64,000 bases of DNA from Streptomyces canus 299MFChir4.1 (lineage in GTDB: Bacteria > Actinomycetota > Actinomycetes > Streptomycetales > Streptomycetaceae), in the NCBI RefSeq assembly GCF_000383615.1, contig NZ_KB911582.1, forward strand, positions 207,271 through 271,270. Reading direction: 5' to 3'. Positions 1 through 64,000 of the stretch are shown here, one piece after another. The position numbers and the translations under genes are program-made. The notes under the pieces were generated by a model. It did no database searches, had not been told where the DNA came from, and worked only from the letters and a program-made list of their open reading frames with translations. Each line of letters starts with the position of its first letter. Position 1 is the stretch's first letter.

Positions 1-3000
1 AGGCTGCTTCACACCCTCACGCAGGCTGAACCACAGCGCGGGATCCTCACACCGGTCCAGCAACCAGGTGCGCAGGGCGGCCTTCTCCTTCTTCTCCCAG
101 GGCTCGACGGACCACCGCCGCTTGCATTCGGGCCGTTCGATGAGCCCAATATCCTTGCGCCGCTCGATGATGTCGATACGGGCCTGCACGATGTCTCGGT
201 ACCAATCGGGCCAGTAGCGTGGAATCTCGGTGATGGGCGTCGACCCGTGTCGCTCGAACCACGCGGTGTCGACCTCACCACGCGCACGCTTCCGCGCCAG
301 CACCATCTCGAACGCCCGCTCCCCAAGGTGCACTTCGGGCACGATATCGGGCTCGGGCTCCGGCGCGGTGGTCCGCGCCAGGTCGGCCTCAGACAGCAGT
401 CCGTATAGACCGTACACCTGCCAGTCCAGCTCTTCCTGGAGGGCAATCATGCGCTGGCGGATGCGGATGCTCTCGATGTGAGCGTCGTCAAGAACTTCGC
501 GAGTAGGGGCGCTCGCCTCGCGGACAGCGGAGACTTCGCATTCGGCCAACTCCTGGGCCAGGGTGTCAAGTACGCGTCCGATGTGGAGCGGCAGTCGCTC
601 AGGCAGCGGGAACTCCTGAAGCTTCGTTCCCGTGAACTCAAAAAATCGCTCCCACCCGGCACTAGTAATGCCCCCTCCCTCTCCACGGTTCCCCTTGTCG
701 TGGCACACCTGCTTCATCCAGAAACAACCGGTCGAAGAGTTGAGCACACCCATCAGCTTCAGGTGCTCATCCTCTCCCGCTCCTTCTGGCAGCTTGATCA
801 CTGGCGCTGACTGCTTGAATACATTCCCGCCCCGGTCTAGCACGAAGTGATTGTGAGTCGCGACAAACGCAAAGATAATCGACAACGGCGTCCGCAGTTT
901 GCTCGGGTACAGCTCCTGCCACTCATACCAAGACATGCCACGTTCCAACATCGGCACACCAAAACGCCGCCTATGAGAGATGGCCGTTCGATAGATCGAG
1001 AGAACCCGTGCGGTGGTCCCGATATCCGCCAGAGAGAGCGTCTCGAAATCTTCGCCATACACCCAGATCGCGTCCACCTCACTCCGCGCCGTGAAATCCC
1101 GGATTACGTCACCCGTAATCATCGGCCTCGTCTGCACTACGGCCAAGCGTCTTGCGGCACCGTCCGTAGGTAGCAGAAATAGGTCATCCTCTCCCGTCAC
1201 AGAGCTAATACCAGCGGACTCCGCGATGGCACCAAGTTTCCGCACGGCGACCCTCTCAAGTCGCTCTAGCAGTTCACCCGCTCCGCCACCGCTCACCGAC
1301 CAGGGATGTGCACCAAAGCTGCCAGCCGAGGCATCCTCCACCGACACCCACTCCGACTCGCTCCCGGGCTTGCCCACTTGCTCAACAATCGCCCGCCAAA
1401 CAGCCGCCTCTGCCGGAACGTCGGGCTGTGATGGCTCCCCTCTAACACCCAGCACCGCCCGAACAGCCCGCTCAGGGTTCGGCACCCGATTCCGCCCCAC
1501 TAGAATCACGGTCGGCGTCCCATGTCCAGGAATAAACGCTCCCGACGTGTCGATCACATGCGATAGCTCAATCCGCTCGCGGAAGACAACCTCGATGAGC
1601 TTCTTGCCGAACTCCCGTTTCATGAAGGAATTCGAGGTGATCTGACCCACGAAGCCACCACCACCCCGACTGCCACCCATGCCCTTCACAGCCAACTCGA
1701 ACAATCTCTGCGCGAACGGAACAGACAAGGCATACTTCCCCGAGCAAGCGTCATACGCCGCCCGATAATTCTCGTTCTCCTGCTTGTCCTTCACGGTGAT
1801 GTAAGGCGGATTCCCCACCACAACGTGATACGACCCCCGCCCCAGCAGATCCACCCGCCGAGCGAACTCCCCCACATCCTCCGTAGAGTAAACAAAGGCG
1901 CCCCCACCCTCAGAGCCGTCCCCCTCCACCTCAGCAAACAACGTACCCAAGTCCGTCTGAATACCCGCCGCATCCCGCCCATGCAGCAACGAATCCCCCA
2001 CCGCCACATTGATGGGAAACACCGGCGCATCCGCCAACCGCTCGGCCCCCGCAGCCCGAATAGCCGCAACCAGCAGCCGGAACCGAGCGATACTCACCGC
2101 AAACGGATTCTTGTCGCACCCGTGGACGGACTCCAGAGCCCTCCGCACCACCGACCACTCGTCCGCGCCCGGCTCCGCCTCCCGCCACTTCTCGACGAGC
2201 CGCTCGAAGATCCCCAGTAGAAAGTGCCCTGACCCGCACGCAGGGTCGATCGTCCGCAGCCCCCGTCGCTCAACGCCCCCCGGCCCCTCCACCATGGGAT
2301 CCAGCCCGAACTCCGCGATGGCCGGCTCCAGCGTCAGATCGAGGATGAACTCCTCGACGAACTCCGGCGTCTGCAACAGGGCGTACGTCTTCCGGGCATG
2401 GTCGCTCAGGTCCTGGTACAGGTCACCAAGGAACCGCGTATCCCAGTCCAGATACGAGAAGTCGTAAACGATCCGTCCGTCCGCATCCCACCGCCGCCAG
2501 AACCGCAACATATCCGTCGCGGTCTCATAGCTCGGCATCAGCTCCCACAGCGGATTGTGCGCCTGGTCGAAGAGACCGGCCACCGTCTCATGGGCCCCCG
2601 CAAGATACTCGAACGCCTCAATCAACCAGTCCCGGTCGTTGTGATCAGGATGCTCCCGGAAGTGCGCCTCATGCCGCTCCTCCGCCTCAACCAACCGCTC
2701 CCCCGGCCCGGCGATGAACGGTGCCTCGATCAGCTCGTGATCCTCACAGAACCGTACGAAGACACAGGCCAGCACCCACGCAACGGCAGCCTGAGTCACC
2801 CGCTCGTCCCGCCACGCGCCGTACGTCGCCGCCGTACGCTGCGCCTCCCGGGCCCGCCGGTACTCGGATTCCAGCCGGACTCGGTACTCGTCCTCGGACT
2901 CACTGCGCGCACGCAGATCGTCCTCAAGAACAACGACCTGCCGCCGCAGATCCTTCAGCAGCGCCGCCTGGTCCAGCCCCGCCCGCGCATCCTGGCCCGT

Positions 3001-3009
3001 GACCGTCAC
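1..3009 (-). CDS. pglX: BREX-2 adenine-specific DNA methyltransferase PglX (3' part outside window)
   Basis: Adenine-specific DNA methyltransferase of a BREX type 2 (Pgl) phage-defence system. In such systems it methylates host DNA and takes part in phage exclusion. The gene runs off the left edge: about 1,003 residues are visible of a family that is usually near 1,200. SAM motif I, DPACGSGHF, starts at residue 255 and the N6-adenine catalytic motif NPPY at residue 400; both look intact. I chose GTG at 3009 because GAGAGG ends 9 bases upstream; an in-frame ATG at 3018 would sit directly against that site. It shares its strand with pglW but three opposite-strand genes lie between them. The other BREX-2 genes (pglY, pglZ, brxD, brxHI) are not in view and may lie to the left. 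The family call is confident; the activity of the full protein cannot be judged from this part. Confidence 0.9.
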   Translation of the reverse strand, partial: MTVTGQDARAGLDQAALLKDLRRQVVVLEDDLRARSESEDEYRVRLESEYRRAREAQRTAATYGAWRDERVTQAAVAWVLACVFVRFCEDHELIEAPFIAGPGERLVEAEERHEAHFREHPDHNDRDWLIEAFEYLAGAHETVAGLFDQAHNPLWELMPSYETATDMLRFWRRWDADGRIVYDFSYLDWDTRFLGDLYQDLSDHARKTYALLQTPEFVEEFILDLTLEPAIAEFGLDPMVEGPGGVERRGLRTIDPACGSGHFLLGIFERLVEKWREAEPGADEWSVVRRALESVHGCDKNPFAVSIARFRLLVAAIRAAGAERLADAPVFPINVAVGDSLLHGRDAAGIQTDLGTLFAEVEGDGSEGGGAFVYSTEDVGEFARRVDLLGRGSYHVVVGNPPYITVKDKQENENYRAAYDACSGKYALSVPFAQRLFELAVKGMGGSRGGGGFVGQITSNSFMKREFGKKLIEVVFRERIELSHVIDTSGAFIPGHGTPTVILVGRNRVPNPERAVRAVLGVRGEPSQPDVPAEAAVWRAIVEQVGKPGSESEWVSVEDASAGSFGAHPWSVSGGGAGELLERLERVAVRKLGAIAESAGISSVTGEDDLFLLPTDGAARRLAVVQTRPMITGDVIRDFTARSEVDAIWVYGEDFETLSLADIGTTARVLSIYRTAISHRRRFGVPMLERGMSWYEWQELYPSKLRTPLSIIFAFVATHNHFVLDRGGNVFKQSAPVIKLPEGAGEDEHLKLMGVLNSSTGCFWMKQVCHDKGNRGEGGGITSAGWERFFEFTGTKLQEFPLPERLPLHIGRVLDTLAQELAECEVSAVREASAPTREVLDDAHIESIRIRQRMIALQEELDWQVYGLYGLLSEADLARTTAPEPEPDIVPEVHLGERAFEMVLARKRARGEVDTAWFERHGSTPITEIPRYWPDWYRDIVQARIDIIERRKDIGLIERPECKRRWSVEPWEKKEKAALRTWLLDRCEDPALWFSLREGVKQP

Positions 3010-3155
3010 TCTTCGCATCCCTCTCGCAGCACCACGTCACCCACCGCACATCGCTATACGGTTTCGCATCCCAATCCTGCCAGCACCGTCGACCGCAACA
3101 GATCCCGCAGGAGTCATCGCAAAGTACTCTCATCTGCCATGATCACGCCGCTAAG

Positions 3156-3737
3156 GTGATCACCGTGACGGCTCAGACACCTCCTCCGGTCCCGGCGGCC
3201 CCGAACACACCCACGGCCCCGGCACCCGCGGCCTCCACGCCGGCACCCGCACCCGCCCACCAGCACGCTTTCTTAGAGGTGGGCCGCTGCCACTACGACG
3301 CGGCAACGCAACTCGCCAAGTCGCCCCCGCTCTTCGGCTCCGCCGACCATCTCGCCGGGATCGCCGCGGAGTGCGCCATCAAGGCGATGCTCCTCGACTT
3401 CTTCGGTTCCGTACAGGACACCCCGCTCGGGATTCCCTACAGCCCGACGATCAGGAACAGACCGACACAGAGCCAGAGACAGGCGGACAAGGCCTGGAAG
3501 GAATCCCAGCACGGTCACCTGCCGTATGTGTGGGACCAACTCCTCCTTCTCGCCAACGGCCACCATGGCGCCACCGTGCTCGCCCAGCTCCCCCAGCAGA
3601 ATCCCTTCCGCGAATCCGCCGACGAGTGGGACGTGGCCCACCGTTACCGTGACAGCGGCCAGATATCTGAGCAGCGCGTGAAACGTCACCTCGCCGCGGC
3701 CCGTACCGTCATCGCCGCCTACCAACAGGCGAAGTAG
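3156..3737 (+). CDS. HEPN-like protein of an ATPase-linked defence cassette
   Basis: A 193-residue protein of unknown function. The first 35 residues are a low-complexity proline/alanine/threonine stretch and the rest looks helical. The segment HLAGIAAECAIKAML, about residues 68-82, resembles the helix-1/helix-2 signature of HEPN-like domains, which occur in many RNases of antiviral systems. I do not see a clean R-x4-6-H catalytic motif, so it could instead be a non-catalytic adaptor. GTG at 3156 gives the longest frame, but GTG at 3165 has AAGG upstream at better spacing and may be the true start. It is transcribed away from pglX and lies 52 bases upstream of the KGGVGR ATPase gene, so the two are probably co-transcribed. 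The domain assignment is an inference from pattern recognition only. Confidence 0.6.
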   Translation: MITVTAQTPPPVPAAPNTPTAPAPAASTPAPAPAHQHAFLEVGRCHYDAATQLAKSPPLFGSADHLAGIAAECAIKAMLLDFFGSVQDTPLGIPYSPTIRNRPTQSQRQADKAWKESQHGHLPYVWDQLLLLANGHHGATVLAQLPQQNPFRESADEWDVAHRYRDSGQISEQRVKRHLAAARTVIAAYQQAK

Positions 3738-3789
3738 CCCAAGCAGAAGCAGAAGACGCAGCCGAAGTGGAAAAGCAGGCGCCCACCCC

Positions 3790-5142
3790 ATGAACCCCAC
3801 CCGATTCGACGCCGCGTGGACCGCTGCCCTGGGCCACGCCCACCGAGCCGCCGAGACCGGCAGGGACACCGTCCTCGTACGCGACCTGTTCGGACGCGCG
3901 TCGCTCCTCCTCGACGACGAGGACGAGCCGATGTCGGCCGAGGAACTGGCGTCGCTCGCGGAGGAGTTCCGACGCGACACCCAGGCCTTCGCAGGCGCCC
4001 AACCCGTCCAGGCCGCGTCCACGATGTTCGCACCGGAGATGTTCTTCGCCTCGCCCGAACTCATCGTGCAGGACGGGGGCGAGCCGGGAAGCCGCGGCCG
4101 GGTCGCCGTACTCGAACGGACCGTCGTGGGCGCAGACTGGGCCCGGGAGACCGCACCGGGCGCTTCGCCGCAGCCCGAGGTGCGAGAGCGGCGCGTCGCT
4201 CTGTACGGGTTCAAGGGCGGCGTCGGGCGCTCCACCGCCACGGCCGTCCTCGCCCGACACTTCGCCGAGAAGGGCCGCTGCGTCCTCGTCGTCGACCTCG
4301 ACCTGGAGTCCCCGGGAGTCTCCTCGCTCCTGCACAGCTTCGACGAACTACCCGATCACGGCATTGTCGACCACCTGGTCGAAGCCGGCGTCGGCAACGC
4401 CGAAGGGCTGGACCTCGTCACCCAGAGCTCTTTCTTCGTGCCCTCCCAGGGCAATGGCGAGATCTGGCTGGCACCCGCCGGAGGCCGCCCCCGCGGCGAC
4501 TACGACTACCTCGCGAAGCTGAACCGCATCTACAGCGACCTCCCGCCCGCCGAACCGGGCGGCGCACCCAAGCCGTTCTGCGTGCGGCTGGAGGAGGCCA
4601 TCGCCGCCTGCGAGGCGCAGGTGGCCGGGATTTCGCGGCAGCCAGACGTGGTCCTGCTCGACAGCCGGGCCGGCATTCACGACATCGCCGCCGTCACCCT
4701 CACCCAGCTCAGCGGGCTCTCCCTGCTCTTCGCGGTCGACAACCCGTCCACCTGGTACGGCTACGGCATGCTGCTCTCCCAGTGGAAGCAGCACCCGGAC
4801 CGAGCCGTCGACCTGCGCGAGCGCCTCCGTATCGTGGCCGCCATGTTCCGGTCCGCCGGGGACATACAGCGCCTGCACAAGCTCCGCGACAACGCCCAGA
4901 AGATGTTCGCCGACACGCTCTACGACGACGCGGAGGGCGCGGACCTGGAGGCGTACCACCCGGCCCTGGAGGACGACCAGGCCCCGCACACGCCCATCCC
5001 GATCCTCTTCAGCCACGACCTGATCGGCCTCGACCCGCTCCAAGACCGCGACTGGCCCGAACTGCCCTTCGTGGAGGCCGCGTACAAGAGGTTCCTCAAA
5101 GAGGTCGAACAACTCGTCTTCCCGAGCGAGGAGCTGTCATGA
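3790..5142 (+). CDS. KGGVGR-motif variant MinD/ParA-like ATPase
   Basis: A 450-residue P-loop ATPase of the MinD/ParA (SIMIBI) class. The deviant Walker A is GFKGGVGRST, with the signature lysine at residue 142 and arginine where ParA proteins usually have lysine (KGGVGK). That is the hallmark of the KGGVGR subgroup. Near residues 168-177 follows VVDLDLESPG (Walker A'), and DSRAGIHDIA near residue 291 fits the later nucleotide-binding segment. The first 135 residues form an acidic extension unlike a plain ParA. The gene is followed by the next ATPase with an ATGA overlap, so the two are translationally coupled. Family members often sit in defence islands but their role is not settled. Plasmid partition is unlikely because there is no ParB partner or centromere-like repeat nearby. 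Confidence 0.8.
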   Translation: MNPTRFDAAWTAALGHAHRAAETGRDTVLVRDLFGRASLLLDDEDEPMSAEELASLAEEFRRDTQAFAGAQPVQAASTMFAPEMFFASPELIVQDGGEPGSRGRVAVLERTVVGADWARETAPGASPQPEVRERRVALYGFKGGVGRSTATAVLARHFAEKGRCVLVVDLDLESPGVSSLLHSFDELPDHGIVDHLVEAGVGNAEGLDLVTQSSFFVPSQGNGEIWLAPAGGRPRGDYDYLAKLNRIYSDLPPAEPGGAPKPFCVRLEEAIAACEAQVAGISRQPDVVLLDSRAGIHDIAAVTLTQLSGLSLLFAVDNPSTWYGYGMLLSQWKQHPDRAVDLRERLRIVAAMFRSAGDIQRLHKLRDNAQKMFADTLYDDAEGADLEAYHPALEDDQAPHTPIPILFSHDLIGLDPLQDRDWPELPFVEAAYKRFLKEVEQLVFPSEELS

Positions 5143-6611
5143 CGGACGCGCTGTCCACCGACGAGTACCGGACACTGCTCGCCACCGCCCCCGGCAGCGC
5201 CTTCGACGCCGACACCGTGAGCCCCGACGTCACACGGCTTTTCACTCCGTCGAGCCACCGACGCGCGCTGGACCCCGACGTGACGGTGGTGCGCGGCGCA
5301 CGCGGCTCCGGTAAGACCGTGTGGACCAAGGTTCTGAGCGACGACCGGATGCGCGAGATCGCGGCGGCCTCGTACATGATGCCCCGGCTGGAACGGATGA
5401 CGGTCGCCACGGGCCACGCGAAGGGCGGCGAGCCCAACCTGCACCACCCCAGCAAGAACGTCATCAGCAGGCTGCTGGAGGATCCCCGAGTCACACCTCA
5501 GCACCTCTGGTCCGCCGTCGTCCTGACGGGACTCCAGGCCCCGGAGATCCTGCGCATCGAAGGCTGGGACAAGCGCGTCCGCTGGGTCGCCGACCACATG
5601 GAGTCCTACGAACGCGCCCTGTGGACGATCGACCAGGAGGCCCGCAAGAGCGGCCGTACCCGCCTGCTGATCTTCGACGCCCTGGAGCACCTCCACAACG
5701 ACCGACAGCTCGTCGACCGCCTGGTGTCCGGCCTCTTCGAGGTGGCACTCGACCTCCGCATGAGCACCAGCGCGATCCGGGCGAAGATCTTCGTCCGTCC
5801 GGACATGTACGAAAGCGCCCCCATGCACTTCCCCGACGCCTCGAAACTGGGCGCAAACGCGACCGACCTGACCTGGACCACGGAGAACCTGTACGGCCTG
5901 CTCTACCACCAGCTCGGCAATCACCCGAGTCCCGAGGCGGAGAAGTTCCGGGCGTGGACCGGCAGTTGGAACAGGGAGGGCGAAGGCCGGTTCATCGCCC
6001 CCGTCGACGTCATCGCCACTCCGAAGCGCCAGCACGATCTGTTCGTCACGATGGCCGGCCAGTACATGGGCACGAGCCACCGCCGCGGCCACACGTACAC
6101 CTGGCTTCCCAACCACCTTCAGGACGGCCGGGGCCAGGTGAGCCCGCGCACCCTGCTGCAGGCCGTCTCCACTGCGGCGACAATCACCCGGGACCGGCAT
6201 CCTACGCACGAGCACGCCCTCCACTACGACGCCATCCGGGCGTCCGTGAGTACCGCTTCCCAGATCCGCGTGGACGAGATCACGGAGGACATTCGCTGGG
6301 CCGCGGTCGCCGTCGAGCAACTACGGGGCGGCCAGGTGCCGATGCAGCCGTCCGTGGTCCTCGCCTACTGGCGGGACGCCTCCCTCACCGGGAAACTGCG
6401 CGAGGTCCTGGCGAACGGCTCGCAGGGCAGCGGCCCCGAGGACGTCGACAACCACCGTGAGCTGATCGACGAGTTGGAAAGGCTCGGCGTGATGACACGA
6501 CGTGCGGCGGGCGCCACCGACCTGCGCGACTACGCGGTCGACATCCCCGACGTCTACCGCCTGGCCTTCGGCATCGGCCGCAAGGGCGGCGTTTCCAGGC
6601 GCGCCCACTGA
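5139..6611 (+). CDS. P-loop ATPase paired with the KGGVGR ATPase
   Basis: A 490-residue protein with a clear nucleotide-binding site: Walker A GARGSGKT at residues 53-60 and a Walker B-like strand RLLIFDA ending near D180. The N-terminal lead-in (MTDALSTDEYRTLL...) and the conserved charged segment RVRWVADHMESYERALW do not match a housekeeping family that I know. The C-terminal third looks like a helical regulatory or effector region and ends in a basic stretch. The start ATG overlaps the stop of the preceding gene by four bases (ATGA), which indicates coupled translation and probably fixed stoichiometry. It is the last gene of the three-gene plus-strand cassette and converges on pglW. I call it an ATPase from its motifs only; a sensor or switch role with its partner is inference. 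Confidence 0.7.
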   Translation: MTDALSTDEYRTLLATAPGSAFDADTVSPDVTRLFTPSSHRRALDPDVTVVRGARGSGKTVWTKVLSDDRMREIAAASYMMPRLERMTVATGHAKGGEPNLHHPSKNVISRLLEDPRVTPQHLWSAVVLTGLQAPEILRIEGWDKRVRWVADHMESYERALWTIDQEARKSGRTRLLIFDALEHLHNDRQLVDRLVSGLFEVALDLRMSTSAIRAKIFVRPDMYESAPMHFPDASKLGANATDLTWTTENLYGLLYHQLGNHPSPEAEKFRAWTGSWNREGEGRFIAPVDVIATPKRQHDLFVTMAGQYMGTSHRRGHTYTWLPNHLQDGRGQVSPRTLLQAVSTAATITRDRHPTHEHALHYDAIRASVSTASQIRVDEITEDIRWAAVAVEQLRGGQVPMQPSVVLAYWRDASLTGKLREVLANGSQGSGPEDVDNHRELIDELERLGVMTRRAAGATDLRDYAVDIPDVYRLAFGIGRKGGVSRRAH

Positions 6612-6655
6612 CGACCGGCTGGGCCCTGCGCTCGCCCTTGGTGGTGGGCGCGGGT

Positions 6656-9600
6656 CTAGGCCGCCGCCACTGCCACCGCCGCCAGGAAGTCGCCGTCGAG
6701 GTACGCCCGTTCCCCGTCCCCGCCGATCACCTCGACCGTCCGCCCGTCCAGGTGCGGGACCTGCGTCCGCGTGTCCACGGGGCAGAGCAGCCACAGCCCA
6801 TGCGGGTCGTCGGCCGGTCGGCGGGCCGCCGTCTGCAGCCGGACCAGGAGGTCGTGGCCGCCCTCGGCCCAGTACCGGGCGAGCAGTCCCGCGTCATGCA
6901 GGAAGAGGACCGTACGCGGCGCCGCGGCCCGCTCCAGCAGGACGGCCTCCAGGCGCACCCACACCGCACGTACGAACGAGGCGAGCCCCCGTTTGATCTG
7001 CCCTGGCGCGGAGCTCGCATCGGCGCGCAGGACCTTCTCCCAGTCCTGCCCCTTCGCCGCCGCCAGCGCACGGAACTCGGCGAGGAACTCCCGCCCCAGG
7101 TCGACACCTTCGACGGGGAACGCCGCGGCCACCGCCTCGGCCGCACCCGGCAGCCGGCTGCCCTTCACCGTCAGCGCGAGGAAGCCACCACGCTGCACGC
7201 TGGACGCGAGCCTGGCACGGGTGGCGGCATGCGGATCCCCGTCCACCTCCGCGACCGCCGGGACGCCGCGCCCGGGTGACAGGTAGCTGGTGCCCGTCCC
7301 GGTGGACGTCCACTGGCCGACCGACTCCAGGGCCGGCGGGAAGAACCGCTCCAGCTTGGTGTCGTACCGAAGCTCGAAGCGCGCCTCCCTGAGGGGGTCC
7401 TCCAGCTCGACGTACGTCGGCTCCCGCTCCCCGGAGAGGGCGTCGAGCACCGGGAAGCGGGCACGCAGCCTCGCCAGCAGCTCGGCGACGGTGATGCCAC
7501 GGTCCCGTCGTACCCCCGCCCCCGCCTGCGAGACCCGCAGGGCGCGGTCCAGGCTGAGGTCACGCGGATACAGCTCAAGACGGGGAGTGACCTCGGTCCC
7601 GACTGCGACTGCGGCTGCGAGGGCTACCAGCCGAGTGTCCGCGAGCGGTGCGAAGCCCTCCGGGGCGGGCACCGCACGCAGGTCGCGGATCACCGCAGCC
7701 CGCCCCGGCAGCGGCTCCTGACGCGCCAGACGCTCCGCCTCCGTCCCCAACTCGGCCGCATAGTCGGCCAGTTCGCGGGGGCTGGGGTCGTCTGTCCCGG
7801 GCAGCGACTCCCCCGCGATCAGTACGGTGTCGCCTCGCCGGTGCACGGCCAGTCGCGGCTCGTGCTGCTCCGCGCCCTCGCCGTCCCACAACTCGGCCTC
7901 GGTGGCGGCCCGTACGACGGCCAGCGCCCTCGCGAGCGTGCGTTCGGGCGTGTCGTCGCCCGCACCGTGCCGGACGCGCAGCTCGGCTGCGGCCTCCTGG
8001 GCGGTCATGACCCGCCCGGCCGCCGTCACGATCTCGACGAGCTCGTCGCGCACCCGCCCCAGCCAGTCCGCCTCGGCCCACTGCTTGATTTCGATGCGGT
8101 GATGACGGGAGACCGGTGGCTGCTTGATCTTGAGATGGTCGGCGATGCGTGCCTGGACCGGCCAGGGGCCCAACGGCGACAGCCCGCCCTCCTCGGGCGG
8201 CAGGCCCAGCGTGAGCCGGACCACGGGCGCACGGTGGGAACCCTTGCGACCAGGCTCAGGGGTGAGCCGGGCGGCCATGTCGTCTATCGACAGGACCAGC
8301 GGCCCGTCCGGCTCGGAATCGCCGTCCGTACGCGCGGCCGGCAAAGCCGGTCGGACATCAGCGCCACTGGGCTGCCGAAGCGCGACCGCCCACTGCTTGC
8401 GACGCCGATTGAGCTCCTTGCGTACCAGCGCCCCAGCGCCCCGCGCCTTCGAGATCGCGTACGGCTGGACGTTGAGCAGCTCCCCCACGTTGGTGGCGCC
8501 CAGCCCGTGCGCCACGGACACGGCACGGGGCGACAGGCCTGCGGCCTCCAGCAGGGTCTCGGCGTCCGCGGCCTCCGCGGCGGCGTCGCGGGCCTCCTCG
8601 GCGTCCTCGGCCTGAGTACCGACCGTGGCGGGGGTGGTGGCCGGCTTAGTCGCGTCGGCCGCCCGGAACACCTCGCGCCACTCGTCGTGCATCTGCCGCA
8701 GCGTGTCGAAGCGTTGCTCGGTGTCGCGGTGCAGCGCCCGTCGGAAGAAGGACGTGAGGCCGTCATTGAGAGCTGGCTCGAACAGCTCTGACGCGACGTA
8801 CAGTTCGGCAGACTCGTTGGTGAGCGGGTCCACCTGTCCGTCGCCCCACATGGGGCGCTCTCCGCCGGCCATCTCGTGCAGGGTGACGGCCGCCGCGTAC
8901 CGCTCGGCGTGGTCGTCGTAGTACGGCCGGCGCATGGAGCCGAGGAACGGGTCCAGGTAGCCGCGCGTGCCCGCCTTGATGTCACGCTCCGAGGCGTCGG
9001 CGAGGGAGAAGTCGAACAGCTTCAGACGCCAGATCCGGTCCTTGCTGTGGTGGATGCCGAAGTTGTCGGGCTTCAGGTCACGGTGCAGGACTCCGTTGGC
9101 GGCCAGCTGGTCCATCGCCCTGAACAGGTCATCGCCGAAGCGCTCCAGCTCGTGGTACGTCAGCTTGCCCTTGCCCCGCAGCCGGGCGCCCAGGGACTGC
9201 TCACCTGCATACTCGAGCTGCAGGACGGTCCGTCCAGCGATCTCGCGCAGCCCCTCGCCCCGCAGCTGCACGATCGCGCCGCCGCCGACCTCCTTGAGGA
9301 CGCCCGCCTCGGCACGCAGCCGTTCCGCCTTCTGCTCGTCCAGCGCGACCTTGAAGACCCACTCGTCGATCTGTACGTCGCCGTCCTCGTCCTCGACCGC
9401 GCGCTCCACGAGAAGGGCGCGGGCCGTGGCGCCGGTGCCGAGGACACGCCGTACGGACCATTCCGTGTCGAGCGACTGGCCGGGCAGTGCCTCCAGCGGG
9501 TCGACGCCGATGGCGGTGGGTGCCTCGGGCAGCACGCTGGCGCGCTCCGCCCTGTCCAGCAGGTCGAGGAACTCTTCGGCGGAGCCGAGGCGTTCGTTGA

Positions 9601-11068
9601 CGTCGGAGCGGGTCGCCTTGAAGACCAGCTCGTCGAGCGCGTCCGAGAAGCCGTCGGCGACCGCGTACAGATGCAGGCCCGAGTCGGTGCGCAGGCGCTC
9701 GCTCAGGGCACTTCGCTGGGTGGCGGGAGGCTGACCGGTGAGGATCAGGTACGCGACCGCGCCGAGCCCGAACATGTCCAGGTCGGCCGGATCGGCGTAC
9801 GGCTGGTCGGTCTCGGGGGCGAGATAGAGGCGGGCCGCGTCCTCGATCAGAGCCGCGTCGAGCGCCGAACCGCCGATGGACCGGAAGAAGGTGGCATTGC
9901 TGTCGAAGTCTCGGGCCGCTGTCTGCCAGTCGGTGATGCGCAGTTCGGGGCGCGTCCCGTCGGAGCGGAAGGAGACGTAGACGGAACTGGCCGCCAGGGC
10001 CCGGTGGTAGAGGGCGCGATTGTGCGCGTAGCGGACCGCTTCGGCGAGCTGCCGTACGAGGTCGAGGCGGATCTCGGGGGTGAGCTTGCCACCGTAGGTC
10101 GCCAGGTACTGGTCGAGGCGCAGGTCCGTGTGCTTGTGGCGGAAGAGGATCGCCGGCCCGCCCTGGTGCTCCCGGATCTCGACGGCCTCGACGATCCCGC
10201 GGTGCGTGATGCCCTGGAGTACCTGGTACTCACGGCGGGCCGCGCGATCGGTCGACTTCTTCGCCGCCTCAGTGGCCATGTGGCCGACCAGGTAAATGCG
10301 GACGCGGCCCTCCTCCTGCACAAGTCCGTCGTCGCGCGTTGCCAGGCGGTCCTCCCAGGACTGCCCGCGGTCCAGGGGATGCGGCTGCAGTTTCCAGGCG
10401 TCGCCGAACCGGAGATGGGCCGTGGACTGCTGCACGCCGATGGCCTTCAGCAGACGCGGCAGCGCGTCCCGAGAGAAGTCGGGCGTGATGCGACGGTCGG
10501 GGCGGTCCGGCGGCAGCCCGAGGAAGTCCTGCCAGATGCGCTTCAGACCGGTGGGGCGGTCGTCGCGCCCGTAAACCTTGACTCTTTGGACATCGTCAAG
10601 ATGGCTCTCGAGGTCCGGAGCCGAGAGGAAGATCGCCGGTTCCACACGCGGCACCGACCGTTCCGGGATGCCCAGCTTGCGCGCCGCCCACAGGAGCCTG
10701 CTCTTGAGGTCCTTCGACTTGGCGTCGTTGAAGTGGAGTGGGTTGTTGATCGTCCGGGTGCGGTCGGAACCTCGGAAGTTCCAGGTCGATCCGCTGTTCT
10801 CCAGTCGCCCTGGATGGCTCTTGATCTCGACGAGGTAGAGGCCAGCCGGCACCGCGATCAGCAGGTCGCACTCGTTGATACGGCCCGACTGCGCGGTGAA
10901 GGAGAACGTGGCCCAGGCCCGATACGGCTCAGCGGCCGGCATCAGGCGACGTACGTGGTCGAGAGCGTCCTGCTCCCAGGGGTACGGGGAGGGCCGGTCC
11001 TGGAACCATTGCTGCACCGGACGCGGCGGTGCCGGCTTGGGCACCGGGCGCGGGCCTCCTGCCGTCAC
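6656..11068 (-). CDS. pglW: BREX-2 NERD-domain serine/threonine kinase PglW
   Basis: A 1,470-residue kinase of the BREX type 2 (Pgl) system. The N-terminus carries a NERD nuclease-related fold with the D...E-x-K pattern (ECDLLIAV ... LVEIKSHPG). Two kinase-like lobes follow. In the first, the catalytic loop reads YHRALAASS (H355-R-A), lacking the catalytic aspartate, so it is probably a pseudokinase. In the second, HRDLKPDN is intact at H662-R-D, while the metal-binding DFG is DFS at D686. After about residue 830 come helix-hairpin-like and long C-terminal regions typical of the family. The GTG start at 11068 has GGAGG about 8 bases upstream. Family knowledge: PglW is needed for phage-growth limitation in Streptomyces and autophosphorylates. 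The gene is convergent with the KGGVGR cassette, only 44 bases away. Confidence 0.93.
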   Translation of the reverse strand: MTAGGPRPVPKPAPPRPVQQWFQDRPSPYPWEQDALDHVRRLMPAAEPYRAWATFSFTAQSGRINECDLLIAVPAGLYLVEIKSHPGRLENSGSTWNFRGSDRTRTINNPLHFNDAKSKDLKSRLLWAARKLGIPERSVPRVEPAIFLSAPDLESHLDDVQRVKVYGRDDRPTGLKRIWQDFLGLPPDRPDRRITPDFSRDALPRLLKAIGVQQSTAHLRFGDAWKLQPHPLDRGQSWEDRLATRDDGLVQEEGRVRIYLVGHMATEAAKKSTDRAARREYQVLQGITHRGIVEAVEIREHQGGPAILFRHKHTDLRLDQYLATYGGKLTPEIRLDLVRQLAEAVRYAHNRALYHRALAASSVYVSFRSDGTRPELRITDWQTAARDFDSNATFFRSIGGSALDAALIEDAARLYLAPETDQPYADPADLDMFGLGAVAYLILTGQPPATQRSALSERLRTDSGLHLYAVADGFSDALDELVFKATRSDVNERLGSAEEFLDLLDRAERASVLPEAPTAIGVDPLEALPGQSLDTEWSVRRVLGTGATARALLVERAVEDEDGDVQIDEWVFKVALDEQKAERLRAEAGVLKEVGGGAIVQLRGEGLREIAGRTVLQLEYAGEQSLGARLRGKGKLTYHELERFGDDLFRAMDQLAANGVLHRDLKPDNFGIHHSKDRIWRLKLFDFSLADASERDIKAGTRGYLDPFLGSMRRPYYDDHAERYAAAVTLHEMAGGERPMWGDGQVDPLTNESAELYVASELFEPALNDGLTSFFRRALHRDTEQRFDTLRQMHDEWREVFRAADATKPATTPATVGTQAEDAEEARDAAAEAADAETLLEAAGLSPRAVSVAHGLGATNVGELLNVQPYAISKARGAGALVRKELNRRRKQWAVALRQPSGADVRPALPAARTDGDSEPDGPLVLSIDDMAARLTPEPGRKGSHRAPVVRLTLGLPPEEGGLSPLGPWPVQARIADHLKIKQPPVSRHHRIEIKQWAEADWLGRVRDELVEIVTAAGRVMTAQEAAAELRVRHGAGDDTPERTLARALAVVRAATEAELWDGEGAEQHEPRLAVHRRGDTVLIAGESLPGTDDPSPRELADYAAELGTEAERLARQEPLPGRAAVIRDLRAVPAPEGFAPLADTRLVALAAAVAVGTEVTPRLELYPRDLSLDRALRVSQAGAGVRRDRGITVAELLARLRARFPVLDALSGEREPTYVELEDPLREARFELRYDTKLERFFPPALESVGQWTSTGTGTSYLSPGRGVPAVAEVDGDPHAATRARLASSVQRGGFLALTVKGSRLPGAAEAVAAAFPVEGVDLGREFLAEFRALAAAKGQDWEKVLRADASSAPGQIKRGLASFVRAVWVRLEAVLLERAAAPRTVLFLHDAGLLARYWAEGGHDLLVRLQTAARRPADDPHGLWLLCPVDTRTQVPHLDGRTVEVIGGDGERAYLDGDFLAAVAVAAA

Positions 11069-11449
11069 CGTTCGACCTCCGCTGTCTCCTCACGCCCTTC
11101 CGGGCCAAAATCCCTGGTCGACCTTACCGCGCCCCACTGACAGGCAGCATCCGTTTGGCTTGCTCCCAAGGTGGACGGGCAGGCGGCGGCCGTCGAAGAC
11201 GGTGTCCGCTCCCACTGCCTGCGGGGAAGACCGTCTGGACCGGTCTCAACCTCTAACTCCAATCGGATGCCGGGCCGTTGGCCCGATCGGGGGTGTGCCC
11301 TGTGAGATAGGCTTTTACTGCTGCGCACCTTCCCGGAGGGTACGAGGCGGAGTCCACGGTCCAGTCCACTGGCCCGTGAGTGACGAATGGGGCGGATGCC
11401 CGGTAGGGCGGTCCTACCATTCCGAACTCACACCATGGAGTGGGCCTTT
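11069..11449. other. intergenic region between pglW and the small membrane gene
   Basis: About 380 bases with no convincing gene. It contains the pglW ribosome binding site (GGAGG on the minus strand near 11079) and should hold a divergent promoter region. I saw no strong hairpin, repeat or RNA motif. Several short open frames cross it but none has a ribosome binding site or a recognisable product. Confidence 0.5.
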
Positions 11450-11578
11450 ATGGAACCGGTCGAGTACAAGCCTGCGCGTCGTCCCTGGATCCGCGAGATC
11501 CTGGCCGGCGCCGCCGCGGGTGTGATCTCCAGCCTCGTGTTGGAGGCACTAGCGGTGGCAGCGCGCCACCTCATCTGA
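11450..11578 (+). CDS. 42-residue single-pass membrane protein, unknown function
   Basis: A very small protein, beginning MEPVEYKPARRPW and ending in one hydrophobic helix of about 20 residues (ILAGAAAGVISSLVLEALAV), then RHLI. A short basic and aromatic N-terminus followed by one membrane helix is the architecture of small membrane toxins, and equally of regulatory micropeptides. I chose ATG 11450, with GGAG about 12 bases upstream; an ATG at 11435 is also in frame. It sits alone between pglW and the first helicase paralogue, on the opposite strand from both. Nothing identifies its function and it may be spurious. Confidence 0.4.
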   Translation: MEPVEYKPARRPWIREILAGAAAGVISSLVLEALAVAARHLI

Positions 11579-11650
11579 GGCAGGCATGTGGCGGGCCCGG
11601 CGAGCCCGCCACTCTTCAGCCTGTCTGGCTTCCGCCATCACGAGGATCCG

Positions 11651-13759
11651 TCAGAAGAGCAGTTCCTGCCCGGGAGTGGTGTCGTGGCCCTTCCTCTTCG
11701 GGCTGGGGAGATGCGGTATCCGCGCCTCGGCAGGGAGGTTTTCCCAAGTGGGCCGCAGGCCGTGTATCTGCACGTCACCTACGCGGCTCTTGAGATACAC
11801 CTGTGTCTCCTCATCCGTGGAGTACAGCACCGTCGCCCGGCTCGCCCTGGTCATGAGCACGTGGTACGCGTGCCGAACACATCGCGCGAACTCCTCCTCT
11901 TTTTCTTCCTCGCTTCCCTTCCCCTCACGGAGCTTCATGTCGAATGAACCGGGCACTTTGACGCGTTTGACCTTGCTTTCCGGGTCCTCACGCCACTGCC
12001 CCTTGCGGTAGACCCAGCGGTCGCCGCGTCTCACCATGTCGTCGCCGAGGATCACCCCGCACCAGTCCCACTCAAGGCCCTGAGCCGTGTAGACGCAGCC
12101 GATCTGGTTGATGCCATACGGGTGCACTGACCATTTCGTGGACGGGGGCACCGCTCCGTTCTCTCGGAAGGAGTCGCCTTTAGCGTTCCACGGTCGGTGC
12201 CAGTCTCCGATCCGCACGTCTGCCTCCAGGCGAGCGGCCTTCCCCTTTCCTACCGGTTCGGTCCACGGCCAGCAGAAGCCGGCCACCATCCGAGCTGTCG
12301 CTCCCGCCTCCGCCTCGGTCCTGATGATGTACTCGAGTTCCTCTGGACTGTCTGCCACTTCGACATGCATCAAACCGTCGGGGGTCCACTCGGTGGTTCC
12401 TGCCTCGATGTCGAGGACAGCCCGCACCCAGCGGATGTAGGCGTCGCTTCCCCCGCAGCGCCATTCCTCCCTGAGCCCATAGCGGAGTGGAGTGATTCCC
12501 CGCGCTCTTGCAGCTCCCTCAATCAGGCTCGCCGTTCCGACTTCCTTGGGGCGCACAGACTGGCTCTCGTCGAGAAAGAACACCGTGAGGCGCGAGGCAT
12601 CGAGCAGATCGTCCACCTGAGGCTGTTTGCCCGACTTCTCTTCTCGTTGGTACATGTCGATGGTTCGCTCTCTCACGCGATGCGCCTCGTCGCAGATGAG
12701 GACGTCCAAGGGAGGGTCCGGAGGCGTCACGAAGTGGCTGAAATAGGCGAACCTCTTCCTGAACTCCTTGTCGGTGTAGCCCACCTGCTCCTGGAGCGCC
12801 CCGTTGAAGGCACGGCTGCCGCTGGCGTACTTCACCGTATGGCCAGCTGCCTCGAAATCGGCCCTGAGCTGTAGCCCCACCGCGCTCTTCCCGGTACCTG
12901 CACCACCCGTCACGATGAACACCGCGCGTCCGTCGTCCGGCGGCGGAGCAGGCTCATCGGGATTGCCGAGAACCAGGGCGGCCCGCTGCAGAACACTCGC
13001 CGCCACTCTCTTCTGCTGCCCCCGCAGGGTGAACACCGTGTCCTCTCCGCGAGATCTGATCATCGCGTCGAGAAGCGGCGTGTTGCGCAGGTTCATGAAC
13101 CGCAGGAGTTGCTCGGCCTCCGAAGCCCCGCCGTCCTCCGCGAAATGCCGACGCAGGTCCGCAAGGAGCAGGCCACGACTGTCCTGGGTGTACACACGCT
13201 CATAGGCTCCAGTCGGCGCCAACGTATCGAGCAGCGGTCGAACCGAGTCGTCGGTGGCATTGTGCAGGTACGCGAATCCGCCGCATTCGACCGTGATGCC
13301 GCGCAGCGGTCCCTGGTCTCCAGTGAACAGTTGGTATGTGTGCCTGAGTTGCAACGCAGGGTGCTTCTTGGGCTTCTTGTATCCCGGCACCCTCACGAGC
13401 TCCGCGGTGGCAGCTTCCACCCGCGTCACCATTGACCATCTCTTCAGCTCGACGAGTTGGAACGACGGCAGACGCGTCTCGGGGTGTCGCCCGACAAGCA
13501 CCACGTCAATGAGGGGCGGCTCCCCCTTCTTCGGTTCGTCGACCGTCGCCGCGCACTCGACGACCATCTCGACGTTGCCCCGCTCCGCCTCGACCAGGTC
13601 TTCAGCCAACTCGACCAGGCTCTCGGCCCATGCCTCCCGTTCGGTATCGGACACGTCGCGCCCTCGGAAGTACCGGTATCTGGCGGCGAGATGCGGTAGC
13701 ATCCGCCGCCTTGAGTTCAGAGTGAGCAGGTCCTGCGCAGACAGCCTCAGCAGGAGCAT
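11651..13759 (-). CDS. DUF2075-type nuclease-helicase fusion, paralogue A
   Basis: A 702-residue P-loop protein of the DUF2075 (Schlafen-like, superfamily 1 helicase) group. The N-terminal part has a PD-(D/E)xK-like nuclease pattern, D85 ... E104-L-K106. The helicase core has Walker A GGAGTGKS with K291 and Walker B CDEAHRV with D357, then YTAQGLEWDWCGVILG near the C-terminus, a late SF1 motif. ATG 13759 is chosen because it directly follows a structured leader, and the resulting N-terminus (MLLLRLSAQ) lines up with that of paralogue B (MLFRASAK). A GTG 27 bases upstream would start inside the leader hairpin. Its neighbours are BREX and McrBC genes, which suggests a role in nucleic-acid defence, but no substrate is known. 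It could also act in repair. Confidence 0.8.
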   Translation of the reverse strand: MLLLRLSAQDLLTLNSRRRMLPHLAARYRYFRGRDVSDTEREAWAESLVELAEDLVEAERGNVEMVVECAATVDEPKKGEPPLIDVVLVGRHPETRLPSFQLVELKRWSMVTRVEAATAELVRVPGYKKPKKHPALQLRHTYQLFTGDQGPLRGITVECGGFAYLHNATDDSVRPLLDTLAPTGAYERVYTQDSRGLLLADLRRHFAEDGGASEAEQLLRFMNLRNTPLLDAMIRSRGEDTVFTLRGQQKRVAASVLQRAALVLGNPDEPAPPPDDGRAVFIVTGGAGTGKSAVGLQLRADFEAAGHTVKYASGSRAFNGALQEQVGYTDKEFRKRFAYFSHFVTPPDPPLDVLICDEAHRVRERTIDMYQREEKSGKQPQVDDLLDASRLTVFFLDESQSVRPKEVGTASLIEGAARARGITPLRYGLREEWRCGGSDAYIRWVRAVLDIEAGTTEWTPDGLMHVEVADSPEELEYIIRTEAEAGATARMVAGFCWPWTEPVGKGKAARLEADVRIGDWHRPWNAKGDSFRENGAVPPSTKWSVHPYGINQIGCVYTAQGLEWDWCGVILGDDMVRRGDRWVYRKGQWREDPESKVKRVKVPGSFDMKLREGKGSEEEKEEEFARCVRHAYHVLMTRASRATVLYSTDEETQVYLKSRVGDVQIHGLRPTWENLPAEARIPHLPSPKRKGHDTTPGQELLF

Positions 13760-13842
13760 GGACACGAGGTGGTTCCCCCAGGGCACGAGTGACTCGTGCG
13801 GGTGGGGGCGTGTCCTCGCGTAGAGGAAGCCCGTCGGGCCGC
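13760..13842 (-). promoter_or_regulatory. structured 5' leader A, pairs with the Shine-Dalgarno of paralogue A
   Basis: Read on the minus strand, the leader starts with GCGGCCCGACGGGCTTCC. GGACAC (13815-13810) can pair with GTGTCC (13765-13760), which touches the ATG. CCCCCA (13808-13803) pairs with the Shine-Dalgarno TGGGGG (13780-13775). Inside is an 8-bp hairpin, GCACGAGT/ACTCGTGC, at 13799-13783. A competing hairpin, CCTC/GAGG (13826-13814), shares bases with GGACAC. This is the layout of a translational switch. A near copy precedes the second paralogue. I recognise no known riboswitch class. Confidence 0.65.
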
Positions 13843-13954
13843 AATTGGTACGGGTGATCTTAGGGAGCGCGGTAGCTCACGCGTGCTCCTGCCGCCAACT
13901 CGCGGCTTGTCAGCGGTAAGTTGGCGAAAAAGCTGCGGATTTCAGGCTGGGCGC

Positions 13955-15841
13955 TCACGCCGTGACGGCCACGCGCCGCACAGCACCCACCAGCTCCCGT
14001 AGCTTCTCCTGCGTCTCCCGGTCCGTGGAGTAGAGGACCGTGCCTACCATTCCGCGGGTCAGGAGCACCTTGTACGTGTTGCGGATCAGACGGTCCACGT
14101 CGGCGTCCGGTGTCGAGCGCTTGAATACCGGGTCCTTGGACGCCGTTCGATCCGTCACCCATCGGTCGCCGCGCCACACCAAGTCGGGGCCGATGATGAC
14201 GCCGGACCAGTCGTACTCGAAGCCCTGAGCGGTGTAGACGCAGCCGATCTGGCCGAAGCCCGCCGGGTCCGTGGCCCACAGGGCGGACGGCGGTGCGCCG
14301 GAGACGGAGCGGTCGCCGCGCAGGTTCCAGGGGCGCGCCCAGTCGCCGATCCTCACGTCGTCCGGCAGGGGCTGTCCCGGCTTGGGTTCCGGGGACCAGG
14401 GCCAGCAGTAGCCAGCGGACATGCGAGCACTGTAGTTCTGACCGCGGCGGCCGTCCAGGAAGCTCTCCATCTCCTCCGGGCTCTCAGCCAAAAGGAGTTG
14501 CATGCGGTCATCGGGGTCCCACACGACCGGGCCGCCCGGCTCCAGGCCCAGGAGCCGCACCACCCAGCGCAGATAGGCGTCGCTCCCGCCGCAGCGGAAC
14601 TGGCTCTCAAGCCTGACGACGGGGCAGTTCAGCCCCCTGCGTGCCGCTGCAGCTCGGATGTCTTCCACCGTGCCCATCTCACCCGGGCGCACGACCTGGT
14701 GCTCGTCGAGCAGGAAGACGGGCACTTTGGCCACGTCTATCAGTTCGTCGATTTGCCGCTTGCCGGTCCGGTGCGCGGCCGGTGTGTACCGGTTGGCAGA
14801 TGTCTCACGGACGCGGTGCGCCTCGTCGCAGACCAGGACGTCCAGGCTGTTCTTCTCCGTCGCCATGAAGCTGTTGAAGTACTTGAAGAGCTCCTGCACT
14901 TCGCGCTTCCTGGCACCCGCGACCTTGCGCATCGTCTTGGTGAAGGACTGCGACCCGGTCGCATGCAGGGCCGGGATGCCCCGCCGGTACAACTCACCGA
15001 GCAGGGACAGCGCGATCACGCTCTTGCCGGTGCCAGGACCACCGGTGATGACCACGACTTCCTTGTGGTCGGACCGCTGGGCCTTGCGTACCGCGTTGAG
15101 CACCTTGCGGTAGGCGACTTGCTGTTCGTCGAGGAGCACGAACTGCTCCCTCTCACGGACTTCCTGAGCGGCGACCGCCATCAGCTGCTTCGACGGGACC
15201 GTCTTGCCCGCGAGCAGCGCGTCGGCGGCTGCGGCGCCCGGATGCTCAGGGCTGAGCCGGGCACGAAGGTAGTCGATGAACCCACCACGGGTGTCACCCG
15301 CGAACAACTGGCCCCACTCGTCGGACTCGATCTCGCGCAGTGCACCCACATCGAACTCGGTTGCGTTGTGCAGTAAAGCCACTCCCCCGACCCGCTCCGG
15401 GTGTCCGGCGACAGCGCCGTTGAAGTTGACGAGGTATTCGCAGTAGCGGCGCACCTGCTCGATGGGGTTGAGGACCGGCTGAGTATAGGAAGGGACGTGG
15501 CAAAGGACCGGGTCGTCCTCATCGGGGACGACATCGCTCCATTGCTTGAGCTCCACCACGACATAGGAGGGGTCGCCCGTGCGTGGGTGTATTCCGGCGA
15601 GGACCGCGTCGGCTCGCTTGCTGTTCATCGGGAGCGCGTACTCCAGCATGACCTCGACGTCACCGAGACCCGCTTCATTGAGCGCGGCGGTCAGCGCGGG
15701 AATGCTCCGTTCCCAGGACCGCGCCTCCGAGGAGTTGGGCCGATAGCCGTGCATGTGGGCGAACTGCTCGGTGAGGTGGAGGTAGAGCGAACTGTCGAGC
15801 GCCATGGCGGCGACCGTTTTCGCAGACGCGCGGAACAGCAA
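13955..15841 (-). CDS. DUF2075-type nuclease-helicase fusion, paralogue B
   Basis: A 628-residue paralogue of the gene at 11651-13759, with the same domain order. It has a nuclease-like D78 ... E97-L-K99 site, Walker A GGPGTGKS with K273, Walker B CDEAHRV, a conserved RCGGSDAYLRW segment shared with paralogue A, and the late motif YTAQGFEYDWSGVIIG. The two proteins are clearly homologous but strongly diverged, so the duplication is old. The start is TTG at 15841, an uncommon codon, chosen because GGGGGA lies 5 bases upstream and the N-terminus then aligns with paralogue A. No ATG or GTG sits at a comparable place. The gene is upstream of paralogue A on the same strand, 195 bases apart, each with its own leader. 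A defence role is inferred from the neighbourhood. Confidence 0.8.
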   Translation of the reverse strand: MLFRASAKTVAAMALDSSLYLHLTEQFAHMHGYRPNSSEARSWERSIPALTAALNEAGLGDVEVMLEYALPMNSKRADAVLAGIHPRTGDPSYVVVELKQWSDVVPDEDDPVLCHVPSYTQPVLNPIEQVRRYCEYLVNFNGAVAGHPERVGGVALLHNATEFDVGALREIESDEWGQLFAGDTRGGFIDYLRARLSPEHPGAAAADALLAGKTVPSKQLMAVAAQEVREREQFVLLDEQQVAYRKVLNAVRKAQRSDHKEVVVITGGPGTGKSVIALSLLGELYRRGIPALHATGSQSFTKTMRKVAGARKREVQELFKYFNSFMATEKNSLDVLVCDEAHRVRETSANRYTPAAHRTGKRQIDELIDVAKVPVFLLDEHQVVRPGEMGTVEDIRAAAARRGLNCPVVRLESQFRCGGSDAYLRWVVRLLGLEPGGPVVWDPDDRMQLLLAESPEEMESFLDGRRGQNYSARMSAGYCWPWSPEPKPGQPLPDDVRIGDWARPWNLRGDRSVSGAPPSALWATDPAGFGQIGCVYTAQGFEYDWSGVIIGPDLVWRGDRWVTDRTASKDPVFKRSTPDADVDRLIRNTYKVLLTRGMVGTVLYSTDRETQEKLRELVGAVRRVAVTA

Positions 15842-15933
15842 GGACTTCCCCCGGGCAGCACGAAATGACTCGTGCGGGTGGGGGCATGTCCTTCAAGACT
15901 CCACCGAGGTGGAGCGGAAGCCCGTCGGGCCGC
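15842..15933 (-). promoter_or_regulatory. structured 5' leader B, pairs with the Shine-Dalgarno of paralogue B
   Basis: Homologue of leader A. It opens with the same 18 bases, GCGGCCCGACGGGCTTCC (15933-15916), then a 6-bp hairpin CTCCAC/GTGGAG (15914-15899) that differs in sequence from the one in A. GGAC (15891-15888) pairs with GTCC (15845-15842) next to the TTG start. CCCCC (15884-15880) pairs with the Shine-Dalgarno GGGGG (15852-15848), and an inner hairpin GCACGA/TCGTGC lies at 15875-15858. Pairing is kept where the sequence differs from A, which argues for selection on the RNA fold. Confidence 0.65.
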
Positions 15934-16290
15934 GATGACGACGGGTTAGAGGTTACCTGGGCGGTGGCGAGGGACAACGACAGGGTTTCGAGGTCGCGGA
16001 GGGCTCCCGCCCCTTACGCCCCTGGCGCCCTCGGACCACGCTAGTCCGGGTTCCCGGTGCTCGCGAGTGATCCGTCGATGCGGCCCTACTCTCGGTCGCC
16101 CTGACGCGGCCGCGTTACGGTCGCGAGCAATCACCGGGCAGCATGGGCCTATCCCTGGGGTCTGGACCATCAATCGCTCAACGGACAACCAACGGCCAAC
16201 AACCCATCCACCGGGGGCCCTTGATCGCTCCCAGACCTCGCGGAACGTACCCCGTCGCCCCGGCGCCCGGTGATCCGGCAGGATGACGCC
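15934..16290. other. intergenic region between paralogue B and the mcrBC remnant
   Basis: About 350 bases. It should hold the promoter of paralogue B on the minus strand and the former mcrB promoter on the plus strand. Short A/C-rich direct-repeat-like text (CGGACAACCAACGGCCAACA) occurs near 16180. No gene, RNA motif or clear terminator was recognised. Confidence 0.4.
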
Positions 16291-16616
16291 ATGACCGACG
16301 GGTTGGACGTGTGGACGACTGCGGCAGGGTTCGACCGGAGCGCTGTGGCCGAGGACGAGGCTTCGGCGGCGGACGAGCGCAAGCAGGTGCTCGGACAGTT
16401 CCCCTTGGAGGAGTGGGCGCGCCTGCCGCTGGAGCGCTACGCGCTGGGTCTGGACCCTTCCCGTTCGGGGACGACGTACTGCCGGATGATCGAGTTCGGC
16501 ACGCCGAACCTGGGCAGTATCAGGGGCGGCAGCGCGGCGAAGCACATCCCGCGCAGGACCTGGCCGCCGCCCTGGCGACCGAGTTCACCAGCGGCGAGCC
16601 GGGCCCCGATGCCTGA
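16291..16616 (+). pseudogene. mcrB: mcrB remnant (large internal deletion)
   Basis: Only the two ends of an McrB-type GTPase/ATPase gene remain. From ATG 16291 about 85 codons match the N-terminal domain typical of actinobacterial McrB partners (WTTAAGFDRSAVAEDE ... FPLEEWARLPLERYALG ... YCRMIEFGTPNLGSIRGGSAAKH). The text then breaks near 16540 and continues in another frame as QDLAAALATEFTSGEPGPDA followed by a stop at 16616, which reads as the normal end of the gene overlapping mcrC. The whole GTPase core, with its Walker motifs, is gone. As it stands the first frame runs on into mcrC, so a fused 527-residue product is possible but would carry no motor domain. Confidence 0.75.
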
Positions 16617-17853
16617 CCGAGCCGAGATCCGTCTCGGCGAGTACCAGTCCGTCCCGCTCAATAGCGGCCAGCTCACTCCCCGGGACGTCGAGCGCCTGCG
16701 CGCCCTCGAAGCCGGGCGTCACCTCACCTTGGCCCCGGACCGGTCGGGATGGCGGCTCAAGGCCGTGGCGACCGTCGGGGTCCTGGTCCTGGACCGCGTC
16801 CGTGTGGTCATCGAACCCAAGTTCGCCATTCCGGGCGAGCGGCTCATGAGCTGGCTCACCTACGCCTTGGACGCGCCCGCCCCCGTCCCGGCTTCCACAC
16901 GAAGTTGGGCCACCAGGCCGGACGGCTACGCCGACCTCGTCGCCGCCGCCCTGCTGCAACAGTGCGAACAACTGGTCCGCGAGGGGCTCCGCCGTGACTA
17001 CGTCCGACACGACGGCGTCGAACCGGTGCTCCGAGGTCGCCTCGATGTCGCCGCCCAGGCGATCCGCCGATACGGCCAACTCGATCGGCTGCACATACGC
17101 ACCTTCGACCGCGAGGCGGATATCTGGGACAACCGTGTCCTGGCAACTGCCTTGAAGGCCACACTCGTTCTGACAGCCAGTCCGGACCTGGCACGCGACC
17201 TGCACGGCATCATGGGCGCGTTCCCGGGTCCTGCAACCCCAGCCGCGGCCCTCCGCGCCCTGGACCGGATCCCGTACACGCGCCTGAACTCCCGCTACCG
17301 CGCCGCCCATACGTGGGCGCGACTGCTCCTGAACCGCGGAGGCGTGACCGACCTGCTCGCCGACCGGGGCAACACGGCAGTTGGCCTCCTGCTGGCCATG
17401 CCCGCCCTGTGGGAGGCCGTCGTTCGACGGCTCGGCACCGAAGCCGGCATCTCCCTGGGTGGCCGTGCCGTCCCGAGCGGCGGTGACACGGCCATCACTG
17501 TCCGCGGGGACCTCCGAAACGCCTCGACCTTCCGTCCCGATCTGCTGCTCAGCCTCCCCCTGCCCGGCACCTCGCAACGCGCCCTGCTGCCGGTGGACGC
17601 CAAGTACAAGCGATACGACCGCCATGGCGTCAGCGCCGACGACGTCCACCAACTCCTCACGTACAGCGCGGGGTACGCCCCCAGCGGTGATCCGTGCGGT
17701 GTGATCATCCACCCTCGGTCAGAGGGGCACACCCACCGCGTCCTCCAGGTGGGCGGCCCGCGGGGGCGGCTCGGCACCATCCACGTCCTCGGCGTGGATA
17801 CCCAGGCGGACCCTAGGCATGCGAGCGCATGGATCAGGGCGGCGCGGCCCTGA
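16609..17853 (+). CDS. mcrC: McrC-type endonuclease subunit, intact but without its motor
   Basis: A 414-residue McrC-family protein, the nuclease subunit of methylation-dependent McrBC restriction. The N-terminal half has the usual beta-rich McrB-binding region (RLGEYQSVPL ... GVLVLDRVRVVIEPKF). The C-terminal PD-(D/E)xK site is intact: D311 in STFRPDLLLS, then D330-A-K332 in LLPVDAKYKRYD. ATG 16609 overlaps the remnant mcrB stop (GATGCCTGA), the usual coupled arrangement. In known McrBC, DNA cleavage needs the GTP-driven McrB ring, so this protein is probably inactive in its normal role unless an McrB encoded elsewhere supplies it. The reading frame shows no decay, so the mcrB deletion may be recent or mcrC may have another use. 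Confidence 0.85.
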   Translation: MPDRAEIRLGEYQSVPLNSGQLTPRDVERLRALEAGRHLTLAPDRSGWRLKAVATVGVLVLDRVRVVIEPKFAIPGERLMSWLTYALDAPAPVPASTRSWATRPDGYADLVAAALLQQCEQLVREGLRRDYVRHDGVEPVLRGRLDVAAQAIRRYGQLDRLHIRTFDREADIWDNRVLATALKATLVLTASPDLARDLHGIMGAFPGPATPAAALRALDRIPYTRLNSRYRAAHTWARLLLNRGGVTDLLADRGNTAVGLLLAMPALWEAVVRRLGTEAGISLGGRAVPSGGDTAITVRGDLRNASTFRPDLLLSLPLPGTSQRALLPVDAKYKRYDRHGVSADDVHQLLTYSAGYAPSGDPCGVIIHPRSEGHTHRVLQVGGPRGRLGTIHVLGVDTQADPRHASAWIRAARP

Positions 17854-18378
17854 GCCGATCACCGGTCGGGCCGACGCGCGTGTCCGACGAACAGAACCGG
17901 GCGTACCACCGACGCAGCGCCCTGGTCCCCTGTTCATGCGCGCGCAGCACAGGGCACCCCTCGCGGGCCTCGCGCAGGGCCCCGGTTCGGAAGACGAGAT
18001 TGAGAAGGGGCGTCAGAAACGGAAGTCGGCGCTGCTGTCGGATGCAGACAGCATCCGCATCTCGCTCGTGCTGTCGTCTGCCGGGGTGGTCAGCGCCACG
18101 CGATGAGCGACAGGAGCACCCGATGTCCTAGCCGATATGCCCGCCGACGGAAACAGCTGCGGACCTCACCGAAGGGGCGCCCTCCGGCCGCAAAACCAGG
18201 GCGGGCCTTCGGAGCATGGAGCCAGTGAGTCCGCCGGAGTACCGAGTCCTGCAGGGAGTTCGATGATCTTAGGACTTTTGAGGGACTTCCCTCCGCCTAA
18301 CGCTGCAAGCCTTCGAGAGATCGGAAAGAGCCTCCGTCCCAGATCAGAGGCCCCATCCCAGGCAAAGCCGCAGGTGGC
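17854..18378. other. non-coding stretch between mcrC and rnpB (possible island border)
   Basis: About 520 bases with no convincing gene. Short frames here (for example one starting VSDEQNRAYHRR near 17881) lack good ribosome binding sites and recognisable domains. The stretch directly follows the 3' end of rnpB and precedes the defence island, so it is where an attachment site or decayed integrase would be expected. I see no tyrosine or serine recombinase and no obvious copy of the rnpB end. Confidence 0.4.
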
Positions 18379-18781
18379 GGCAGACGAGTCGGGCTGTACG
18401 CCGGGTTCTGTCGCCCGGTCGCCTCGCGGCGGCCGGGGAGACGGCCATCCATCTAGGGTCGACGTTGCCGTCGGCCTCGTGCGGTCTACCCACGGACTCG
18501 GGCGGGCAGCCCTCGAACGTCCGCGCAGAAACACCTGGGTGTTTCCTTTTGACCTTGCTCCGGGTGGGGTTTACCTAGCTGCTCAGGTCGCCCTGGGCAC
18601 TGGTGGTCTCTTACACCGCCGTTTCACCCTTACCGAGGACCGAAGTCCCCGGCGGTTTGTTTTCTGTGGCACTTTCCCGCGGGTCACCCCGGGTGGCCGT
18701 TAGCCATCACCCTGCCCTGTGGAGCCCGGACGTTCCTCGGGAAGCCCCCTGAGGGACTTCACGCGGCCGTCCGCCCGGCTC
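18379..18781 (-). ncRNA. rnpB: RNase P RNA
   Basis: Catalytic RNA of RNase P, which trims tRNA 5' ends. Read on the minus strand it shows the actinomycete type-A core: GAGCCGGGCGGACGGCCGCG at the 5' end, CAGGGTGATGGCTAACGGCC, ACAGAAAACAAACCGCC, GGTAAGGGTGAAACGG, GTAAGAGACCACCAG, and near the 3' end GACAGAACCCGGCGTAC and CCCGACTCGTC. The length of about 403 bases is normal. Ends are estimated from memory of Streptomyces RNase P RNAs. Its first 82 bases overlap the end of the upstream exporter gene. Confidence 0.95.
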
Positions 18782-19680
18782 GTCTGCCGTGTCGACCATG
18801 TTACCGGGCGGGTGACGGCCCCCTGACCGGAGGCGGTCGCCAGTACCGAGCCCGCCAGGATCAGGGTGAAGGCCGCCACGATGGCCGCCGTCAGTGGCTC
18901 GGACAGGAAGATCGCGCCCGCTGCCACCGCCACCGCCGGATTGACGTACGTGAACACCGTCGCCCTCGTCGGACCAGCCTCCTTGATCAGCTCCAGGAAG
19001 GCCACGAAGGCGACCGCGGTGCAGACCACGCCCAGGGTGGCCAGCGCGGCCAGGACCGAGGCGGAGGGCATCGCCGACGGCCAGGTCATCGCCGCCGCCG
19101 GGGCGTAGACCAGGGCCGCGAGGGCCAGGCAGGGGGCGATGAGCTGGAGGGTCGGGACGTCCTTCAGGTAGCGAGCGGCGATCAGAGGGGCCGTCGCGTA
19201 GCCGATCACCGTTATCAGCACCTCGGCCAGGGAGCGGGCGTCGCCGCCGGTCAGGTGGGGGACCGTAAGGACTCCTACGCCGGCCAGGCCCAGGCCGAGC
19301 CCGACGACGCGCCGCACTCCCAGTCTCTCCGTTTCGCCGAAGAAGCGGGCCAGGGCCACTCCCACGATCGGAACGCCCGCGATCAGCAGGCCCGCTGTCG
19401 AGCTGGACAGGTGGCGTTCCGCGTCGGTCAAGGTCCACCAGGGGCCGATGATCTCGATGCACGCGAAGGCCAGCATCGGGCGCCAGTGGGTGCGAACGGT
19501 GGCGGGCAGGCCCCCCTGCCGTACCGCGAAGGGAAGGAGCAGGGCCGCGCCCAGCGCACAGCGCGTGAACACCACCATCGACGGGGACAGCGGGGCATCC
19601 ACCGCCACCTTGATCAGCAGGTAGGGGATGCCCCAGACCACTCCCATCAGGGAGAACAGGAACCAGCCGCGCGCAGTCAT
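18700..19680 (-). CDS. EamA/DMT-family exporter whose frame runs into rnpB
   Basis: A 326-residue inner-membrane transporter of the drug/metabolite (EamA) family with about ten membrane helices in two EamA repeats (MTARGWFLFSLMGVVWGIPYLLIKVAV at the start, IGYATAPLIAARYLKDV at the second repeat). Members export amino acids or small metabolites; the substrate is unknown. The membrane part ends near residue 287. The remaining 40 residues (TRPVTWSTRQTSRADGRVKS ...) are polar and encoded by the rnpB promoter region and the first 82 bases of rnpB, so they are probably a read-through tail without function. It lies 18 bases downstream of the AraC regulator on the same strand, forming a likely two-gene operon. 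Confidence 0.85.
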   Translation of the reverse strand: MTARGWFLFSLMGVVWGIPYLLIKVAVDAPLSPSMVVFTRCALGAALLLPFAVRQGGLPATVRTHWRPMLAFACIEIIGPWWTLTDAERHLSSSTAGLLIAGVPIVGVALARFFGETERLGVRRVVGLGLGLAGVGVLTVPHLTGGDARSLAEVLITVIGYATAPLIAARYLKDVPTLQLIAPCLALAALVYAPAAAMTWPSAMPSASVLAALATLGVVCTAVAFVAFLELIKEAGPTRATVFTYVNPAVAVAAGAIFLSEPLTAAIVAAFTLILAGSVLATASGQGAVTRPVTWSTRQTSRADGRVKSLRGLPEERPGSTGQGDG

Positions 19681-19698
19681 GCGGCCATGTTCGCCACG

Positions 19699-20526
19699 TC
19701 AGCGGCGGGCGTCTTGAACGCTGTTGCGGTACGCCGCCGGGGTGACCCCCAGGACCCGCCGGAACCAGCGGGTCAGGTGCGCCTGATCCGCGAAGCCCAC
19801 CAGGCCCGCGACCTCGGCCGGCTTGAGTCCCGACTCCAGCAGTCCGCGGGCCCGGTGCACCCGGTACTGCGCCAGCCAGGCGTACGGCGGCATCCCCATC
19901 GTCGTACGGAAGGCTCTGAGGAGTTGGTAGCGGGACAGGCCCTGTTCGGCGGCGAGCAGAGCCAGGGAAGGGGGCTCCAGGAGGTCGTCGGCCAGGCGGT
20001 CCCGCACCGCGTGGGCGATGTGGGCGGCGCCCGGCACCATGTCGTGCGTCGCGCGGGCCGTGGAGTGGCGGCACGCGAGGGCCGTGAACAGCCACGGGAG
20101 ACGGGACTCGGTCTCCAACGGGTCCGGGCAGGCGCTCAGTTCGGCGTGGGCGCGGCTGAGTGCGGTGGCGAGCGCGGGGTCGTCGAGGAGGGGCTCGGGG
20201 AAGTACGGGAGACCGCAGCCGAGGGTGCCTTCGGTGAGGAGGGAGGGGTCGGGGTACAGGGCGCGGTAGGCGTAGCCGCCGTCGGGCGCTGCGGGACGGC
20301 CTGTGTGCATCTCGCCGGGGGCCAGTACGACGATGGAGCCCGGGCCCGGGCGGAGGTGGTCGCCTCGGTAGTCGATGACCTCGGAGCCGCCCACGCAGAT
20401 GCCGATGCTGAACTGCTCGTGCGTGTGCGAGGCGTAGACGTGGCGGTCGAAGCGGGCGGTCAGGAGGTCCAGCGGGGGGCCGCAGCGGCCCAGCCGTGTT
20501 CTCGTCCACAGTGCCTGTTCCGCCAC
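19699..20526 (-). CDS. AraC-family transcriptional regulator with cupin-type sensor domain
   Basis: A 275-residue regulator. Residues 1-150 form an AraC-type cupin ligand-binding domain (HTHEQFSIGICVGGSEVIDYRGDHLRPGPGSIVVLAPGEMHTG). Residues 170-272 are the double helix-turn-helix DNA-binding domain (LALLAAEQGLSRYQLLRAFRTTMGMPPYAWL ... VAGLVGFADQAHLTRWFRRVLGVTPAAYR). It sits just upstream of the EamA exporter, a common pairing in which the regulator controls the exporter in response to the exported metabolite; that link is inferred from proximity. No inducer can be read from the sequence. Confidence 0.88.
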   Translation of the reverse strand: MAEQALWTRTRLGRCGPPLDLLTARFDRHVYASHTHEQFSIGICVGGSEVIDYRGDHLRPGPGSIVVLAPGEMHTGRPAAPDGGYAYRALYPDPSLLTEGTLGCGLPYFPEPLLDDPALATALSRAHAELSACPDPLETESRLPWLFTALACRHSTARATHDMVPGAAHIAHAVRDRLADDLLEPPSLALLAAEQGLSRYQLLRAFRTTMGMPPYAWLAQYRVHRARGLLESGLKPAEVAGLVGFADQAHLTRWFRRVLGVTPAAYRNSVQDARR

Positions 20527-20588
20527 GGTCCGTCCCCCTGTCCGTCTTGCTCAGAGCTCAGAGCACAGAGGGTCCAACGCCCTAGCAC

Positions 20589-21167
20589 TCAGAGAAAGTC
20601 CGCGGTCTCCAGGTCGAAGGCGAACGGGGCGGGCAGAGTGATCGGCTTGCCGAACGAACGGGTGCAGTGTTCCCGGTAGTCGTCCTTCTCCGGGACACTG
20701 AACAGGGTGACCGACGAGGCCTCTCGGTCGACGAGCAGGTAGAGCGGGATGCCGCCGCGGGCGTAGCAGCGGCGCTTGGCCTCGCGGTCAGCCTTGGGTT
20801 TCGTAGACGTCACCTCAAGGACCATGGCGACTCCATCGCAGGGCATCCAGGAGTCGGCACTCGCGAAAAGGTCGAGGTCAAGAGGGGCGAGCGTGACGTC
20901 CGGGACCACATGATTCTTCGGACATGCCTCGCCGCTTCTCAGCTTCAGGCCCTTGTTCCCGGAGAAGTCCATCTCGGTGCGCGAATGCTTGATCACTTGC
21001 CGCACAATCCGGCTGATGCACTTCTCGTGCTCCCCGTCCGGCGGCGGCGTCACAACGATTTCCCCCTCGATCAGTTCAGCCCGGAAACCCTCCGGGGTGT
21101 CGAGGGCCAGGAAGATCTCCAGCAGTCCCTCAGCCGGCGTGAGCGGCTCATGGGCCACGGCACTCAT
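20589..21167 (-). CDS. Uma2-family putative endonuclease
   Basis: A 192-residue protein of the Uma2 family, a PD-(D/E)xK nuclease fold very common in Streptomyces, mostly of unknown role. The expected core is present: FRAELIEGEIVVTPPP at the start, HVVPDVTLAPLDLD (the catalytic PD), and VLEVTSTKPKADREAKRRCYARGGIPLYLLVDRE (the E-x-T and K segment). ATG 21167 has GGAGG 9 bases upstream, so longer versions reaching 21527 are unlikely. It stands alone, on the same strand as its neighbours. Confidence 0.85.
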   Translation of the reverse strand: MSAVAHEPLTPAEGLLEIFLALDTPEGFRAELIEGEIVVTPPPDGEHEKCISRIVRQVIKHSRTEMDFSGNKGLKLRSGEACPKNHVVPDVTLAPLDLDLFASADSWMPCDGVAMVLEVTSTKPKADREAKRRCYARGGIPLYLLVDREASSVTLFSVPEKDDYREHCTRSFGKPITLPAPFAFDLETADFL

Positions 21168-21283
21168 GTCACGCCCCTCCTCCTGTCGCTCGCCAGACTG
21201 GGACATCGCAAGATCACCTGTCCGAGAGATCGGGAACCGTTGCCTCGATCGTGGCACACGCTCAGCGCCGTCGTCATGCACCT

Positions 21284-22714
21284 TCAGGCGGGCGTGAAGC
21301 GCACCTTCGCGGCCCCCGGAGGCATCCTCGGATCCGACCGCACGACCTTCACCCGCAGCCGCTCGCCCAGCGACAGCCCCTCCCCGTCGATCCGGCCGAT
21401 CACCGCCGGTGTCTCCAACTGCACGGTCCCCACCGTCGGCCGGTGTTCGTCGACGTCCACCACGCAGCCGTCGAACACCTCCCCCACCCGGTCCTTCAGC
21501 ACCGCCGCCTCGACGAGGTCGACGCAAGCCCGTTCCACCGTGGCCGCACGGTGGCCGCCCTCGGACATCTCGCTAGGCAGCGCGTCGAAAGCGGCGAGCA
21601 CCCACTCCGGCACCGGCTCCCCCGCGGCCGCCGCCAGGCAGATCTCGGACGCGTACCGGTCGACCAGGCGCCGCAGTGGTGCCGTGCAGTGGGCGTACGG
21701 GGCGGCGACCGCCGCGTGGGTGGTGAGGGAGGGCAGGGCGCCGTCGCGGAAGACGGTGTAACCGGCGCCCCGCAGCAGCGTCGTGCACTCCTGGAGGAAG
21801 GCCGCATGGGACGGGATCCCCGGGTCCAGGGAGCGGATCAGCGCCGCGTACGACACATGGTGCGGCCAGTCGATGTGGAGGGCGAGCGCCGTACGGCGGA
21901 GGCGACCCACCGCGCCATCGGGGGCGGCGGGGAGGGTGCGGAGCACTCCCGTGCCGTACGCGAGCATCAACTCCGCCGCCGCCATACCCGTGAGCAGGGA
22001 GATCTGGGCGTTCCAGCCGTCGGCGGGCAGCGGAGCGCGGTACGTGAGCTCGTACGTGCCGTTCCGCTCGACGATCTCCTGCTCGGGGACCCGCAAGGAG
22101 ATTCCGCCGCGCTCGATCTCCAGTCGCTCACGGAGCGCACCGACCTCGCTCAGCAGAAACAGCGGCTCCTCGGCCGTACCCGAGTCGACCGCCCGCTGCA
22201 CGCCCTCGTAGTCGAGCCTGGCCCGGCTGCGGACCAGGGCCCGGCGGACGTCGGTGGCGGTCGTACGGCCGTCCGCGTCGAGGTCGATCGTCCACAGCGC
22301 GGCCGGGCGGATCTGGTCCGGGAGGAGGCTCGCGGCGCCCTCGCTGAGCGCCGGCGGATGGAGCGGGATGCGGGTGTCCGGGAAGTACAGGGTCATCACC
22401 CGCCGGTGCGTCTCCGTGTCCAGCGCCGATCCGGGGACCACGAAGGCGGCGACGTCCGCGATGGCGTACCGGAGGCGGTAGCCGGTGCCCCGCCGGGAGA
22501 GGTGCATCGCCTGGTCGAGGTCGGTGGAGGCGGGCGGGTCGATGGTGAAGAGGGGGAGGTCGGTGGCGTCCTCGTACCCCTTCAGGTCGGGCACCCGTTC
22601 CGCCTCCGCCGTCGCCTCGGGCGGGAAGTCCGAGGGCACGCCGAGTTCGGTGCGCAGGGCGGCGAAGGCGGCCCGTAGCGGGACGTCGGTCACACGTATG
22701 CGGCGGCGGGGCAT
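21284..22714 (-). CDS. RNB-domain exoribonuclease (RNase II/R-like)
   Basis: A 476-residue 3'-5' exoribonuclease with an RNB catalytic domain. The active-site run is LFTIDPPASTDLDQAMHLSR, with the family D-P-x-x-x-x-D-L-D-x-A pattern. HCTAPLRRLVDRYASE near residue 360 matches the conserved C-terminal RNB motif that includes the arginine finger. N-terminal cold-shock domains are absent, and the protein is much shorter than RNase R, as in the short actinobacterial group. ATG 22714 gives MPRRRIRVTDVPL. It is divergent from yaaA with a 63-base gap that must hold both promoters. Likely work: RNA turnover in the cytoplasm. Confidence 0.9.
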   Translation of the reverse strand: MPRRRIRVTDVPLRAAFAALRTELGVPSDFPPEATAEAERVPDLKGYEDATDLPLFTIDPPASTDLDQAMHLSRRGTGYRLRYAIADVAAFVVPGSALDTETHRRVMTLYFPDTRIPLHPPALSEGAASLLPDQIRPAALWTIDLDADGRTTATDVRRALVRSRARLDYEGVQRAVDSGTAEEPLFLLSEVGALRERLEIERGGISLRVPEQEIVERNGTYELTYRAPLPADGWNAQISLLTGMAAAELMLAYGTGVLRTLPAAPDGAVGRLRRTALALHIDWPHHVSYAALIRSLDPGIPSHAAFLQECTTLLRGAGYTVFRDGALPSLTTHAAVAAPYAHCTAPLRRLVDRYASEICLAAAAGEPVPEWVLAAFDALPSEMSEGGHRAATVERACVDLVEAAVLKDRVGEVFDGCVVDVDEHRPTVGTVQLETPAVIGRIDGEGLSLGERLRVKVVRSDPRMPPGAAKVRFTPA

Positions 22715-22777
22715 ACAGCGAGGGTAAGCAGATCGGGCCCCGTACGCTGTCCGGAGCTCAACAGAAGGAGATGTTCC

Positions 22778-23560
22778 GTGCTGGTCCTGCTGCCTCCCTC
22801 CGAAGGCAAGGCGTCCTCCGGTCGTGGCGCCCCGCTGAAGCTGGAGTCGCTGTCGCTGCCGGGGCTCAACGAGAGCCGGGAGGCCGTCCTCGACGCGCTC
22901 GTCGAGCTGTGCGCCGCCGACGAGGAGAAGGCGCGCGAGGTGCTCGGGCTGAGCGAGGGGCTGCGCGGCGAAGTCGCCAAGAACGTCGAGCTCAGGACCG
23001 CGGGGGCGCGGCCCGCCGGAGAGATCTACACGGGTGTCCTCTACGACGCCCTCGACCTGGCTTCCCTCGACGCGGCCGCGAAGAGGCGTGCGGGGCGTTC
23101 GCTGCTCGTGTTCTCGGGGCTGTGGGGCGCGGTCCGGGTGACCGACCGGATTCCGTCGTACCGCTGCTCGATGGGGGTGCGGCTGCCCGGGATCGGGGCG
23201 CTGGGCACGCACTGGCGGACGCCGATGGCCGCCGTCGTCGACGAAGCCGCCGGGAAGGGCCTCGTGCTCGATCTGCGGTCCTCCGCCTACGCGGCCGCGT
23301 GGAAGCCGAAGGGTGAGGTCGCGGGACGGACGGCGACCGTACGGGTGCTGCACGCGCCGACCCGGAAGGTCGTCAGCCACTTCAACAAGGCGACGAAGGG
23401 GCGGATGGTGCGCAGTCTGCTGTCGGCCGGGGTCTCCCCCAAGGGGCCGGCCGAGCTGGTCGAGGCGCTGCGGGAGCTCGGGTACGTGGTGGAGGCCGAG
23501 GCTCCCGCGAAGGCCGGGCAGGCGTGGGCGCTGGATGTGCTGGTGGACGAGGTCCACTGA
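22778..23560 (+). CDS. yaaA: YaaA-family peroxide stress protein
   Basis: A 260-residue YaaA (DUF328) protein. The family lowers intracellular free iron during peroxide stress and binds DNA through a helix-hairpin-helix-like fold. Family signatures seen are LVLLPPSEGKASSGRG at the N-terminus, YTGVLYDALDL, LLVFSGLWGAVRVTDRIPSYR in the middle and VSHFNKATKGRMVRSLL near the C-terminus. GTG 22778 follows AGAAGGAGA at good spacing. Nothing in the sequence shows how it is regulated. Confidence 0.92.
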   Translation: MLVLLPPSEGKASSGRGAPLKLESLSLPGLNESREAVLDALVELCAADEEKAREVLGLSEGLRGEVAKNVELRTAGARPAGEIYTGVLYDALDLASLDAAAKRRAGRSLLVFSGLWGAVRVTDRIPSYRCSMGVRLPGIGALGTHWRTPMAAVVDEAAGKGLVLDLRSSAYAAAWKPKGEVAGRTATVRVLHAPTRKVVSHFNKATKGRMVRSLLSAGVSPKGPAELVEALRELGYVVEAEAPAKAGQAWALDVLVDEVH

Positions 23561-23569
23561 CCGTCTCAG

Positions 23570-23586
23570 GTTGCAGAGGGTGCAAC
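23570..23586. promoter_or_regulatory. inverted-repeat operator candidate upstream of eda
   Basis: GTTGCA-GAGGG-TGCAAC is a perfect 6-bp inverted repeat with a 5-base spacer, centred about 49 bases upstream of the aldolase start and just after the yaaA stop. This is the form of an operator for a dimeric regulator such as the IclR or GntR family. The regulator is not known. Confidence 0.4.
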
Positions 23587-23626
23587 GGTCATTGCGTGTA
23601 TCGCAGTGCTTCGGCACGATGACGCC

Positions 23627-24298
23627 ATGGCCTCCCCCTCGCATGCCTCGCAACATGCCTCGCCGCACGCCTCGCTGCTCGACCTCGCGCCCGTCGTCCC
23701 CGTGGTCGTGCTCCAGGACGCCTCCGACGCCGTACCGCTCGCGCGCGCCCTGGTCGCCGGCGGGCTGCCCGCGATCGAGGTGACGCTGCGGACACCGGCC
23801 GCGCCGGACGCGATCCGGGCGATCGCCGAGGAGGTGCCGGACGCGGTGGTCGGGGCCGGGACCGTCATCACGCCCGGGCAGGTGCGGGAGTCGGTGGCGG
23901 CGGGTGCGCGCTTCCTCGTCAGCCCGGGCTGGACGGACGTACTCCTGGAGGCGATGCGGGGGTCCGGGGTGCCGTTCCTGCCGGGGGTGTCCACGGCCTC
24001 GGAGGTCGTGGCGCTGCTGGAGCGGGGGGTGCGGGAGATGAAGTTCTTCCCGGCGGAGGCGGCGGGCGGTACGGCGTATCTGAAGTCCCTCGCCGGGCCG
24101 CTGCCGCAAGCGCGGTTCTGTCCGACGGGCGGGATCGGGCCCGGTAACGCCCCCGAGTACCTCTCCCTGCCCAACGTCGGTTGTGTGGGCGGCACTTGGA
24201 TGCTGCCCACCGACGCGATCGCCGCGCGCGACTGGGGGCGGGTGGAGGCGCTGGCCCGGGAGGCGTCCGGACTTTCCGGCCTACGGCCGCAGGTGTGA
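23627..24298 (+). CDS. eda: 2-dehydro-3-deoxyphosphogluconate/4-hydroxy-2-oxoglutarate aldolase
   Basis: A class I aldolase of about 223 residues that splits KDPG into pyruvate and glyceraldehyde-3-phosphate (Entner-Doudoroff route) or 4-hydroxy-2-oxoglutarate into pyruvate and glyoxylate. Motifs are IEVTLRTP with the catalytic glutamate, VVGAGTVITPGQV, and MKFFPAEAAGG with the Schiff-base lysine. ATG 23627 is taken as the start. An inverted repeat lies about 40 bases upstream. The tail overlaps the end of the convergent RNase H gene by 18 bases. Confidence 0.92.
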   Translation: MASPSHASQHASPHASLLDLAPVVPVVVLQDASDAVPLARALVAGGLPAIEVTLRTPAAPDAIRAIAEEVPDAVVGAGTVITPGQVRESVAAGARFLVSPGWTDVLLEAMRGSGVPFLPGVSTASEVVALLERGVREMKFFPAEAAGGTAYLKSLAGPLPQARFCPTGGIGPGNAPEYLSLPNVGCVGGTWMLPTDAIAARDWGRVEALAREASGLSGLRPQV

Positions 24299-25447
24299 CG
24301 TGTCGTTGAGGAGCCGCACGCTCGCGTTGCCGTCGGCGTAGTACGCGACCACCGACATGGACGCCGCCGAGAGTTCCATGCGGAACAGGGACTCGGGCGG
24401 GGCGCCGAGGGCCAGGCGTACGAACGTCTTGATCGGGGTGACGTGCGTGACGAGCAGGACCGTGCGGCCCGCGTACGCCGCGACGAGCTTGTCCCTGGTC
24501 GCGGCGATCCGGGTCGCCGTGGCCGCGAAGCTCTCGCCGCCGCCGGTGGGTTCGGCCTCCGGGTCGGACAGCCAGGTGGTGAGGTCGTCCGGGTAGCGCT
24601 CGCGCACCTCGCCGAAGGTGAGGCCCTCCCAGGCGCCGAAGTCGGTCTCGATCAGGCCGTCCTCGACGGTGACCTCAAGACCGAGCCGGTCGGCCACGGC
24701 CTGGGCGGTCTGCCGGGTACGGGTCAGGGGCGAGGTGAGGATGTGCTGGATCGTGCCTCGCTCGGCCAGGGCTTCGGCGGCCCTCCTGGCCTGTTCCCTG
24801 CCGATGTCGGACAGGGACGGATCGGTGCCGCCGCTGCCCGAGAACCGCTTCTGCGGGGTCAAGGGCGTCTCCCCGTGCCGCAGGAGCACGAAGGTGGCGG
24901 GCGCGCCCATGTCGGCCGGGGCCCAGCCGGGGCTTGCCACGGCCTTCGCGGCACGCACGTCGGCCTCGGCCTGGGCGGCACGTACGTCAGCCACATCGGC
25001 CTCCGCCTCGTCAGCGGGCAGCTGCCGCACCGAACTCGCCGACGCCCCCGAATCCATCGCCTCGTTCGCCAGCCGGTCCGCCCGCTTGTTCTGCTCGCGC
25101 GGGATCCACTCGTACGTCACCCGCCCCGGCGGAAACACCCGCCCCGCCTCCAGGGCGAGCGGCTTCATGTCGGGGTGCTTGATCTTCCAGCGCCCCGACA
25201 TCTGCTCGACGACGAGCTTGGAGTCCATGCGGACGTGGACACGGGCCGTGGGGTCCAGGTCGTGCGCGGCGCGCAGGCCCGCCAGCAGCCCCCGGTACTC
25301 GGCCACGTTGTTGGTGACGACGCCGAGGTACTCGTACGCCTCGACCAGCGTCTCCCCCGTCACCGCGTCCAGCACCACGCAGCCGTAGCCGGCCGGCCCG
25401 GGGTTGCCCCGCGAGCCGCCGTCGGCCTCGACGATGAACTCCCGCAC
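24281..25447 (-). CDS. bifunctional RNase H/acid phosphatase
   Basis: A 388-residue fusion known from actinobacteria (Rv2228c type). Residues 1-130 are a type I RNase H domain that degrades RNA in RNA-DNA hybrids: VEADGGSRGNPGPAGYG, then EYRGLLAGL and MDSKLVVEQMSG carry the acidic metal ligands. A linker of about 45 alanine-rich residues follows. Residues 185-388 form a histidine-phosphatase (CobC-like) domain with LLRHGETPLTPQKRFSG containing the catalytic RHGE, and VTHVTPIKTF with the second histidine. GTG 25447 has GAGG at good spacing. It is the last gene of a minus-strand set with the zinc-ribbon and Nif3 genes. Confidence 0.93.
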   Translation of the reverse strand: MREFIVEADGGSRGNPGPAGYGCVVLDAVTGETLVEAYEYLGVVTNNVAEYRGLLAGLRAAHDLDPTARVHVRMDSKLVVEQMSGRWKIKHPDMKPLALEAGRVFPPGRVTYEWIPREQNKRADRLANEAMDSGASASSVRQLPADEAEADVADVRAAQAEADVRAAKAVASPGWAPADMGAPATFVLLRHGETPLTPQKRFSGSGGTDPSLSDIGREQARRAAEALAERGTIQHILTSPLTRTRQTAQAVADRLGLEVTVEDGLIETDFGAWEGLTFGEVRERYPDDLTTWLSDPEAEPTGGGESFAATATRIAATRDKLVAAYAGRTVLLVTHVTPIKTFVRLALGAPPESLFRMELSAASMSVVAYYADGNASVRLLNDTSHLRP

Positions 25448-25459
25448 GCCCGACGCCTC

Positions 25460-26203
25460 TTACAGGCCGGAGTCGGACGTGCGCACCAGGATGCGACGGC
25501 AGTTCTCGCAGCGCACCACGGTGTCGGGCGCGGCCGCGCGGACCTCGTTGAAGTCCGTGATGGACAGCTCCTGGCGGCAGCCCTGGCAGGTGCGCTGGTA
25601 CAGCTTGGCCGCGCCGATGCCGCCCTGCTGCTCGCGGAGCTTCTCGTAGAGCTTGAGGAGGTCGGCGGGGACGGAGGCGGCGATGACCTCGCGCTCCTTG
25701 GTCACGGAGGCGATCTCGCCGTCGAGGGTCTCGAAGGCCGCGTCCCGGCGGGCGGTGGCGTCCTCGATCTTCGACTGGACGGAGGAGACGCGTCCGGTCA
25801 GCTCGGCCACCCGCTCCTGTGCGGACTCCAGACGCTCCATGACCTCTAGGACGACGTCCTCCAGGTCGCCCTGGCGCTTGGCGAGGGAGGTGAGCTCGCG
25901 CTGGAGGTTCTCCAGGTCCTTGGGCGAGGTCACGGCTCCGGAGTCCAGGCGCTGCTGGTCGCGGGCGGCGCGCTGACGCACCTGGTCCACGTCCTGCTCG
26001 GCCTTGGTCTGCTCGCGGGCGGTGTCGCTCTCCTCGGTCTGGGCGGCCACGAGCAGGTCGCGCAGCTGGGTGGCGTCCTTGGTGAGCGACTCGATCTCGG
26101 CGTGCTCGGGCAGCGACCTGCGCTTGTGGGTGAGCTGCTGGAGGCGGACGTCGAGGGCCTGGACGTCGAGGAGGCGGATCTGGTCGGCGGGCGCGGCGTT
26201 CAG
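25460..26203 (-). CDS. C4-type zinc-ribbon, coiled-coil protein with probable CTG start
   Basis: A 247-residue protein of the DUF164/zinc-ribbon family. Residues 10-185 are a long coiled coil (heptads through LENLQRELTSLAKRQGDLEDVVLEVMERLESAQ). The C-terminus has a C4 zinc ribbon, CQGCRQ ... CENCRR. Family knowledge: an RNA- or DNA-binding role is suspected, not proven. The reading frame has no ATG or GTG near the conserved N-terminus (NAAPADQIRLLDVQALDVRL). The CTG at 26203 overlaps the Nif3 stop and has GGAG 7 bases upstream, so initiation at CTG is likely. The gene sits between Nif3 and the RNase H fusion, 12 bases from the latter. Confidence 0.85.
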   Translation of the reverse strand: MNAAPADQIRLLDVQALDVRLQQLTHKRRSLPEHAEIESLTKDATQLRDLLVAAQTEESDTAREQTKAEQDVDQVRQRAARDQQRLDSGAVTSPKDLENLQRELTSLAKRQGDLEDVVLEVMERLESAQERVAELTGRVSSVQSKIEDATARRDAAFETLDGEIASVTKEREVIAASVPADLLKLYEKLREQQGGIGAAKLYQRTCQGCRQELSITDFNEVRAAAPDTVVRCENCRRILVRTSDSGL

Positions 26204-27048
26204 TTGGGGGCTCCAGGTGAAGGGGAGTGGCTGGTCCAGGGGTCGGTGACCGTCTTGGAGACGTGCACACGCAGGTTCCAGCCGTGGCGGTCGGAGATCT
26301 CGTCGAGCTGGGCGGCGGCCAGCTCGCACCAGGGCCACTCGGTGGCCCAGTGCGCCGCGTCGAGCAGCGCGAGAGGACTGTGGGCGCGAGCCGCGATGAA
26401 CTCCGCGACCGGGTGGTGGCGCAGGTCCGCGGTGAGGAAGGCGTCGACACCGGCCGCGCGCACCTGGTCGAAGAGGCTGTCGCCGGAACCGCCGCTGACG
26501 GCGACCGTGCGGACGATGGCCTCGGGATCGCCGGCGACCCGGATGCCCTGAGCGGTGGCCGGCAGGCGTTCGGCGGCCCGCGCGGCGAGTTCACGGACGG
26601 TCGTCGGGGGGTCGAGCTCGCACACACGGCCAAGCCCCCGGCGCCCTTCCGGGTCCGTCGGGTCCGGCACCAACGGCCGTACGACACGGAGGTCGAGCGC
26701 GCCCGCGAGGGCGTCCGAGACGCCCGGGTCGGCGCTGTCCGCGTTGGTGTGGGCCACGTGCAGCGCGATGTCGTTCTTGATGAGGGTGTGGACGACCCGG
26801 CCCTTGTAGTGCGAGGCCGCCACGGTCGTCGTACCGCGCAGATAGAGGGGGTGGTGGGTGACCAGCAGGTCCGCGCCCAGCTTCACCGCCTCGTCGACGA
26901 TCTCCTGGACCGGGTCCACGGCGAAGAGGACCCGCGCGACCTCCTGGTCGGGTTCGCCCACGACGGTACCGACCGCGTCCCAGGACTCGGCCCGCTCGGC
27001 GGGCCACAGGTTCTCCAGCGCGGCGATGACTTCAGACAGACGGGGCAC
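26200..27048 (-). CDS. Nif3-like dinuclear metal-centre protein
   Basis: A 282-residue Nif3/DUF34 family protein. Metal-binding signatures are LLVTHHPLYLRGTTTV (two histidines), VAHTNADSADPGVSDALAG and FLTADLRHHPVAEF, plus LLDAAHWATEWP near the C-terminus. Members form hexameric rings with two metals per subunit. A GTP cyclohydrolase type 1b-like or metal-chaperone role has been proposed, without agreement. It opens the operon Nif3, zinc ribbon, RNase H/phosphatase, with overlapping or tightly spaced ends. Confidence 0.92.
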   Translation of the reverse strand: MPRLSEVIAALENLWPAERAESWDAVGTVVGEPDQEVARVLFAVDPVQEIVDEAVKLGADLLVTHHPLYLRGTTTVAASHYKGRVVHTLIKNDIALHVAHTNADSADPGVSDALAGALDLRVVRPLVPDPTDPEGRRGLGRVCELDPPTTVRELAARAAERLPATAQGIRVAGDPEAIVRTVAVSGGSGDSLFDQVRAAGVDAFLTADLRHHPVAEFIAARAHSPLALLDAAHWATEWPWCELAAAQLDEISDRHGWNLRVHVSKTVTDPWTSHSPSPGAPN

Positions 27049-27259
27049 GGGGAAAGGCTACCTGCCTGGTCTGTCCGGCTGAACCTGTGCCGTCGGCCGA
27101 CGGAACCCGGGCCCCGGGAACCCGTGCCCCGTCGAGCACAGTCGCCCCGGTTTCCTCAGGCGAATCGTTCCTGTGCCACCCCTTTGTGTGAAGGAGAAGC
27201 CTGCCCGTCCCACGCCCGTGCGTGCGAAAACTAGTTTCGTGACCGGAGGTGACCGGACG

Positions 27260-28642
27260 ATGACGGCCTGTGCCATCGAACCCGCGGCGGCGAACGAGGA
27301 GAACGGGGAGAACGGGGAGAACGGGGAGAACGGGGACGGGGGGACCTCGCGGACGGAGCGCGCTATCACCGAGGACGGGGACACACCGCGGACTGAGCGC
27401 GTGATCACCGAGGACGGCGAGGGATCGTCCAGACCGCGGACCGAGTACGTGATCACCGAGGACGGCGGGATCCCGCGCACCGCATGCGTGATCACCGTCG
27501 ACGGCTCCTACGCGGCCCGCCTCGCCCGCGACGGCGACTCCTGGTTCCCGGAGCGCTGGACCCTGGACGGCCCCGAGCCCTACGCGGTGCCGCTGCCCGG
27601 CAACCAGCCCGAGGAGCCCGGCACCGAGGTGCAGCCCATGGGCGACGGGCGGGTGCTGATCAGGCGGTTCGCGGACGGGCGGCACGCCTTCTCGCTGCTC
27701 TACCCGACCGCGCCCCGGACCGGCGAGCTGCCGCTGGGCGCGGTCGAGTGCCCGGACGAGGGGACCGTCCTACGGCTGCTGCCGCCGGCGCCGGGCGGCG
27801 AGAAGGCGTACGCCCTCGCCGTGGGCCCGCGCTCCAGTGCCGTGTGGCTGGTGGCGGGCGGCGCCTTCGGGCCGGAGCACGTCGCGCAGGTCCCGGGGCG
27901 CTGCTCGGGCGGGGTGTGGCTGGACCGATCCGGGCGGATGCTGGCCCTGGACCGGGAGACGGACGGGCGGACCAAGGCGGTCGTGGTCGATCTGGAGCGG
28001 GGCGGGGAGGTGTCGCCGCTGCTGCAGATCGCCGACGGCAGTGACGACCGGCTGCTGCTGGCCGACCCGGACAGCGGGCTGCTGCTGATCTCCTCGGACG
28101 CGCCGTCGCCGGGGCGGCCGCGGCTGGGCTGGGGGGTGCTGGGCAGCACGCTGCCGGTGCGCTTCCCGGAGTGCCTGCGGGTGCCGGACTGCGCACTGAC
28201 ACCGTTCGCGATCCAGCCGGGGCAGGTGCTGGTGCCGGAGAGCTGCGGGGTGGCGCTGCGCGTCGACGGGCCGATGGGCAGCTGGGTGGGCGTGTGGCGG
28301 CCCGCCGCCCGGCAGGTCCAGCATCTTCCGGCGCCCGGCGGGTGGCTGGCGGGGGCCGGGCTGTGGACCGAGGCCGGGGAGCTGCTCCTGCCGTACGCCA
28401 CGGCGGACACGCCGTGCGGGGTGGCGCGGTGGGCGGCAGCCCCGGGGAGCGGGGCCCCCGCAGGGGAAGCGGAGGGTCCGGGGGGAACGGGGGCAACGGG
28501 GGCGGGGGACGCGGGCCCGGAGGGTTCGGAGGGCGGCGGCGGGAAGCTCGCGGGGGCGCCCGAACCGGACCCTCCGGAACCGGTCGTGGCCCGTCCTGTG
28601 CCCTTGCAGCAAGCCCCGTTGGGCAATCTTGTAACGAAGTAG
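27260..28642 (+). CDS. hypothetical protein with internal peptide repeats
   Basis: A 460-residue protein without a family I recognise. Residues 14-25 hold a short ENGENGENG repeat. Residues 30-80 hold four related units centred on TERAITEDGD, TERVITEDGE, TEYVITEDGG and TACVITVDGS. The rest is rich in short beta strands (RTGELPLGAVEC, AYALAVGPRSSAVWLVAGG, SGGVWLDRSGRMLALDRETDG), as in a beta-propeller. The C-terminus is a glycine/proline-rich low-complexity tail. There is no signal peptide or membrane helix, so it should be cytoplasmic. ATG 27260 has GGAGGTGA 9 bases upstream. I cannot assign a function. Confidence 0.75.
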   Translation: MTACAIEPAAANEENGENGENGENGDGGTSRTERAITEDGDTPRTERVITEDGEGSSRPRTEYVITEDGGIPRTACVITVDGSYAARLARDGDSWFPERWTLDGPEPYAVPLPGNQPEEPGTEVQPMGDGRVLIRRFADGRHAFSLLYPTAPRTGELPLGAVECPDEGTVLRLLPPAPGGEKAYALAVGPRSSAVWLVAGGAFGPEHVAQVPGRCSGGVWLDRSGRMLALDRETDGRTKAVVVDLERGGEVSPLLQIADGSDDRLLLADPDSGLLLISSDAPSPGRPRLGWGVLGSTLPVRFPECLRVPDCALTPFAIQPGQVLVPESCGVALRVDGPMGSWVGVWRPAARQVQHLPAPGGWLAGAGLWTEAGELLLPYATADTPCGVARWAAAPGSGAPAGEAEGPGGTGATGAGDAGPEGSEGGGGKLAGAPEPDPPEPVVARPVPLQQAPLGNLVTK

Positions 28643-28738
28643 TGCCGGTTGGCCCGGCCGCCTGGATTGGCCCTGTGGTGTGCCGGTTAAACTCGCCCCG
28701 CTGTAAGAAAGATCATGTTGACGGGGTGAATTACTTCC

Positions 28739-28891
28739 ATGAGCGACGCCAGCACGAACCAGTCGACTGCCGACGTCCAGGAGTCCACGGGCCACGGTAA
28801 GCACCGGGGTCCGGTCTCGGTCCAGGACAGCGACACGGCCCCGCGTGGCCGTCACCGCAAGTCGGTCGAGCAGACCGAGGCCGCGGCCTGA
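28739..28891 (+). CDS. 50-residue conserved-type small hydrophilic protein
   Basis: A small, highly charged, cysteine-free protein: MSDASTNQSTADVQESTGHG then KHRGPVSVQDSDTAPRGRHR then a short tail ending EAAA. The two GHGKHRGP/PRGRHRKS blocks look like a repeated basic motif. From memory, similar short proteins occur at this place in many Streptomyces chromosomes, without known function. The spacing to a hairpin terminator 18 bases after the stop supports a real transcription unit. No clear Shine-Dalgarno precedes the ATG; ACGGGGTG lies about 14 bases upstream. Confidence 0.6.
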   Translation: MSDASTNQSTADVQESTGHGKHRGPVSVQDSDTAPRGRHRKSVEQTEAAA

Positions 28892-28908
28892 GGTCAGACG
28901 GCGACACA

Positions 28909-28938
28909 CGGCCCGCTCCTCGTCCGGGGAGCGGGCCG
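28909..28938. terminator. hairpin terminator between convergent genes
   Basis: CGGCCCGCTCC pairs with GGAGCGGGCCG across an 8-base loop: an 11-bp GC-rich stem without a T tract, between the end of the 50-residue gene and the end of the SDR gene. It can serve both strands. Confidence 0.7.
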
Positions 28939-28946
28939 CTTCGCGT

Positions 28947-29945
28947 CTACTCCCGTTTGAGCCCCAGGACTTCGGCCGCCGCGAAGGTCTCCCCGGCCGG
29001 CCGCCGCGCGTAGTGCGGGGTGAGCAGCGCGTCCAGTTCGTCGTAGGTGAACGTGTCCTGCTTGCTGTCGAACTTGGCCTGTACCCGCGGCCGTTCGACC
29101 ACGACGACCATTCCTCCGTGCACGACGAGCAGCTGGCCGTTGACACGCTCTGCGGCGGGTGAGGCCAAGTAGCCGACGAGCGGGGCGACATGCTCGGGGG
29201 CGAGGGGATCGAGCCCCGACTCGGGCTGCTCCAGGCCGGCGAAGACGTCCTCGGTCATCCGGGTGCGGGCACGCGGGCAGATGGCGTTGGCGGTCACGCC
29301 GTACTTGGCGAGCGCGAGGGCCGTCGAGGTGGTGAGTCCGACGATCCCGCCCTTGGCCGCCGCGTAGTTGGGCTGCCCCGCGGACCCGGCGAGGAACGCC
29401 TCCGAGGAGGTGTTCACGATCCGGCCGTAGACCGGCCCGCCCGCCGCCTTGGACCGCTCCCGCCAGTGCGCGGCCGCGAACCGGGTCGTGTTGAAGTGGC
29501 CCTTGAGGTGGACCCGGATCACCGCGTCCCATTCGCCCTCGGTCATGGAGAAGACCATGCGGTCGCGCAGGATGCCCGCGTTGTTGACGAGGATGTCGAG
29601 CTTGCCGAATTCGGCGATAGCCAACTCCGTGAGTTCACGCGCCTGTTGGTGGTCGGCCACGTCCCCGGTGTGGGCGACGGCCTGTCCGCCCGCGGCTCTG
29701 ATCTCGTCGGCGACCTGCTCGGCGGGGCCCGCGGAGGCCTCGCCGGAACCGTCCCGGCCCGGTTGCCCGAAGTCGTTGACCACGACGGCGGCGCCGAGCC
29801 GGGCCAGCTCCAGCGCCTCCGCCCTGCCGAGCCCCCGGCCGGCGCCGGTGACGATCGCCGCGAGCCCATCGAGCGGCCGCGCCCCCGGTCGCGCCCCCGG
29901 CCGCACACCTGGTTGTGCCCCTGCCTGAGTCCCTGTCTGTGTCAT
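28947..29945 (-). CDS. SDR-family oxidoreductase, probable 3-hydroxyacyl-CoA dehydrogenase type
   Basis: A 332-residue NAD(P)-dependent short-chain dehydrogenase. After a proline/glycine-rich N-terminus, the Rossmann motif is VTGAGRGLGRAEA. NNAG appears in ILVNNAGILRDRM, the catalytic serine in NTSSEAF and the YxxxK pair in PNYAAAKGG. The longer C-terminus and the VVVNDFGQPGRDGSG segment match the dehydrogenase unit of multifunctional beta-oxidation enzyme 2 (HSD17B4-like). It is third in an operon after the MaoC hydratase and the alcohol dehydrogenase. Upstream of that operon is a KstR-type operator, so a role in steroid or acyl-CoA breakdown is likely, but the substrate is inferred. Confidence 0.87.
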   Translation of the reverse strand: MTQTGTQAGAQPGVRPGARPGARPLDGLAAIVTGAGRGLGRAEALELARLGAAVVVNDFGQPGRDGSGEASAGPAEQVADEIRAAGGQAVAHTGDVADHQQARELTELAIAEFGKLDILVNNAGILRDRMVFSMTEGEWDAVIRVHLKGHFNTTRFAAAHWRERSKAAGGPVYGRIVNTSSEAFLAGSAGQPNYAAAKGGIVGLTTSTALALAKYGVTANAICPRARTRMTEDVFAGLEQPESGLDPLAPEHVAPLVGYLASPAAERVNGQLLVVHGGMVVVVERPRVQAKFDSKQDTFTYDELDALLTPHYARRPAGETFAAAEVLGLKRE

Positions 29946-29954
29946 ACGGGGACC

Positions 29955-31031
29955 TCAGATCTCGATGCAGGTACGGAGTGAACTCCCCGTGCGCATCTGG
30001 TCCAGCGCCTCGTTGATCTCGCTCAGCGACACCCGGTGGGTGATCAGACCGTCCAGGTCGATGCGGCCGGCCCGCCACAGGGCGATGGTCCGCTCGTAGG
30101 AGCGCAGCACGTCCCCGCCGCCGTACAGGGAGGGCAGGATGCGCTTCTCGTCGAAGAACAGCTCGAACATGTTGAGCTGGAGGTTGTCGTCCATGGCGCC
30201 CGCGCCGACGACCACCAGGGTGCCACCGCGCCGGGTGGTCTCGTACGCCGTCCTCGCGGTCGCCGACTTGCCGACGACCTCGAAGACGTAGTCGAAGCCC
30301 TCGCCCGCGGTCACCTGCTGCTTGGCGTCGGCGAGTTCGTCCGGGGAGACGGCCCGGGTGGCCCCGAACCCCAGGGCGGCCTCGCGGCGCGAGGCGACCG
30401 GGTCGACGGCGACGATCTCGGCGGCGCCCTTGAGGCGGGCACCCTGGATGGCGGAGATGCCGACGCCGCCGCAGCCTATGACGGCGACCGACGAACCGGC
30501 CTCCACGTCCGCGGTGTTGAGCGCGGCCCCCAGTCCGGTGGTGACCCCGCAGCCGATCAGCGCCGCGATGTCGAAGGGCACGTCGTCGGGTATCGGCACC
30601 GCGCAGCCCGCGTCGACGACGACCTCCTCGGCGAAGGTGCCGGTGCCCGCGAAACCGAACACGTCCCCGCCGGGGCGCCGGAAGTTGGGGGTGCCCGCGT
30701 TCATGAACCCGGCCAGACACAGCTCGGTCTGCCCGCGCTTGCAGGCGGGACAGGCACCGCAGGCGGGCAGCCAGCAGACGACGACCCGGTCGCCCGCCTT
30801 CAAGTGGCTGACGCCCTCACCGACTTCGACGATCTCGCCCGCGCCTTCGTGTCCGGGCACGAAGGGCGCCGGCTGCGGGAGGACCCCGGCCATCGCGGAC
30901 AGGTCCGAATGACACAGGCCGGTGGCCCGTATCCGGATCCGCACCCTGCCGGGTCCGAAGCCCACCGCCTCGACGTCCTCGAGGACTTCGAGCTTTTCCT
31001 GGCCGATCTCGTGCAGTACGGCTGCGCGCAT
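29955..31031 (-). CDS. zinc-dependent medium-chain alcohol dehydrogenase
   Basis: A 358-residue zinc alcohol dehydrogenase of the class III/benzyl alcohol-like branch. Catalytic zinc ligands are in GLCHSDLSAMAG and GHEGAGEIVEVG, the structural zinc loop is CGACPACKRGQTELC, and the NAD-binding glycines are in GCGGVGISAIQG. It lies 9 bases upstream of the SDR gene and 31 bases downstream of MaoC in one operon. The likely job is oxidation of an alcohol intermediate in a KstR-controlled catabolic pathway; the substrate cannot be told. Confidence 0.9.
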   Translation of the reverse strand: MRAAVLHEIGQEKLEVLEDVEAVGFGPGRVRIRIRATGLCHSDLSAMAGVLPQPAPFVPGHEGAGEIVEVGEGVSHLKAGDRVVVCWLPACGACPACKRGQTELCLAGFMNAGTPNFRRPGGDVFGFAGTGTFAEEVVVDAGCAVPIPDDVPFDIAALIGCGVTTGLGAALNTADVEAGSSVAVIGCGGVGISAIQGARLKGAAEIVAVDPVASRREAALGFGATRAVSPDELADAKQQVTAGEGFDYVFEVVGKSATARTAYETTRRGGTLVVVGAGAMDDNLQLNMFELFFDEKRILPSLYGGGDVLRSYERTIALWRAGRIDLDGLITHRVSLSEINEALDQMRTGSSLRTCIEI

Positions 31032-31062
31032 GGTGCGGCTCCCCTCGTACGGCGTTGTGGGT

Positions 31063-31938
31063 TCAGGAGTGTTCGACGACGGTGTCGGCGAGGACGGGTG
31101 CGTCGTCGCGCTCCACGGCGCTGACGGCGACCCTGGTGGACTGCGGTGTGTGCCACATACGGATCCGCAGGGTCTCCCCCGGGTACACGACCCCGGCGAA
31201 CCGGGTCACGTACGACCGCACACGGGTCACGTCCCCGCCGAGCAGTGTGTCGACGACCGCCTTGAGCGTGATGCCGTAGGTGCACAGCCCGTGCAGGATG
31301 GGCCGTTCGAACCCGGCGACCTTCGCGAACTCCGGGTCGGCGTGCAGCGGGTTCCAGTCGCCGGAGAGGCGGTAGAGCAGGGCCTGGTCCTCGCGGATGG
31401 GCCGCTCGACCGTCCGGTCGGGCTCACCGGCGGGGGGATCGAGGCGGGCTGAGGGGCCCCGGTCGCCGCCCCAGCCGCCCTCTCCGCGCACGAAGATCTG
31501 GGCGTCGTTCGTCCACAACGGGCCCTCGGCGTCCGCCACTTCGGTCCGCATGACCAGAACGGCCGCCTTGCCCTTGTCGTACACGGCGGCGATGCGGTGG
31601 GTGGCGGTCGCGGTGCCCTGGGCGGGAAGGGGGCGGTGGATGACCAGTGACTGACCGCCGTGCAGGACCTTGGCCAGATCGACCTCGATGCCGGGCATGG
31701 ACAGGCCGCCGATCACTCCCGGCGATCCCGAGCCCGCGACCGTGGCGAAGCTCGGCAGGACGTGCAGCCGGGACTCGAGGGTGTAGCGCAGTTCGTCGGG
31801 GTCGGTGGCGGGGCTGGGTTTGTCGGGATGCGAGCCCGCCCCGATGCCGAGGTGGTAGAGCTGGACGTCCTTGGAGTTCCAGGAGATCTCGCCGGTCCGG
31901 GGTTCGGCGGCGAGGGCCTTGGCTGCGTCGATGGGCAT
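31063..31938 (-). CDS. MaoC-family enoyl-CoA hydratase 2
   Basis: A 291-residue double hot-dog hydratase. The R-specific hydratase 2 motif is present in the C-terminal half: SGDWNPLHADPEFAKVAGF with the catalytic D and H, followed by RPILHGLCTYGITLKAV. Members hydrate trans-2-enoyl-CoA in beta-oxidation, including steroid side chains. It is the first gene of a three-gene operon, and a perfect match to the KstR operator consensus lies 82 bases upstream of the start. Confidence 0.92.
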   Translation of the reverse strand: MPIDAAKALAAEPRTGEISWNSKDVQLYHLGIGAGSHPDKPSPATDPDELRYTLESRLHVLPSFATVAGSGSPGVIGGLSMPGIEVDLAKVLHGGQSLVIHRPLPAQGTATATHRIAAVYDKGKAAVLVMRTEVADAEGPLWTNDAQIFVRGEGGWGGDRGPSARLDPPAGEPDRTVERPIREDQALLYRLSGDWNPLHADPEFAKVAGFERPILHGLCTYGITLKAVVDTLLGGDVTRVRSYVTRFAGVVYPGETLRIRMWHTPQSTRVAVSAVERDDAPVLADTVVEHS

Positions 31939-32019
31939 ACGGCTCCTGACAGGGGCTCGGTCAAGACCTCGGTACGGCCGTCCGCACCGTCGGCCGCACC
32001 GAGGTCGTCGCGGGCCGAT

Positions 32020-32035
32020 CTAGAACGCGTTCCAG
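32020..32035. promoter_or_regulatory. KstR-type operator upstream of the MaoC operon
   Basis: CTAGAACGCGTTCCAG contains TAGAACGCGTTCCA, a full match to TNNAACNNGTTNNA, the published KstR consensus. It lies in the 352-base gap between the MaoC start and the histidine kinase start. The rest of that gap shows no gene or RNA motif. Confidence 0.7.
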
Positions 32036-32290
32036 TCCGGCGCCCTCTGTATAGCCGAGCACAACGCACTTGTGAAGGCTCCTGACGGGGTGTCAGGTGG
32101 AGTGTCAGGCGGACCCGCCCGGGTGCCGGCACCGTGACATTTGTACTGCCCAAGTCCGTACACGCACATCTGCCGCGCGGAGTCCGCGATACGTAGCGTC
32201 GTCGGTATGGCAACAGGAGACACGAGCGGGTTCGTACGCTGTCCTGTCGTACCGGCGGCACGCCGGGCACCTCTGAGCGGAGGAACGGTC

Positions 32291-33697
32291 ATGTTCTGGT
32301 CGCACAAGCTCTCGTGCCGCGTGGACGAGATCCGCGAGGGGGTCCGCGAGGCGCGGAAGCACCAGCGGTCCTACGAGGCGAACAAGCGGCGCCTCAACGC
32401 CGAGTACAAGGCGGCGCAGCAGGCCGGGGAGGTCCCCACGAAAGCCGGCCTGGGCAGCGGGTTCGGTCTGCTGCCCTGGCTCCTGATGGGGATGGGCGCC
32501 TTCTCCAACCTCTTCCAGGGCGAGGCCTCGAACCCCTGGATCGGCGGCCTCGGGCTGTTCACGTTCAACTCGCTCTACATCTACGTCGCCTTCCGCGCCT
32601 TCCGCAAGGAGACCCGGGAAGCGGTCTCCACACGGGTGGCGCTGGGGCTGTTGGGATTGGTCACCTGCGGTCTGGCGATGGGGTACGGCGGCAACTGGCT
32701 GCTGTTCTTCCCCCTGTTCGGGCTCGCGACGGGCGCGGTCGTGCGGCTGCCGCACCTGCGGTGGGTGAGTGCGGTCGTGACCGTCGTGGCCGGCGCGGCC
32801 TCCGTCTTCCGTGACGGCTGGGGCGGACTCGACACCGCGTACGCCACATGGATCTCCACGATGGTGACGGCCGCGATCATGTCCCTCTCCGAAGCGGTAC
32901 GGCAGTTGCGGGAGGCCCGCGAGGAACTGGCCCGGCGCGCGGTCGAGGAGGAGCGGCTGCGCTTCTCCCGCGATCTGCACGACCTGCTCGGGCACACGCT
33001 GTCGGTGATCGTGGTGAAGTCGGAGGCGGCCCGGCGCCTCGCCCCACGCGACCTGGACGCGGCTCTCGTGCAGGTCTGCGACATCGAGTCGGTCGGCCGC
33101 CAGGCGCTCACCGAGATCCGTGAGGCGGTCACCGGCTACCGCGAGGGCAGCCTCAGCACGGACCTGGACCGGGCCACCTCTGCTCTGCGCGCCGCGGGGA
33201 TCGAGCCCGTGGTCCACCGCTCCGGCCCCCCGCTCTCCGCCCGGACCGAGGCACTACTGGGGTGGGTGGTCCGCGAGGCGGTGACCAACGCGGTACGGCA
33301 CAGCGGGGCGGAGCGCTGCGAGATCTCCGTGCGGGGCTCTGCGGAACGGGTACGGCTGCGCGTCTGGGACGACGGTCGGGCACCGGCTGGGGAGACGCCC
33401 GTCGCCGGGAGCGACGGCACGGAATCGACCACCCGGACCGGCGCGGGCACGGCACCGGTACCGGTACCGGCGGTGGCAACGCCGGGCATCGGCGGCACCG
33501 GTCTCAAGGGGCTCGCGGAGCGGCTGTCCGCGGCCGGTGGGTGGCTGGAGGCCGGGCCGGGGCCACGGGGCGGATTCGTGGTGCAGGCCGAGTTGCCGGT
33601 CGAGTCGGAGGAACCTGCGGGGTCCGAGGCTCCGGCCCGACCCGGGAACCCGGCGGCCACCGTGAGCGAGTCCCGGATCGGCGAAGCTGCCCGATGA
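32291..33697 (+). CDS. membrane sensor histidine kinase (HisKA_3 type)
   Basis: A 468-residue sensor of the NarL/DesK-like class. Residues 1-55 are cytoplasmic and basic, and about five membrane helices follow to residue 205. The phospho-acceptor is H230 in FSRDLHDLLGHTLS. The ATP-binding domain has VVREAVTNAVRHSGAERCEI (N box) and IGGTGLKGLAERLSAAGG (G boxes). A proline/threonine-rich loop sits between those boxes. ATG 32291 has GGAGG 7 bases upstream, so longer upstream starts are disfavoured. Its partner response regulator follows 187 bases downstream. The signal is unknown. Confidence 0.92.
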   Translation: MFWSHKLSCRVDEIREGVREARKHQRSYEANKRRLNAEYKAAQQAGEVPTKAGLGSGFGLLPWLLMGMGAFSNLFQGEASNPWIGGLGLFTFNSLYIYVAFRAFRKETREAVSTRVALGLLGLVTCGLAMGYGGNWLLFFPLFGLATGAVVRLPHLRWVSAVVTVVAGAASVFRDGWGGLDTAYATWISTMVTAAIMSLSEAVRQLREAREELARRAVEEERLRFSRDLHDLLGHTLSVIVVKSEAARRLAPRDLDAALVQVCDIESVGRQALTEIREAVTGYREGSLSTDLDRATSALRAAGIEPVVHRSGPPLSARTEALLGWVVREAVTNAVRHSGAERCEISVRGSAERVRLRVWDDGRAPAGETPVAGSDGTESTTRTGAGTAPVPVPAVATPGIGGTGLKGLAERLSAAGGWLEAGPGPRGGFVVQAELPVESEEPAGSEAPARPGNPAATVSESRIGEAAR

Positions 33698-33884
33698 CAC
33701 CGCACAGAGCCGCCCACACCGCCGGTCGGCCCGCCCGCTCCACCGGCCCGTCCCCCGGCTCCGCCGGTGCTGCGGTCCATTCCTCCGCTCCCCCGGTCCA
33801 CTCTCCAGTTCTCAAGGATCAGGCGCGTCGGCGCAACACAGTCGCACCTCCTCCGCCTCCCGCCCCGCGCCCTACCCTTGGGCC

Positions 33885-34526
33885 GTGAACGAGATGCCCC
33901 GGGACCACCGGCCCGCCAGGTCCATCCGCGTGTTGCTCGCCGAGGACCAGCAGATGATGCGGGGGGCGCTCGCGCTGCTGCTCGGGATGGAACCGGACAT
34001 CCAGGTCGTGGCCCAGGTCGCGGCGGGGGACGCGATCGTGGACGCGGTCCTCACGCACCGCCCCGACGTGGCGCTGCTCGACATCGAGCTGCCGGGGATG
34101 AGCGGTCTGGAGGCCGCCGCCGAACTGCGCGACCAGGCGCCGGACTGCCGGGTGCTGATCCTGACCACCTTCGGAAGACCTGGTTACCTGCGCCGGGCCA
34201 TGGAGGCGGGTGCCGCGGGTTTCCTCGTCAAGGACGGTCCCGTCGAGGAGCTGGCCGCCTCGATCCGCCGGGTGCTGACCGGCGAGACCGTGATCGATCC
34301 CGCCCTCGCCGCGGCCGCCCTCAGTGCCGGCCCGAGCCCGCTCACCGCCCGTGAGTGCGATGTCCTCAGGGCCTCCACGGACGGCGCGACGGTGGCCGAC
34401 ATCGCCGACAGGCTCCACCTCTCCGAGTCCACCGTCCGCAACTACCTCTCCGCCGCCATCGGCAAGACCGGCACCCGCAACCGGATGGAGGCGGTACGGG
34501 CGGCCCGGCAGCAGGGGTGGCTGTGA
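33885..34526 (+). CDS. NarL/LuxR-family response regulator
   Basis: A 213-residue response regulator, partner of the kinase just upstream. The receiver domain has acidic residues in LLAEDQQMMRG, the phosphorylated D66 in VALLDIELPG and the conserved lysine in FLVKDGP. The C-terminal LuxR helix-turn-helix is LTARECDVLRASTDGATVADIADRLHLSESTVRNYLS. The linker contains the family arginine-rich helix. The target genes are unknown; no obvious operator repeat was seen near its promoter. Confidence 0.93.
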   Translation: MNEMPRDHRPARSIRVLLAEDQQMMRGALALLLGMEPDIQVVAQVAAGDAIVDAVLTHRPDVALLDIELPGMSGLEAAAELRDQAPDCRVLILTTFGRPGYLRRAMEAGAAGFLVKDGPVEELAASIRRVLTGETVIDPALAAAALSAGPSPLTARECDVLRASTDGATVADIADRLHLSESTVRNYLSAAIGKTGTRNRMEAVRAARQQGWL

Positions 34527-34539
34527 GGCGGGCCGTGCC

Positions 34540-35340
34540 CTACTCGACCACCTCCGCCGACTTGTACTGCGTCCCCTTCGGCGCCAGGCACACGAACCAG
34601 TCGTAGGGGGAGCCCTCGACCCGGCGGATCGCCTGGACGTCGGTGCCGGTGCCGGTGCGGGCCCTGCCCACCACGGTCGCCGTCTCGTTGGTCCAGACGC
34701 AGTTGACGCGCTGGGCGGTCCTGGCGACGTAGCCGATGACGAGACGCACGTCCGCCTTGTCGTCGGGCTGGAGCGGGAGCGAACCGGACATGAGGTCCGT
34801 GCCGGTCATGGCGTCCGACTCGGGGACCGTGTTCTCCATGACCTTCGTCGTCCGGGCGCCGTAACCGCGGTAGACGAAGTAGGTGACCTTGCCGATCAGG
34901 TCGGAGGCCCTGTGGGCGTCCGGCGGGGTCTCGCCCCGCTTCGCCATGGCGGAGCGCTGGGACTCCGCCTGCCGCTCGTCCCGCGGGGCCGGCCACACGT
35001 CGATCAGGACCCGCCACCTGGTGCCCTGGTCGGTGCCGCTCGCCAGGGTGGTGCGCACCACCCTGGACGGGTCGGCGTCGGCCGCGACCGACGGCCGGGT
35101 CGCCGCCTGCCCGCCGTCCCCGCCCGGCAGCCCCGCCACCGCGAGCGTCGCCGAGGAGCCGGCGAGGACCAGTGCCGTGGCAGCGGCCACCGCCCAGCGG
35201 CGGGCCCGGCGCCTGCGACCGCCGCGGAGCACCGACTCGTAGGGGGCTATGCCGATCTCGACCTCGTCGGCGGCGTCGGCCAGCAGGAGGGCGATGTCGC
35301 TGTCACTCATGTCGTGGCTCTTCTCCCGGTCCGCGCTCAT
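34540..35340 (-). CDS. single-pass membrane protein coupled to the SigE-family sigma factor
   Basis: A 266-residue protein with a cytoplasmic N-terminus, a basic stop-transfer run (RGGRRRRARRWA), one membrane helix near residues 48-70 and an extracytoplasmic domain of about 195 residues. The start overlaps the stop of the sigma factor gene (TGATG), so the two are translationally coupled, the usual sign of a sigma/anti-sigma or sigma/sensor pair. I do not see a zinc-containing anti-sigma (ZAS) motif. A second ATG at 35310 with a good ribosome binding site is possible. The function is inferred from position alone. Confidence 0.75.
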   Translation of the reverse strand: MSADREKSHDMSDSDIALLLADAADEVEIGIAPYESVLRGGRRRRARRWAVAAATALVLAGSSATLAVAGLPGGDGGQAATRPSVAADADPSRVVRTTLASGTDQGTRWRVLIDVWPAPRDERQAESQRSAMAKRGETPPDAHRASDLIGKVTYFVYRGYGARTTKVMENTVPESDAMTGTDLMSGSLPLQPDDKADVRLVIGYVARTAQRVNCVWTNETATVVGRARTGTGTDVQAIRRVEGSPYDWFVCLAPKGTQYKSAEVVE

Positions 35341-35885
35341 CACTTCCGCCCTCCCTGGGTCACCATGTCGGCCAGTCCGGGTATGGCGCGAAGTTTCGCG
35401 ATCCCCTTGGCCGCGTTGCTCTTCACCGAGCCGACCGAGCAGCCCATCGCCTCGGCCGTCTGGGTCTCGGTCAGGTCCTCCCAGTACCGCAGGACCACCG
35501 CCTCCCGCTGTCGCGGCGGCAGCTGGGCCAGCGCCGTCATCAGGGCGCTGCGGTCGTCGGCCTGGGCGATGCGGTCACCGGTGTCGGCGACCTCGCGCAC
35601 CAGACCCGAGTCGTCCCCCCGTGCCAGGAACTCCCTGAGCCGCCTGCGGTGCCTGCGCGCGTGCGCGTTGATCATCACGCGCCGTACGTACGCCTCCGGA
35701 TCGTCCGCCGAGCCGACCCTGCGCCAGGCCACATAGACCTGTTCGAGGGTCGACTGGACCAGGTCCTCCGCGGCGTGCTGCTCCCCCGTGAGGAGAAATG
35801 CCGTCCGCATCAGCCGCGGCCAGCGGCCGATGACAAAGCTCTGGAACTCCTCGTCCCGAGCCTGTTTCCGATCCCCCATGGGCAC
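35340..35885 (-). CDS. SigE-family ECF RNA polymerase sigma factor
   Basis: A 181-residue ECF sigma factor of the SigE family typical of Streptomyces. Region 2 begins RDEEFQSFVIGRWPRLMRTAFLLTG and includes AAEDLVQSTLEQVYVAWRRV. Region 4 is ALAQLPPRQREAVVLRYWEDLTETQTAEAMGCSVGSVKSNAAKG, a helix-turn-helix that binds the -35 element. It is coupled to the downstream membrane protein gene. The stimulus is not known. Confidence 0.93.
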   Translation of the reverse strand: MPMGDRKQARDEEFQSFVIGRWPRLMRTAFLLTGEQHAAEDLVQSTLEQVYVAWRRVGSADDPEAYVRRVMINAHARRHRRRLREFLARGDDSGLVREVADTGDRIAQADDRSALMTALAQLPPRQREAVVLRYWEDLTETQTAEAMGCSVGSVKSNAAKGIAKLRAIPGLADMVTQGGRK

Positions 35886-35930
35886 CTCCTAGATGAATAA
35901 AGGAGTCCATGAGCGGCCCGGACCGTTGCC

Positions 35931-36467
35931 TCACCCGGCCGGGATTTTCCTCGGCAGCCACACCAGCATCAGCACGACCGCCCCGGCCAGCACGCCCGTC
36001 CCCACCCGGAACGCCAGCGCGTACCCCTCCGTCAGCGCCTCGGGGGAGTCCGCACCCCCCGTCCGGGCCGCCGCCAGCGTCGACAGGACCGCGAGCCCGA
36101 GCGAACCGCCCATCGTGCGCGAGGTGTTGACCATCCCCGACACCAGCCCGGCCTCCCCCGGTGCCGCCCCCGACGTGGCCAGCGAGGCGAGCGGGGTCGA
36201 GGCGAGACCCGCGCCCAGCATCATCAGGATCCCGGGACCCATGATCGAGGTGACGTAGCCGCCGTCCGAGGTCATCGTCGACCGGCCCGACGCGCTCATG
36301 CCCAGGTCGGCGCGGATGGAGGGCAGCGCCACGTTGACGACCGACACGTCGAGGACGACCAGGAACTGGCCCGCGCACGCCAGCACCACCACCAGTCAGG
36401 CGGGAGGCGTGGAGCGGACACGAGGGGGTCTGCGGGTGCCGTCAGCGGCTTCGAGCATGACGGTCAT
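35931..36467 (-). pseudogene. broken MFS transporter (nonsense codon plus internal deletion)
   Basis: Remains of a DHA2-type (EmrB/QacA) drug exporter. From ATG 36467 the frame reads MTVMLEAADGTRRPP, meets TGA at 36398-36396, and continues in the same frame as the first membrane helix (GQFLVVLDVSVVNVALPSIRADLG). It then jumps after about 30 residues to the last helices (MGPGILMMLGAGLASTPLASL ... VLAGAVVLMLVWL), so roughly two thirds of the gene is missing. The frame is otherwise clean. It stands next to an intact MFS gene of the same class on the opposite strand. Confidence 0.8.
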
Positions 36468-36603
36468 GGTCTCAATCCGCTCCGACTTCCCCAAGAGAAC
36501 ATAAAGAAATCGTTAGTACGCCGAAGCATCGGAATAGTTGCCCAGGCATACGTAGTTCAAGCTGCACGTAAGCCGATCTTCCAGGCCCGGAGGCCTCCCT
36601 CAC

Positions 36604-38337
36604 ATGACGCACACGCCGACAGACCAGCCCACCCGGAGAGCGTCCGGCGCTGTCGTCCCGGTGCTCGCCTTCGCGGGCATCGTGGTCGCGGTGATGCAGA
36701 CCCTGCTCGTCCCGGTCATCAAGGACCTGCCGCAGCTGCTGAACACAGAGCCCAGCAACGCCACCTGGGTCCTGACGTCCACCCTGCTCTCGGGCGCCAT
36801 CGCCACCCCGATCATGGGCCGCCTCGGCGACCTGTACGGCAAGCGCCGCATGCTCATCGTCAGCCTCGCCGTGATGGTCGTGGGCTCCCTGGTCAGCGCC
36901 CTCACCAGCGATCTGCTCACGATGATCGCTGGCCGCACGCTCCAGGGCTTCGCCATAGGCGCGATCCCCCTCGGCATCGGCCTGATGCGCGACATGCTGC
37001 CCCGCGAGAAGCTCGGCTCGGCCATGGCCCTGATGAGCTCCTCGATCGGCGTCGGCGGCGGACTCGCCCTCCCCCTCGCCGCCCTGATCGCCCAGCACGC
37101 CGACTGGCACGCCCTCTTCTACGTCGCCGCGGGCCTCGGCGCCCTCTCGATCGCCCTGACCCTCCTCGTCGTACCGGAGTCCCCCGCGCGCGCGGAGGGC
37201 ACCTTCGACGTCCTGGGCGCGATCGGCCTCTCCACGGGTCTCGTACTCTTCCTCCTCCCGATCACCAAGGGCAGCGACTGGGGCTGGACCTCGGGCACCA
37301 CGCTCGGCCTCTTCGCCGCCGCCGCGGTCGTCCTCCTCCTGTGGGGCTTCATGGAGCTGCGGGTCAAGGCCCCCCTGGTCGACCTGCGCACCACGGCCCG
37401 CCCTGCGGTCCTCTTCACCAACCTGGCGTCGATCATGGTCGGTGTCTCCTTCTACGTCGTCTCGCTCGTCCTTCCCCAGCTCCTCCAGCTCCCGAAGGCG
37501 ACCGGCTACGGCCTCGGCCAGTCGATGGTCGTCGCGGGACTCCTGGTCGCTCCGCTGGGCCTGACGATGATGTTGACCGCGCCCGTGTACGCCCGGCTGT
37601 CGGCGAAGTACGGCCCCAAGGTCACCCTCATCCTCGGCATGGTGATCATCGCGATCGGCTACGGCGCCGGCCTGGGCCTCATGAGCGCGGCCTGGCAGAG
37701 CCTGGTCATCGCGGTGGTGCTGGGCGCGGGCATCGGTCTCGCGTACTCCTCTCTTCCCGCGCTGATCGTCGGCGCGGTGCCCGCGTCGGAGACGGGTGCG
37801 GCGAACGGCCTCAACACGCTGATGCGCTCCATCGGTACGTCCGTGTCGAGCGCCGTGATCGGGATGGTGCTGGCGAACACGGCGAACGACGTCGGGGGCG
37901 TCGCCGTTCCGACCATGCACGGGTTCCGGGTGTCCTTCCTCATCGCGACCGGTGCGGTGGCCGTCGGACTGCTGATGGCGCTGTTCCTGCCGAAGCCGAA
38001 CCGTGCGCCGCAGCTGCGTGCGAGCAGCGAGGAGGACGCCGGAATCGAGCAGGCCGACGAGATGCTGAGGGGCTTCCGTGGCCGGGTCCTCGACTCCGCG
38101 GGCACGCCGGTCCCCCGGGCCAAGGTCACGTTGATCGATCGGCGGGGGCGGCAGGCGGGGGCAACCCTGTCCGGTGACGACGGCACATACGTCCTCACCG
38201 TCCCCGCCCAGGGCGCCTACGTCCTCGCCGCCCGCGCCACCGGCCACGGCCCCCTGGCCTCCTCGGCCACCCACGCGGGCGACGACCGCGCGATCGACCT
38301 CGACCTGGCCCTGCCGGGCGAGACGGTCACGGCCTGA
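36604..38337 (+). CDS. DHA2-family MFS transporter with C-terminal carboxypeptidase-regulatory-like domain
   Basis: A 577-residue exporter with 14 predicted membrane helices, of the EmrB/QacA multidrug class. The A motif is GRLGDLYGKRRMLIVSLAV and the C motif region IPLGIGLMRDMLP. After the last helix (about residue 465) comes a soluble tail of roughly 90 residues. Within it, RGRVLDSAGTPVPRAKVTLIDRRGR and TYVLTVPAQGAYVLAARATGHGP fit a carboxypeptidase-regulatory-like (transthyretin-type) beta sandwich. The substrate is unknown. A strong hairpin terminator follows directly. Confidence 0.9.
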   Translation: MTHTPTDQPTRRASGAVVPVLAFAGIVVAVMQTLLVPVIKDLPQLLNTEPSNATWVLTSTLLSGAIATPIMGRLGDLYGKRRMLIVSLAVMVVGSLVSALTSDLLTMIAGRTLQGFAIGAIPLGIGLMRDMLPREKLGSAMALMSSSIGVGGGLALPLAALIAQHADWHALFYVAAGLGALSIALTLLVVPESPARAEGTFDVLGAIGLSTGLVLFLLPITKGSDWGWTSGTTLGLFAAAAVVLLLWGFMELRVKAPLVDLRTTARPAVLFTNLASIMVGVSFYVVSLVLPQLLQLPKATGYGLGQSMVVAGLLVAPLGLTMMLTAPVYARLSAKYGPKVTLILGMVIIAIGYGAGLGLMSAAWQSLVIAVVLGAGIGLAYSSLPALIVGAVPASETGAANGLNTLMRSIGTSVSSAVIGMVLANTANDVGGVAVPTMHGFRVSFLIATGAVAVGLLMALFLPKPNRAPQLRASSEEDAGIEQADEMLRGFRGRVLDSAGTPVPRAKVTLIDRRGRQAGATLSGDDGTYVLTVPAQGAYVLAARATGHGPLASSATHAGDDRAIDLDLALPGETVTA

Positions 38338-38350
38338 CCGCCCCGACCCA

Positions 38351-38390
38351 CACCGCACCCCCGTCCCGGACCGAGGACGGGGGTGCGGTG
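38351..38390 (+). terminator. hairpin terminator after the MFS gene
   Basis: CACCGCACCCCCGTCC pairs perfectly with GGACGGGGGTGCGGTG across an 8-base loop, a 16-bp stem 14 bases after the transporter stop. No T tract follows, as is usual in Streptomyces. Confidence 0.85.
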
Positions 38391-38528
38391 CGTCGGGGGT
38401 GCGCGGGGGCCGTATCCCCCGCACACGGCCGACCGCCCCGCACTCCGCAACCGATCACCGAGCCGCCCACCACTGCGACACCCCCTCCCCCTTAGGCTGC
38501 CCGTACCGGACGACTGGAAGGAATCGCC

Positions 38529-39191
38529 ATGGCCGTGGCTCCCAAGCCCGAGGTTCTCGCCGCTTTCGAGGGCGCGAAGGGGTTCATGCCCCTGGGTGAG
38601 GGGCTGGCGCTCTACGAGGCCGCTCTGGACGCCGGGCGGCTCGGGCTGCCGCTCCTGGAGGTCGGTACGTACTGCGGCCGGTCCGCGATCCTGCTGGCCG
38701 ACGCCGCCCGCGAGGCCGGCGTCACCGCGCTGACCGTCGATCACCACCGGGGCAGCGAGGAGCAGCAGCCCGGGTGGGAGTACCACGACCCGGAGACCGT
38801 CGATCCCGAGCTCGGGCTGATGGACACGCTGCCCACCTTCCGCAGGACCTTCCACCGGGCCGGCCTGGAGGAGCACGTGGTCGCCCTGGTCGGACGCTCT
38901 CCCCAGATCGCCAAGATCTGGGGGTCCCCTCTCGGCCTGGTCTTCATCGACGGCGGCCACACCGACGAGCACGCGAACGCCGACTACGAGGGCTGGGCCC
39001 CGCACCTGGCCGAGGGCGGGCTGCTCGTCATCCATGACGTGTTCCCCGAGCCCGAGGACGAGTTCACCGGTCAGGCGCCCTACCGGATCTACCTCCGGGC
39101 CCTCGACTCCGGCGCCTTCACGGAGGTTTCCGCGACCGACTCGCTGCGGGTGCTGCGCCGGACGCGGGCGGGGACCCGGGAGCAAGGTTAG
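38529..39191 (+). CDS. class I SAM-dependent methyltransferase-like protein
   Basis: A 220-residue protein with a Rossmann methyltransferase fold. Motif I is LLEVGTYCGRSAILLADAAREAG, the following acidic loop is TVDHHRGSEEQQPGW, and LGLVFIDGGHTDEHANADYEGW carries the motif IV region found in the Methyltransf_24/cephalosporin-hydroxylase-like group. The substrate is unknown. It lies 10 bases upstream of the amidase gene and may be co-transcribed with it. Confidence 0.85.
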   Translation: MAVAPKPEVLAAFEGAKGFMPLGEGLALYEAALDAGRLGLPLLEVGTYCGRSAILLADAAREAGVTALTVDHHRGSEEQQPGWEYHDPETVDPELGLMDTLPTFRRTFHRAGLEEHVVALVGRSPQIAKIWGSPLGLVFIDGGHTDEHANADYEGWAPHLAEGGLLVIHDVFPEPEDEFTGQAPYRIYLRALDSGAFTEVSATDSLRVLRRTRAGTREQG

Positions 39192-39201
39192 AGTCGCAGA
39201 C

Positions 39202-40104
39202 GTGTCGTACGCAGGCCCTGAATTCGGTTCCCCCCAGCCCCGCCGCCCCCGGCGCCGCCCGCTGGCCGTCGCCCTCGCCGTGCTCGTGCCGGGCGCCCTG
39301 ATCGGGTGGCTGGTCTACGGAGGTGTGAGCGGAGCGGCCGACGGCAACGGGACGGCGGCCGCCGCGAGTCCGCGGGCGAGCGCTCCGCCGACCGTCTCCT
39401 CCACCACCGCCGAGGACAAGAAGCCGCTCGGCTCGCTCCGGGGCAAGGTCGTCGTCATCGACCCCGGGCACAACCTCACCAACTTCCGGCACACGGCCGA
39501 GATCAACCGCAAGGTGGACATCGGTACGAACCGCAAGGAGTGCGACACGACGGGGACGTCGACCAACTCCGGTTACGCGGAGGCCAAGTTCACCCTCGAC
39601 GTCGCCCACCGGCTGCGCACCCTGCTGGAGCGGCGGGGCGCGAGGGTGAAGCTGACGCAGGACGGCGACCGGCCCTACGGCCCCTGTGTGGACGAGCGGG
39701 CCAGGATCGGCAACCTGGCGAAGGCCGACGCCGTGGTGTCGATCCACGCGGACGGCGCGGGCGCCGGGCAGCGCGGCTACCACGTGATCCTTCCCGGCCG
39801 CGTCCACAAGGGCATCGCCGACACCCGCCGGATCGTCGCCCCGTCCGCCGAACTCGGCAAGCGCATCGCGCACGACTTCGGACGCGCGACGCACACCGCC
39901 CCCTCCAACTATGTCGGCCACGGCACCGGCCTCGACACCCGCACGGACCTGGGCGGCCTCAACCTGTCAAAGGTTCCCAAGGTGTTCATCGAATGCGCCA
40001 ACATGCGCGACAGCAGGGACGCGGCCCTGCTCACGAGCGCGGCCTGGCGCCAGAAGGCCGCGCAGGGAATCTCTGAGGGAATCGTGAGTTTCCTGCACGG
40101 GTGA
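39202..40104 (+). CDS. N-acetylmuramoyl-L-alanine amidase (Amidase_3), secreted or anchored
   Basis: A 300-residue cell-wall hydrolase that cuts the bond between N-acetylmuramic acid and L-alanine in peptidoglycan. The N-terminal signal anchor is RRPLAVALAVLVPGALIGWLVY, then a threonine/alanine-rich linker to residue 72. The zinc-dependent amidase domain follows: VVVIDPGHN (first histidine), YAEAKFTLDVAHRL (glutamate), VVSIHADGAG (second histidine) and VFIECANMRDSRDA (catalytic glutamate). GTG 39202 is chosen because it gives the signal anchor near the N-terminus. It acts outside the membrane. Confidence 0.92.
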   Translation: MSYAGPEFGSPQPRRPRRRPLAVALAVLVPGALIGWLVYGGVSGAADGNGTAAAASPRASAPPTVSSTTAEDKKPLGSLRGKVVVIDPGHNLTNFRHTAEINRKVDIGTNRKECDTTGTSTNSGYAEAKFTLDVAHRLRTLLERRGARVKLTQDGDRPYGPCVDERARIGNLAKADAVVSIHADGAGAGQRGYHVILPGRVHKGIADTRRIVAPSAELGKRIAHDFGRATHTAPSNYVGHGTGLDTRTDLGGLNLSKVPKVFIECANMRDSRDAALLTSAAWRQKAAQGISEGIVSFLHG

Positions 40105-40190
40105 CGATCTGGGCACGGATCCCGTCGTACGCTCCGCCCGGCCGGACGATAGGGTCTACCGACGACGAGACGACCTACGAAGGACTTGAA

Positions 40191-41018
40191 GTGAATATCC
40201 GCTCCCTCACTCGAGGCGACGGCGTGGTGATCGGTGCAGCGGTGTTGCTGTTCATCGCGTCGTTCCTTGATCTGTACTCGGTCGACGGAGTCTCCGACGA
40301 CGCGGACCTGCCCAGTGCATGGGCGAGCGGTCCGGTCGTGATGGGGGTTGTTCTCGCGGGCATCATCGGCGCCGCCCTCGTCGTCGTGTCACGCAACCTG
40401 TCCCAACTCCCCAAGGTGGCGGGCCTCGACCTCGGCCAGGTCGGCACCGCGTTCACGGTCTTCGCCGCCTGGAGCGCGCTCGGGAACGTCTTCGACCCGC
40501 TGAGCGCCGCGGACTACGGCTCCAGTTCGGACACCGTCAGCGCCGGGGTCGGCCTGATCCTCGCTCTCGTCGCCACCCTGGTCATGGCCGCGGCCGCCGT
40601 CGCCACCCCGCTCGTCCCCGCCCTCCAGGCCGGCCTCGTCCCGGCCCCCAAGCCGCCCCAGCCGCAGCCCTACGGCGCCCAGCCGCCCGGTGGTTACGGC
40701 TACCCGGGCGCCCAGCCCCAGCAGCAGGGACAGCAGCCGTACGGCGGTCAGCCGCAGCCGGGGCAGCCCTTCGGCGCCCAGCCGCAGCCCCAGGCGCAGG
40801 CCCCGCAGCCGCCGGCCGCGGAGTTCTCGCCGTTCTGGTTCGCGGTGCCGGTGCCGCGTCCGCTGTTCGCGGAGGACGGTTCGCCGACGCCGATCGCCGA
40901 ACTCGCGCCGGGTACCTGGTACCTGGCGGTCGAGCAGCGCGGTCCGGCTCTGGTCGCCCAGACGCAGGACGGCCGCCGTGGCGTGCTCCAGGACACCAGC
41001 GGCATCCAGCGCGGCTGA
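40191..41018 (+). CDS. four-helix membrane protein with Pro/Gln-rich linker
   Basis: A 275-residue protein with four predicted membrane helices in the first 150 residues (VIGAAVLLFIASFLDLY, GPVVMGVVLAGIIGAALVV, VGTAFTVFAAWSALG, GVGLILALVATLVMAAAAV). A linker of about 60 residues, mostly P, Q, G and Y, follows. Then comes a short C-terminal domain with WYLAVEQRGPALVAQTQDGRRGVLQD. It resembles the DUF5336 group; the function is unknown. GTG 40191 has AAGGA upstream. A strong terminator follows. Confidence 0.85.
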   Translation: MNIRSLTRGDGVVIGAAVLLFIASFLDLYSVDGVSDDADLPSAWASGPVVMGVVLAGIIGAALVVVSRNLSQLPKVAGLDLGQVGTAFTVFAAWSALGNVFDPLSAADYGSSSDTVSAGVGLILALVATLVMAAAAVATPLVPALQAGLVPAPKPPQPQPYGAQPPGGYGYPGAQPQQQGQQPYGGQPQPGQPFGAQPQPQAQAPQPPAAEFSPFWFAVPVPRPLFAEDGSPTPIAELAPGTWYLAVEQRGPALVAQTQDGRRGVLQDTSGIQRG

Positions 41019-41036
41019 GCCCTTCCAGGTCGTAGG

Positions 41037-41068
41037 ACGGCCCCTCGCCCTTCCGGGCGGGGGGCCGT
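41037..41068 (+). terminator. hairpin terminator
   Basis: ACGGCCCCTCGCCC pairs with GGGCGGGGGGCCGT around a TTCC loop: a 14-bp stem with one G-T pair, 19 bases after the stop of the membrane protein gene. Confidence 0.9.
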
Positions 41069-41122
41069 TGCCGTACATTCGCGAGCGGCCACCGGAGAAC
41101 TGACAGTCCGTCAGGAGGCGTC

Positions 41123-42133
41123 GTGCGACTCGGCCTTGCGCTCGGCTACTGGGGCCGTGGCCCCTCCCCCGACCATGTGCCGCTGGCCCAGGAGGCGGAG
41201 CGGCTCGGCTATCACTCGGTGTGGACGGCCGAGTCGTGGGGTTCGGACGCTTTCACCCCGCTCACCTGGATCGCGGCGCGGACGTCAACGATCGGGCTGG
41301 GTACGGCGGTTGCGCAGATGGCGGCCCGGTCGCCGACCACGACCGCCATGCACGCCCTCACCCTGGACCATCTCTCCGGCGGGCGGGTCATGCTCGGGCT
41401 CGGACTGTCCGGGCCGCAGGTCGTCGAGGGCTGGTACGGCCGTCCGTTCCCCAAGTCGCCGCTGACCGCGACCCGGGAGTACGTCGACGTCGTACGGCAG
41501 GTGCTGAGACGTGAGGCGCCGGTCGAGGTGAACGGCCGCTTCCACTCGCATCCCTACCAGGGCCCGGACGGCACCGGGCTCGGCAAGGCGCTGAAGCCGA
41601 TCACCCATCCCCTGCGCGCCGATCTGCCGATCCTGCTGGGCGCCGAGGGTCCGAAGAACGTCGCCCAGACCACCCGGATCGCCGACGGCTGGCTGCCGCT
41701 GTACTGGTCGCCGAACCGGCCCGAGGTCTACGGGGACGCGCTCGCCGAGGCCCCGGAGGGCTTCCTCGTCGCCCCCATGGCCCAGGTGCGGGTCTGCGAC
41801 GACGTGGCCGAGGGGCTGCTGCCGGTCAAGACGATGCTCGGCTTCTACATCGGCGGGATGGGCCACGCGGCCCGCAACTTCCACGCCGACCTGATGGCCC
41901 GTATGGGATACGAGGACGAAGCCCGCAGGATCCAGCGGCTGTTCCTCGAAGGCCGTCGCGAGGAGGCCGTGCTCGCCGTGCCGGACGCGTTCGCCGACGA
42001 GATCTCCCTGGTCGGCCCGCGCGAACGCATCGCGGAGCGGCTGGAGTCGTGGCGCAAGGGTCCGGTGACGGACCTGCTGGCACTGGCCCCGGACCGGCAG
42101 TCGCTGCGGGTGCTGGCGGAGCTCAACGCGTGA
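41123..42133 (+). CDS. LLM-class F420-dependent oxidoreductase
   Basis: A 336-residue luciferase-like TIM-barrel oxidoreductase of the coenzyme-F420 group common in actinobacteria. Signatures are LGLALGYWGRGPSPDHVPLAQEAERLGYHSVWTAES at the start and MHALTLDHLSGGRVMLGLGLSGPQVVEGWYGRPF, which contains the cofactor-binding SGGR region. The substrate is unknown. It is transcribed alone after a strong terminator, with GTG 41123 following a GGAGG-like sequence. Confidence 0.9.
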   Translation: MRLGLALGYWGRGPSPDHVPLAQEAERLGYHSVWTAESWGSDAFTPLTWIAARTSTIGLGTAVAQMAARSPTTTAMHALTLDHLSGGRVMLGLGLSGPQVVEGWYGRPFPKSPLTATREYVDVVRQVLRREAPVEVNGRFHSHPYQGPDGTGLGKALKPITHPLRADLPILLGAEGPKNVAQTTRIADGWLPLYWSPNRPEVYGDALAEAPEGFLVAPMAQVRVCDDVAEGLLPVKTMLGFYIGGMGHAARNFHADLMARMGYEDEARRIQRLFLEGRREEAVLAVPDAFADEISLVGPRERIAERLESWRKGPVTDLLALAPDRQSLRVLAELNA

Positions 42134-42173
42134 CGCCAGGTTTCGCCGGAGAAATCGCGGCCATTCGAACACC

Positions 42174-42467
42174 ATGTCCACTCATACGCGCCGTGGTGCC
42201 AATTCAGCCGGGACGGTCATAGCGGTCGTCGCCGACATCATGGCCCTCATCCTGGGCCTGTGGATCCTGATGTACCTGCTGGACGCCAACCGTGCGAACG
42301 ACTTCGTGCAGTTCATCCACGATGCCGCTCGCTGGCTCGCCGGCTGGTCCTACGACCTCTTCACCTTCGACGAGGCCTGGGCCCGGGTCGTCGCGGGCTA
42401 CGGCCTGGCAGCGGTGGTCTACCTGTTCGTGGGCCACGCCATCGCCAACCGGGCCCACCGCCACTGA
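42174..42467 (+). CDS. two-helix small membrane protein
   Basis: A 97-residue protein with two membrane helices (VIAVVADIMALILGLWILMYLLDAN and VAGYGLAAVVYLFVGHAIANR) joined by an amphipathic segment rich in W, F and D. I do not recognise a named family. It lies 40 bases after the F420 oxidoreductase gene and may be co-transcribed. A Streptomyces-type repeat follows downstream. Confidence 0.75.
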   Translation: MSTHTRRGANSAGTVIAVVADIMALILGLWILMYLLDANRANDFVQFIHDAARWLAGWSYDLFTFDEAWARVVAGYGLAAVVYLFVGHAIANRAHRH

Positions 42468-42521
42468 GCGCTCCGCTTGGGGGTGCCGCTGGGGTGCCGT
42501 CATCGTCTGCGGCGCCGTCGT

Positions 42522-42549
42522 GGCTGGTCGCGCAGTTCCCCGCGCCCCT
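42522..42549. repeat. dispersed Streptomyces intergenic element
   Basis: GGCTGGTCGCGCAGTTCCCC followed by GCGCCCCT. From memory this short text recurs many times between genes in Streptomyces chromosomes. Here it lies between two convergent genes, where such elements are usually found. Confidence 0.7.
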
Positions 42550-42575
42550 GCAGGGCGAGACCGGACCGCGCGGCC

Positions 42576-43646
42576 TCAGGCGCAGCGGTCCGGATCCAGC
42601 CCCAGTGGCAGACGATCTCCGGCGAACACCGCGCAGGTGGCCTCGTGGCCGCCCAGCGCGGCGACGGCGAGCAGCAGTGACCCGGCGGTCCAGGTGGTCA
42701 GCTCCTGTGGCCACACCGCCCCGTCCTCGAACACGTACCCGGTCCAGTACAGGCCGCTGTCCGCGTCCCGCAGATGCTGGATCGACTGGAGGATCTCCAG
42801 GGCCCGGTCGGACTCGCCCATGACCCACAGGGCCAGCGCGAGTTCGGCCGACTCCCCGCCCGTGACCCACGGGTTGGGGACGACACAGCGGACGCCGAGA
42901 CCGGGTACGACGAACCGCTCCCAGCCGTCCTCGATACGGGACTTGGCCTCCGCACCGGTCAACGCCCCGCCCAGGACCGGGTAGTACCAGTCCATGGAGT
43001 AGCGGTCCTTGTCGAGGAAGCGTTCGGGGTGCCGGCGGATCGCGTGCCGCACCGCGCCGACCGCCAACTCCCAGTCGGGCTGCGGCTCTTCGCGCTGTTC
43101 GGCGATCGCGAGCGCGCACCGCAGCGCGTGGTGGATGGAGGAGGAGCCGGTGAGCAGCCCGTCGGTGACGGGCCTGCCGTCGTCCTCCCGCTTCCACCCG
43201 ATCTGCCCGCCGGGCTGCTGGAGTTCCAGGACGAACTCCATCGCCGCGTACACCGTCGGCCACATCCGGTCGAGGAACGTGTCGTCGCCGGTGGAAAGGT
43301 AGTGGTGCCAGACTCCTACGGCTACGTAGGCGACGAAGTTGGTCTCGCGCCCGCGGTCGGTGACGTCCGCGAAGTGCCCGTCCTGGTACGCGGCGTACCA
43401 GGAACCGTCCTCGTTCTGGTGCCGTGCGAGCCACTCGTAGGCGCGCTCGGCCGCCTCGTGCTCGCCCGCCGCGTCCAGGGCCATCGCGGCCTCGGTGTGG
43501 TCCCACGGGTCGAGGTGGTGCCCGCGGAACCACGGGATCGCCCCGTCCTCCCGCTGCACGGCCAGGATGCCTGCGACGGTCGCGGCGGCCTGCTCGGCGG
43601 TGAGGACCCCGGGCAGGACGAGGTGTTCTGTCCGGGGGGTCGTCAC
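42576..43646 (-). CDS. prenyltransferase-like alpha/alpha-toroid protein
   Basis: A 356-residue protein with an alpha/alpha barrel of the prenyltransferase/terpene-cyclase or glycosyl-hydrolase type. Repeats are visible: GILAVQREDGAIPWFRG, WLARHQNEDGSWYAAYQDG, LELQQPGGQIGWKREDDG and HLRDADSGLYWTGYVFEDG. No cyclase DxDD motif is present. It is the last gene of an operon with a methyltransferase and a glycosyltransferase; GTG 43646 overlaps the methyltransferase stop (GTGA). A role in making or modifying a cell-surface glycoconjugate is inferred from the neighbours. Confidence 0.8.
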   Translation of the reverse strand: MTTPRTEHLVLPGVLTAEQAAATVAGILAVQREDGAIPWFRGHHLDPWDHTEAAMALDAAGEHEAAERAYEWLARHQNEDGSWYAAYQDGHFADVTDRGRETNFVAYVAVGVWHHYLSTGDDTFLDRMWPTVYAAMEFVLELQQPGGQIGWKREDDGRPVTDGLLTGSSSIHHALRCALAIAEQREEPQPDWELAVGAVRHAIRRHPERFLDKDRYSMDWYYPVLGGALTGAEAKSRIEDGWERFVVPGLGVRCVVPNPWVTGGESAELALALWVMGESDRALEILQSIQHLRDADSGLYWTGYVFEDGAVWPQELTTWTAGSLLLAVAALGGHEATCAVFAGDRLPLGLDPDRCA

Positions 43647-44377
43647 TTGGCGTCCACCCGGGGGAGGTGCGGCTTGGTCGCGTAGGCCACGAAGCTCTTG
43701 CCGATCAGCGGGTTCAGCGCCTGCTCGGCGACCCGGGTGGCCAGCGGTTTCTTCATGATGTCCCAGACCAGCAGCTTGTGGTACGCCTGCACCGGCAGCG
43801 CCTTGTCGTTGTCGACGCCGAAGGCGCACTTCAGCCACCAGTACGGGGAGTGCAGGGCGTGCGCGTGGTGGGTGCCGTAGGGCTTCAGGCCGGCCTCGCG
43901 TATCTTCGCGAGCAGTTCGTCCGCCTTGTAGATGCGGATGTGGCCGCCCTCGACCTCGTGGTAAGCGTCGGACAGGGCCCAGCAGACCTTCTCGGGGCCG
44001 TAGCGCGGGACGGTGACGGCGATCCGGCCGCCGGGCTTCAACACCCGGACCATCTCGGCGAGTACGCCCTTGTCGTCGGGGATGTGCTCCATCACCTCGG
44101 AGATGATCACGACGTCGAAGGACTCGTCGGGGAAGGGGAGGGCCAGCGCGTCGCCCTCCATCGCCGTCGCGGTGGCACCCTCGGGGGCCTCCCCGGCCTC
44201 CTTCATCGCCGCGAACCACTTGGCGACCTCGCGGATCTCGTCGGCGTTCTGGTCCAGGGCCACGACCTGCGCGCCGCGCCGGTAGCACTCGAAGGCGTGC
44301 CGGCCGGCCCCGCACCCGAGGTCCAGGACGCGGTCACCCGGCGCGAGCGGGAACCTGGAGAAGTCGACGGTCAGCAC
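43643..44377 (-). CDS. class I SAM-dependent methyltransferase
   Basis: A 244-residue methyltransferase. Motif I is RVLDLGCGAGRHAFECYRRG, with the acidic loop VALDQNADEI. Motif IV/V text is FDVVIISEVMEHIPDDKGVLAEMVRVLKPGGRIAVTVPRYGPE. It overlaps both neighbours by a few bases and so is translationally coupled between the glycosyltransferase and the toroid protein. The substrate is unknown, presumably a sugar or lipid made by the same pathway. Confidence 0.88.
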   Translation of the reverse strand: MLTVDFSRFPLAPGDRVLDLGCGAGRHAFECYRRGAQVVALDQNADEIREVAKWFAAMKEAGEAPEGATATAMEGDALALPFPDESFDVVIISEVMEHIPDDKGVLAEMVRVLKPGGRIAVTVPRYGPEKVCWALSDAYHEVEGGHIRIYKADELLAKIREAGLKPYGTHHAHALHSPYWWLKCAFGVDNDKALPVQAYHKLLVWDIMKKPLATRVAEQALNPLIGKSFVAYATKPHLPRVDAK

Positions 44378-45816
44378 GTGGCCCTGCTTTCGGGATAGAG
44401 ACCGGTGTCAGTGGTGGGGGCTGCGGGGGCAGCGGTCTTCGAGGAGGCGACGGCGGACATGGCGCCGTTCGAGGGCGCCGGGGGCGCCGGGGCGGTGTCG
44501 GCACCTGTGCCTGTCGGGGCGTCGGCCATCGCCTCTCGGTATCTGGTGACCGTTCCCTCGGCGGCGCGTGCCCAGGTGAAGCGGGCGAGGACGCGCTCGC
44601 GTCCCGCCGCCCCGAGCCGTGCCCGCAGGTCCGGGTCGCCCAGCAGTCGGCTCAGCGCCACCGCCAGGGCGCCGGAGTCGCCCGGCGGTACCGCGAGGCA
44701 GGTCTCGCCGTCGCGGCCGGCGACCTCGGGGATCGCGCCGCCCGTGGTGGCGACCAGCGGGGTGCCGGTCGCCATGGCCTCGGCGGCCGGCAGGGAGAAG
44801 CCCTCGTAGAGCGACGGCACGCAGGCGACCTCCGCCGAGCGGACCAGGTCCACCAGTTCGGCGTCCGAGATGCCCTTGACGAACTCGACGGCACCTTCGA
44901 GGCCGTAGCGCTCGATCGCGGCGGCGACCGGGCCCTCCGTGGGCCGCTTGCCCACGACGACCACGTGGGCCCCGGGGTGTTCCGTGCGCACCTTCGCCAG
45001 TGCCTCGACGAGGAAGACCAGGCCCTTGAGGGGGACGTCCGCGCTGGAGGTGGTGACGATCCGGCCCGGGACCACGGGGACCGACGGATCCGGCGAGAAC
45101 TGGTCGGTGTCGGCGCCGATGTGGACGACGTGGATGCGGTCGTCGCGGACGCCGAGGTGGTCGACGATCTCCTGCCGCGAGGTGCCGGAGACGGTGAGCA
45201 CGGACGGCAGCCGGCGGGCCACCCGCTTCTGCATGCGCGTGAAGGAGTACCAGCGGCGCTTGGACAGCCGCTGCTGCCAGCTCTCGGCCGCGTCCAGCTC
45301 CAACTGCCGGTCCACGGTGATGGGGTGGTGGATGGTGGTCACCAGCGGCGCGCCCACGTCGCCCAACAGGCCGTAGCCGAGGGTCTGGTTGTCGTGGATC
45401 ACGTCGAACTCACCGCTGCGGGCCCGGAGATGGCGTCGGGCCCGCAGGGAGAAGGTCAGCGGCTCAGGGAAGCCGCCGGTCCACATCGTGGCGACTTCGA
45501 GGGCGTCGATCCAGTCCCGGAACTCGTCGCGCCGCGGGGTGCGGAAGGGGTCCGGGGAGCGGTAGAGGTCCAGGCTCGGCAGCTCGGTCAGGCTCAGGCC
45601 GTCGTAGCCCGGGTCGAGGACCGGGTAGGGCTGGGAGCCGATGACCTCGACGCGGTGGCCGAGGCGGGCCAGTTCACGCGAGAGGTGCCGTACATAGACG
45701 CCCTGCCCGCCGCAGAACGGGTTCCCTTTGTAGGTGAGGAGCGCGATACGGAGCGGTCGCTCGCCGTCGGCGGCCGGGTCCTTCGAGGGCCCGGCCTGAC
45801 TGGCCTCAGCGGTCAC
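44371..45816 (-). CDS. GT4-family glycosyltransferase
   Basis: A 481-residue glycosyltransferase with a GT-B fold. The N-terminal domain starts IALLTYKGNPFCGGQGVYVRHLSRELARLGHRVEVI. The C-terminal sugar-nucleotide site has HIGADTDQF and FVKGISDAELVDLVRSAEVA followed by SLYEGFSLPAAEAMATGTPLVAT, the E-x7-E motif of GT4 retaining enzymes. The last 60 residues are an alanine/proline/threonine-rich tail. GTG 45816 has GGGGG about 7 bases upstream. It is the first gene of the operon, divergent from the KstR-like regulator, with a KstR-type operator between them. Confidence 0.88.
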   Translation of the reverse strand: MTAEASQAGPSKDPAADGERPLRIALLTYKGNPFCGGQGVYVRHLSRELARLGHRVEVIGSQPYPVLDPGYDGLSLTELPSLDLYRSPDPFRTPRRDEFRDWIDALEVATMWTGGFPEPLTFSLRARRHLRARSGEFDVIHDNQTLGYGLLGDVGAPLVTTIHHPITVDRQLELDAAESWQQRLSKRRWYSFTRMQKRVARRLPSVLTVSGTSRQEIVDHLGVRDDRIHVVHIGADTDQFSPDPSVPVVPGRIVTTSSADVPLKGLVFLVEALAKVRTEHPGAHVVVVGKRPTEGPVAAAIERYGLEGAVEFVKGISDAELVDLVRSAEVACVPSLYEGFSLPAAEAMATGTPLVATTGGAIPEVAGRDGETCLAVPPGDSGALAVALSRLLGDPDLRARLGAAGRERVLARFTWARAAEGTVTRYREAMADAPTGTGADTAPAPPAPSNGAMSAVASSKTAAPAAPTTDTGLYPESRATC

Positions 45817-45869
45817 TCTGGGCCCCCTTCTGCCTGCACTGTCCCGCGAGATTACGACGAGACGGTAAT

Positions 45870-45885
45870 CTAGAACAAGTTTCAG
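45870..45885. promoter_or_regulatory. KstR-type operator between the regulator and the glycosyltransferase operon
   Basis: CTAGAACAAGTTTCAG contains TAGAACAAGTTTCA, a full match to TNNAACNNGTTNNA. It lies 54 bases upstream of the glycosyltransferase start and about 115 bases upstream of the regulator start, where it could control both directions, including autoregulation. Confidence 0.65.
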
Positions 45886-45998
45886 ACTTGATCGTTCAGG
45901 AGGCTCTGAATCTACCGGCAGGTAGGGGTCCTGTGAGCGGTGGATCAGGTGATTCACGCCACGAACGCCGCGACCGCGCCACGGCCCGGCACCCTGCC

Positions 45999-46679
45999 AT
46001 GCTGTGTGATCGCGAGCCCTCACGGACCGTCACGGAACCCAAGGTGGACAAGGTGGCCAAGTCGGCCGGAGTGGAAGCCAGTACCGCACGACCCGACGCG
46101 CCGGCGCTGACCGAGCGGCAGGAGGCCCGGCGCCGCCGCATCCTGCACGCGAGCGCGCAGTTGGCGAGCCGGGGCGGGTTCGACGCGGTGCAGATGCGGG
46201 AGGTCGCGGAGTCCTCACAGGTGGCGCTCGGCACCCTCTACCGTTACTTCCCCTCCAAGATCCACCTGCTGGTCGCCACCATGCAGGACCAGCTGGAACA
46301 CATGCACGGCACGCTCCGCAAGAAGCCGCCGCAGGGCGAGACGGCCGCCGAGCGGGTCGCGGAGACCCTGATGCGGGCCTTCCGCGCCCTCCAGCGTGAA
46401 CCGCACCTGGCCGACGCGATGGTCCGCGCGCTGACCTTCGCGGACCGCAGCGTGAGCCCGGAGGTCGACCAGGTCTCCCACCAGACCACGTTGATCATCC
46501 TGGACGCCATGGGCCTCGCGGACCCGACGCCCGAGCAGCTCTCCGCGGTCCGCGTCATCGAGCACACCTGGCACTCGGCGCTGATCACCTGGCTCTCGGG
46601 CCGCGCCTCCATCGCCCAGGTGAAGATCGACATCGAGACGGTGTGCCGCCTGATCGACCTCACCGAACCGCGGCCCTGA
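45999..46679 (+). CDS. kstR: KstR-like TetR-family repressor
   Basis: A 226-residue TetR-family regulator resembling mycobacterial KstR, the repressor of cholesterol catabolism. The DNA-binding part is RRRRILHASAQLASRGGFDAVQMREVAESSQVALGTLYRYFPSKIHLL, and the ligand domain has ALQREPHLADAMVRALTFAD and EVDQVSHQTT, both with KstR counterparts from memory. The N-terminus before residue about 40 is uncertain: ATG 45999 is the nearest ATG, but GTG codons near 46043 are possible. Operators matching the KstR consensus occur in front of this gene and of several catabolic genes in the window. The likely inducer is a steroid acyl-CoA, by analogy. Confidence 0.85.
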   Translation: MLCDREPSRTVTEPKVDKVAKSAGVEASTARPDAPALTERQEARRRRILHASAQLASRGGFDAVQMREVAESSQVALGTLYRYFPSKIHLLVATMQDQLEHMHGTLRKKPPQGETAAERVAETLMRAFRALQREPHLADAMVRALTFADRSVSPEVDQVSHQTTLIILDAMGLADPTPEQLSAVRVIEHTWHSALITWLSGRASIAQVKIDIETVCRLIDLTEPRP

Positions 46680-46684
46680 GAAAA

Positions 46685-47165
46685 CAGGCCCCGCCCGAAC
46701 CGGGGTCCCGCCGAGCCCGCCCGAACCGCGGTCCCGAGGAAATCGGTCCTGCCGGAACCAGGGTCCCGCCGAACCCGCCCGAACCGCGGTCCCGAGGAAA
46801 CCGGTCCTGCCGGAACCAGGGTCCCGAAAGAACCAAGCCCGCCGGAACCGGGGTCCCACCGAACCCGGCCCCGCACAAAAACCGGCCCCTCCGAACCACA
46901 GTCCCGAGGAAACCGAGCCCGCCCGAACCGCGGCGCCGGGAAAACCGGGCCCGCCCGAACCGCGGTGCCGGGAAAACCGGGCCCGCTTGAACCGGGGTCC
47001 CACCGAACCCGGCCCCGCACGAACCAGTCCCACCGGCACCGGGCTCCCACCGAACCCGGCACGGTCCTGACCGAACCCGCCCCGCCCGAACCCCAGGCCC
47101 GCCCGGACCCCGGCCCTCGCCGAACCCAGCCCAGCCCCGCCCGGGCCCCCGGACCCGCTCGAACC
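46685..47165. repeat. degenerate GC-rich tandem repeats
   Basis: About 480 bases built from variants of CCCGCCCGAACCGCGGTCCC. A 58-bp unit occurs twice in tandem (46716-46773 and 46774 onward, almost identical). A 32-bp unit occurs twice (46918-46949 and 46950-46981, one difference). Weaker copies fill the rest. Frames on either strand give glycine/proline/arginine-rich text with no domain, so I treat it as non-coding. Confidence 0.8.
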
Positions 47166-47215
47166 CGGGCCCAACCACCCCTCCCCGCCTCCAACCGACG
47201 GCCACAAGGAATGAC

Positions 47216-47394
47216 CTACGAGACGGGTTCCCTTCGCCGGCATGGTCCGGATCAGGTCCTGGAGGTCGCCGTCGAGTCTTCCCGCTGCTCTCCGGCCTCT
47301 CAGCCCGACCGTCGACGTCGGCCCCGGCGGAAACCTTCGCATCTCGCCCGAGTCGGCTACTCCGGTTGGACTCCCTCACTCGTCTCGTAGGCCT
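47216..47394 (-). promoter_or_regulatory. TPP-riboswitch-like RNA without an adjacent target gene
   Basis: Read on the minus strand it contains the core thi-box parts in order: GGTCGGGCTGAGAGGCC, then ACCTGATCCGGACC and ATGCCGGCGAAGGGAA. An 11-bp terminal stem, CCTACGAGACG (47394-47384) with CGTCTCGTAGG (47226-47216), closes it, as P1 does in TPP riboswitches. The 5' half of the P2 region is less typical. Downstream on the same strand lie only the tandem repeats and the tail of the convergent regulator gene, so there is no thiamine gene to control. Confidence 0.65.
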
Positions 47395-47455
47395 ACGTCC
47401 AGAATAGAACGCACGTCCGGGAATGAAACCTCTCAAACCGTGTTTTTCCCGGGCC

Positions 47456-47689
47456 CTACTCCTCCGGCGGGAACACCGACTCCCCGCTCCCCAGCAGCCT
47501 GATCATGATGGCCTCCACCGGGCAGTTCTCCGCCGCCGCCAGGACCTTCTCGTTGGCGTCGGTCTCCGGGTCGGCAGGGTGGGACTGACGGGCGGTGTCC
47601 AGGCGGAAGCCCTCGGGGGCGGCGTGCACGCACTGCGCGGAGCCGATGCACAGGGAGCGGTCGACCTCGACGAGCCAGCGGTCTCCCAT
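47456..47689 (-). CDS. ferredoxin (3Fe-4S type)
   Basis: A 77-residue ferredoxin of the kind that passes electrons to cytochrome P450s in actinobacteria. The cluster ligands are in DRSLCIGSAQCVHAAPEGF and ENCPVEAI, which lacks the fourth cysteine of a 4Fe-4S site. It follows the aldehyde dehydrogenase gene 6 bases downstream, in one operon. The CYP125-like P450 at the right edge of the window is a possible partner. Confidence 0.93.
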   Translation of the reverse strand: MGDRWLVEVDRSLCIGSAQCVHAAPEGFRLDTARQSHPADPETDANEKVLAAAENCPVEAIMIRLLGSGESVFPPEE

Positions 47690-47695
47690 CGCCGC

Positions 47696-49153
47696 TCACG
47701 CCTCCCAGCCGGCCGGAAGATGGATCATCTTGTGCTCCAGGTACTCGCCGTATCCCTCCGGACCGAACTCCCTTCCCAGGCCGGAGTTCTTGTAGCCGCC
47801 GAACGGGCCGAGCATGTCGAGGCTGAAGGTGTTGACGGAGTAGGTGCCGGTACGGACCTGGCGGGCCACCTCGATCCCGCGCTCGACGTCGGCCGTCCAC
47901 ACGCTGCCGGAGAGGCCGTAGTCCGAGTCGTTGGCGATCTTCACGGCCTCGGACTCGTCGCCATAGGGAAGCAGGCAGATCACCGGGCCGAAGATCTCCT
48001 CGCGCGCGATCCGCATCGAGTTGTCGACGTCCCCGAAGAGCGTCGGTTCGACGTACCAGCCGCGGTCCAGGCCGGCCGGGCGCCCGCCGCCGGTGAGGAT
48101 CTTGGCGCCCTCCTCCTGGCCGATCCTGATGTAGTCGAGGTTGCGGCGCTGCTGGCGTTCGGCGACCAGGGGGCCGACCTGGGTGGCGGGGTCGAGCGGG
48201 TCGCCGACGACCAGTGAACTCGCCGCCGCGGCAAGGGCCTCGGCGAACTCGTCGTAGCGGGAGCGGGGCAGCAGGATGCGGGTCTGGGCCACGCAGGCCT
48301 GTCCGTTGTTCATCCAGGCGGACGGGACGATCCCGGCGACGGCCGCCTCGACGTCCGCGTCCGGCAGGACCACGGCCGCCGACTTGCCGCCCAACTCCAG
48401 CGTCACGCGCGTGAGGTTGCGGGCGGCGACCTCCATCACGCGCTTGCCCGCGCCCACCGACCCGGTGAAGGAGACCTTGTCGATCCCCGGGTGCCCGACC
48501 AGGTACTCACTGACCTCGCGGTCGGCCGGGAGGATGGACAGGACACCCTCGGGCAGCCCGGCCTCCTTGGTGATCTCGGCCAGGATGTAGGCGTCCAGCG
48601 GCGACTCGGGCGACGGCTTGAGCACCACCGTGCAGCCGGTGAGCAGCGCGGGCGCGAGCTTGGCGGCGGCGACGAACTGCGGGACGTTCCAAGGGACTAC
48701 GGCCGCCACGACCCCTACCGGCTCGCGGCGCACGAGGATGCGGCCGAGGACTCCGTCGCGCTGCTCCTCGTAGGTGAAGTTCCGGGCGACCGTGATCGCG
48801 GAGTCCCAGACCATCATCGCGCCGAGGGCCTGCGCGAGGACGCTCCAGGAGTACGGCGAGCCGTTCTCGGAGGAGATCACGCGGGCGATCTCCTCGTGCC
48901 GTATCGCGATGGCGTCCTTGATGCGGGTGACGACCTCGATGCGCTCGTCGAGGGACATCCGCGGCCAGGGCCCCTCGTCGAAGGCGGTGCGGGCGGCGGC
49001 GACCGCCGCGTCCACGTCCGCGCGCGAGGCGTGCGGCACTCGTCCGATGACCTCCTGGGTGTGCGGGGAGATCACCTCGATGACGTCCTCACCCAGGGGG
49101 TCGGTCAACTCCCCGCCGATGAACAGCTGTCCGTGTTCCACGAGCTCGGCCAT
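47696..49153 (-). CDS. NAD(P)-dependent aldehyde dehydrogenase
   Basis: A 485-residue aldehyde dehydrogenase. Active-site segments are VTLELGGKSAAVVLPDAD (general-base glutamate) and WMNNGQACVAQTRILLPRS (catalytic cysteine); the cofactor-binding text is FTGSVGAGKRVMEVAA. It is in an operon with the ferredoxin. A near match to the KstR operator lies about 120 bases upstream, so it may oxidise an aldehyde made by P450 or alcohol dehydrogenase action in steroid side-chain breakdown. The substrate is inferred. Confidence 0.93.
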   Translation of the reverse strand: MAELVEHGQLFIGGELTDPLGEDVIEVISPHTQEVIGRVPHASRADVDAAVAAARTAFDEGPWPRMSLDERIEVVTRIKDAIAIRHEEIARVISSENGSPYSWSVLAQALGAMMVWDSAITVARNFTYEEQRDGVLGRILVRREPVGVVAAVVPWNVPQFVAAAKLAPALLTGCTVVLKPSPESPLDAYILAEITKEAGLPEGVLSILPADREVSEYLVGHPGIDKVSFTGSVGAGKRVMEVAARNLTRVTLELGGKSAAVVLPDADVEAAVAGIVPSAWMNNGQACVAQTRILLPRSRYDEFAEALAAAASSLVVGDPLDPATQVGPLVAERQQRRNLDYIRIGQEEGAKILTGGGRPAGLDRGWYVEPTLFGDVDNSMRIAREEIFGPVICLLPYGDESEAVKIANDSDYGLSGSVWTADVERGIEVARQVRTGTYSVNTFSLDMLGPFGGYKNSGLGREFGPEGYGEYLEHKMIHLPAGWEA

Positions 49154-49270
49154 GGCGAACGCCTCCCAGGGCGGCTTGCTGACGAACCATCAGATACGGA
49201 ACTGATACCAGTTCCCCTCCGAGGAGTCCACGGGCCGCGCACCACGGCTGTTGGTGACCTCGGGCTACCG

Positions 49271-49286
49271 TCGAAACCCGTTCTAG
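49271..49286. promoter_or_regulatory. KstR-type operator between aldehyde dehydrogenase and MBL hydrolase
   Basis: TCGAAACCCGTTCTAG; the reverse complement contains TAGAACGGGTTTCG, one mismatch to TNNAACNNGTTNNA. It lies in the 167-base divergent gap and could control both genes. Confidence 0.6.
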
Positions 49287-49320
49287 TTATAGTGCTGGGA
49301 ACGCGGTGATTGGGGAACTC

Positions 49321-50346
49321 ATGGCGCAGGTGCACGACCACGGCGGTGGCGTCCGGTCCATCCAGGTGCCCATCCCCGACAACCCCCTCGGCCACACGCT
49401 CGTGTACGTCGTCGACACCGACCGGGGGCCGGTGCTGGTCGACACCGGCTGGGACGACCCGGACTCCTGGGGCACCCTCGCCGAGGGGCTGACCGCGTGC
49501 GGGACCGACGTCGGCGAGATCCACGGCGTGGTCATCACCCACCACCACCCCGACCACCACGGCCTCTCCGGCAAGGTGCGGGAGGCCTCCGGTGCCTGGA
49601 TCGCGATGCACGCGGCGGACTCCGCGATCGTGCGGCGCACGCGGGAGACCCGGGCCGAGCGCTGGTTCACCTACATGACGGCCAAGCTGGAGGCCGCCGG
49701 CGCCCCCGAGGAGCACGTGGCACCCCTGCGCACCGCGCGCCGCCGTGAACTCCCGGGCTTCTCCCCCGCGTTGCCCGACCGCGAGATCGTCCCCGGCGAA
49801 CTCCTCGACCTCCGCGGCCGCAGACTCCGCGCGATCTGGACCCCGGGACACACGCCGGGCCATGTCTGCCTGCACCTGGAGGAGGAGCACCCGGCCCGGC
49901 TGCCGGGCCACGGACGGCTGTTCTCCGGCGATCATCTGCTCCCCGAGATCACCCCGCACATCGGCCTGTACGAGGACCCCGACGACGCCACCGTGACCGA
50001 CCCCCTCGGCGACTACCTCGACTCCCTGGAACGCGTCGGCCGGCTCGCCCCCGCCGAGGTCCTCCCCGCCCACCAGTACGTCTTCACCGACGCGGGCGCC
50101 CGGGTGCGGGAGTTGCTGGCCCACCACGAGGAACGCCTCACCGACCTGCGCTCCCTCCTCGCCGAGCCCCTCACCCCCTGGCAGCTCGCCGTGCGCATGG
50201 AGTGGAACCGGCCCTGGGACCAGATCCCCTACGGATCACGGAACATCGCGGTCTCGGAGGCCGAGGCGCATCTGCGGCGGCTGGTGAAGCTGGGGCACGC
50301 GGAGGCGGTGACGGGGAGCGATCCGGTGACGTACGTGGCGGTCTGA
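49321..50346 (+). CDS. MBL-fold metallo-hydrolase
   Basis: A 341-residue metallo-beta-lactamase-fold hydrolase. The metal site is ITHHHPDHHGLSGKV (HxHxDH), followed by HTPGHVCLHLEEEH and FSGDHLLPEITPHIG. The C-terminal 80 residues form the winged, DNA-binding-like extension seen in this subgroup (RNIAVSEAEAHLRRLVKLGHAEAV). ATG 49321 has GGGGA 6 bases upstream. It is divergent from the aldehyde dehydrogenase operon with a KstR-type site in the gap. Such enzymes can act as acyl-CoA or lactone hydrolases; the substrate is unknown. Confidence 0.9.
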   Translation: MAQVHDHGGGVRSIQVPIPDNPLGHTLVYVVDTDRGPVLVDTGWDDPDSWGTLAEGLTACGTDVGEIHGVVITHHHPDHHGLSGKVREASGAWIAMHAADSAIVRRTRETRAERWFTYMTAKLEAAGAPEEHVAPLRTARRRELPGFSPALPDREIVPGELLDLRGRRLRAIWTPGHTPGHVCLHLEEEHPARLPGHGRLFSGDHLLPEITPHIGLYEDPDDATVTDPLGDYLDSLERVGRLAPAEVLPAHQYVFTDAGARVRELLAHHEERLTDLRSLLAEPLTPWQLAVRMEWNRPWDQIPYGSRNIAVSEAEAHLRRLVKLGHAEAVTGSDPVTYVAV

Positions 50347-50404
50347 TCTGGACGAGGGGCGTCGCCGTCGCATCACGGGCGGCCCTCGGGCGCTTCCCTA
50401 CGGG

Positions 50405-50551
50405 CGAGTACAGTAGCCAGGTCGTATCACACCCGTACGGGGAAAGCCGGTGCAATTCCGGCGCTGACCCTCCCCCAGTGCCCTAAGGGCCTGGGAGGTG
50501 CCCCCACCGTGAGCCACCCCCCGGGGCGGTGAGCCGGACTGCCCCGCACGG
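50405..50551 (+). promoter_or_regulatory. cobalamin riboswitch
   Basis: Conserved core text: GGGGAAAGCCGGTGCAATTC then CGGCGCTGACCC, a variable GC-rich arm with CCTAAGGG, then CCACCGTGAGCC and GAGCCGGACTGCCCCG, matching the B12 element order. It ends about 128 bases upstream of the ECF transporter operon, and the intervening stretch (GTGACCGGCTCGC ... GCCGAGCCGCCCGGGG) can form the switching hairpins. Binding of adenosylcobalamin is expected to shut the operon off. It fills most of the 332-base gap before the operon. Confidence 0.9.
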
Positions 50552-50678
50552 TTCGTGACCGGCTCGCGTGCATCGGCAACCGGCCGGTGTGCGGCACCGT
50601 CGAGGTATACGGAGCCGAGCCGCCCGGGGTCCTCCCGTGCTGCCCGGCTCTCCGCAGGGAGAAGGGCATCCGCCGATC

Positions 50679-51854
50679 ATGAACGTCCGCCGCAGCGCCG
50701 CGGTCCTGGCCGCCACCGTCGTGATCGGCACGGCCACGCCCGCCGTCGCCGCCTCGCCGTCCCCGTCGCCGTCCCTGCCCTCGGGGCTGTACGGCAGCAG
50801 CGACCCCACGTACGACGGGGTATGGCGGCAGTCGCTCGCACTGATCGCCCTGTACCGAGCGCACGCGGAGCCCGCCGCCGAGGCCGTCGACTGGCTCGCC
50901 GGACAGCAGTGCCCGAGCGGTGCGTTCCCGGCGTTCCGCGCGAACCCGGCCAAGGCCTGCGACGCCAAGCTGATGGTCGACACCAACAGCACGGCTGTCG
51001 CCGCCCAGGCCCTGTCCGTGGTCGGCGGGCACGGCAGCGCGGTCACGAAGGCGGTGGCCTGGCTGAAGTCCGTCCAGAACAAGGACGGCGGCTGGGGCTT
51101 CGCCCCCGGCGGGGCCAGCGACGCCAACTCGACGTCGGTGGTGATCGGCGCGCTCATCACCCAGCACACCCGCGTCTCGACGATCCGCAACGGCGGGAAG
51201 TCGCCCTACGACGCCCTGCTGAAGCTGTCCCTGCCCTGTGCCGACGGGGGCGCCTTCGCCTACCAGCCGGACAAGAAGGGCAAGCTCAGGGCCAACGCGG
51301 ACGCGACGGCGGCGGCGGTCGTCGCCGGGCGCGGAACGAACTTCGTGACGGCGCGGGCCGACACCGGCAGGGAGACCACCTGCGCCGACGCCCCGGACCT
51401 CACCCCTGCGCGGGCCGCGGCCAACGGAGCCTCCTTCCTCGCCGAGGCGGTCGCGAAGGACGGCTACCTGAAGTCCGTCCTCCCCGGCGCCGAGGACCAG
51501 CCCGACTACGGCAACACGGCGGACGCGGCCGTAGCCCTCGCAGCGCAGGGCGGTCCCGAGGCCGCGCGGAGGCCGCTGGCGTGGCTGGAGCGGAACTCCG
51601 CGAAGTGGGCCGCGCAGAGCGGCCCGGCGGCGTACGCCCAGCTGATCCTCGCCGCCGAGGCGAGCGGCGCCGACCCGGGCGACTTCGGCGGCACGGACCT
51701 GGTGAAGGAGCTCACCGCGACGGGACCGGCGCCGGTCACCGCGTCCCAGGACGACTCCGACAGCTCCGTGTGGTGGATGATCGGCGCGGGTCTCGCGGCC
51801 GGCGCGGGCATCGGCTTCCTGCTCAGCAGCCGCAACAAGAGGAAGCGGCCGTGA
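50679..51854 (+). CDS. secreted, membrane-anchored transcobalamin-like alpha/alpha-toroid protein
   Basis: A 391-residue exported protein. A signal peptide covers about residues 1-26 (ATVVIGTATPAVAA). The body has prenyltransferase/squalene-oxidase-type toroid repeats (WLAGQQCPSGAFPAF, WLKSVQNKDGGWGFAPGG), the same fold family as the B12 carriers intrinsic factor and transcobalamin. The C-terminus is one membrane helix (WWMIGAGLAAGAGIGFLL) and a basic tail. It is the first gene after the cobalamin riboswitch and overlaps the next gene by four bases. A job in capturing B12 outside the cell for the ECF importer is inferred. Confidence 0.85.
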   Translation: MNVRRSAAVLAATVVIGTATPAVAASPSPSPSLPSGLYGSSDPTYDGVWRQSLALIALYRAHAEPAAEAVDWLAGQQCPSGAFPAFRANPAKACDAKLMVDTNSTAVAAQALSVVGGHGSAVTKAVAWLKSVQNKDGGWGFAPGGASDANSTSVVIGALITQHTRVSTIRNGGKSPYDALLKLSLPCADGGAFAYQPDKKGKLRANADATAAAVVAGRGTNFVTARADTGRETTCADAPDLTPARAAANGASFLAEAVAKDGYLKSVLPGAEDQPDYGNTADAAVALAAQGGPEAARRPLAWLERNSAKWAAQSGPAAYAQLILAAEASGADPGDFGGTDLVKELTATGPAPVTASQDDSDSSVWWMIGAGLAAGAGIGFLLSSRNKRKRP

Positions 51855-52498
51855 TCCGACGGGCGGTCCTCCTCTCCCTCGTGGCGGGCGTCCTCCTGGC
51901 CACCGTGAGCCCGGCCCACGCCACCGGGTACCGCTACTGGTCCTTCTGGGACCGCACCGGCACGACCTGGTCCTACGCCACCCAGGGCCCCTCGACCGCG
52001 GTCCCCTCCGACGGAGACGTCCAGGGCTTCCGCTTCGCGGTGAGCGAGGACTCGTCGGACGCGACGAAGCCCCGCGGGTCGGCGTCGTTCACGGGGATCT
52101 GTGCGGACACGCCCGCGCGGGAAGGCCGTAAACGAGTGGCCCTGGTCCTCGACTTCGGTACGGCCGCGGACGCCCCGTCCGGCGAGACACCCCCGGCGGC
52201 CCGCACGGAGTGCGCGTCGGTCCCCCGGGACGCGAGCACGGCGGAGGCCCTGGCGTCGGTCGCCGAACCCCTCCGGTACGGCACGAACGCCCTGTTGTGC
52301 GCGGTGTCGGGGTATCCGGAGACGGGGTGCGGGGAGCCGGTCGCGGAGCACGCGGAGAACGCCGAGAAGGGGACCGCCGCGAAGAAGAGCGCGTCGGACT
52401 CCGGTCCGTCCGTGGGCCTGTTCGCGGGTCTGGCGGCGATCGTCCTGCTGGGTGCGGCTGCGGTGTGGCAGACGAGGCGGCGCAGGAATGCCCCGTAG
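51851..52498 (+). CDS. SCO2322-family exported protein
   Basis: A 215-residue exported protein with a signal peptide (RRAVLLSLVAGVLLATVSPAHA), an aromatic-rich extracellular domain (GYRYWSFWDRTGTTWSYATQGPS), two cysteines that may pair, and a C-terminal anchor (GLFAGLAAIVLLGAAAVWQTRRRR). The family is known only from conservation next to this transporter in Streptomyces. It is coupled to its neighbours by start/stop overlaps and is likely an accessory of B12 uptake. Confidence 0.85.
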   Translation: MIRRAVLLSLVAGVLLATVSPAHATGYRYWSFWDRTGTTWSYATQGPSTAVPSDGDVQGFRFAVSEDSSDATKPRGSASFTGICADTPAREGRKRVALVLDFGTAADAPSGETPPAARTECASVPRDASTAEALASVAEPLRYGTNALLCAVSGYPETGCGEPVAEHAENAEKGTAAKKSASDSGPSVGLFAGLAAIVLLGAAAVWQTRRRRNAP

Positions 52499-53579
52499 CT
52501 CCTCTGTCCGGTCCGAGTCCCTGCACCCCGGCGCCTGGTGGCTCTGGGCCCTCTCCCTCGGGATCGCGGCCACCCGCACCACCAACCCCCTCCTCCTCGC
52601 CCTCCTCGTCGTCGTCTCCGCCTACGTGGTGGCGACCTGCCGCCGCCCGACCCCTTGGTCCCGCTCCTACACCGCGTTCCTCAGGCTCGCCCTCGCCGTG
52701 CTCCTCGTCCGCCTCCTCTTCGCGGTCGTCCTCGGCTCCCCCATCCCCGGCACCCATGTGCTCGTCACCCTCCCCGAACTCCCCCTGCCCGACTGGTCCC
52801 AGGGCATCCGCCTGGGTGGCAGGCTCACCGCGGAGGCCCTCGTCTTCGCGCTCTACGACGGCCTGAAACTGGCCACCCTCCTCGTCTGCGTCGGCGCGGC
52901 GAACGCCCTCGCCAACCCCCACCGGCTCCTCAAGTCCCTGCCCGGCGCCCTGTACGAACTCGGCGTGGCCGTGGTGGTGGCCCTCACCTTCGCCCCTCAT
53001 CTCATCGCCGACGTGCAACGCCTGCGCGCCGCCCGCCGCCTCCGGGGCCGCCCGGACACCGGCATCCGCGGTCTCCTCCAGGTCGGACTCCCGGTCCTGG
53101 AGGGCGCGTTGGAACGCTCGGTCGCCCTGGCCGCTGCCATGGACGCCCGCGGTTACGGCCGTACCGCCGAGGTCCCGCCTCGCGTCCGCCGTACGACCAC
53201 CGCGCTCACCCTCGGCGGCCTGCTCGGCGTCTGCGCGGGAACGTACGGACTCCTCACCGCCGAGGGCGGCACGTACGGCGTCCCCGTGCTCCTCGCCGGG
53301 CTCGCCGCCGCCCTCGCGGGTCTGCGTCTGGGCGGCCGCCGCACCCCGCGCACCCGATACCGCCCTGACCTCTGGACCACCCGGTCCCTCCTGGTCGCCG
53401 GTTCCGGCGCGGCCGTGGCGGCGGCGATGTTCCTCGCGAGCGTCGCCGACCCGGTCGCCCTGCACCCCGGCGTGGTGCCGCTCGTCGCCCCCGTCCTCCC
53501 CCTGTGGCCGGCCGCGGCGGTCCTCGTGGGCCTGCTGCCGGCCTTCCTCGCCCCCGCCCCCAAGGAGCCGTCGTCGTGA
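52488..53579 (+). CDS. ECF transporter transmembrane (T) component, CbiQ-like
   Basis: A 363-residue energy-coupling T subunit with about seven membrane helices. The coupling helix motif AAAMDARGYGRTAE carries the A-R-G signature that contacts the ATPases. An upstream arginine-rich cytoplasmic region (DVQRLRAARRLRGRPDTG) holds the first coupling element. It overlaps the preceding gene by 11 bases and the ABC gene by four. It transmits ATP hydrolysis to the substrate-binding S component. Confidence 0.9.
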   Translation: MPRSSSVRSESLHPGAWWLWALSLGIAATRTTNPLLLALLVVVSAYVVATCRRPTPWSRSYTAFLRLALAVLLVRLLFAVVLGSPIPGTHVLVTLPELPLPDWSQGIRLGGRLTAEALVFALYDGLKLATLLVCVGAANALANPHRLLKSLPGALYELGVAVVVALTFAPHLIADVQRLRAARRLRGRPDTGIRGLLQVGLPVLEGALERSVALAAAMDARGYGRTAEVPPRVRRTTTALTLGGLLGVCAGTYGLLTAEGGTYGVPVLLAGLAAALAGLRLGGRRTPRTRYRPDLWTTRSLLVAGSGAAVAAAMFLASVADPVALHPGVVPLVAPVLPLWPAAAVLVGLLPAFLAPAPKEPSS

Positions 53580-55306
53580 TCCGCTTCGAGGATGTCTCCG
53601 TGACCTACGACGGCGCGTCCGAACCGACCGTCCAGGGCATCGACTTCGAGGTGCCCGAGGGTGAACTCGTCCTGCTCGTGGGCCCGTCGGGGGTGGGCAA
53701 GTCCACGGTCCTCGGCGCGGTCGGCGGGCTCGTCCCGCACTTCACCGGCGGCACCCTGCGCGGCCGGGTCACGGTGGCCGGCCGCGACACCCGCACCCAC
53801 AAACCCCGCGAACTGGCCGACGTGGTCGGCACGGTGGGCCAGGACCCGCTGTCCCACTTCGTGACGGACTCCGTGGAGGACGAACTCGCCTACGGAATGG
53901 AGTCGTTGGGCCTGCCGCCGGCGGTGATGCGCCGCCGGGTGGAGGAGACCCTGGACCTGCTGGGCCTGGCTCCGCTGCGCGACCGCCCGCTGGCCACGCT
54001 CTCCGGGGGCCAGCAGCAGCGCGTGGCGATCGGCTCGGTCCTCACCCCGCACCCCGAGGTCCTGGTCCTGGACGAACCGACCTCGGCCCTGGACCCCGCG
54101 GCGGCGGAGGAGGTCCTGGCCGTCCTCCAGCGTCTGGTCCACGACCTGGGCACCACGGTCCTCATGGCCGAACACCGCCTGGAACGCGTCATCCAGTACG
54201 CCGACCAGGTGGCCCTCCTGCCGGCCCCGGGCGCACCCCTGCGGGTGGGCACACCGGCCGAGATGATGGCCGTGTCCCCGGTGTACCCCCCGGTGGTGGA
54301 CCTGGGCCGCCTGGCGGGCTGGACCCCGCTGCCTCTGACGGTGCGCGACGCCCGCCGCCGGGCGGGGGACCTGAGGGAGCGGCTGGCCGTACATGTACCG
54401 ACGGACAACGCACCCGCGGCCGCCGACGGCGGGACCGCCCCACCGGGGCCACCCGCACCCGACCACGAAAGCGAAACGGGTGGTGCGGGTGGGAACCCCG
54501 GAACGCCCCGCCGAAGGCGGGCGTTCCGCAACCGCTCCACCCCACAGGCGGCACCAAACCTCGCCGACGTCACCGCCCTCTCCGTCCGCCGAGCCCACGT
54601 CCAGGCCCTGCGCCACATCGACCTCACCATCACCCCCGGCGAGACCATCGCCCTCATGGGCCGCAACGGCGCCGGAAAGTCCACGCTCCTCAACACCTTG
54701 GTCGGTCTCGTGGCGCCCTCCGCCGGGACCGTCCAGGTCGGCGGCGCCGAGCCCCACCGCATCACCCCGCGCGACCTCGTCCGCCGAGTCGGGCTCGTCC
54801 CCCAGGAACCCCGCGACCTCCTCTACGCCGACACGGTCGCCGCCGAGTGCCGGGCCGCCGACACCGACGCCCACGCGGCCCCCGGCACCTGCCGCGCTCT
54901 CGTCACCGACCTGCTCCCGGGCGTGACCGACGACACCCACCCCCGCGACCTGTCCGAAGGCCAGCGCCTCGCGCTCGCCCTCGCCGTGGTCCTGACCGCC
55001 CGGCCGCCGCTGCTGCTCCTCGACGAGCCGACCCGAGGCCTGGACTACGCGGCGAAGGCCCGTCTCGTCCGCCTGCTCGGAGAACTCGCCGCCGCCGGTC
55101 ACGCGATCATGCTGGCCACCCATGACGTGGAACTCGCCGCCGAGCTCGCCCACCGGGTGATCCTGCTGGCCGAGGGCGAGGTGATCGCCGACGGCCCGGC
55201 GACGGACGTCATCACGTCCTCCCCCTCCTTCGCCCCGCAGGTCAGCAAGATCCTCGCCCCACAGCGCTGGCTCACCGTCGCCGAGGTGCGGAAGGCCCTG
55301 TCATGA
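53576..55306 (+). CDS. ECF transporter ATPase, two fused ABC domains
   Basis: A 576-residue protein holding both ATPase halves in one chain. Half one: Walker A GPSGVGKST, signature LSGGQQQRVAIGS, Walker B VLVLDEPTSALD and switch histidine AEHRLE. A charged linker of about 60 residues follows. Half two: Walker A GRNGAGKST, signature altered to LSEGQRLALAL, Walker B LLLLDEPTRGLD and switch ATHDVE. The deviant second signature suggests unequal ATP sites. It powers the B12 importer with its T and S partners. Confidence 0.93.
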   Translation: MIRFEDVSVTYDGASEPTVQGIDFEVPEGELVLLVGPSGVGKSTVLGAVGGLVPHFTGGTLRGRVTVAGRDTRTHKPRELADVVGTVGQDPLSHFVTDSVEDELAYGMESLGLPPAVMRRRVEETLDLLGLAPLRDRPLATLSGGQQQRVAIGSVLTPHPEVLVLDEPTSALDPAAAEEVLAVLQRLVHDLGTTVLMAEHRLERVIQYADQVALLPAPGAPLRVGTPAEMMAVSPVYPPVVDLGRLAGWTPLPLTVRDARRRAGDLRERLAVHVPTDNAPAAADGGTAPPGPPAPDHESETGGAGGNPGTPRRRRAFRNRSTPQAAPNLADVTALSVRRAHVQALRHIDLTITPGETIALMGRNGAGKSTLLNTLVGLVAPSAGTVQVGGAEPHRITPRDLVRRVGLVPQEPRDLLYADTVAAECRAADTDAHAAPGTCRALVTDLLPGVTDDTHPRDLSEGQRLALALAVVLTARPPLLLLDEPTRGLDYAAKARLVRLLGELAAAGHAIMLATHDVELAAELAHRVILLAEGEVIADGPATDVITSSPSFAPQVSKILAPQRWLTVAEVRKALS

Positions 55307-56166
55307 CCCGGGACCCCGTCACGACCCGCGACCCCGTCGTGCCCCGGACTCCCGTCAGGACCCGAGCCGTCCACCTCGGCCCCCGCTCCGTCCTCACCCT
55401 CACCCTGGTCAGCGCCGTGGGTGTCGCCGCCTTCGGCTGGCCCTTCCTCGCCCCGCCCGCCTCCCAGGTCGGCGCTCACGCCCAGGACGCCCCCTGGCTC
55501 TTCGCCGGGCTGCTGGTCCTCCTCGTCGCGGTGGTCGCCGCGGCGCTAGCGGAGTCGGGGCTGGGCCCCAAGGCGGTGGCGATGCTCGGCGTGCTCGCCG
55601 CGACCGGCGCCGCGCTCCGGCCGATCGGCGCGGGCACCGCGGGCATCGAGCCGATGTTCTTCCTGATGGTGCTCAGCGGCCGCGTCCTCGGCCCGGGCTT
55701 CGGCTTCGCGCTCGGCAACGTCACGATGTTCGCGTCCGCCCTGCTCACAGGCGGGGTGGGGCCGTGGATGCCGTTCCAGATGCTGGCGATGGGCTGGTTC
55801 ACGATGGGCGCGGGCCTGCTGCCGGTGCCCGCCCGCGCGCGGGGCCGAACGGAGGTCCGGCTTCTGGCCGCCTACGGCTTCTTCGCCGCCTTCGCCTACG
55901 GCACGGCCATGAACATGGCCGGCTGGCCCTTCCTGGGCGCCCTCGCCTCGGACATCGCCTTCGACCCGCACGCCGGTGTCCCCGCCAACCTGGCCCGATT
56001 CGTCGCGTACTGCCTGGCCACGTCCGTCGGCTGGGACCTCGGGCGGGCCGTGGTGACCGTGGTCCTGACGCTCACCCTCGGGCCGGCCCTCCTCAGGGCG
56101 CTGCGCCGGGCCACCCGCCGCGCGGCCTTCGAGGCCCAGGTCACATTCGAGGCGCCCGAGCGGTGA
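55303..56166 (+). CDS. ECF transporter substrate-binding (S) component
   Basis: A 287-residue integral membrane protein with six or seven helices, the S component that binds the vitamin. Helices include LTLTLVSAVGVAAFGWPFL, WLFAGLLVLLVAVVAAALA and GFALGNVTMFASALLTGG. Its place as the last gene of the cobalamin-riboswitch operon points to a cobalamin or corrinoid substrate. ATG 55303 overlaps the ATPase stop by four bases. Confidence 0.9.
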   Translation: MTRDPVTTRDPVVPRTPVRTRAVHLGPRSVLTLTLVSAVGVAAFGWPFLAPPASQVGAHAQDAPWLFAGLLVLLVAVVAAALAESGLGPKAVAMLGVLAATGAALRPIGAGTAGIEPMFFLMVLSGRVLGPGFGFALGNVTMFASALLTGGVGPWMPFQMLAMGWFTMGAGLLPVPARARGRTEVRLLAAYGFFAAFAYGTAMNMAGWPFLGALASDIAFDPHAGVPANLARFVAYCLATSVGWDLGRAVVTVVLTLTLGPALLRALRRATRRAAFEAQVTFEAPER

Positions 56167-56450
56167 AGCGCCCCACATGACCCAGCTCACCTACTAAGGG
56201 GAACAGTAGGAACATTTCCGACATAACGCCCATCGCGCACGCCCTCTGACCTGCGCTTTGAGAGCCGGATCACATAGGCTGCCTTTCCCGGCGATTCGAC
56301 CACAACTAGTAAAAGGGGTCATTGCGGACGCCGTCCGAGCCTGTTTCTGTGGACGACGTCGCACGGCGCCGACAAGCCCACGGGCCTCGGCGCCGACGCA
56401 TGTCCCCCGGGCAGCGAGCGACACCACCGTCCCCGAAGAAAAGGTTCCTC

Positions 56451-56870
56451 GTGTCCGTCTCCCGCTTCGCCCGCCGCATCGCTTCCCCGAAGAAGGCCAT
56501 CACCACCGTCGCGATGGCCGCCGCCACCGCCGGCCTGGTCCTGACCGCGGCGCCGGCCCAGGCGGCCACGACCAACTCCTCCGCCCAGGCCAAGGCCATC
56601 GCGCACAAGATGATCCCGAACGCCGCGCAGTACAACGCGTTCAGCAGGATCGTCGAGCACGAGAGCGGCTGGGACGTCAACGCCACCAACTCCTCCTCCG
56701 GCGCCTACGGCCTGGTCCAGGCCCTGCCCGGCTCCAAGATGGCCTCCGCCGGCTCCGACTGGAAGACCAACGCCAAGACCCAGATCAAGTGGGGCCTGGA
56801 CTACATGAACTCCCGCTACGGCAGCCCGACCGCCGCCTGGGCCTTCTGGCAGGCCAACGGCTGGTACTGA
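56451..56870 (+). CDS. secreted small transglycosylase-like protein
   Basis: A 139-residue protein with a signal peptide of about 38 residues (KKAITTVAMAAATAGLVLTAAPAQAA). The mature domain resembles a C-terminal lytic transglycosylase/lysozyme-like fold: FSRIVEHESGWDVNATNSSSGAYGLVQALPG carries the ES and GLVQ motifs with the catalytic glutamate, and the end AWAFWQANGWY is typical. It would cut peptidoglycan outside the cell. The 284-base upstream leader has GC-rich hairpins and may be regulatory, as is common for resuscitation-type wall enzymes, but I identify no known riboswitch in it. Confidence 0.85.
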   Translation: MSVSRFARRIASPKKAITTVAMAAATAGLVLTAAPAQAATTNSSAQAKAIAHKMIPNAAQYNAFSRIVEHESGWDVNATNSSSGAYGLVQALPGSKMASAGSDWKTNAKTQIKWGLDYMNSRYGSPTAAWAFWQANGWY

Positions 56871-56882
56871 GCCGCCGCGCGG

Positions 56883-58133
56883 TCACGGCCGTACGCCGTC
56901 GAAGAACCGCACCACCTGGGGGGCCGACACCAGGACCGACCCGAAGTGGTCCACGGCCCCCTGATCGACCACCCGCACCCTCGCTCCCTGACCTGCGAGG
57001 GTGCGGGCGCATGTCCGGGTGTTGCCGAGGGGCACGTCGGTGTCCCCGGCGGCTGCGTACAGCCGTACCGGCACGTCCGGCTTCCAGTCGCAGGTGTGGT
57101 CTGCGGTCCGCATGGCCTCCAGCACGGCGCCGGACGGGTGCCGCAGCCGCTGGTAGAAGGCGGGCGTGAGCAGCTGTTTCACCGAGGGCGCGAGTCCCCT
57201 GACGACGTCCTCCTGCTCGTGACTCCCGTCGAGCAGGCTCTCCACCCGGCTCGCGTACGGCGCGCGGAAGGCCTCGGACGCGTCCTTGTAGAGGGGGTGC
57301 AGGCGGCTCTGGGCGACCAGCCAGTACGCGATGTACAGCACCCCGCTGGTGTCGTTGACCCGGCCGTCGAACAGCGCGGGCATCTCCTGGCCCTCCAGGT
57401 CGTACGGGCCGCTGACCGGTGCGAGGGCCACCAGCCGGAAGTGCCGGTCGGCGCCCGCCCGAAGGGCCTTCCCGAGCGCCATCGCGACCTGGCCGCCCTG
57501 CGAGAAGCCCGTCGCGTACACCGCGCCGGTCAGCGGGCGGCCGAGCCGTTCCGCGGCCGTCCGCGCCGCGCGCAGCATGTCGACTGAGGCGGTCACGGAC
57601 GAGGCGGTGTCCATGTACGGATGCGGACCCGGCCCCTTGCCGAGACCGAGGTAGTCGGGGGCGGCGACCGCGCGGCCCGCGGCCGCGTTGACGTACGACG
57701 GCACCCGCCCGAAGTCCTCGCTCACCGAGGGCGCGTAGTCGCGGTCGACCATCGTGCCGTGGGTGTCGGAGACCAGGTCGAGGCGGTGGCCGCCGCGCTT
57801 GGGCAGCGTCAGCAGCCCGGTCGCGGTGGTGGGTTCGCCGTACGGGTCGACGGTCCGGTACGTCAGCCGGTACGCCCGTAAGCCGTACCGCACCCCGTCG
57901 GCGTCGACGTCCCACCCGCTCAGGAACGACCTGACCTGCCCGGCGTCCCGGTCGGCGACCGGCGTGACGGCGACCAGGTCACCGCGTCGGGTCTGCTGCG
58001 TCCGCTCGCCTGCGGCCGCTGCCACCGGGGCCACCGCGAGCCCGGCGAGCAGCAGGGCCGCCGCCGCGGCGAGTCCCCTCCGCGTGCGCCGGCCCGCCCG
58101 CTGTCCATGAGATGTGCGCGTGTCGTCACTCAT
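56883..58133 (-). CDS. secreted alpha/beta-hydrolase (lipase-like)
   Basis: A 416-residue exported hydrolase. The signal peptide is RRGLAAAAALLLAGLAVAPVAAAAG. The nucleophile elbow is ATGFSQGGQVAMALG (G-x-S-x-G), with VAAPDYLGLGKGPG upstream and the histidine region VVDQGAVDHFGSVL near the C-terminus. It resembles the secretory lipase/LIP family. It converges on the transglycosylase gene and may act on host or environmental esters; the substrate is unknown. Confidence 0.87.
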   Translation of the reverse strand: MSDDTRTSHGQRAGRRTRRGLAAAAALLLAGLAVAPVAAAAGERTQQTRRGDLVAVTPVADRDAGQVRSFLSGWDVDADGVRYGLRAYRLTYRTVDPYGEPTTATGLLTLPKRGGHRLDLVSDTHGTMVDRDYAPSVSEDFGRVPSYVNAAAGRAVAAPDYLGLGKGPGPHPYMDTASSVTASVDMLRAARTAAERLGRPLTGAVYATGFSQGGQVAMALGKALRAGADRHFRLVALAPVSGPYDLEGQEMPALFDGRVNDTSGVLYIAYWLVAQSRLHPLYKDASEAFRAPYASRVESLLDGSHEQEDVVRGLAPSVKQLLTPAFYQRLRHPSGAVLEAMRTADHTCDWKPDVPVRLYAAAGDTDVPLGNTRTCARTLAGQGARVRVVDQGAVDHFGSVLVSAPQVVRFFDGVRP

Positions 58134-58237
58134 GTCCTCGACGCTACGGACGCGCAGGTCACCCCCGACATCCGAGAGTCCCCCGCATCCGTGGTGGACT
58201 TGGGTGCACCCCGACCGTCCGGCCGTCCGGAGACCCG

Positions 58238-58936
58238 ATGAGCGAACAGAGCGGCGCCGACACGCAGGCAGCCCGCGATCCCGAGGCGCGCGGGCTGCGC
58301 CTGGTGGTCGTGCTGCTGGGGCTGACGGTGGTCAGCGGACTGATCGACGCCGTCAGCTATCTCGGCCTCGAACACGTCTTCACCGCGAACATGACCGGCA
58401 ACGTGGTGGTGCTCGGATTCGCCGCGGCCGGGGCCCCCGGCTTCTCGGTGGAGCACACGCTGACCTCGCTGGTGTCCTTCCTGGTGGGCGCGATCGCGGG
58501 TGGCCGGGTCGCCGTACGGCTCGGCTCCGGCTCCCGCCGCACCTGGGCCTGCCTCACGCTCGGCGCCGAGGCGGTGCTTCTGGGGATCTCGGCCGTGGTC
58601 GCCTTCGCCGCGCCCGGCGCCACGGCCACCGCCTACACCCTCATCGCCGTCACGGCGTTCGCCATGGGCCTGCGCAACGCCACGGTCCGCAAGCTCGGCG
58701 TCCCTGACCTGACGACGACCGTGCTGACCATGACGCTGACCGGCCTCGCAGCCGACTCCCGGGCCGGCGGCGGCCCCGGCACCCGCTCCCCCCGGCGCAC
58801 GGCGTCCGTGGTCGCGATGGTCGCCGGGGCCGGGATCGGCGCGTGGCTGGTGCTCCACCACGGCCTCGGGATTCCGCTGGCCGTCGCGGCGGGGCTGGTG
58901 GCCCTGCTCGCGGTGACCGCGTCGGGGCGCGAGTGA
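58238..58936 (+). CDS. DUF1275 (YoaK-like) membrane protein
   Basis: A 232-residue membrane protein with about six helices. The family hallmark is VVLLGLTVVSGLIDAVSYLGLEHVFTANMTGNVVVLG. Its function is unknown. ATG 58238 is chosen because it opens just before the hallmark region; earlier starts would overlap the divergent lipase gene. Confidence 0.85.
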   Translation: MSEQSGADTQAARDPEARGLRLVVVLLGLTVVSGLIDAVSYLGLEHVFTANMTGNVVVLGFAAAGAPGFSVEHTLTSLVSFLVGAIAGGRVAVRLGSGSRRTWACLTLGAEAVLLGISAVVAFAAPGATATAYTLIAVTAFAMGLRNATVRKLGVPDLTTTVLTMTLTGLAADSRAGGGPGTRSPRRTASVVAMVAGAGIGAWLVLHHGLGIPLAVAAGLVALLAVTASGRE

Positions 58937-58961
58937 CCCCTTTTTCTGGAGCTACCAGGAG

Positions 58962-59828
<867 letters not shown>

Positions 59829-59900
59829 TCACCAGCGGCGGCCGGTTCGCGCCAGGCAGAAACACAGGCGGAAGTAGGAAGCGCTGTTCTAATTGTCCTG

Positions 59901-62153
59901 ATGACCAGGCACACTTCTCCTCCCTCGACCCCCTTCGGCGGCACCCTCCGCTCCCTGCGCCGGGCTGCCCGGCTGACCCTGGAGGAGCTCTCCGAGGCCT
60001 CCGGAGTCAGCGTCCGCGCGCTCGGTGACCTGGAGCGCGGTCGCAGCCGCGGGCCGCAGCGCCGTACCGTCGACGCCCTCGCCGCGGCCCTCGGGCTCGA
60101 CGACGAGCAGCGCGAGCGCCTGCAGCGACTGGCCGACGCCGGCCGGGAACGCGGCGGGGCGCCGACACCGCCGTATCTCCTGCGGACCGTCCCGGACTTC
60201 ACCGGCCGGGAGCAGGAGCTTGCGGAGCTGGAGTCCCTGGGCACCGGCACCCGTACGCGTGCCGTGGTGCTCTTCGGGCCGGGCGGACAGGGCAAGACCA
60301 CGCTCGCCGCGGAAGCGCTGCGCCGCCTTTCCGGCTCCTTCCCGGACGGCTGTGTCTGCGTCCAGCTGCACGGCATGAGCGACTCCCCGCTGCCGGCCGA
60401 CGAGGCACTGGTCCTCCTACTGACGGCGCTCGGTCTCCCGCCGGATCGGATACCGGTCGACCCCGCGGCCCGCGAGGCCGCCTACCGGGCCACGCTCGCC
60501 ACCCGCCGCGCCCTGGTCGTCCTCGACGACGCGGCCGACGAGGCGCAGACCAGACCGCTGCTGCCGGACGCCGAAGGCAGTCTGGTGCTGGTCACCAGCA
60601 GGCGTCCGCTGGCCGGTCTCGAAGGGGTACGGCGGATCCGGCTCGGCGGGCTCAGCGGCGGCGAGTCGGCGACGCTCCTGGAGCGGATCCTGGGCACCCC
60701 GCGCGTCCACGGGCAGTCCGAGTCGGTCACCCGGCTGACCGAGCTGTGCGGGCATCTCCCCCTGGCCCTGCGGATCGTCGGCAACCGTCTCTCCAGCCGC
60801 CCCAGTTGGACCCCGGCCCACCTGGTGGGCCAACTCGCCGACGAGGGAGGCAGGCTGAGCGGACTGGTCGCGGGCGACCTCGCCGTACGCAGCGCCCTGA
60901 CCCTCTCCTACGGCCAACTCACCCAGCCGCACCGGCTGTTGCTGCGCCGACTCTCCCTCGCACCCGGCCACGACACCGGCCCCGACCTCGCCGCCGTACT
61001 GACCGACGAGGATCCACTCACCACCGAGGACTCCCTCGACCTGCTGGTCGACCGGGGCCTGCTGGAGGAGTCCACGCCCGGCCGGTACGCCCCGCACGAT
61101 CTCGTACGGCTCTTCGCGCGGGAGCAACTCGGCGCCGAGGAACCGGAGTCGGTGACCCGGGAGGTGCGGCGGCGCATGGCGGACTGGCTGTTGCGGTCGG
61201 CCTCCGCCGCGGGCCGCCGGTTCGAGGCACCCGGCGCGCCGGAGCCCTGGCCGGGCGAACCCGCCCCCGTCACCCCCGGGTCCGCCGAGGAGGCGGAGGA
61301 GTGGCTCACCGCCGAGCGCTCCAACTGGGCGGGCGCCCTGCCCCTGATGTTCGCGGCGGACCGGCACCAGGAGATCCTGCACGCCTCGCGCACCCTGTAC
61401 TGGTTCTCCGACCGCTGGTGCCTGTGGCCCGAGTGGCGGACCCTCTTCTCCCACGGTGCCCGGTCAGCCGCCGCCCTCGGGGACCGGGCGGCCGGGGCCC
61501 ACCAGCTCAACTGTCTCGCCTGGGCCCACTCGGTCGGCGCGAGCCGGTTCGAGGAGGCCGAGCAACTCGCCCGCCAGGCACTGGAGTTGGCCTCGGAGAC
61601 CGGTGACCTGGACCAGCAGGCCTGGGCGTGGTCGTACATCAGCGGGGCCTGCATGGGCCAGGGCCGGCCCGCGGAGGCGGCGGAGGCGGCCGCCCGGGCC
61701 ACCCACCTCTTCGACACCACCGGGGACTCCACCGGCAAGGCCGTCTCCCAACGCGTCCTCGGCACCGCCCTGCGCGAGTCAGGCCACGCCGAGGAGGCAC
61801 TGGCCCTGCACCGGGCCCTGCTCGGCACCCGGCCCGGGGACGTGCCCGGCCTGAACGAGTTCGTCGAGGCGCTGCTGCGCTGCGAGACGGCCCGGGATCT
61901 GCTGGCCCTGGAACGCTGGTCCGAGGCTGCGGAGACCTTCCGGACCGTCGGCACCCCCCTCGACCACGCCGGCATCGACCGTCTGCGCGCCCACACCTCC
62001 CTCGGCCTCGCCACGGCCCTGGAGCACTGCGGCGACCCCGCCGAGGCCCGCGAGCTCTTCGTCCGGGCCCGCGACCTGTACACGGCGTTCGGCGACACGG
62101 CGTACGCGGCGGAGGCGAGAGCGGGGGTCGAGCGCCTCGGACACATCGACTGA
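59901..62153 (+). CDS. STAND-type regulator: HTH, NB-ARC ATPase and TPR repeats
   Basis: A 750-residue signal-integrating regulator. Residues 12-70 are a Cro-type helix-turn-helix (GGTLRSLRRAARLTLEELSEASGVSVRALGDLERGRSRGPQRRTV). Residues 100-400 are an NB-ARC ATPase with Walker A GPGGQGKTTLA and Walker B RALVVLDDAADE, then GHLPLALRIVGNRLSSRP. From about residue 480 on are helical TPR-like repeats (AAGAHQLNCLAWAHSVGASRFEEAEQLARQALELASETGD). Similar proteins in Streptomyces act as pathway regulators related to AfsR but lacking its SARP domain. The inducer is unknown. Confidence 0.9.
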   Translation: MTRHTSPPSTPFGGTLRSLRRAARLTLEELSEASGVSVRALGDLERGRSRGPQRRTVDALAAALGLDDEQRERLQRLADAGRERGGAPTPPYLLRTVPDFTGREQELAELESLGTGTRTRAVVLFGPGGQGKTTLAAEALRRLSGSFPDGCVCVQLHGMSDSPLPADEALVLLLTALGLPPDRIPVDPAAREAAYRATLATRRALVVLDDAADEAQTRPLLPDAEGSLVLVTSRRPLAGLEGVRRIRLGGLSGGESATLLERILGTPRVHGQSESVTRLTELCGHLPLALRIVGNRLSSRPSWTPAHLVGQLADEGGRLSGLVAGDLAVRSALTLSYGQLTQPHRLLLRRLSLAPGHDTGPDLAAVLTDEDPLTTEDSLDLLVDRGLLEESTPGRYAPHDLVRLFAREQLGAEEPESVTREVRRRMADWLLRSASAAGRRFEAPGAPEPWPGEPAPVTPGSAEEAEEWLTAERSNWAGALPLMFAADRHQEILHASRTLYWFSDRWCLWPEWRTLFSHGARSAAALGDRAAGAHQLNCLAWAHSVGASRFEEAEQLARQALELASETGDLDQQAWAWSYISGACMGQGRPAEAAEAAARATHLFDTTGDSTGKAVSQRVLGTALRESGHAEEALALHRALLGTRPGDVPGLNEFVEALLRCETARDLLALERWSEAAETFRTVGTPLDHAGIDRLRAHTSLGLATALEHCGDPAEARELFVRARDLYTAFGDTAYAAEARAGVERLGHID

Positions 62154-62194
62154 GACGCGGCACCGCGAGACCCTCACCCTCCTCGACTGGACGC

Positions 62195-64000
<1,806 letters not shown>

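Follow-up and report, generated by a model that had tools for sequence, protein, structure and literature searches.

The window, a stretch of 64,000 nucleotides of the genome of Streptomyces canus 299MFChir4.1 (contig NZ_KB911582.1, positions 207,271 to 271,270), carries on its minus strand two genes for SLFN-g3 helicases, gene B (13955..15841, 628 aa) followed by gene A (11651..13765 from a candidate GUG start at 13765, or up to an AUG at 13759 that gives 702 aa); the start of gene B is read as a UUG at 15841. Both genes match PF09848 (DUF2075) above the Pfam cut-off of 24 (294.4 and 314.1 bits; E 1.7e-93 for gene B and 1.7e-87 for gene A), and the two proteins share 36% identity, which agrees with the strong divergence asserted in an earlier, sequence-only reading of this DNA. 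The N-terminus of the gene B product has what we take to be a PD-(D/E)XK-like motif. Full-length matches to the PADLOC systems Nhi and PDC-S41 are absent for the window genes, which have only partial PDC-S41, Nhi and AbiO matches, the best of them PDC-S41 with gene B (E 5.2e-19). Adjoining leader B is a divergently transcribed gene (16270-17853, plus strand) with a weak McrC-like match (NCBIfam 40.9 bits against a cut-off of 338), for which the covariance models found no leader of its own. The sole Rfam match within the window is a class A RNase P RNA (18381-18782, minus strand).

Each helicase gene has its own leader on the minus strand and its own -10-like hexamer (TAACCT at 15950..15955 for leader B, TAAGAT at 13857..13862 for leader A). 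Leader B begins with the 5′ half of a conserved block, GCGGCCCGACGGGCTTCC (15916..15933), followed by a variable apical region with the hairpin CTCCAC/GTGGAG (15892..15915), identified by double changes in the helix and by the swap test described below, and by the 3′ half of the block, GGACATGCCCCCACCCGC (15874..15891), which covariation identifies as being also the anti-Shine-Dalgarno strand. Stem P3 (GCACGA/TCGTGC, 15858..15875, from fold prediction and covariation counts) overlaps the block by its first two bases; stem P2 pairs CCCCC (15884-15880) with the Shine-Dalgarno sequence GGGGG (15848..15852); and the 3′ strand of stem P4, GTCCTT (15840..15845), recognized by covariation and the swap test, overlaps the TTG start codon. 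Leader A repeats this order with the same 18 bases (13825..13842), the 3′ half GGACACGCCCCCACCCGC (13798..13815), which by covariation is likewise the anti-Shine-Dalgarno strand, a predicted stem P3 of GCACGAG/CTCGTGC (13783..13799), a Shine-Dalgarno sequence GGGGGA (13774..13779) held in P2 by the pairing of CCCCCA (13808-13803) with UGGGGG (13780-13775), and the 3′ strand of the outer stem, GTGTCC (13760..13765), which by sequence and fold contains the possible GTG start. The outer stem is GGACAC/GUGUCC in leader A and AAGGAC/GUCCUU in leader B.

The 18-base sequence occurs exactly twice in the 10.48 Mb genome, at leaders A and B, and these were also the two matches of covariance model R1 in that genome; when up to three mismatches are allowed, the pattern has 109 genomic places versus 229 for its reversed control. 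The sequence-only reading had reported a shared leader with 18 identical bases before both genes, and this is confirmed; all of the best 80 homologues kept from the protein search carry both halves of the block, which is more than chance. The stems that it quoted (P2, P3 and the outer stems) were recovered, except that the inner stem of leader A has seven pairs around a UCA loop rather than eight, because eight would leave a loop of one base. Pairing is mostly kept where the two leaders differ, as it had stated, although the A-U pair adjoining P2 in leader A is A.C in leader B, and the competing hairpin that it saw in leader A exists (UCCUC/GAGGA). The fold energy of leader A is lower than that of all 200 shuffled sequences (z -3.99), while six of 200 shuffles are as low as leader B (z only -1.88).

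Among related leaders, a TANNNT hexamer starts 17-25 nucleotides upstream of the block's initial GCGG in 61/84 cases and in 0/84 for each of two control windows, and a -35-like site is present in only 8/84. With a -10-like site at a fixed distance upstream, the block hairpin would form the 5′ terminus of the transcript. On a transcription start downstream of the stems, which the sequence-only reading had named as evidence against its proposal, this -10-like site bears only indirectly.

The run of conservation begins with GCGG and ends with CCCGC, edges that coincide with the outermost helix of the block hairpin P1. The block folds as P1a (GCGG/CCGC), an internal loop CCCGAC/CCAC, P1b (GGGC/GCCC), a second internal loop U/CAY, P1c (UCC/GGA) and a variable apical hairpin. 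Support for this fold was sought in leaders from several match sets. In one set 154 of 169 matches were parsed, 148 of them distinct; in another, 112 rows less seven antisense, duplicate, partial or odd copies left 105, which were clustered to 86 leaders, of which 81 were used for the swap test and 69 for another comparison. Alignments A4-A7 lean toward the structure of the model that produced them, and A3 and A8 are plain MAFFT alignments; A8 holds 63 of 76 segments, 13 having been excluded by choice, mostly leaders with a long P1 and including two counter-examples to P1b (L161 and L315), whereas counts over the 86 clustered leaders were made before these exclusions.

Unguided RNAalifold on the 63 block segments returned GGGC/GCCC and UCC/GGA, with double changes that keep pairing in six of the seven pairs. 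Across the whole block hairpin 90.2% of cells are paired, compared with 31-53% in slid versions, and eight of 13 pairs are doubly changed versus 2.9 in shuffles (0/500 as high). For P1b alone, three pairs and six cells are doubly changed versus 0.7 and 0.9 after shuffling (0/500); two of six slid versions (slides -3 and -2, at 0.115 and 0.141) reach or exceed its covariation score of 0.112, but these have only 26-44% of cells paired and no doubly changed pair. When the 228 position pairs between the block halves were ranked by uncorrected Fisher tests, P1c pairs took the first and second places and the P1b pair 11-10 the fifth. In the swap test on 81 leaders, the 5′ and 3′ strands of P1 are matched far beyond chance (z -15.8, 0/300; control z +1.1). 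By inspection, UCC/GGA is replaced by other complementary runs in two leaders (L217 and L353), which argues for P1c being a helix and not a sequence site. Exceptions are found in P1b, where 9/86 clustered leaders have A, T or C at position 11, facing a C, and where L161 and L157 have one mismatch each (positions 12 and 13), L157 keeping a pair of a local P0 hairpin instead. That hairpin, GCCC-GAC-GGGC, was once taken as structural and was set aside because covariation does not support it (1 cell, 86/500). P1a showed no covariation in the alignment counts, and the 26 B leaders considered alone covary modestly (4 doubly changed pairs versus 2.3 shuffled, 61/500). With the exception of P1a, the block is thus a conserved, predicted recognition domain that covaries across distant species.

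The stem that contains the Shine-Dalgarno sequence, P2, has 94.6% of its cells paired and three of its six pairs doubly changed. The start-codon stem P4, which is the outer stem, also covaries, although only 77.3% of its cells are paired; in the swap test its signal (P1 3′ strand against start region, z -5.7, 0/300) is due mainly to the 57 leaders of other genera (z -5.0, versus z -1.4, 24/300, in the 24 leaders of the window's genus). Covariation, the absence of which the sequence-only reading had named as evidence against its proposal, is thus found in P1b, P1c, P2 and P4, and its attribution of the leader's conservation to selection on the RNA is borne out by double changes that preserve pairing.

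In the locking stem, the 3′ half of the block doubles as the anti-Shine-Dalgarno strand. One strand, GCCC(C), thus serves both P1b and P2, and formation of one fold precludes the other, as happens in translational riboswitches; P4 likewise shares a strand with the apical stem of P1. Because P1b and P2 have this strand in common, certain leaders carry coordinated changes at three positions, as in L226 and L293, where an A at block position 11 is accompanied by U in the anti-Shine-Dalgarno strand and A in the Shine-Dalgarno strand. A recognition fold and an expression platform that are mutually exclusive are thereby predicted. P4 was considered as part of the recognition domain and rejected, for it covaries but excludes P1c; in the B leader with its long P1, the apical hairpin and P4 can coexist.

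Fold energies favor the shut state. The minimum free energy structures have -46.2 (A) and -49.7 (B) kcal/mol, versus -36.0 and -42.6 when P1b and P1c are enforced, a cost of 7-10 kcal/mol in the full-length RNA that rises to 12-15 when P1a is enforced too. The Shine-Dalgarno sequence and start codon are predicted to be shut, as had been suggested earlier: the probability of being unpaired is at most 0.001 for the five G of leader A and from 0 to 0.27 per base in leader B, in which the structure with P2 enforced equals that of minimum free energy. Since the state that bears the block is 7 to 15 kcal/mol dearer, a signal would need to act during transcription or to bind very tightly.

Both halves of the block are found within 150 nucleotides upstream of the gene at 80/80 of the closest homologues (the best 80 of 561 relatives in a search with protein B), which are 74-95% identical and belong to Streptomyces apart from one Kitasatospora and one Streptacidiphilus; at 76 of these 80 protein-selected loci the 18-mer is exact when A or C is allowed at position 9. 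A covariance-model search of actinobacterial genomes, which the sequence-only reading had proposed as a check, found that the leader recurs across the class Actinomycetes. It was matched in 69/295 genomes of the window's genus, in 12/85, 4/22, 2/5 and 41/150 genomes of four other families, and in 41/394 genomes and 23/137 genera of the class, of which at least two genomes (G056 and G645, matches L149 and L228) are false. In a phylum sample not split by class, the five of 246 genomes with the leader all lie within Actinomycetes. The block-only model R3 matched 32/296 genomes and 20/114 genera at E no higher than 0.05, of which one genome lacked a clear gene; the E-values that models R1-R3 assign are approximate. 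Leader-like DNA is also present in three plasmid records. This patchy spread, together with tandem or divergent copies, may resemble that of defence genes.

Homologues lacking the leader, which had been named as evidence against the proposal, were thus not encountered among close relatives and were encountered among distant ones. Nine plasmid homologues about 31-53% identical to protein B (L170-L178, taken from 28 records under 60% identity) have no two-half block upstream of the gene; model R2 matched none of them below E 0.2, and R3 none at E 0.01 or lower. Two of them (L170 and L177) nest among leader-bearing proteins in the protein tree, and therefore loss or replacement of the leader occurs; the tree is biased in that most rows were obtained via the leader and stretches with stops or under 450 residues were dropped, and three of its 13 rows scored as having no leader (L313, L316 and L151_6020) have model matches overlooked by the motif test. 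The leaderless share accordingly covers close relatives (0/80) and these nine distant plasmid ones (9/9) only, sampling having been mostly via the leader.

The leader nearly always precedes a DUF2075 gene. A DUF2075 stretch of any kind lies no more than 2.2 kb downstream of 101/112 R2 matches, including one degraded gene (L229); 29 of the 30 matches at class level are before a DUF2075 gene, three of which are only partial, and at 20 odd loci of the genus 23 of 27 matches are followed by a whole or partial DUF2075 gene. Eleven R2 matches are without DUF2075: two are antisense, two are at the end of a DNA stretch, three are orphan or degraded (L027, L101 and L164), and four represent three copies located before other genes, one copy having been read in two loci. 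One of the three precedes a type IV methyl-directed restriction enzyme (L320, 5433-5521, plus strand; PADLOC mREase_IV, E 8.4e-62), one an HNH-type enzyme (L319, 5414-5489, minus strand) and one an EVE-like protein below the Pfam cut-off with a weak mREase_IV match (L318, 4155-4243, minus strand). These weaker copies, from three genomes, sit beside DUF2075 genes that bear the leader; in each the block is kept and the 3′ hairpin is different, and by inspection an anti-Shine-Dalgarno strand of the AUGCCYYC type still faces the Shine-Dalgarno sequence and start codon.

Copies without an intact DUF2075 gene, whether orphan or degraded, were found at L153, L164, L101:7934 and L027. At L164 (3988-4093, minus strand) no DUF2075 gene accompanies the orphan leader, and P2 and P3 have become one near-perfect long hairpin. 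Two weak R3 matches (L154:5345 and G308, which is L351) have no clear defence gene. At L150 (G167, about 2200-2320) an A-like and a B-like gene are arranged head to head around a single P2/P3 hairpin that has no recognizable 5′ block, which looks like an inversion within the palindrome. Divergent leaders are back to back at L158 (G277), where an A-like and a B-like gene each have their own, and at L159 (G141), where one copy is only a 5′ part. A leader with a DUF2075 gene is also found on a faecal scaffold labelled as phage (L169, MT836681.1; viral label only) and on an IMG/VR contig labelled viral (L257 and L353 are the same contig). A viral role was considered and rejected, as 18-mer and 16-mer scans of viral contigs returned 10 and 11 stretches, of which L257 alone qualifies as a leader by score (60.1 bits; 21.2 for the runner-up).

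No Rfam match up to E 5 was found in window positions 13700-16000, and the single match at six diverged leader loci was below threshold and outside the leader; the remark that no riboswitch class of this form is known is upheld by the lack of any Rfam match at or above the gathering score to the window's two leaders or at the six diverged loci. Nor was the leader described among the best-ranked literature matches listed. Candidate structured RNAs, including cis-regulatory motifs found by comparative genomics, some of them in Actinobacteria, were reported by Weinberg et al. 2010 (PMC2864571); the passages compared contain no motif like this leader, and the paper's text has 0 occurrences of "restriction", "helicase" and "DUF". 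Type IV methyl-directed restriction enzymes (PADLOC mREase_IV) are represented by the L320 protein, which matches that family and carries the block, in contrast to the window genes, which are SLFN-g3 helicases with only partial PADLOC matches. Translational riboswitches, such as those of the preQ1 and SAM-II types, have expression platforms that sequester the Shine-Dalgarno sequence. The leader is like them in being a predicted 5′ leader with a near-invariant recognition block and strand exchange with an anti-Shine-Dalgarno strand, and unlike those named in that the window leader has no Rfam match and is a predicted ON switch on defence-type genes. Because ligand binding is the defining test and the present comparison is of sequence and predicted folds alone, the leader is said to resemble a translational riboswitch in anatomy and is not classed as one.

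Conservation, covariation of P1b, P1c, P2 and P4, shared strands and genomic distribution are established here by comparison of sequences, and the leader is probably best explained as a conserved RNA that is predicted to fold in two mutually exclusive ways and acts as a translational switch. The folding of the block into a hairpin, one strand of which also belongs to the locking stem, the class-wide spread and the other restriction-like genes downstream go beyond the sequence-only reading. In the proposed mechanism, a recognition hairpin formed by the block at the 5′ end would compete with the stem predicted to shut the Shine-Dalgarno sequence. As the expression platform, the 3′ half GCCCCCA would re-pair with UGGGGG (P2) beside P3, and GGAC with GUCC and the start codon (P4). 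The full-length RNA would rest in the shut state favored by the fold energies, so that the default is OFF. A signal could hold the 5′ hairpin first because that hairpin is transcribed before its competitor; it would bind the near-invariant internal loops, CCCGAC/CCAC and U/CAY, which are its likely contact site, during transcription while the 5′ hairpin is the only fold present. The bound hairpin would keep the anti-Shine-Dalgarno strand busy and the Shine-Dalgarno sequence free, and ribosomes might then start, turning the gene ON. The likeliest signal is a diffusible one, of the cell or of infection; sharing of the block by several unrelated restriction-like enzymes points to a common signal rather than to the product of one gene.

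The same leader might instead be controlled by a protein, the nuclease-helicase itself or another RNA-binding protein, that binds the block and sets translation, which we consider unlikely. The nearly exclusive partnership with DUF2075 (101/112 R2 matches within 2.2 kb, 29/30 at class level) and the predicted activity of the enzyme on nucleic acids favor such control, and ribosomal-protein leaders (PMC7247131) are likewise structured and tied mostly to one gene family. They differ from the present leader, which also precedes unrelated enzymes and is kept in sequence while the proteins diverge: the block is nearly unchanged as the proteins drop to about 36% identity, and its position before three unrelated enzymes in three genomes speaks against the product alone. 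Neither objection would apply to a host protein acting as the regulator.

A translational switch had been proposed earlier in riboswitch-like, thermometer-like or product-binding form; covariation and the predicted occlusion of the Shine-Dalgarno sequence and start codon support the proposal in part, and the folds that share strands give it a concrete form, a strand-exchange switch, while a plain RNA thermometer is less likely because the bases of the internal loops are near-invariant. Static occlusion of the Shine-Dalgarno sequence, an RNA thermometer or a leader opened by RNase, none with a specific ligand, would fit the great stability of P2/P3 and the low probability that the Shine-Dalgarno sequence is unpaired, but is very unlikely in that it leaves unexplained the 5′ half of the block, the internal loops, the covariation of P1b and P1c, and the persistence of the block where the 3′ hairpin differs. 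There is little to recommend a DNA operator, in which a repressor would bind GCCCGNCGGGC, an 11 bp palindrome close to where transcription presumably starts, and the RNA fold would be a static lock: the palindrome directly follows the -10-like site and is near-invariant, but its symmetry is not kept, as position 7 is C in 83/86 clustered leaders (with a gap in three) and position 11 is changed in 13/86 without ever being compensated within the palindrome, and the substitutions accord with pairing to a distant strand, tens of bases off. Attenuation by a leader peptide or upstream orf can be given almost no credence, for although many copies read GGACATGCCCCCACCC and short ATG frames in L319 and L320 end soon after (by inspection), the T of that ATG is replaced by C or G in 38/98 rows and the loop indels are not multiples of three.

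The switch that would open translation by strand exchange remains the preferred reading. More tentatively, the leader may define a new riboswitch class across Actinomycetes, with a ligand related to infection or DNA stress, that turns on a regulon of nuclease-helicase and type IV restriction genes, so that defence would be armed by RNA at the level of translation; this would be a step to a new category only if the signal proves to be infection-related. Should the switch be real, the near-invariant block would offer a direct handle on the signal, as the RNA lends itself to in vitro synthesis and screening; a defence regulon could be searched for by its leader instead of by its proteins, and dangerous nucleases would be carried silently and translated only on signal.
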